From JAGLHV01 sp023132075 [NCBI: bacterium] (lineage in GTDB: Bacteria; CBDUZB01; JAGLHV01): 13,918 nt of DNA. The DNA lies in the NCBI GenBank assembly GCA_023132075.1, contig JAGLYT010000010.1:1-13918 (forward strand). The letters are read 5' to 3'. A program made the position numbers and the translations under genes. Shown here piece by piece: positions 1 to 13,918 of the stretch (position 1 is the first letter of the stretch; every line of letters starts with the position of its first letter). The notes below the pieces were generated by a model. It did no database searches. It saw only the letters and a list, made by a program, of their open reading frames with translations, and was not told where the DNA came from.

Positions 1-12
1 GTTAAGGGAAAA

Positions 13-2031
13 ATGAAAATTTTATTCAATCTTCCCCTGGAAAAGAATTTTATTTCATTGATTCCTTTTATTGATCAATTAAATGCCCGGATGCTGGAGG
101 GCTATTTTGAAACTCATTCTTCGGGAATAGATTTGTTAAGTGGTTGTTTTAATCGAAATGAAATGTCCGGAATAAAACCGGAGCATTTAATGAAAATAGT
201 GAGTTTTTTATCACAAATATATGATTATACTTTAATAAATTTAGATAATGATTTTAATGACAATTCTCTTGCCTTGCTCGATAGTTCCAATTTAATAATG
301 TTAATGGTAACATCAGATCGTTTGTCTTTAGAAGGAGCAAAGGAAGTTCTTTCTACTCTTTATTCTTTTCACTACGCACCTCAATCGATAAAAATAGTTT
401 TAAATATGCGAAATACAGAAGAAACCTTTTATCCTTCAGAAGTAGAGGATTATTTTAAAAAAGGAATTTTTTATAAAATTAATTACGATTTTAAGAAAAA
501 ACCTTCATTTGTTAAGATAAACAGCGAGGTTTTTAATGAGTTAAATTTCAGGCAACTTCCTTTTTATAAATCTATTCAAGGGCTCACCTGGAAATTATTG
601 GAGGAAAACGTTTTTGTGTCGGAGGGTTTAGGTAAAGGGAGGTCAACTCTGGGTGAGGGGAAAAAACCCAATGATGTCGATTCGAAATTAAAGAGTGACG
701 AGGAAAACAATCAGGATAATATAAAAAACCAACAATTAGTGAGTAACAAAATTGGCCGGTTGAAAACACTTATTCAGGAACGATTAATTAGCGAAATGGA
801 TTTGAAAGGATTGGATTTTAAAGAAGCGGGAATTAATTTGGAAAAAGGGAAAGAAATCAAACAAAAAATTAAAGGGATGGTGGAAAGACTATTAAATGAA
901 GAAGGAAGTTTTATTACTAATCGCCGGCAGCGGGAAAAAATCATATCGGAATTATTGGATGACATTTTAGGGTTGGGTCCTTTAGAAAGACTTTTAAAAG
1001 ATTCTTCTGTTTCAGAAATTATGGTTAATAAGAAAGATGAAGTATATATCGAAAAGCAAGGAAAAATTGAATTGTCCGATATTAAGTTAGCAAGTAATCA
1101 GCAAATCCTTACTATTATTGAAAGAATTGTTGCCCCTTTAGGAAGACATATAGATGAAAGTTCTCCGTTAGTAGATGCTCGCTTAAAAGATGGTTCCCGT
1201 GTTAATGCTATTATTCCTCCTTTAGCTTTGGATGGTCCGGCAATAACTATTCGTAAGTTTACAGAAAACAAACTTACCCCTGATGACTTAATTAATTTGG
1301 GTTCTATAAGTAAAGAAATGATAGAATTTATTCGGATTTGTGTTCAACTGAAAAAAAACATTATTATCTCAGGAGGAACTGGGTCAGGTAAAACAACATT
1401 TTTAAATATTATTTCTTCTTTTGTTCCTCAGAATGAACGGATTATTACCATAGAAGATTCTGCTGAATTAAAATTGCCTCAGGGACATGTAGTTAGATTA
1501 GAATCCCGTCCACCGAATATCGAAGGAGAAGGGGAGATTTCTATTCGGCGGTTACTTATTAATTGCCTTAGAATGCGGCCGGACAGAATTATTATTGGTG
1601 AATGCAGAGGAGGAGAGGCAATTGATATGTTACAAGCAATGAATACAGGGCATGAAGGGTCGTTGACTACTTTACATGCCAATAATCCCCGGGATGCTTT
1701 ATCTCGCTTAGAAACGATGGTATTAATGTCGGGAATGGAACTTCCCTCACGGGCTATTCGTGACCAAATAGCCAATAGTATTAATATTATTGTTCAATTG
1801 AATCGTTTGAATGACGGGACGAGAAAGCTTACCTGTATTAGCGAGGTAACCGGTTTGCAAGGAGGTGTAATTACAACAGCGGATATTTTTAAGTTTATTC
1901 AAGAAGGAATTGATGAGCAGGGAAAAATAATTGGAAAATTCGAATTTACAGGGGTAATTCCGTCTTTTATTGGGAAAACAAAAACACATAATGTTTCTTT
2001 TGATGAGAGCATTTTTCAAAAGTCTTTATAA
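13..2031 (+). CDS. cpaF: Tad pilus secretion ATPase TadA/CpaF with N-terminal degenerate CpaE/TadZ-like domain
   Basis: Cytoplasmic hexameric ATPase that powers Tad (type IVb) pilus assembly together with TadB and TadC. Residues about 245-640 are a complete CpaF: Walker A GGTGSGKTT at 454-462, Walker B with RIIIGECRGGEA at 525-536, then the His-box region MLQAMNTGHEGSLTTLHAN. Residues 1 to about 200 instead resemble the second half of CpaE/TadZ (MinD-like): LLEGYFETHSSGIDLL-like start region, DYTLINLDND at 71-80 where the family has DYVIVDLPP, and a LVLN-like strand. The conserved Asp is Asn76 and no P-loop is visible, so this half is probably a non-catalytic adaptor. A hydrophilic linker (about 202-245) joins the halves. 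The frame has no stop between the window edge and Met1, so the protein may begin further upstream; an AAGGGA 4-5 nt before ATG supports this start. tadB and tadC follow on the same strand. The CpaF call is secure; the N-terminal assignment is by pattern only. Confidence 0.93.
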   Translation: MKILFNLPLEKNFISLIPFIDQLNARMLEGYFETHSSGIDLLSGCFNRNEMSGIKPEHLMKIVSFLSQIYDYTLINLDNDFNDNSLALLDSSNLIMLMVTSDRLSLEGAKEVLSTLYSFHYAPQSIKIVLNMRNTEETFYPSEVEDYFKKGIFYKINYDFKKKPSFVKINSEVFNELNFRQLPFYKSIQGLTWKLLEENVFVSEGLGKGRSTLGEGKKPNDVDSKLKSDEENNQDNIKNQQLVSNKIGRLKTLIQERLISEMDLKGLDFKEAGINLEKGKEIKQKIKGMVERLLNEEGSFITNRRQREKIISELLDDILGLGPLERLLKDSSVSEIMVNKKDEVYIEKQGKIELSDIKLASNQQILTIIERIVAPLGRHIDESSPLVDARLKDGSRVNAIIPPLALDGPAITIRKFTENKLTPDDLINLGSISKEMIEFIRICVQLKKNIIISGGTGSGKTTFLNIISSFVPQNERIITIEDSAELKLPQGHVVRLESRPPNIEGEGEISIRRLLINCLRMRPDRIIIGECRGGEAIDMLQAMNTGHEGSLTTLHANNPRDALSRLETMVLMSGMELPSRAIRDQIANSINIIVQLNRLNDGTRKLTCISEVTGLQGGVITTADIFKFIQEGIDEQGKIIGKFEFTGVIPSFIGKTKTHNVSFDESIFQKSL

Positions 2032-2051
2032 AAATTAAAAAAGGAGGAATA

Positions 2052-2519
2052 GTGAGAATGAAGTGTTATTGTCATCAGGAAGTAGATAGTATAGGGGAGT
2101 GTGTCGGTTGTGGAAAATTTGTTTGTGAAGAATGTAAGGTAGAAATGGATGGAAGAATTTATTGTAAAAAATGTTCGGATGATCTTACTGTCGCTATCAG
2201 AAAAGGACAGGTTAATCTGAATATTTCGGAAGAAGAAATTAAAGAAGGAAAGATTTGGGCTGTAGTAGCATATCTGGGAATTCTTTGTTTGCTTCCCCTT
2301 TTAATGAAGAAAGATAACCAATTTGCGCTTTTTCACGGCAAACAGGGATTAGTTCTTTTTCTTACTATTGTTATTGCGGGATGGATTCCTATTTTAGGAT
2401 GGTTTATTATTGTACCGATTGTTTTTATTTTAAATATTATTGGTGTCATTCAATCTTTGCGAGGTAAATGTTTCAAAATACCTATAATAGGTGAAATTGC
2501 AGAAAAGATAAAAATGTGA
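2052..2519 (+). CDS. Small membrane protein with N-terminal zinc-ribbon/B-box-like domain and DUF4870-like membrane domain
   Basis: Residues 4-42 hold nine cysteines and one histidine in a B-box-like pattern (CYCH, CVGCGKFVCEEC, YCKKC), expected to bind zinc in the cytoplasm. After a charged linker, residues about 74-140 form two or three hydrophobic helices. The short motif FALFHGKQGLVLF between the first two is the signature of the DUF4870 (Tic20-like) membrane family. Function is unknown; zinc-ribbon + DUF4870 proteins are common in environmental bacteria. It sits 20 bp after cpaF and 90 bp before tadB, so it is probably co-transcribed with the pilus genes, which is not part of the usual tad gene set. 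A strong AAGGAGG (2041-2047) lies 4 nt before GTG 2052 and 10 nt before ATG 2058; either could start translation, changing the protein by two residues. Confidence 0.85.
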   Translation: MRMKCYCHQEVDSIGECVGCGKFVCEECKVEMDGRIYCKKCSDDLTVAIRKGQVNLNISEEEIKEGKIWAVVAYLGILCLLPLLMKKDNQFALFHGKQGLVLFLTIVIAGWIPILGWFIIVPIVFILNIIGVIQSLRGKCFKIPIIGEIAEKIKM

Positions 2520-2609
2520 TATTTGGAATGGCATAGAAATTAGACAGATTAAAAGTTAATAATTTTATTGATTATCGTTATATTCATAACTTTTTGAAAA
2601 GGAAAGGTA

Positions 2610-3494
2610 ATGCAGGTAAAGATTGTTTTTTTTAAAGGATTAATTCTATCGGGTGTTTTTTTGGGGACGGTTTGGAGTGTTTTTAAAATTGTTTCTTTTT
2701 TTGACTCTTTTAGGAATTTGACAATTAGTGAAAAAAAAGACAAGGAGAAACGCTTGTATGAAAAGAAATGGTTTATAAACATTTTATTGAAAAAACCAAA
2801 AGCGAAATTTGCGTGGGTAATTGAATTTTTTAGTTTGGTAATGGGTATAAGTGTTGGATATTTATTTTTCGGCAGGCTTTTATGGGGTTTTGTCTTGGGT
2901 GGAGTTAGTTTTTTTATTCCTTCTCTTTGGGCAAAGAGGGAATTCGGGTTGTTTATGGATAAGTTTAACCAACAGCTTATTAATGGACTGGTATTGATAG
3001 CTAATTCCTTGCGGGCAGGAATGAGTTTTTTGCAGGGGATGGAAATAATGGTTAAGGAAAGTGGAATGCCTCTTTCCGGATGTTTTGAACGGGTACTTCA
3101 GGAAATAAATCTGGGTATGTCTCCTCAGGAAGCCTTAAACGGTTTAGTAGAGCGTATGCCCAACAAAGAGTTGAAAATTATCGTTGCTGCAATTAATATT
3201 ACCCGTCAAACCGGTGGAAACCTGAGTGAAATTTTAGATAACCTTTCTTTTACTATGAGGGAAAGGAAAAAAATTCAAGGCAAAATAAATGCTCTTACCG
3301 CACAGGGAAAAATGTCCGGCTGGATAGTGGGAATAATGCCCTTTATTTTGATGTTTATTTTAAACTTAATGTCACCGGAAATGATGTGGCCACTTTTTCA
3401 TACTCTGCCGGGATATGTGACTATTTTTGTAATTTGCTTTATGGTGGGCATAGCGGCTTTAATCATAAAAAATATTGTTTCCATTGATATATGA
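2610..3494 (+). CDS. tadB: Tad pilus inner-membrane platform protein TadB
   Basis: Integral inner-membrane protein that with TadC forms the platform on which the CpaF ATPase acts to insert pilin subunits. The 294-residue length is usual for TadB. Hydrophobic segments at about 12-30, 68-106, 236-254 and 268-288 flank a type II secretion F-type (GspF/T2SSF) domain at about 118-246. That domain includes NGLVLIANSLRAGMSFLQG, a GMSPQEAL segment and TRQTGGNLSEILDNLS, all characteristic of TadB. The N-terminal part between residues 32 and 66 is lysine-rich and cytoplasmic. The start has a GGAAAGG (2601-2607) two nt upstream of ATG, a close but usable spacing. It lies 90 bp after the zinc-ribbon gene; tadC, normally adjacent, is displaced by 430 bp. 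Confidence 0.92.
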   Translation: MQVKIVFFKGLILSGVFLGTVWSVFKIVSFFDSFRNLTISEKKDKEKRLYEKKWFINILLKKPKAKFAWVIEFFSLVMGISVGYLFFGRLLWGFVLGGVSFFIPSLWAKREFGLFMDKFNQQLINGLVLIANSLRAGMSFLQGMEIMVKESGMPLSGCFERVLQEINLGMSPQEALNGLVERMPNKELKIIVAAINITRQTGGNLSEILDNLSFTMRERKKIQGKINALTAQGKMSGWIVGIMPFILMFILNLMSPEMMWPLFHTLPGYVTIFVICFMVGIAALIIKNIVSIDI

Positions 3495-3507
3495 TAAAGA
3501 CAGTTAG

Positions 3508-3582
3508 TTGGTTATATTGGTTTAGATTGGTTGATTAAAGATGGTTGGAAAAGTTTTATTGGTTTAATTGGTTGAATTAGTT
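3508..3582 (+). repeat. TTGGTT-type degenerate tandem repeat
   Basis: TTGGTT occurs at 3508, 3517, 3527, 3559 and 3568 (a variant at 3542), mostly 9-10 bp apart. Two exact pieces, TTTAGATTGGTTG (3521-3533) and ATTGGTTGAATTAGTT (3567-3582), recur together at 12077-12103 in the opposite order. It lies just after the tadB stop. Role unknown. Confidence 0.75.
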
Positions 3583-3588
3583 AAAAAC

Positions 3589-3698
3589 AAAGACAGACAA
3601 AGACACAGATAAAGACAGGCATCCGCCTTAAAGATTGGCGGACTTTCGCTCCGCTTCAGCAAAGTTAAAAGATAAAGACAAAAATAAGAACAAAGACA
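3589..3698 (+). repeat. AAAGACA short-repeat tract
   Basis: AAAGACA occurs at 3589, 3599, 3611, 3674 and 3692, within A-rich purine sequence with no open frame. The tract is interrupted between copies three and four by the GC-rich double hairpin at 3622-3665. This looks like drifting intergenic repeat sequence, not a gene. Confidence 0.6.
3622..3665 (+). repeat. GC-rich double hairpin (REP-like)
   Basis: TCCGCC (3622-3627) pairs with GGCGGA (3637-3642) over a 9-nt loop. The adjoining ACTTT-C-GCT (3642-3650) pairs with AGC-AAAGT (3658-3665), leaving one bulged C. The strong GC content contrasts with the AT-rich surroundings. A second TCCGCC/GGCGGA hairpin with the same 9-nt loop size lies at 3791-3811, so these appear to be two copies of one repeat family. 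Confidence 0.7.
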
Positions 3699-3749
3699 AA
3701 AAACAGTCAAACATAGTCAAAAGATGTTGAATGATAAATTTGTTTGTAG

Positions 3750-3769
3750 TTGCTCAATTTATTGAGCAA
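3750..3769. repeat. Perfect inverted repeat TTGCTCAAT-TT-ATTGAGCAA
   Basis: Nine-base arms (3750-3758 and 3761-3769) are exact complements around a 2-nt centre, giving a near-perfect palindrome between tadB and tadC. There is no T-tract, so it is not an obvious intrinsic terminator. It could be a dimeric regulator's operator or another dispersed repeat. Confidence 0.6.
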
Positions 3770-3790
3770 AAATGGTTGGGATTTTGCTTG

Positions 3791-3811
3791 TCCGCCAGTC
3801 AGTAAGGCGGA
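3791..3811 (+). repeat. Second TCCGCC...GGCGGA hairpin
   Basis: TCCGCC at 3791-3796 pairs with GGCGGA at 3806-3811 around a 9-nt loop, matching the stem of the hairpin at 3622-3642. It is followed by ATTTAGGATTTAGATATTAG, an A/T repeat-like stretch without coding potential. Confidence 0.65.
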
Positions 3812-3884
3812 TTTAGGATTTAGATATTAGAATTTAGTATTTGTCTGTTTGCGTTTATGACAATGTATGATGCGAGCAAATCTT

Positions 3885-3912
3885 CCCCCTTTGAAAAAGG
3901 GGGTTAGGGGGA
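3885..3912 (+). repeat. CCCCCTTT-GAA-AAAGGGGG hairpin repeat upstream of tadC
   Basis: An 8-bp perfect stem (CCCCCTTT 3885-3892, AAAGGGGG 3896-3903) with a 3-nt loop is followed by TTAGGGGGA. The arrangement resembles a C/G-run hairpin repeat scattered in many environmental bacterial genomes (general knowledge, not searched). The second G-run (AGGGGGA, 3906-3912) ends 12 nt before the tadC ATG and is the only Shine-Dalgarno-like purine run there, so the repeat may supply or mask the ribosome site. Confidence 0.7.
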
Positions 3913-3924
3913 TTTAGACAAAAA

Positions 3925-4773
3925 ATGTATTGGTTAATATTGGTTTTGATTTTTATATTAGTATTTTTATTGACGATGGGATTTTTTTCGATAAAAGAAA
4001 AAATATTCTTTGTTCCAACCGTAAATGGATTAACAGGAAGGTTATCCTTAATAATTGGCCGATTACATCTGCCTTTTCTTGAAAATTTACGGAGTAAAAT
4101 AAAAAAGCAGTTATCTATGGCAGGTGTTATTGACGAATCTCCGGACTATGTTCTTGCCGGGCATTGTTTAAACGGTATGGTTTTTTCTTTTTTAGGGGCA
4201 ATACTTTCTTTAATTTTCTTTGATTTAATAAAAGGATATATTCTAATAGGTTTTTTTGTTCTGGGATTCATTTTGTCCGTTTATAAACTTAAAGAAAGAA
4301 TAAAAAAAAGACATTGTGCTATTTTACGTGCTCTACCGGATGTTTTGGATATTTTAACGGTAGCAGTGGAAGCAGGCTTGGATTTTAATGCCGCATTAAT
4401 TAAATTAATTGAATTGGAAGCTCAAAATAATCCGTTGGTAAAAGAGATTTTCCAAATGCAGCAGGAAGTCTATGTGGGAAGCAGCCGGATAGAATCTTTA
4501 TACAATATGGCAGCAAGGGTGGATGAGCCGGGTTTATCTGCAGTTTGTTCTTCTTTGATACAGGCAATTAAAATGGGAACAAGCCTTGGGCCTATTTTAC
4601 GTCTGCAATCAGAGCAGATTAGAGTTCAGCGTTTTCAAAAAGCAGAAAAATTAGCCGGTGAAGCTCCGGTAAAAATGCTTTTTCCGTTGATTTTCTTGAT
4701 TTTACCAACAGTTTTTCTTGTTTTGTTTGTTCCGTTGATTTTGACTTATATATCTAGTGGAGTAGAGTTTTAA
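3925..4773 (+). CDS. tadC: Tad pilus inner-membrane platform protein TadC
   Basis: Partner of TadB in the Tad pilus inner-membrane platform. It has 282 residues with hydrophobic segments at 1-21, about 83-98, 103-120 and 250-275, and a GspF-like (T2SSF) domain at about 133-258. The family hallmarks are present: RALPDVLDILTVAVEAGLDF at 135-154, QAIKMGTSLGPILRLQSEQI, and the C-terminal EKLAGEAPVKMLFPLIFLIL followed by a hydrophobic tail. The start ATG 3925 has no standard ribosome site; only a G-rich run from the hairpin repeat lies 12 nt upstream. The gene is separated from tadB by 430 bp of repeats, so it may have its own transcript. It converges with the sensor gene on the other strand, 52 bp away, with no clear terminator between them. 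Confidence 0.93.
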   Translation: MYWLILVLIFILVFLLTMGFFSIKEKIFFVPTVNGLTGRLSLIIGRLHLPFLENLRSKIKKQLSMAGVIDESPDYVLAGHCLNGMVFSFLGAILSLIFFDLIKGYILIGFFVLGFILSVYKLKERIKKRHCAILRALPDVLDILTVAVEAGLDFNAALIKLIELEAQNNPLVKEIFQMQQEVYVGSSRIESLYNMAARVDEPGLSAVCSSLIQAIKMGTSLGPILRLQSEQIRVQRFQKAEKLAGEAPVKMLFPLIFLILPTVFLVLFVPLILTYISSGVEF

Positions 4774-4825
4774 TTTTGTGGTTATATGCACTGAAGAATT
4801 ATAAAAATGGAATTTATTGTAGGGA

Positions 4826-5911
4826 TTAGGGATAAAAGAGAACGATTCCTCCTATATGGGTGTTTTCTTTGTCTTTAATCATAGTAATTTTTATATTATA
4901 TTTTATCGCTTCTGTTAAAAAGAAATCTTTGATTATTTGATTCGGGTTATTTAAAGCTTTATTTATTATCTTCAAAATCTCCGGGTTTTTAAATACATCT
5001 AAGATATGGCAATTTAAAATATTGTCTTTTTTTAAGTTCAGTATTTTACAGGCTGAGTTGTTTATAAAAACGATTTTATTGTTTGAATCTAATAACAAAT
5101 TCCCTTCGTTTAGTGTTTCGCCTATACTTTTTAGGAATAGATTCATGTTTTCTTTGTGAAGGACTGATTGATTTTTTAAAAAAAGCTGTTCTTTTTTAAA
5201 ATGTTTAAATATCTGATTAAATTTTTGTCTGATACTGTTAAATCCTCCGGCTGATTCTTGATTCAAAGACGACAGTTTTGGAAGAGGAAAATATTCAATA
5301 GCGGATTTCAAGTTTTTCAAAGGGGTAATAATAGTAAATTTTAATATTATCTTAAGCCATAAACCGATAAGTAATAAAGAAACAAAGATAGTTATATAAG
5401 TTGTTTTTTTTATGGTTTTCAGCTTTTGATTAATTTGCAAATAGGTTGCTTCTATTTGTAAGAGTCCGATAGGTTTGTTCTTTTTTTTAAGAGGAAAAAT
5501 AATATAAATTCCTTTTTTGTTTTTGCGGATTATATATTTCCCCGATTTTAAAACTTGTTTTATTTCCAAATCCTGATATGTTTTCCCCCAATGATTTAAT
5601 TGGCTGTGGGCAAGTATTTTACCTTCAGGGTTTAAAACCATAGCATAGGAGATGTTCTTGTTTTTAGTAATTTCATTTATGTGCTGTAAAAGTTTGAGAT
5701 CATTTTTATCTTCGAGTCCTTTTTCACAGGAAGGGATGAATTTTTTGCCTGAAGAGAAAATTTCTTTGGTTAAGTTTTCGACAAAGAAGAGTTTTTGTTG
5801 ATAGAGAGAAAAAGCGGAGAGGAAAAACAAAATCATTCCAATTACGAAAAGAGTTGGAATAATAATTTGCAAATTGATATTTGATTTTAATTTGTTAAGT
5901 AGTCGCTTCAT
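4826..5911 (-). CDS. Membrane sensor protein: Cache-like periplasmic domain, HAMP-like linker and terminal PAS domain, no output domain
   Basis: The 361-residue protein has a membrane helix at 14-36, a periplasmic domain at about 37-170 with the single-Cache-type motif YAMVLNPEGKILAHSQ at 89-104, a second helix at 171-191, a HAMP-like region with ITPLKNLKSAIEYF at 195-208, and a PAS domain at about 258-361 (GNLLLDSNNKIVFINNSAC at 270-288). This is the sensory half of a PhoR-type histidine kinase. The protein ends with IGGIVLFYP, exactly where the kinase dimerisation helix would normally start. The next bases on this strand run into tadC antisense, so no kinase, GGDEF or other output domain follows. 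It could be a truncated kinase or a genuine signal-sensing subunit acting on a partner. The start codon lacks a recognisable ribosome site, but a promoter-like element lies about 60 nt upstream. Confidence 0.85.
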   Translation of the reverse strand: MKRLLNKLKSNINLQIIIPTLFVIGMILFFLSAFSLYQQKLFFVENLTKEIFSSGKKFIPSCEKGLEDKNDLKLLQHINEITKNKNISYAMVLNPEGKILAHSQLNHWGKTYQDLEIKQVLKSGKYIIRKNKKGIYIIFPLKKKNKPIGLLQIEATYLQINQKLKTIKKTTYITIFVSLLLIGLWLKIILKFTIITPLKNLKSAIEYFPLPKLSSLNQESAGGFNSIRQKFNQIFKHFKKEQLFLKNQSVLHKENMNLFLKSIGETLNEGNLLLDSNNKIVFINNSACKILNLKKDNILNCHILDVFKNPEILKIINKALNNPNQIIKDFFLTEAIKYNIKITMIKDKENTHIGGIVLFYP

Positions 5912-5968
5912 TTTGGGTTGTTATTTATAAAATTTTAAAAAGAATGATTTTATTGCTTTTATAAGACG

Positions 5969-5997
5969 AATATAACAAATTTTTTTCTAATTAGCAA
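5969..5997 (-). promoter_or_regulatory. Candidate sigma70-type promoter for the PAS sensor gene
   Basis: On the minus strand, TTGCTA (-35, 5997-5992) and TATATT (-10, 5974-5969) are separated by exactly 17 bp, matching the consensus at 4/6 and 5/6 positions. Transcription would start near 5962, leaving a leader of about 50 nt. AT-rich sequence makes chance matches easy. Confidence 0.4.
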
Positions 5998-6086
5998 ATA
6001 GTTTTTCTTAGAGAACAGTTGAAATTTTTCTTGTGTATGGGTTTTTTAATTTATAGGCGACTTTAGTAGAATAATTAATAGAAAAT

Positions 6087-6115
6087 TTGATCAATACTTT
6101 TTACACTACTATATT
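6087..6115 (+). promoter_or_regulatory. Candidate promoter for the HEAT-repeat gene
   Basis: TTGATC (6087-6092) and TATATT (6110-6115) are spaced by 17 bp. A start site 6-8 nt further on would fall at the GGAGGAGG ribosome site (6121-6128), giving an unusually short leader of about 10 nt. That weakens the call. Confidence 0.3.
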
Positions 6116-6131
6116 TTAAAGGAGGAGGAAA

Positions 6132-7382
6132 ATGAAAAAAAGGCGAAGAAACAAGCTTTTAATGGGAATAGGGGTGGTATTATTCTTGGTAAGTGGATTG
6201 ATATCAGTTAAGGCAATTTCAAAAGAAAAGGAAGTTGTATCAAAAAAAACAGTATCAATGGAAAAAGAAATTCAGTCAAGTATTGCGCAATTGAAGAGTT
6301 CATCGGAGAATGTTGTCTTAAAAGCACAACGAAAACTAGTGGGAATAGGTAAACCGGCAGTTCCTTTCTTGATTAAAGCCCTTAAGAAAAAGTCTAATAC
6401 GCAAATGCGCAAGAATATTTGTCAGATTTTAGAAAGAATAAGAGATGAAAGAGCCCGGGAAATCTTGATAAAAAGGTTAAAAGACCGGGATGTTTTTCTG
6501 CGGTTGGCAGCTGCTTCGGCATTAACTGCATTAAGGGATAAAACGGGAATTCCTGTCTGCATAAAAGCACTGAAGAAAAAGGATGTTAAAGTGCGGCGAT
6601 TAGCAATGAGAATTTTAGGGCAGAGTCCTGATCAACAGATATCCCCGGTTTTAAAAAGTTCATTAAAAAACGATCAGGATGCGGAAGTCAGAAGTATGGC
6701 AGCATTAATTTTAGGAATGATTCCTGACCGGACAGCTGTTGATTTCTTGAGGGAAGCACTGGAAGATAAAGAAATATCAGTACGAAAAAATGCTGTTATT
6801 GCTTTAGGATTGATTAAAGATAATTCTGTAGTTCCTGACCTGGTAAAATTATTGGAGACAGGAGAGGGGGAAATAAGACTGTTGTCCGTTGTTTCGTTAA
6901 TGCGGATGGGAGATAAAAGTGCTGTACCTGCATTGATAAAAGCAGTGGATGACCAACTCTTAAAAATTAAATTAGCTGCCTTATCCGCTCTTGGTGAATT
7001 ACGCGATGTGAAAGCGAAAGAAGTGCTTCTTGAAGCCTTAAATAATGACGAAAATGAGGTTAAAATTAAGGCTGTAATTGCTTTGGGGAAAATCAAAGAT
7101 AAAGGAACCTTTAATAAGATTGCAGCTCTTCTGAAAGATAAAGATTCAACTGTGCGAATGAATACTGTTTTGGCTTTGGGTTCGTTGGAGGATTTACGGG
7201 CGGTTACAGCTTTAATGAAAGCACTAAAGGATGAAAATGCTTATGTGCGCAGGAATGCAGCTATTATCCTGGGTAAACTTGGCGATAAAAAAGCAGTAGC
7301 CGTTTTAGAAAAAGCCTGTCAAGATAAAATAACTTTTGTTTCTACGGCAGCTAAAAATGCTTTAAAAAAGTTGAAAGAATAA
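6132..7382 (+). CDS. Exported HEAT-repeat (PBS-lyase-like) protein
   Basis: An N-terminal KKRRR followed by a hydrophobic stretch (9-28, ending SVKA) is a signal peptide or single membrane anchor, so the protein should work in the periplasm or on the membrane. Residues about 58-416 are roughly twelve HEAT-like repeats of 30-31 residues. Each has the pattern V-R-x-x-A-x-x-A-L-G-x-[IL]-x-D followed by A-V-x-x-L-x-x-A-L-K-D, for example VRKNAVIALGLIKDNSVVPD at 217-236. Such solenoids bind other proteins; the resemblance to phycobilisome lyase repeats is structural only. The start is set by GGAGG 6 nt before ATG. No partner is identifiable. It is divergent from the PAS sensor gene, and its stop codon is immediately followed by the riboswitch promoter. 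Confidence 0.88.
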   Translation: MKKRRRNKLLMGIGVVLFLVSGLISVKAISKEKEVVSKKTVSMEKEIQSSIAQLKSSSENVVLKAQRKLVGIGKPAVPFLIKALKKKSNTQMRKNICQILERIRDERAREILIKRLKDRDVFLRLAAASALTALRDKTGIPVCIKALKKKDVKVRRLAMRILGQSPDQQISPVLKSSLKNDQDAEVRSMAALILGMIPDRTAVDFLREALEDKEISVRKNAVIALGLIKDNSVVPDLVKLLETGEGEIRLLSVVSLMRMGDKSAVPALIKAVDDQLLKIKLAALSALGELRDVKAKEVLLEALNNDENEVKIKAVIALGKIKDKGTFNKIAALLKDKDSTVRMNTVLALGSLEDLRAVTALMKALKDENAYVRRNAAIILGKLGDKKAVAVLEKACQDKITFVSTAAKNALKKLKE

Positions 7383-7384
7383 CC

Positions 7385-7413
7385 TTGACAAAATTAAGCA
7401 GGGGTGTTAGTTT
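7385..7413 (+). promoter_or_regulatory. Promoter of the c-di-GMP riboswitch transcript
   Basis: A perfect -35 TTGACA (7385-7390) is followed after 17 bp by TAGTTT (7408-7413) preceded by TGT, an extended -10 arrangement. It starts 2 nt after the HEAT gene stop codon. AAGCAGGGGTGT (7397-7408) and AAGCAGAGGTGT (7416-7427) form a direct repeat 19 bp apart over the -10 and start region and could be a regulator site. Confidence 0.5.
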
Positions 7414-7473
7414 TAAAGCAGAGGTGTGATAAAAGACACATTCTTTTAAGTTGCCAGATTTTAAAATATTTAA

Positions 7474-7555
7474 CTCTGATAAGGGCAAACCTCAGGAAAC
7501 TGGGGGGCGCAAAACTACGGTTCCATATTTAAGGTGGAAGGCTGAGTTGCCAGAG
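7474..7555 (+). promoter_or_regulatory. Cyclic-di-GMP-I (GEMM-I) riboswitch aptamer
   Basis: The RNA matches the GEMM-I layout. A closing stem CTCTG/CAGAG (7474-7478 with 7551-7555) leads into GGGCAAACC (7483-7491). A first hairpin CCTCAG-GAAA-CTGGGG (about 7490-7505) carries the family's GAAA tetraloop, then comes CGCAAA (7508-7513). A second hairpin with GGTTCC/GGAAGG (7519-7524, 7536-7541) follows, and the 3' strand GAGTTGCC (7544-7551) closes it. The base aligning with Vc2 G20 is G7485 and with C92 is C7550 (numbering recalled from the Vibrio Vc2 structure). A G at this position favours c-di-GMP over the A-containing variant that senses 3',3'-cGAMP. It is followed 13 nt later by an intrinsic terminator and then the gene at 7641. 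Confidence 0.92.
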
Positions 7556-7568
7556 GGAAGATTTGTGG

Positions 7569-7611
7569 AACCGGATTAACCGTAATAAAAGCGGTATAAT
7601 CCGGTTTTTTT
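7569..7611 (+). terminator. Riboswitch expression platform: intrinsic terminator
   Basis: The left arm AACCGGATTA-ACCG (7569-7582) pairs with CGGT-A-TAATCCGGTT (7592-7606). This gives a 14-bp stem with one bulged A and a 9-nt loop, followed by a T-run to 7611. The base of the left arm (TGTGGAACCG, 7564-7573) is also complementary to aptamer bases 7518-7527, giving an alternative antiterminator. Ligand binding should lock the aptamer, release the left arm and terminate transcription (an OFF switch). Confidence 0.9.
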
Positions 7612-7640
7612 ATAAGCAATAAATATAAAGGATAGCAATA

Positions 7641-8102
7641 ATGAAAAAAAGAAAGCTTTTGATTTTTGTGTTTCTTATTTTTTCTGTGTCGGCCGGAAAA
7701 ATTTATGCTTCTTGTTTTAGTTCCCATTTTAATGCGGTGAAGATTGAATTTAATAAATCTTTTCAGTTTGCAACAACCCATGATTTTTGTTTTCGGGCAA
7801 AAGTACAATCGTTGCCTCTTTATTTGGTTTTTCCTGATATGGACATTAGAGATGAAGGGAATAGGCCAATACGGGATTACAAGAATTTGTTTTTAGATAT
7901 CAGGAATAATCAATATGAAATCTTTAATGTTTGGGGAATTATTAAGAAAAAAAGCAGGTTCAAAAATATAAGATTGCAGTTGGTAAATTTAAATAAGTTG
8001 CAAATTAGATCTTCACAAAAGAATACGAAACATTTTTTTATTACCCTTCTGATTTTCGAAGAAGTTGACCTTTCTTTAAAGTATAGCACTTTTTTGTGCT
8101 GA
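7641..8102 (+). CDS. Small exported protein of unknown function under riboswitch control
   Basis: I do not recognise this 153-residue protein. It starts with a clear signal peptide (KKRK, then a hydrophobic stretch 6-17, with likely cleavage near IYA-S at 22-25). The mature part is mixed alpha/beta in character, with aromatic and basic residues, a few cysteines (25, 50, 153) and no further membrane helix. ATG 7641 has an AAAGGA-type ribosome site about 9 nt upstream and lies 29 nt after the riboswitch terminator, so it is the first gene exposed to c-di-GMP control. Since c-di-GMP-I switches usually govern adhesins, pilus, matrix or motility genes, a surface role is plausible but inferred. A 5-bp hairpin AGCAC/GTGCT overlaps the last codons. 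Confidence 0.7.
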   Translation: MKKRKLLIFVFLIFSVSAGKIYASCFSSHFNAVKIEFNKSFQFATTHDFCFRAKVQSLPLYLVFPDMDIRDEGNRPIRDYKNLFLDIRNNQYEIFNVWGIIKKKSRFKNIRLQLVNLNKLQIRSSQKNTKHFFITLLIFEEVDLSLKYSTFLC

Positions 8103-8254
8103 AACCTTTCCCTTCCCCTCAAAATTTCCAGAAAAATAATTAGTGAAATAGAAATGTCGTGAAGAAAGATTGATGTTTGGAAGTTAAAAAAAAGAACACA
8201 AAAGTAAAGGTTCTTTCTTACAAAAAAATGAAATGATACAAACGGAGGAATAAA

Positions 8255-8434
8255 ATGAATTTACGAATAGTTTTTGAACCATTGGCAGACGGAGGCTTCA
8301 TGGTTTCCTGTCCGGATCTTCCGGGTTGTTCGGCACATGGGAAAACTTTTAACGATGCATTGATAAAAATAAAGGAAGTTATTCAGCAATATCTTCAATA
8401 TAAAGTGCAGAACAAATCTATTCTCTTGAATTAG
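8255..8434 (+). CDS. HicB-like antitoxin-type small protein (orphan)
   Basis: This 59-residue frame begins MNLRIVFEPLADGGFMVSCP and continues DLPGCSAHGKTFNDALIKIK. It is the compact beta-beta-alpha HicB/UPF0150 fold: a hydrophobic first strand, GG turn, the hallmark V-S-x-P-D-L-P-G-C, and a helix with AL-x-x-I-K-E-x-I. A strong ribosome site CGGAGGA (8243-8249) lies 5 nt before ATG. HicB proteins normally neutralise the HicA mRNA-interferase toxin, or act alone as a nuclease-like or regulatory domain. There is no C-terminal DNA-binding domain here and no hicA frame on either side, only a five-codon frame downstream, so it is an orphan or a relic of a toxin-antitoxin pair. Confidence 0.8.
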   Translation: MNLRIVFEPLADGGFMVSCPDLPGCSAHGKTFNDALIKIKEVIQQYLQYKVQNKSILLN

Positions 8435-8454
8435 GCCGGTTAAAAGGAGGAACG

Positions 8455-8472
8455 ATGAAAATCAGAAAATAA
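8455..8472 (+). other. Five-codon mini-frame with strong ribosome site (possible hicA relic or leader)
   Basis: AAAGGAGG (8443-8450) lies 4 nt before ATG 8455, but the frame reads only MKIRK before TAA. The ribosome site is among the best in the window. It could be the surviving start of a lost hicA gene, or a short leader feeding ribosomes to the gene that starts 21 nt later. Confidence 0.35.
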
Positions 8473-8493
8473 GGTTAAAATAGAGGTAAATTT

Positions 8494-9357
8494 ATGTCAT
8501 TAATGTGTGAGGGTTTTCTCTCTAATAGAAAGATAAAATTAAAATCCGTGGGCTACATTGTTGTTTTTTTTGTAATTATTTTTATCTCAAATACGAGGAC
8601 ACAATTATTTAATGATTGTAAAAAACATAATGTTATTAATGTTTCTTTTTGTTCGTCTTGTTCGTTTTGTTCGTTGGATTTAAGTCCATGTTTTTTTTGT
8701 AAAGTATTATCGGTTGAGAGCAAAGTAAAAAGCGATTTTACTTCTCCTTCTGCTCCTGGAAAACCTGCGTTTCACTACAGTCTTTGCAGTAATACTTATA
8801 CAGTATTCTGGCCTTTTTCCTTTGATGCTGAATCCATGGTTGTTGGTTACGAATTACAGGAAAAAAAGAATAAGTCATTCGCCTGGAGGACAGTAAATGA
8901 CAATGTTTCTGCTGTTTTAAGCTGTCATTCAGTTATAAATAGAAAAATCGGGCAGTATTGTTATCGAGTGCGGGCTAAAAACGTAGTTGGTTTATGGAGC
9001 GAATGGTCTTTAGTTTCTAAAAAAATAAGTGTTAATTACCCGGATAAAATAATTACCCGGGTTTCTAATTTTCCTAATCCGGTAAATCCAAAAAAAAAGA
9101 GCACGACTATTACTTATTTTCTTAATCAGGATGCAGAGATGACTGTAAACATCCATGATTTAATGGGATATGAAATTAAAAAATGGTATTTTAAATCCGG
9201 GGAAAAAGGAGGTGGTCGGGGAGTAAATAATATTATTTGGGATTGTAAGGATAATAACGGAAATAGAATATTTAAAGGGTGTTATATTTGTCGGATTAAA
9301 GCCGTATTTGACAAAAAAACAACAATAGCCACAAGGAGAATAGGGATCGTTTATTGA
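8494..9357 (+). CDS. Secreted FN3-domain protein with FlgD-like / type IX-like C-terminal domain
   Basis: The 287-residue protein has a basic start and a hydrophobic segment at 19-32 acting as signal or anchor, then an odd cysteine-rich low-complexity stretch (CSSCSFCSLDLSPCFFC, 53-69). A fibronectin type III domain follows at about 85-181 (SAPGKPAF, WRTVND, YRVRAKNVVGLWSEWS). The C-terminal Ig-like domain at about 190-287 has FPNPVNPKKKSTTITYFL, VNIHDLMGYEIKKW, IIWDCKDNNGNRIFKG and RRIGIVY. This is the FlgD-like / T9SS type A sorting-like pattern, used for surface export in several phyla. Cysteines replace usual Gly or Val/Phe residues in WDCKD and GCYIC. AGAGG lies 7 nt before ATG 8494; ATG 8503 is an in-frame alternative. 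Substrate or partner is unknown. Confidence 0.8.
   Translation: MSLMCEGFLSNRKIKLKSVGYIVVFFVIIFISNTRTQLFNDCKKHNVINVSFCSSCSFCSLDLSPCFFCKVLSVESKVKSDFTSPSAPGKPAFHYSLCSNTYTVFWPFSFDAESMVVGYELQEKKNKSFAWRTVNDNVSAVLSCHSVINRKIGQYCYRVRAKNVVGLWSEWSLVSKKISVNYPDKIITRVSNFPNPVNPKKKSTTITYFLNQDAEMTVNIHDLMGYEIKKWYFKSGEKGGGRGVNNIIWDCKDNNGNRIFKGCYICRIKAVFDKKTTIATRRIGIVY
8647..8673 (+). repeat. Three-copy 9-bp tandem repeat TTTTGTTCG inside the coding region
   Basis: Units at 8647-8655, 8656-8664 and 8665-8673 read TTTTGTTCG, TCTTGTTCG and TTTTGTTCG. Being a multiple of three, unit gain or loss keeps the frame and only changes the cysteine-rich stretch just after the hydrophobic segment. Confidence 0.7.
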
Positions 9358-9556
9358 TAATTTTTAAAATAATTGTTTTTATTATAATGAACTTTGAGAA
9401 AAGAAATTAGCGGCAGACAATAGATTAAATTAAAGGATAAGGGATTAGTCAAGACATATGACACCTCCGGTAAGTTTTTTAGCTCTTTCTTTAAGAAGCA
9501 AAGCATTTAAGTCAACTGGCGGAATCATAGCAAATTATTACTCGTCTGGGGACACT

Positions 9557-9582
9557 CGCCTCTTGGCGCTCGCCTAGTGGCG
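9557..9582 (+). repeat. Tandem CGCC-N4-GGCG hairpins
   Basis: Two consecutive hairpins share identical stems: CGCC-TCTT-GGCG (9557-9568) and CGCC-TAGT-GGCG (9571-9582). GGGGACACT lies just before them. This resembles REP/BIME sequence associated with IS200-like (Y1) transposases in environmental genomes. No such transposase gene is present here. Confidence 0.6.
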
Positions 9583-9667
9583 AAGCCGCTGGAAGCCGAG
9601 GGAAGTCACTGATATTATGGTTATTTACTTTTTTATACGCCGACTGCCAGGGGGGGGGGTATTTTTT

Positions 9668-9859
9668 TTATATTAGTTGCTGCATCCCTTCGATAAATTG
9701 CTTTCTTTTTATTCCCTCATACTTTTGTTGCTTTTTTCTTTTTTCCTTAACAAACCGGGCTTTTATTAATTCTGTCAGTCCCTCATACCAGTTTCTTTTT
9801 ATACAGAATATCTTGTTTATTTTTATAGCAGGGGGTTGTATTGTAGCAATTTCATTAGA
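9668..9859 (-). pseudogene. Start-less basic reading frame, possible transposase C-terminal remnant
   Basis: The minus strand is open for 63 codons between an in-frame stop (9860-9862) and TAA (9668-9670). There is no ATG except near the end, at residue 59. The product is basic and helical (IFCIKRNWYEGLTELIKARF, then a KEKRKKQQKYEGIKRKQF segment), as in the C-terminal tails of some transposases. I cannot name a family. The flanking repeats and the G10 run support a decayed mobile element; a random open stretch is the alternative. Confidence 0.35.
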
Positions 9860-9863
9860 TTAA

Positions 9864-9896
9864 AAAGTGTGTGGTGACTTAAATTTGAAAGTGTGT
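9864..9896 (+). repeat. AAAGTGTGT direct repeat pair (possible element end)
   Basis: AAAGTGTGT occurs at 9864-9872 and 9888-9896, 24 bp apart, flanking GTGACTTAAATTTG. It directly borders the start-less minus-strand frame, as expected for transposase-binding repeats at an insertion-sequence end. No matching opposite end was found. Confidence 0.4.
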
Positions 9897-9942
9897 TATA
9901 TTTATATAGGAAGATAAAAAAGAATAGAAAACATTAAATTAA

Positions 9943-9951
9943 TGGGATAAT
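9943..9951 (+). promoter_or_regulatory. Extended -10 element just before the barrel-TPR gene
   Basis: TGG-GATAAT (9943-9951) matches an extended -10 box. Its expected start site (about 9958-9961) coincides with the ATG at 9961, and there is no Shine-Dalgarno sequence upstream. The transcript could therefore be leaderless. No -35 box is visible at 17 bp. Confidence 0.35.
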
Positions 9952-9960
9952 ACGAATAAA

Positions 9961-12033
9961 ATGAGAAAAATTATTTTTATTGGTTGTTTTGTTTTTTATA
10001 GTGTTCTTCAGCCGATATTTTGTGCAGCTGAAAAGGAAGGGACAGTTGCAGGAATTATTTTAAAACAAGAAATAGGTGCCCGTCAAATGGGCATGGGTGG
10101 AGCACAGGTGGCTGTAGCAGGTGACATGAATACCCTTTATTATAATCCAGCCGGATTGGCTGATATTGCACAAGCGGAAATAAGCACGATGTACCTGGAT
10201 GGATTGGCAGATGTAATTTATGGTTCTGTGGGATATGTCCATCCATTAAAAATTATTCCCGATTTAAAAGATAAAAACAAAGAAAGAAAGAGTAAATATG
10301 GAACGGTAGGAATAGGGATAATTACTTTGCAGGGTGGAGAAATAGAAATAAATTATTTAGATGGAACTTCGGAAAAAAAAATAGTACAAGCGGATTATGT
10401 TTTAAGCTTAGGATATGGAAGAGAAATCAAAAAAGTACTGCTGGGAATAAATCTTAAAACAATTTATACTACCTTGATAGAAGAATACAATGCTTATGCT
10501 TTTGCGTTAGATGTTGGTGGGATTTATAGGCTTCCTTATAAGAAGTTGAAAGGATTAAGATTTGGCGTTGTTTTACAAAATTTAGGTACGGAAATAAAAT
10601 ATAAGGAAGAGGGAGACCCGTTACCTTTAACTGTAAAAATAGGTACTGCTTATGAAAAAAGATTTAACCGGATTCATTATGTACAGGGAGCGGTAGATGT
10701 GGTAAGAAGTATTGACAGTCAAATAAGGGAAAATATAGGAGTGGAATATATATTTAAAGATATGTTAGCAGGAAGAGTAGGAACCAGAATGGGGTACGAT
10801 TTGGGGTTAATGACTTATGGTATAGGGTTGTATATTAATAAAGTAAAATTAGATTATGCCTGGGTGTATGGAGAAGGATGGGATAGTCAACACCGAATTT
10901 CACTTTCCTTTCAGTTCTCCGGCCGTTCAATGAAAAAGAAAAGAGAAGTAAAAAAAGAAAAGAGAAAAACTAAAAAGATTATAGGTGATGTTAGGTTGGG
11001 GATGGATCTTTTTATGAGAAAAAAATGGGTAAAAGCGTTAGAAGTTTGGGAAGGGATATTAGAGAAAAATCCAAAACATAAATTGGCTCAAGATTATGTG
11101 AGTAAAACAAAAGAAAGATTAAATAAATTGGTGGAAGACTATTGTGATGAAGCAAAACAGCATTATGGTAAGAAACAATGGTTAAAAGCTTCGCAATTAT
11201 GGAAAAGAGCGTGGAAAATATCCGGGAAAAAAGAAAAAAGAGCGAAAGAAGGAATAGAAAAAATAAAAATAGAATTAAAAGTTATACTTGATTCGGGAGA
11301 AAGATTTTATGTTAAAGGTAAATATGGTGAATCTCTTAGGGAATGGCAGGGGATTAATGATAGATATCCGAATTATTTAGGAGTAACAGCAAAAATAGAA
11401 AATACGCAGATTAAAATAAGGGAAATGATTGATATAAAAAAGAGAAAAATTATCAAGACAATTGTTGCTGAGGGAAGAAAACATTATGAAAAGGGTAGAT
11501 ATTCAAAAACAATGGACAAATTCAGGCAGGTTTTAAAATTGAGTCCTCAAAACAAAGAAGCAGTTTCTTATATAAACAAAATAGCACAGGACTATTTTAA
11601 AAAAGGAATAATCTTTTACAAACAAAATGAATTTAATAAAGCAATTAGTTGTTGGGACAAGGTTCTTGAAATTAAGCCGGGGAATAAAAAAATTAAAATG
11701 TGGAGAAAAAAAGCAGAGAAAGATTTTAATGAGAAAGTATATGTTTTTTATGAGAAGGGAATAGATAAATATAACGAAGGTAATTATGTTGATGCTCTTA
11801 CTTTGTGGAAAAAAGGGTTGGAATATGCACCAGGACATAAAAAAATGAAACAATTTTTCATAGAAGCTAATTTAGCACAGGGGATATTATATTATCGGGA
11901 AAACAAATTGGGGGGAGCGATTGTTTATTGGAAAGAAGTTTTGAAAATAGAATCTAAACATCCAAAAGCGTTGAAGTATTTAAGGAGAGCAAAAACGAAA
12001 CAAAAGAGATTAAGAGCATTAAATAAAGAATAA
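9961..12033 (+). CDS. Outer-membrane beta-barrel protein (PorV/UPF0164-like) fused to C-terminal TPR array
   Basis: The 690-residue protein has a signal peptide at 1-22, then a barrel at about 35-322. The barrel shows the PorV/UPF0164 hallmark GARQMGMGGAQVAVAGDMNT at 39-58, LYYNPAGLA, and many alternating strands, ending HRISLSFQFSGR. A lysine/arginine-rich linker (about 325-340) leads to about seven TPR-like repeats at 345-670. These are centred on KKWVKALEVWEGILEKNPKH, KQWLKASQLWKRAW, GKYGESLREWQ, GRYSKTMDKFRQVLKLSPQN, EFNKAISCWDKVLEIKPGN, GNYVDALTLWKKGLEYAPGH and NKLGGAIVYWKEVLKI, with an unusual conserved Trp. The TPRs follow the last strand and should face the periplasm. Related barrels shuttle type IX cargo (PorV) or are of unknown function. 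The gene lies between two FlgD-like-tailed secreted proteins. No ribosome site is visible. Confidence 0.85.
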   Translation: MRKIIFIGCFVFYSVLQPIFCAAEKEGTVAGIILKQEIGARQMGMGGAQVAVAGDMNTLYYNPAGLADIAQAEISTMYLDGLADVIYGSVGYVHPLKIIPDLKDKNKERKSKYGTVGIGIITLQGGEIEINYLDGTSEKKIVQADYVLSLGYGREIKKVLLGINLKTIYTTLIEEYNAYAFALDVGGIYRLPYKKLKGLRFGVVLQNLGTEIKYKEEGDPLPLTVKIGTAYEKRFNRIHYVQGAVDVVRSIDSQIRENIGVEYIFKDMLAGRVGTRMGYDLGLMTYGIGLYINKVKLDYAWVYGEGWDSQHRISLSFQFSGRSMKKKREVKKEKRKTKKIIGDVRLGMDLFMRKKWVKALEVWEGILEKNPKHKLAQDYVSKTKERLNKLVEDYCDEAKQHYGKKQWLKASQLWKRAWKISGKKEKRAKEGIEKIKIELKVILDSGERFYVKGKYGESLREWQGINDRYPNYLGVTAKIENTQIKIREMIDIKKRKIIKTIVAEGRKHYEKGRYSKTMDKFRQVLKLSPQNKEAVSYINKIAQDYFKKGIIFYKQNEFNKAISCWDKVLEIKPGNKKIKMWRKKAEKDFNEKVYVFYEKGIDKYNEGNYVDALTLWKKGLEYAPGHKKMKQFFIEANLAQGILYYRENKLGGAIVYWKEVLKIESKHPKALKYLRRAKTKQKRLRALNKE

Positions 12034-12068
12034 ATACGGTTAGAAGACGGTTGAAAAAAACAGTTACA

Positions 12069-12103
12069 TTGGTTTTATTGGTTGAATTAGTTTAGATTGG
12101 TTG
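12069..12103 (+). repeat. Second copy of the TTGGTT-type repeat
   Basis: TTGGTT occurs at 12069, 12078 and 12097. ATTGGTTGAATTAGTT (12077-12092) and TTTAGATTGGTTG (12091-12103) are exact copies of segments at 3567-3582 and 3521-3533, in swapped order. It lies in the 88-bp spacer between two surface-protein genes. Confidence 0.75.
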
Positions 12104-12121
12104 TGAGGGAGTAAATGAATT

Positions 12122-13801
12122 TTGGAAAAAACATATTTTGAAAATAAAACAATTATTTTTGTTTTATTTATTTTAGTTGGATTAGTTAGTTTAACAGAAG
12201 CGGCCTGGTTGGACGGTTGGTTAAAGAGGGCGCCGGTAACTATTACCGGTTCTGCATCAGGAGCACAAACTGATTATCAGGTAAGGGTAGAGGTTCCTTA
12301 TGTTTCCGATATACAATCGGATTTTGATGATATTAGATTTACTGCTGTTAATGGAGAGACTCTGCTTGATTATTGGCTGGATGTCTCTACCCCTTCAGTT
12401 GCTTCAACTTTCTGGGTAGAGGTTCCTTCTATTCCTGTTTCGCCTGCTACAACCACAATATATATTTACTATGGGAATCCATCAGTAAATTCCATTTCTA
12501 ATGGGGATAATACTTTTGTTTTTTTTGATAATTTTCAGGAAATTATTTTAGATACGAACAAATGGCAGTTAGCTACCGGTACCGATATTGGTAAAAGTGC
12601 TCCTTCGGGAGATATTACTTTATCCGGTGGTATGTTACAGCTTAATGTATACGGAGATGGGAGTTGGGCAAGGGTTGATTCTATAATAAGTTTTCCTTTT
12701 GGTCACCGCTGGGAGATAAAAGAAAGAGTAGTGACAGGCAACAACGATAATCCTTCTATTGGACAATCTAATGCTTATATTGGTGGAAATGATAGTATTA
12801 GTCAATATATATATTGGTGTCCTCCATTGAGTATAAATGATAAAAAATTTTATGCTCAAAAAGACGGAACATCAAATAATTATGATATTAATTTTTCTTT
12901 TAGTCAGTGGTATACAATGGCAATGTTTAGTAATGGTATAATGGCTAATTATTGGCTGGATGGAATTCTGGAAGCACAGGAGACTAATAGTACATATATT
13001 CCGGGAGCAAGCGAATCTGCACCGTTTGTTTTCAGAGCTCATTCTTACGGTCCGCCTTTAACTCCTCAAATTGAAATTGATTGGATTATATTGCGTAAAT
13101 ATATTATTCCGGAACCGGTTGTGGGTGCGATCGGAGGAGAAGAAGAAGGGAGTAGTATCACTATTTTTACTAATTCTTTCGGCATGGACAAGGCTTTTTA
13201 CAACACCGATGAGAATATTTATATAACAGTAACTGATACGGATGAAAATACCAACACAGTATTGCAGGAAATAGTAAGAGTTACTGTTATTAATAATGTC
13301 ACCAATGATAGTGAAACTATTACTCTGATTGAAACAGGGAATGATACAGGGTTATTCAGGAATACAAATGGACTTCCTATTGTAACTAATCCGGGTGGTG
13401 TATCAAACAATAATAGATTAGAAGTAGTAGGCACGGAAAGTATAAATGTAAATTATACTGACGATGATGATGGGGGAGATTTCTCCGGTGATACTGCCGG
13501 CATAGAAATGGGAGAAAAAATTAAGGTTACGCCTTATAACAATGTATTTGATCCTCATAAAGGAGAAAGTTGCCAGATAAAAATAGAATTGGTAGAGGAT
13601 ACTCATATTACCGTTAAGTTATATACATTGTTGGGAGATTTAGTCAAGGTTTTGGTAGATGAAGATAAACAGAGGGGTACGGAAATAATTTATTGGGATG
13701 GGAGAAACGATTGCGGAAATGAAGTAGCCAGTGGAACCTATTTATTGCATATAGAAGCAGGAAGGTTTAAAGATACGAAAAAGATATGCATTATTAAATG
13801 A
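12122..13801 (+). CDS. Large secreted surface protein: DUF2341, lectin-like, Ig-like and FlgD-like domains
   Basis: The 559-residue protein has a signal peptide at about 1-28 (IIFVLFILVGLVSLTEA). DUF2341 follows at about 57-138 (FDDIRFTAVNGETLLDYWLD, IYIYYGNPSVNS). A concanavalin-like beta-sandwich lies at about 133-325 (FFDNFQEIILDTNKWQL, EIDWIILRKY). An Ig-like module at about 345-460 carries TDTDENTNTV and TLIETGNDTGLFR, seen in exported repeat proteins, and an acidic TDDDDGGDF probably binding calcium. A C-terminal FlgD-like domain at 467-559 (VKLYTLLGDLVKVL, IIYWDGRNDCGNEVASGTYL) completes it. It is probably a surface adhesin or glycan-binding protein. The only start in this frame is TTG 12122, 10 nt after AGGGAG. 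An ATG at 12115 is one frame off, and removing one T of the TTTT run would join them as MNLEKTYF, so the start may hide an indel. Confidence 0.88.
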   Translation: MEKTYFENKTIIFVLFILVGLVSLTEAAWLDGWLKRAPVTITGSASGAQTDYQVRVEVPYVSDIQSDFDDIRFTAVNGETLLDYWLDVSTPSVASTFWVEVPSIPVSPATTTIYIYYGNPSVNSISNGDNTFVFFDNFQEIILDTNKWQLATGTDIGKSAPSGDITLSGGMLQLNVYGDGSWARVDSIISFPFGHRWEIKERVVTGNNDNPSIGQSNAYIGGNDSISQYIYWCPPLSINDKKFYAQKDGTSNNYDINFSFSQWYTMAMFSNGIMANYWLDGILEAQETNSTYIPGASESAPFVFRAHSYGPPLTPQIEIDWIILRKYIIPEPVVGAIGGEEEGSSITIFTNSFGMDKAFYNTDENIYITVTDTDENTNTVLQEIVRVTVINNVTNDSETITLIETGNDTGLFRNTNGLPIVTNPGGVSNNNRLEVVGTESINVNYTDDDDGGDFSGDTAGIEMGEKIKVTPYNNVFDPHKGESCQIKIELVEDTHITVKLYTLLGDLVKVLVDEDKQRGTEIIYWDGRNDCGNEVASGTYLLHIEAGRFKDTKKICIIK

Positions 13802-13837
13802 TAAACTACAGTTCACAGATGACAGACAGAAACTACC

Positions 13838-13869
13838 GTTATAAGTTATTAGTTCTGAGTTATAAGTTA
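13838..13869 (+). repeat. GTTATAAGTTA direct repeat in the terminal spacer
   Basis: GTTATAAGTTA occurs at 13838-13848 and 13859-13869, 21 bp apart, in the 117-bp noncoding end of the window. It may belong to the promoter region of a gene beyond the edge. No terminator is apparent after the stop at 13801. Confidence 0.5.
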
Positions 13870-13918
13870 AAAAAAATTGGGATTTGGGCGTTTGAACGAG
13901 GAAAATAAAGGCAAAATA

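What the first reader, a model, noticed from the sequence alone, without database searches (positions are those of the whole stretch)
7474..7611. c-di-GMP-I riboswitch with a readable OFF-switch mechanism controlling an unknown exported protein
Seen: aptamer core GGGCAAACC, GAAA-capped hairpin, CGCAAA and the closing CTCTG/CAGAG stem, then a strong terminator. Bases 7518-7527 of the aptamer's second hairpin can pair with 7564-7573 (10 bp, one G-U) at the base of the terminator's left arm. Ligand would stabilise the aptamer hairpin and allow termination. The gene at 7641 has no recognised function, so a c-di-GMP-controlled surface factor may be new.
Basis: partly seen in the sequence, partly recalled or inferred. 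Interest (0 to 1): 0.85.

Follow-up and report, generated by a model that had tools for sequence, protein, structure and literature searches.

The report
Cyclic-di-GMP OFF switch for exported protein
An RNA sensor for the bacterial signal c-di-GMP sits in front of an apparently exported protein of unknown function, and comparison with related genomes suggests that the signal turns this gene off while similar sensors turn some other genes on.

Summary
Window 7474-7555 matches Rfam c-di-GMP-I (RF01051, 63.8 bits, cut-off 35) and the variant c-di-GMP-I-GGC (RF03167, 62.0, cut-off 59). Its pocket letters (G20, A47, C92) are those of c-di-GMP-I; the GGC model's G47 is absent. A terminator follows. 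That exact helix is intact only in the window and its closest ortholog (2 of 7 family leaders). Another helix of the same strand (7514-7520 with 7580-7586) keeps 6-7 of 7 pairs in all seven and covaries modestly across 16 leaders. The 153-aa apparently exported protein has no Pfam or NCBIfam match and no confident fold; all seven homologous genes found in three genomes of the genus have the riboswitch upstream. The genus carries 12, 12 and 19 such aptamers (one below cut-off); in some others the terminator is built from the aptamer's own 3' strand, predicted ON. So: a new member of a known class, in a regulon of predicted mixed sign. The mechanism is computational; ligand binding was not tested.

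The parts
7385..7413 (+). Promoter candidate: TTGACA 7385-7390, 17 bases, TAGTTT 7408-7413 (weak -10)
   Evidence: Read; TTGACA is present upstream in all seven family leaders (by eye). Not listed by the consensus scan. Inference.
7425..7440 (.). Palindrome TGTGATAAAAGACACA, CRP-like (TGTGA-N6-TCACA with one mismatch), just after the inferred start site
   Evidence: Present in 7 of 7 family leaders, exact in 4 of them. The motif is not enriched genome-wide over its reversed control when one mismatch is allowed (63 against 64 sites; exact 6 against 3).
7474..7555 (+). c-di-GMP-I riboswitch aptamer; P1 7474-7478 with 7551-7555, P2 7490-7505, P3 7513-7548
   Evidence: RF01051 63.8 bits, RF03167 62.0 bits. 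Aptamer plus terminator pairs in seven leaders: 95.2% of cells paired, 10 pairs with changes on both sides, each reached by 0 of 500 shuffles; the count of further pair types does not exceed shuffles.
7484..7484 (+). Ligand-pocket base at position 20: G
   Evidence: Alignment. Numbering of the Vc2 structure is recalled.
7511..7511 (+). Ligand-pocket base at position 47: A (the GGC model has G here)
   Evidence: Alignment; RF01051 consensus.
7550..7550 (+). Ligand-pocket base at position 92: C
   Evidence: Alignment.
7514..7520 (+). Antiterminator strand 1 (5' strand of P3), conserved form
   Evidence: Pairs with 7580-7586; 6 or 7 of 7 pairs in all seven family leaders; across 16 leaders 102 of 112 pairs, 1 of 5000 permutations as high.
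7580..7586 (+). Antiterminator strand 2, top of the terminator's left arm and start of its loop
   Evidence: Same calls as strand 1.
7518..7527 (+).
   Evidence: 10 of 10 pairs in the window and G2_C193, 8 of 10 in G1_C75, 5-6 of 10 in the other four.
7564..7573 (+).
   Evidence: As above; present in the minimum-energy fold of transcripts ending from 7574 to 7602.
7568..7611 (+). Intrinsic terminator: hairpin 7568-7607 and U-tract 7605-7611
   Evidence: -20.6 kcal/mol; four stem pairs with changes on both sides among seven leaders.
7641..8102 (+). Controlled gene: 153-aa protein with an apparent N-terminal signal sequence (by eye), function unknown
   Evidence: ORF; no Pfam or NCBIfam match; homologs seen only in the genus, apart from one weak match with stops; structure prediction failed.

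Best explanation
This is a c-di-GMP-I riboswitch working as a transcriptional OFF switch. During transcription the aptamer (7474-7555) folds first. If c-di-GMP binds, P3 stays closed, the strand that could invade it stays free, and the terminator at 7568-7611 forms: the gene at 7641 is not transcribed. Without c-di-GMP, the 5' strand of P3 leaves its partner and pairs with the emerging left arm of the terminator, in the window through 7518-7527/7564-7573 and in the family generally through the register of 7514-7520/7580-7586; polymerase then reads through. Shown: aptamer family match, terminator, the competing helices, their conservation and the order of minimum-energy states. Inferred: the ligand, the sign, the kinetics, and that the protein is exported.
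For: Family match well over the RF01051 cut-off. An OFF-like signature in 15 of 16 leaders of this platform. Covariation in aptamer and terminator and, more weakly, in the antiterminator. All seven homologs of the gene have the riboswitch upstream. GGDEF domains in all three genomes: 7, 8 and 9 matches.
Against: No binding or transcription was measured. The cmscan winner by E-value is RF03167, not RF01051. In the window the conserved helix has one C-A mismatch, and forcing seven pairs in its register (7516-7522 with 7578-7584) gives -36.4, far above the other states. Minimum energies ignore tertiary contacts and kinetics. Antiterminator covariation within the seven leaders alone is weak: 21 of 500 shuffles reach the covariation score and 254 of 500 the number of pairs changed on both sides. 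The 16 leaders were picked by eye from 43 by a CCGUAG-like motif, and the permutation segments were located by that motif, which favours pairing. Two of the 16 (C346, C11) had no terminator found by the script; C11 still counts as OFF-like with an end taken from a looser pattern.
Confidence: 0.8

Rival explanations
1. The aptamer belongs to the GGC variant class and senses another ligand.
For: RF03167 matches above its cut-off (62.0 against 59) and is the clan's best E-value.
Against: The GGC and UAU models read G,G,C and U,A,U at positions 20, 47 and 92, so the names appear to be these three letters; the window reads G,A,C, as RF01051 does. All 43 leaders of the genus read A at 47: 40 by script, 3 by eye in the output after the script hit the P2 stem. 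RF01051 gives the higher bit score for this aptamer (63.8).
Confidence: 0.07
2. The aptamer senses 3',3'-cGAMP, or both dinucleotides.
For: Four of 43 leaders in the genus carry A at position 20, the change associated with cGAMP sensing (position recalled; a pocket change of this kind is described in PMC9481103, passages seen). The window itself is not one of them.
Against: G at position 20 in the window.
Confidence: 0.06
3. It is an ON switch: ligand binding favours read-through.
For: Some other leaders in the genus look like ON switches, with the aptamer's 3' strand in the terminator's left arm.
Against: In the window the terminator starts at 7568, after the aptamer ends, and the two coexist in the final minimum-energy fold.
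Confidence: 0.05
4. A decayed riboswitch that no longer regulates.
For: One sister leader looks decayed: G0_C346 lacks the CC around position 92, and no terminator was found for it. In C. difficile 630 only seven of twelve class I copies are functional (PMC6366702, passages seen).
Against: The window keeps all pairs of P1, P2 and P3, and the seven family leaders keep 5 of 5 pairs of P1 and 12-13 of 13 pairs of P3; the structure as a whole shows compensating changes.
Confidence: 0.05

Closest known systems
Cd1 riboswitch of Clostridioides difficile (class I, OFF; PMC9262584: abstract, part 1 of 2 of the introduction and passages seen)
   Same: Class I aptamer, terminator downstream and compatible with the aptamer, transient antiterminator, OFF.
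   Different: In Cd1 the antiterminator involves the aptamer-stabilising strand A with T and H (Figure 1 legend and passages). Here the 5' strand of P3 pairs with the terminator's left arm.
pilM riboswitch of Geobacter metallireducens (cGAMP, ON; same paper)
   Same: Its architecture, where aptamer and terminator exclude each other, resembles some other leaders of this genus (C323b, C72b, C67 and more).
   Different: Not the window's architecture; ligand differs.
Rfam RF03167 c-di-GMP-I-GGC
   Same: Overall shape and score.
   Different: G at position 47 in the model, A in the window.
C. difficile c-di-GMP riboswitch regulon (PMC6366702, PMC11477304: passages seen)
   Same: Twelve class I copies in one genome, several in front of small proteins of unknown function or surface proteins.
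   Different: There the functional class I copies are all OFF and class II copies are ON; here class I copies are predicted to do both.

Membership tests
c-di-GMP-I riboswitch (RF01051) | Covariance-model score over the curated cut-off | tested here: met
   63.8 bits against 35
c-di-GMP-I riboswitch (RF01051) | Pocket letters G20, A47, C92 | tested here: met
   7484 G, 7511 A, 7550 C, from the alignments
c-di-GMP-I riboswitch (RF01051) | GNRA loop of P2 docking in P3 | tested here: inconclusive
   GAAA loop at 7496-7499 is present; docking was not modelled
c-di-GMP-I riboswitch (RF01051) | Selective binding of c-di-GMP | not testable with these tools
   Needs in-line probing or calorimetry
c-di-GMP-I-GGC (RF03167) | Score over the curated cut-off | tested here: met
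   62.0 bits against 59
c-di-GMP-I-GGC (RF03167) | G at position 47 (that this letter defines the class is my inference from model consensus and name) | tested here: not met
   A at 7511
Transcriptional OFF switch, Cd1 type | Terminator compatible with the folded aptamer; antiterminator excludes the aptamer | tested here: met
   Folding; OFF-like in 15 of 16 leaders of this platform; computational only
Transcriptional OFF switch, Cd1 type | Antiterminator built from the aptamer's strand A | tested here: not met
   It is built from the 5' strand of P3

The most novel reading that the evidence does not exclude
In this genus one aptamer class, with one ligand, runs a two-way surface programme at the level of transcription termination. 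Genes whose terminator lies wholly beyond the aptamer are switched off by c-di-GMP, and genes whose terminator is built from the aptamer's own 3' strand are switched on, with the sign kept across species for several gene groups. Some leaders carry a second copy of the aptamer's 3' half as the terminator arm, which could be the step by which the sign was inverted.
Probability: 0.4. Interest if true: 0.55.

Novelty: new member of a known kind. Interest (0 to 1): 0.38.

Why it matters
Class I c-di-GMP riboswitches are well known, so the element itself is not a surprise. What it adds is a dense set of natural examples (12, 12 and 19 aptamers in three related genomes) in which similar aptamers appear to drive opposite outcomes, so that the sequence rule that sets ON or OFF can be read and tested. 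It also ties a protein family of unknown function, seen only in this genus in these searches, to c-di-GMP, in a regulon that includes genes resembling pilus and secreted proteins.

Tried and rejected
The GGC-variant reading was considered because Rfam ranks it first, and rejected on A47. The name c-di-GMP-I-GGC occurs in 3 held papers (listing only); I opened none of them. The original paper on variant classes is not held, so the meaning of the names GGC and UAU is inferred from the Rfam consensus lines.

The idea that the terminator's left arm in the window is a copy of the aptamer's 3' strand was tested and rejected for the window: local similarity is at chance (214 of 300 shuffles as high). 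Of the 22 leaders tested there, it is clear in the four with a full second copy (C69, C9, C336a, C178b: 0 of 300 each), and suggestive in C191 (2 of 300), C183 (9 of 300) and C323a (9 of 300, but there the match lies on the right arm); the rest range from 16 to 298 of 300.

A genome-wide CRP regulon was considered because of the palindrome at 7425-7440. Exact sites are 6 against 3 in the reversed control; with one mismatch 63 against 64. One exact site precedes another riboswitch (G2_C32) and one lies on a contig with none found (G2 C68).

Structure prediction of the protein from five sequences failed (mean pLDDT 37.9, pTM 0.27), so no fold search was made.

Limits of the 43-leader comparison. 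Weak own-genome matches below the RF01051 cut-off (two on C257, one on C338) and all aptamers outside the genus were left out. The terminator script found a hairpin for 37 of 43 leaders: 14 overlap the aptamer and 23 are separate, of which G1_C31a is a wrong hairpin far downstream and G2_C48 a doubtful one; none was found for C354, C346, C125, C11, C122 and C86. The energy labels (21 OFF-like, 15 ON-like, 7 unclear) are rough. C179 is labelled OFF-like although its terminator uses the aptamer strand and its ortholog C56 is ON-like. The duplicated-strand leaders disagree among orthologs (C69 ON-like, C9 OFF-like; C336a OFF-like, C31b ON-like, C178b unclear). C354, C122 and C125 have no terminator and their labels mean nothing. 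In that script I set the end of the U-tract by hand for four leaders and the end of the aptamer by hand for four others. Orthology between leaders was judged by eye from the downstream proteins.

Full report
The aptamer. A scan of the whole window against Rfam gives one significant RNA: c-di-GMP-I-GGC (RF03167) at 7475-7555, 62.0 bits against a cut-off of 59 (the only other match, mir-184, is at E 0.16 and far below its cut-off). The related family c-di-GMP-I (RF01051) matches the same place with 63.8 bits against a cut-off of 35. The models differ at the ligand pocket. At positions 20, 47 and 92 (numbering of the Vc2 structure, recalled) RF03167 reads G, G, C; RF03168 (UAU) reads U, A, U; RF01051 reads G, A, C (consensus lines). 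The window reads G (7484), A (7511), C (7550). I therefore take it for an ordinary c-di-GMP-I pocket. That the three letters in the Rfam names are these positions is my inference; the naming paper is not held.

The switch. The terminator lies at 7568-7611, wholly beyond the aptamer. Folding the growing transcript gives three stages. From 7558 to 7570 the aptamer is closed (-28.1 kcal/mol). This is the order expected of a kinetically controlled OFF switch. These are minimum energies without ligand, tertiary contacts or kinetics, at steps of four bases.

Conservation. Homologs of the 153-aa protein were sought in 60 genomes: matches at E <= 0.01 occurred in 4, namely the own genome, two of the same genus, and one weak match with two stops that I take for chance. 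The genus gives seven genes (one cut by a contig end), and each has a riboswitch just upstream. A scan of genome contigs with the family profile, which uses two short peptide patterns, found four loci in two metagenome-assembled genomes titled 'Clostridia bacterium isolate CSMAG_496' and 'bacterium isolate RS_2_16'; their contig lengths equal those of G002 and G001 contigs, so they are probably the same genomes and not independent. The CSMAG prefix is that of a global cold-seep catalogue (PMC10491686, one passage seen).

On an alignment of the seven leaders, aptamer plus terminator pairs are formed in 95.2% of cells, with 10 pairs changed on both sides (0 of 500 shuffles as high for each; the number of further pair types does not exceed shuffles, 496 of 500). 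A second helix, 7514-7520 with 7580-7586, keeps 6 or 7 of 7 pairs in all seven (shuffles 21 of 500 for cells paired). Over 16 leaders with this platform it forms 102 of 112 pairs, 1 of 5000 permutations as high; with one leader for each of eight groups that I judged orthologous, 51 of 56, 7 of 5000. The telling position is 53, A-U in 13 and G-C in 3. These 16 were chosen by eye from 43 for a CCGUAG-like motif, so part of the pairing is built into the choice.

The regulon. RF01051 finds 12 aptamers over the cut-off in the window's own genome, 12 in G001, and 18 in G002 plus one just below. Beyond the genus, 10 of the other 57 genomes searched have a match at E <= 0.001. None of those 57 is closer than 'same domain' in that listing, so the lineage is isolated among the genomes held. 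Of ten downstream proteins of the own genome put to Pfam, one is a DUF7305 protein (prepilin-like by eye) with a PilZ-domain protein nearby, one a TadE-like protein below Pfam's cut-off, one a subtilase, one has only weak matches, and five have none. GGDEF domains are present in all three genomes (7, 8 and 9 matches).

Two platforms recur. In one, as in the window, the terminator is separate from the aptamer. In the other, its left arm includes the aptamer's own 3' strand (14 of 43 by script), so that ligand binding should prevent termination. By a rough energy criterion 15 of 16 leaders of the first kind look OFF (the sixteenth, C346, has no clear terminator), and the 43 leaders together give 21 OFF-like, 15 ON-like and 7 unclear. 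The sign agrees within several gene groups: the 153-aa family 7 of 7 OFF-like; C112a, C11, C169a 3 of 3 OFF-like; C336b, C31a, C178a 3 of 3 ON-like; C323b, C140, C72b 3 of 3 ON-like; C67, C86 2 of 2 ON-like. It disagrees in others (C179 and C56; C69 and C9; C336a, C31b and C178b).

Comparison. In C. difficile the functional class I riboswitches are all OFF and class II are ON; V. cholerae has two class I riboswitches of opposite sign that do not work by termination; Bacillus thuringiensis has a class I ON switch (PMC6366702, passages seen). The Cd1 and pilM riboswitches are the nearest worked-out examples of OFF and ON that I found (PMC9262584: abstract, part 1 of the introduction and passages seen). 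The window resembles Cd1 in logic but uses another strand for the antiterminator. I did not search the literature for this strand choice specifically, so I make no claim that it is unreported.

Verdict. A sound observation and a largely right reading: a c-di-GMP-I OFF switch in front of a protein of unknown function. The class and the logic are known; the interest lies in the predicted mixed-sign regulon and in the consistent link (7 of 7) with a protein family so far seen only in this genus.

Noticed in passing
window 7425-7440: CRP-like palindrome just after the inferred transcription start, in all seven leaders of the protein family and exact in four. Each genome has one or two proteins with a cNMP-binding domain; the one read in G000 and G002 has a CRP-like helix-turn-helix by eye. 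It could be a repressor site or a 5' RNA hairpin.
   Followed up: partly
L036 (C69), L095 (C9), L033 (C336a), L075 (C31b), L088 (C178b), L099 (C32): c-di-GMP-I leaders with a second copy of the aptamer's 3' half, which forms the terminator's left arm (C31b and C32 by eye only). Both copies might complete the aptamer, so which one does may decide the outcome.
   Followed up: partly
L039 6873-7043 (C257): Two weak partial aptamer matches 35 bases apart, below the cut-off, as if one aptamer were interrupted between P2 and P3 by several tens of bases. G2_C32 (L099) also appears to have an insert between P2 and P3.
   Followed up: no
L037 3265-3345 (C179), L093 (C56), L074 (C125), L076 (C323b): Four leaders with A at position 20, a change linked to cGAMP sensing (recalled). 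C125 and C323b have apparent orthologs with G there. C179 matches the UAU model over its cut-off (70.2 bits, cut-off 65.9).
   Followed up: partly
L034 (C354), L087 (C122), L074 (C125): Aptamers whose downstream ATG, of a subtilase gene in C354 and its apparent orthologs, lies two bases after the match, with no terminator found: perhaps translational control.
   Followed up: no
window 8255-8434: Short HicB-like antitoxin gene (59 aa, PF15919, 32.8 bits, cut-off 27), also present at the same place after G2_C193. I did not look for a toxin partner.
   Followed up: partly
window 13-4773: Genes of Tad or type II secretion kind: a T2SSE ATPase and two T2SSF membrane proteins.
   Followed up: no
window 7449-7458 and 7545-7554: The ten bases AGTTGCCAGA occur upstream of the aptamer and again in its 3' strand. 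The upstream copy is not kept in the closest ortholog, so it is probably chance.
   Followed up: partly
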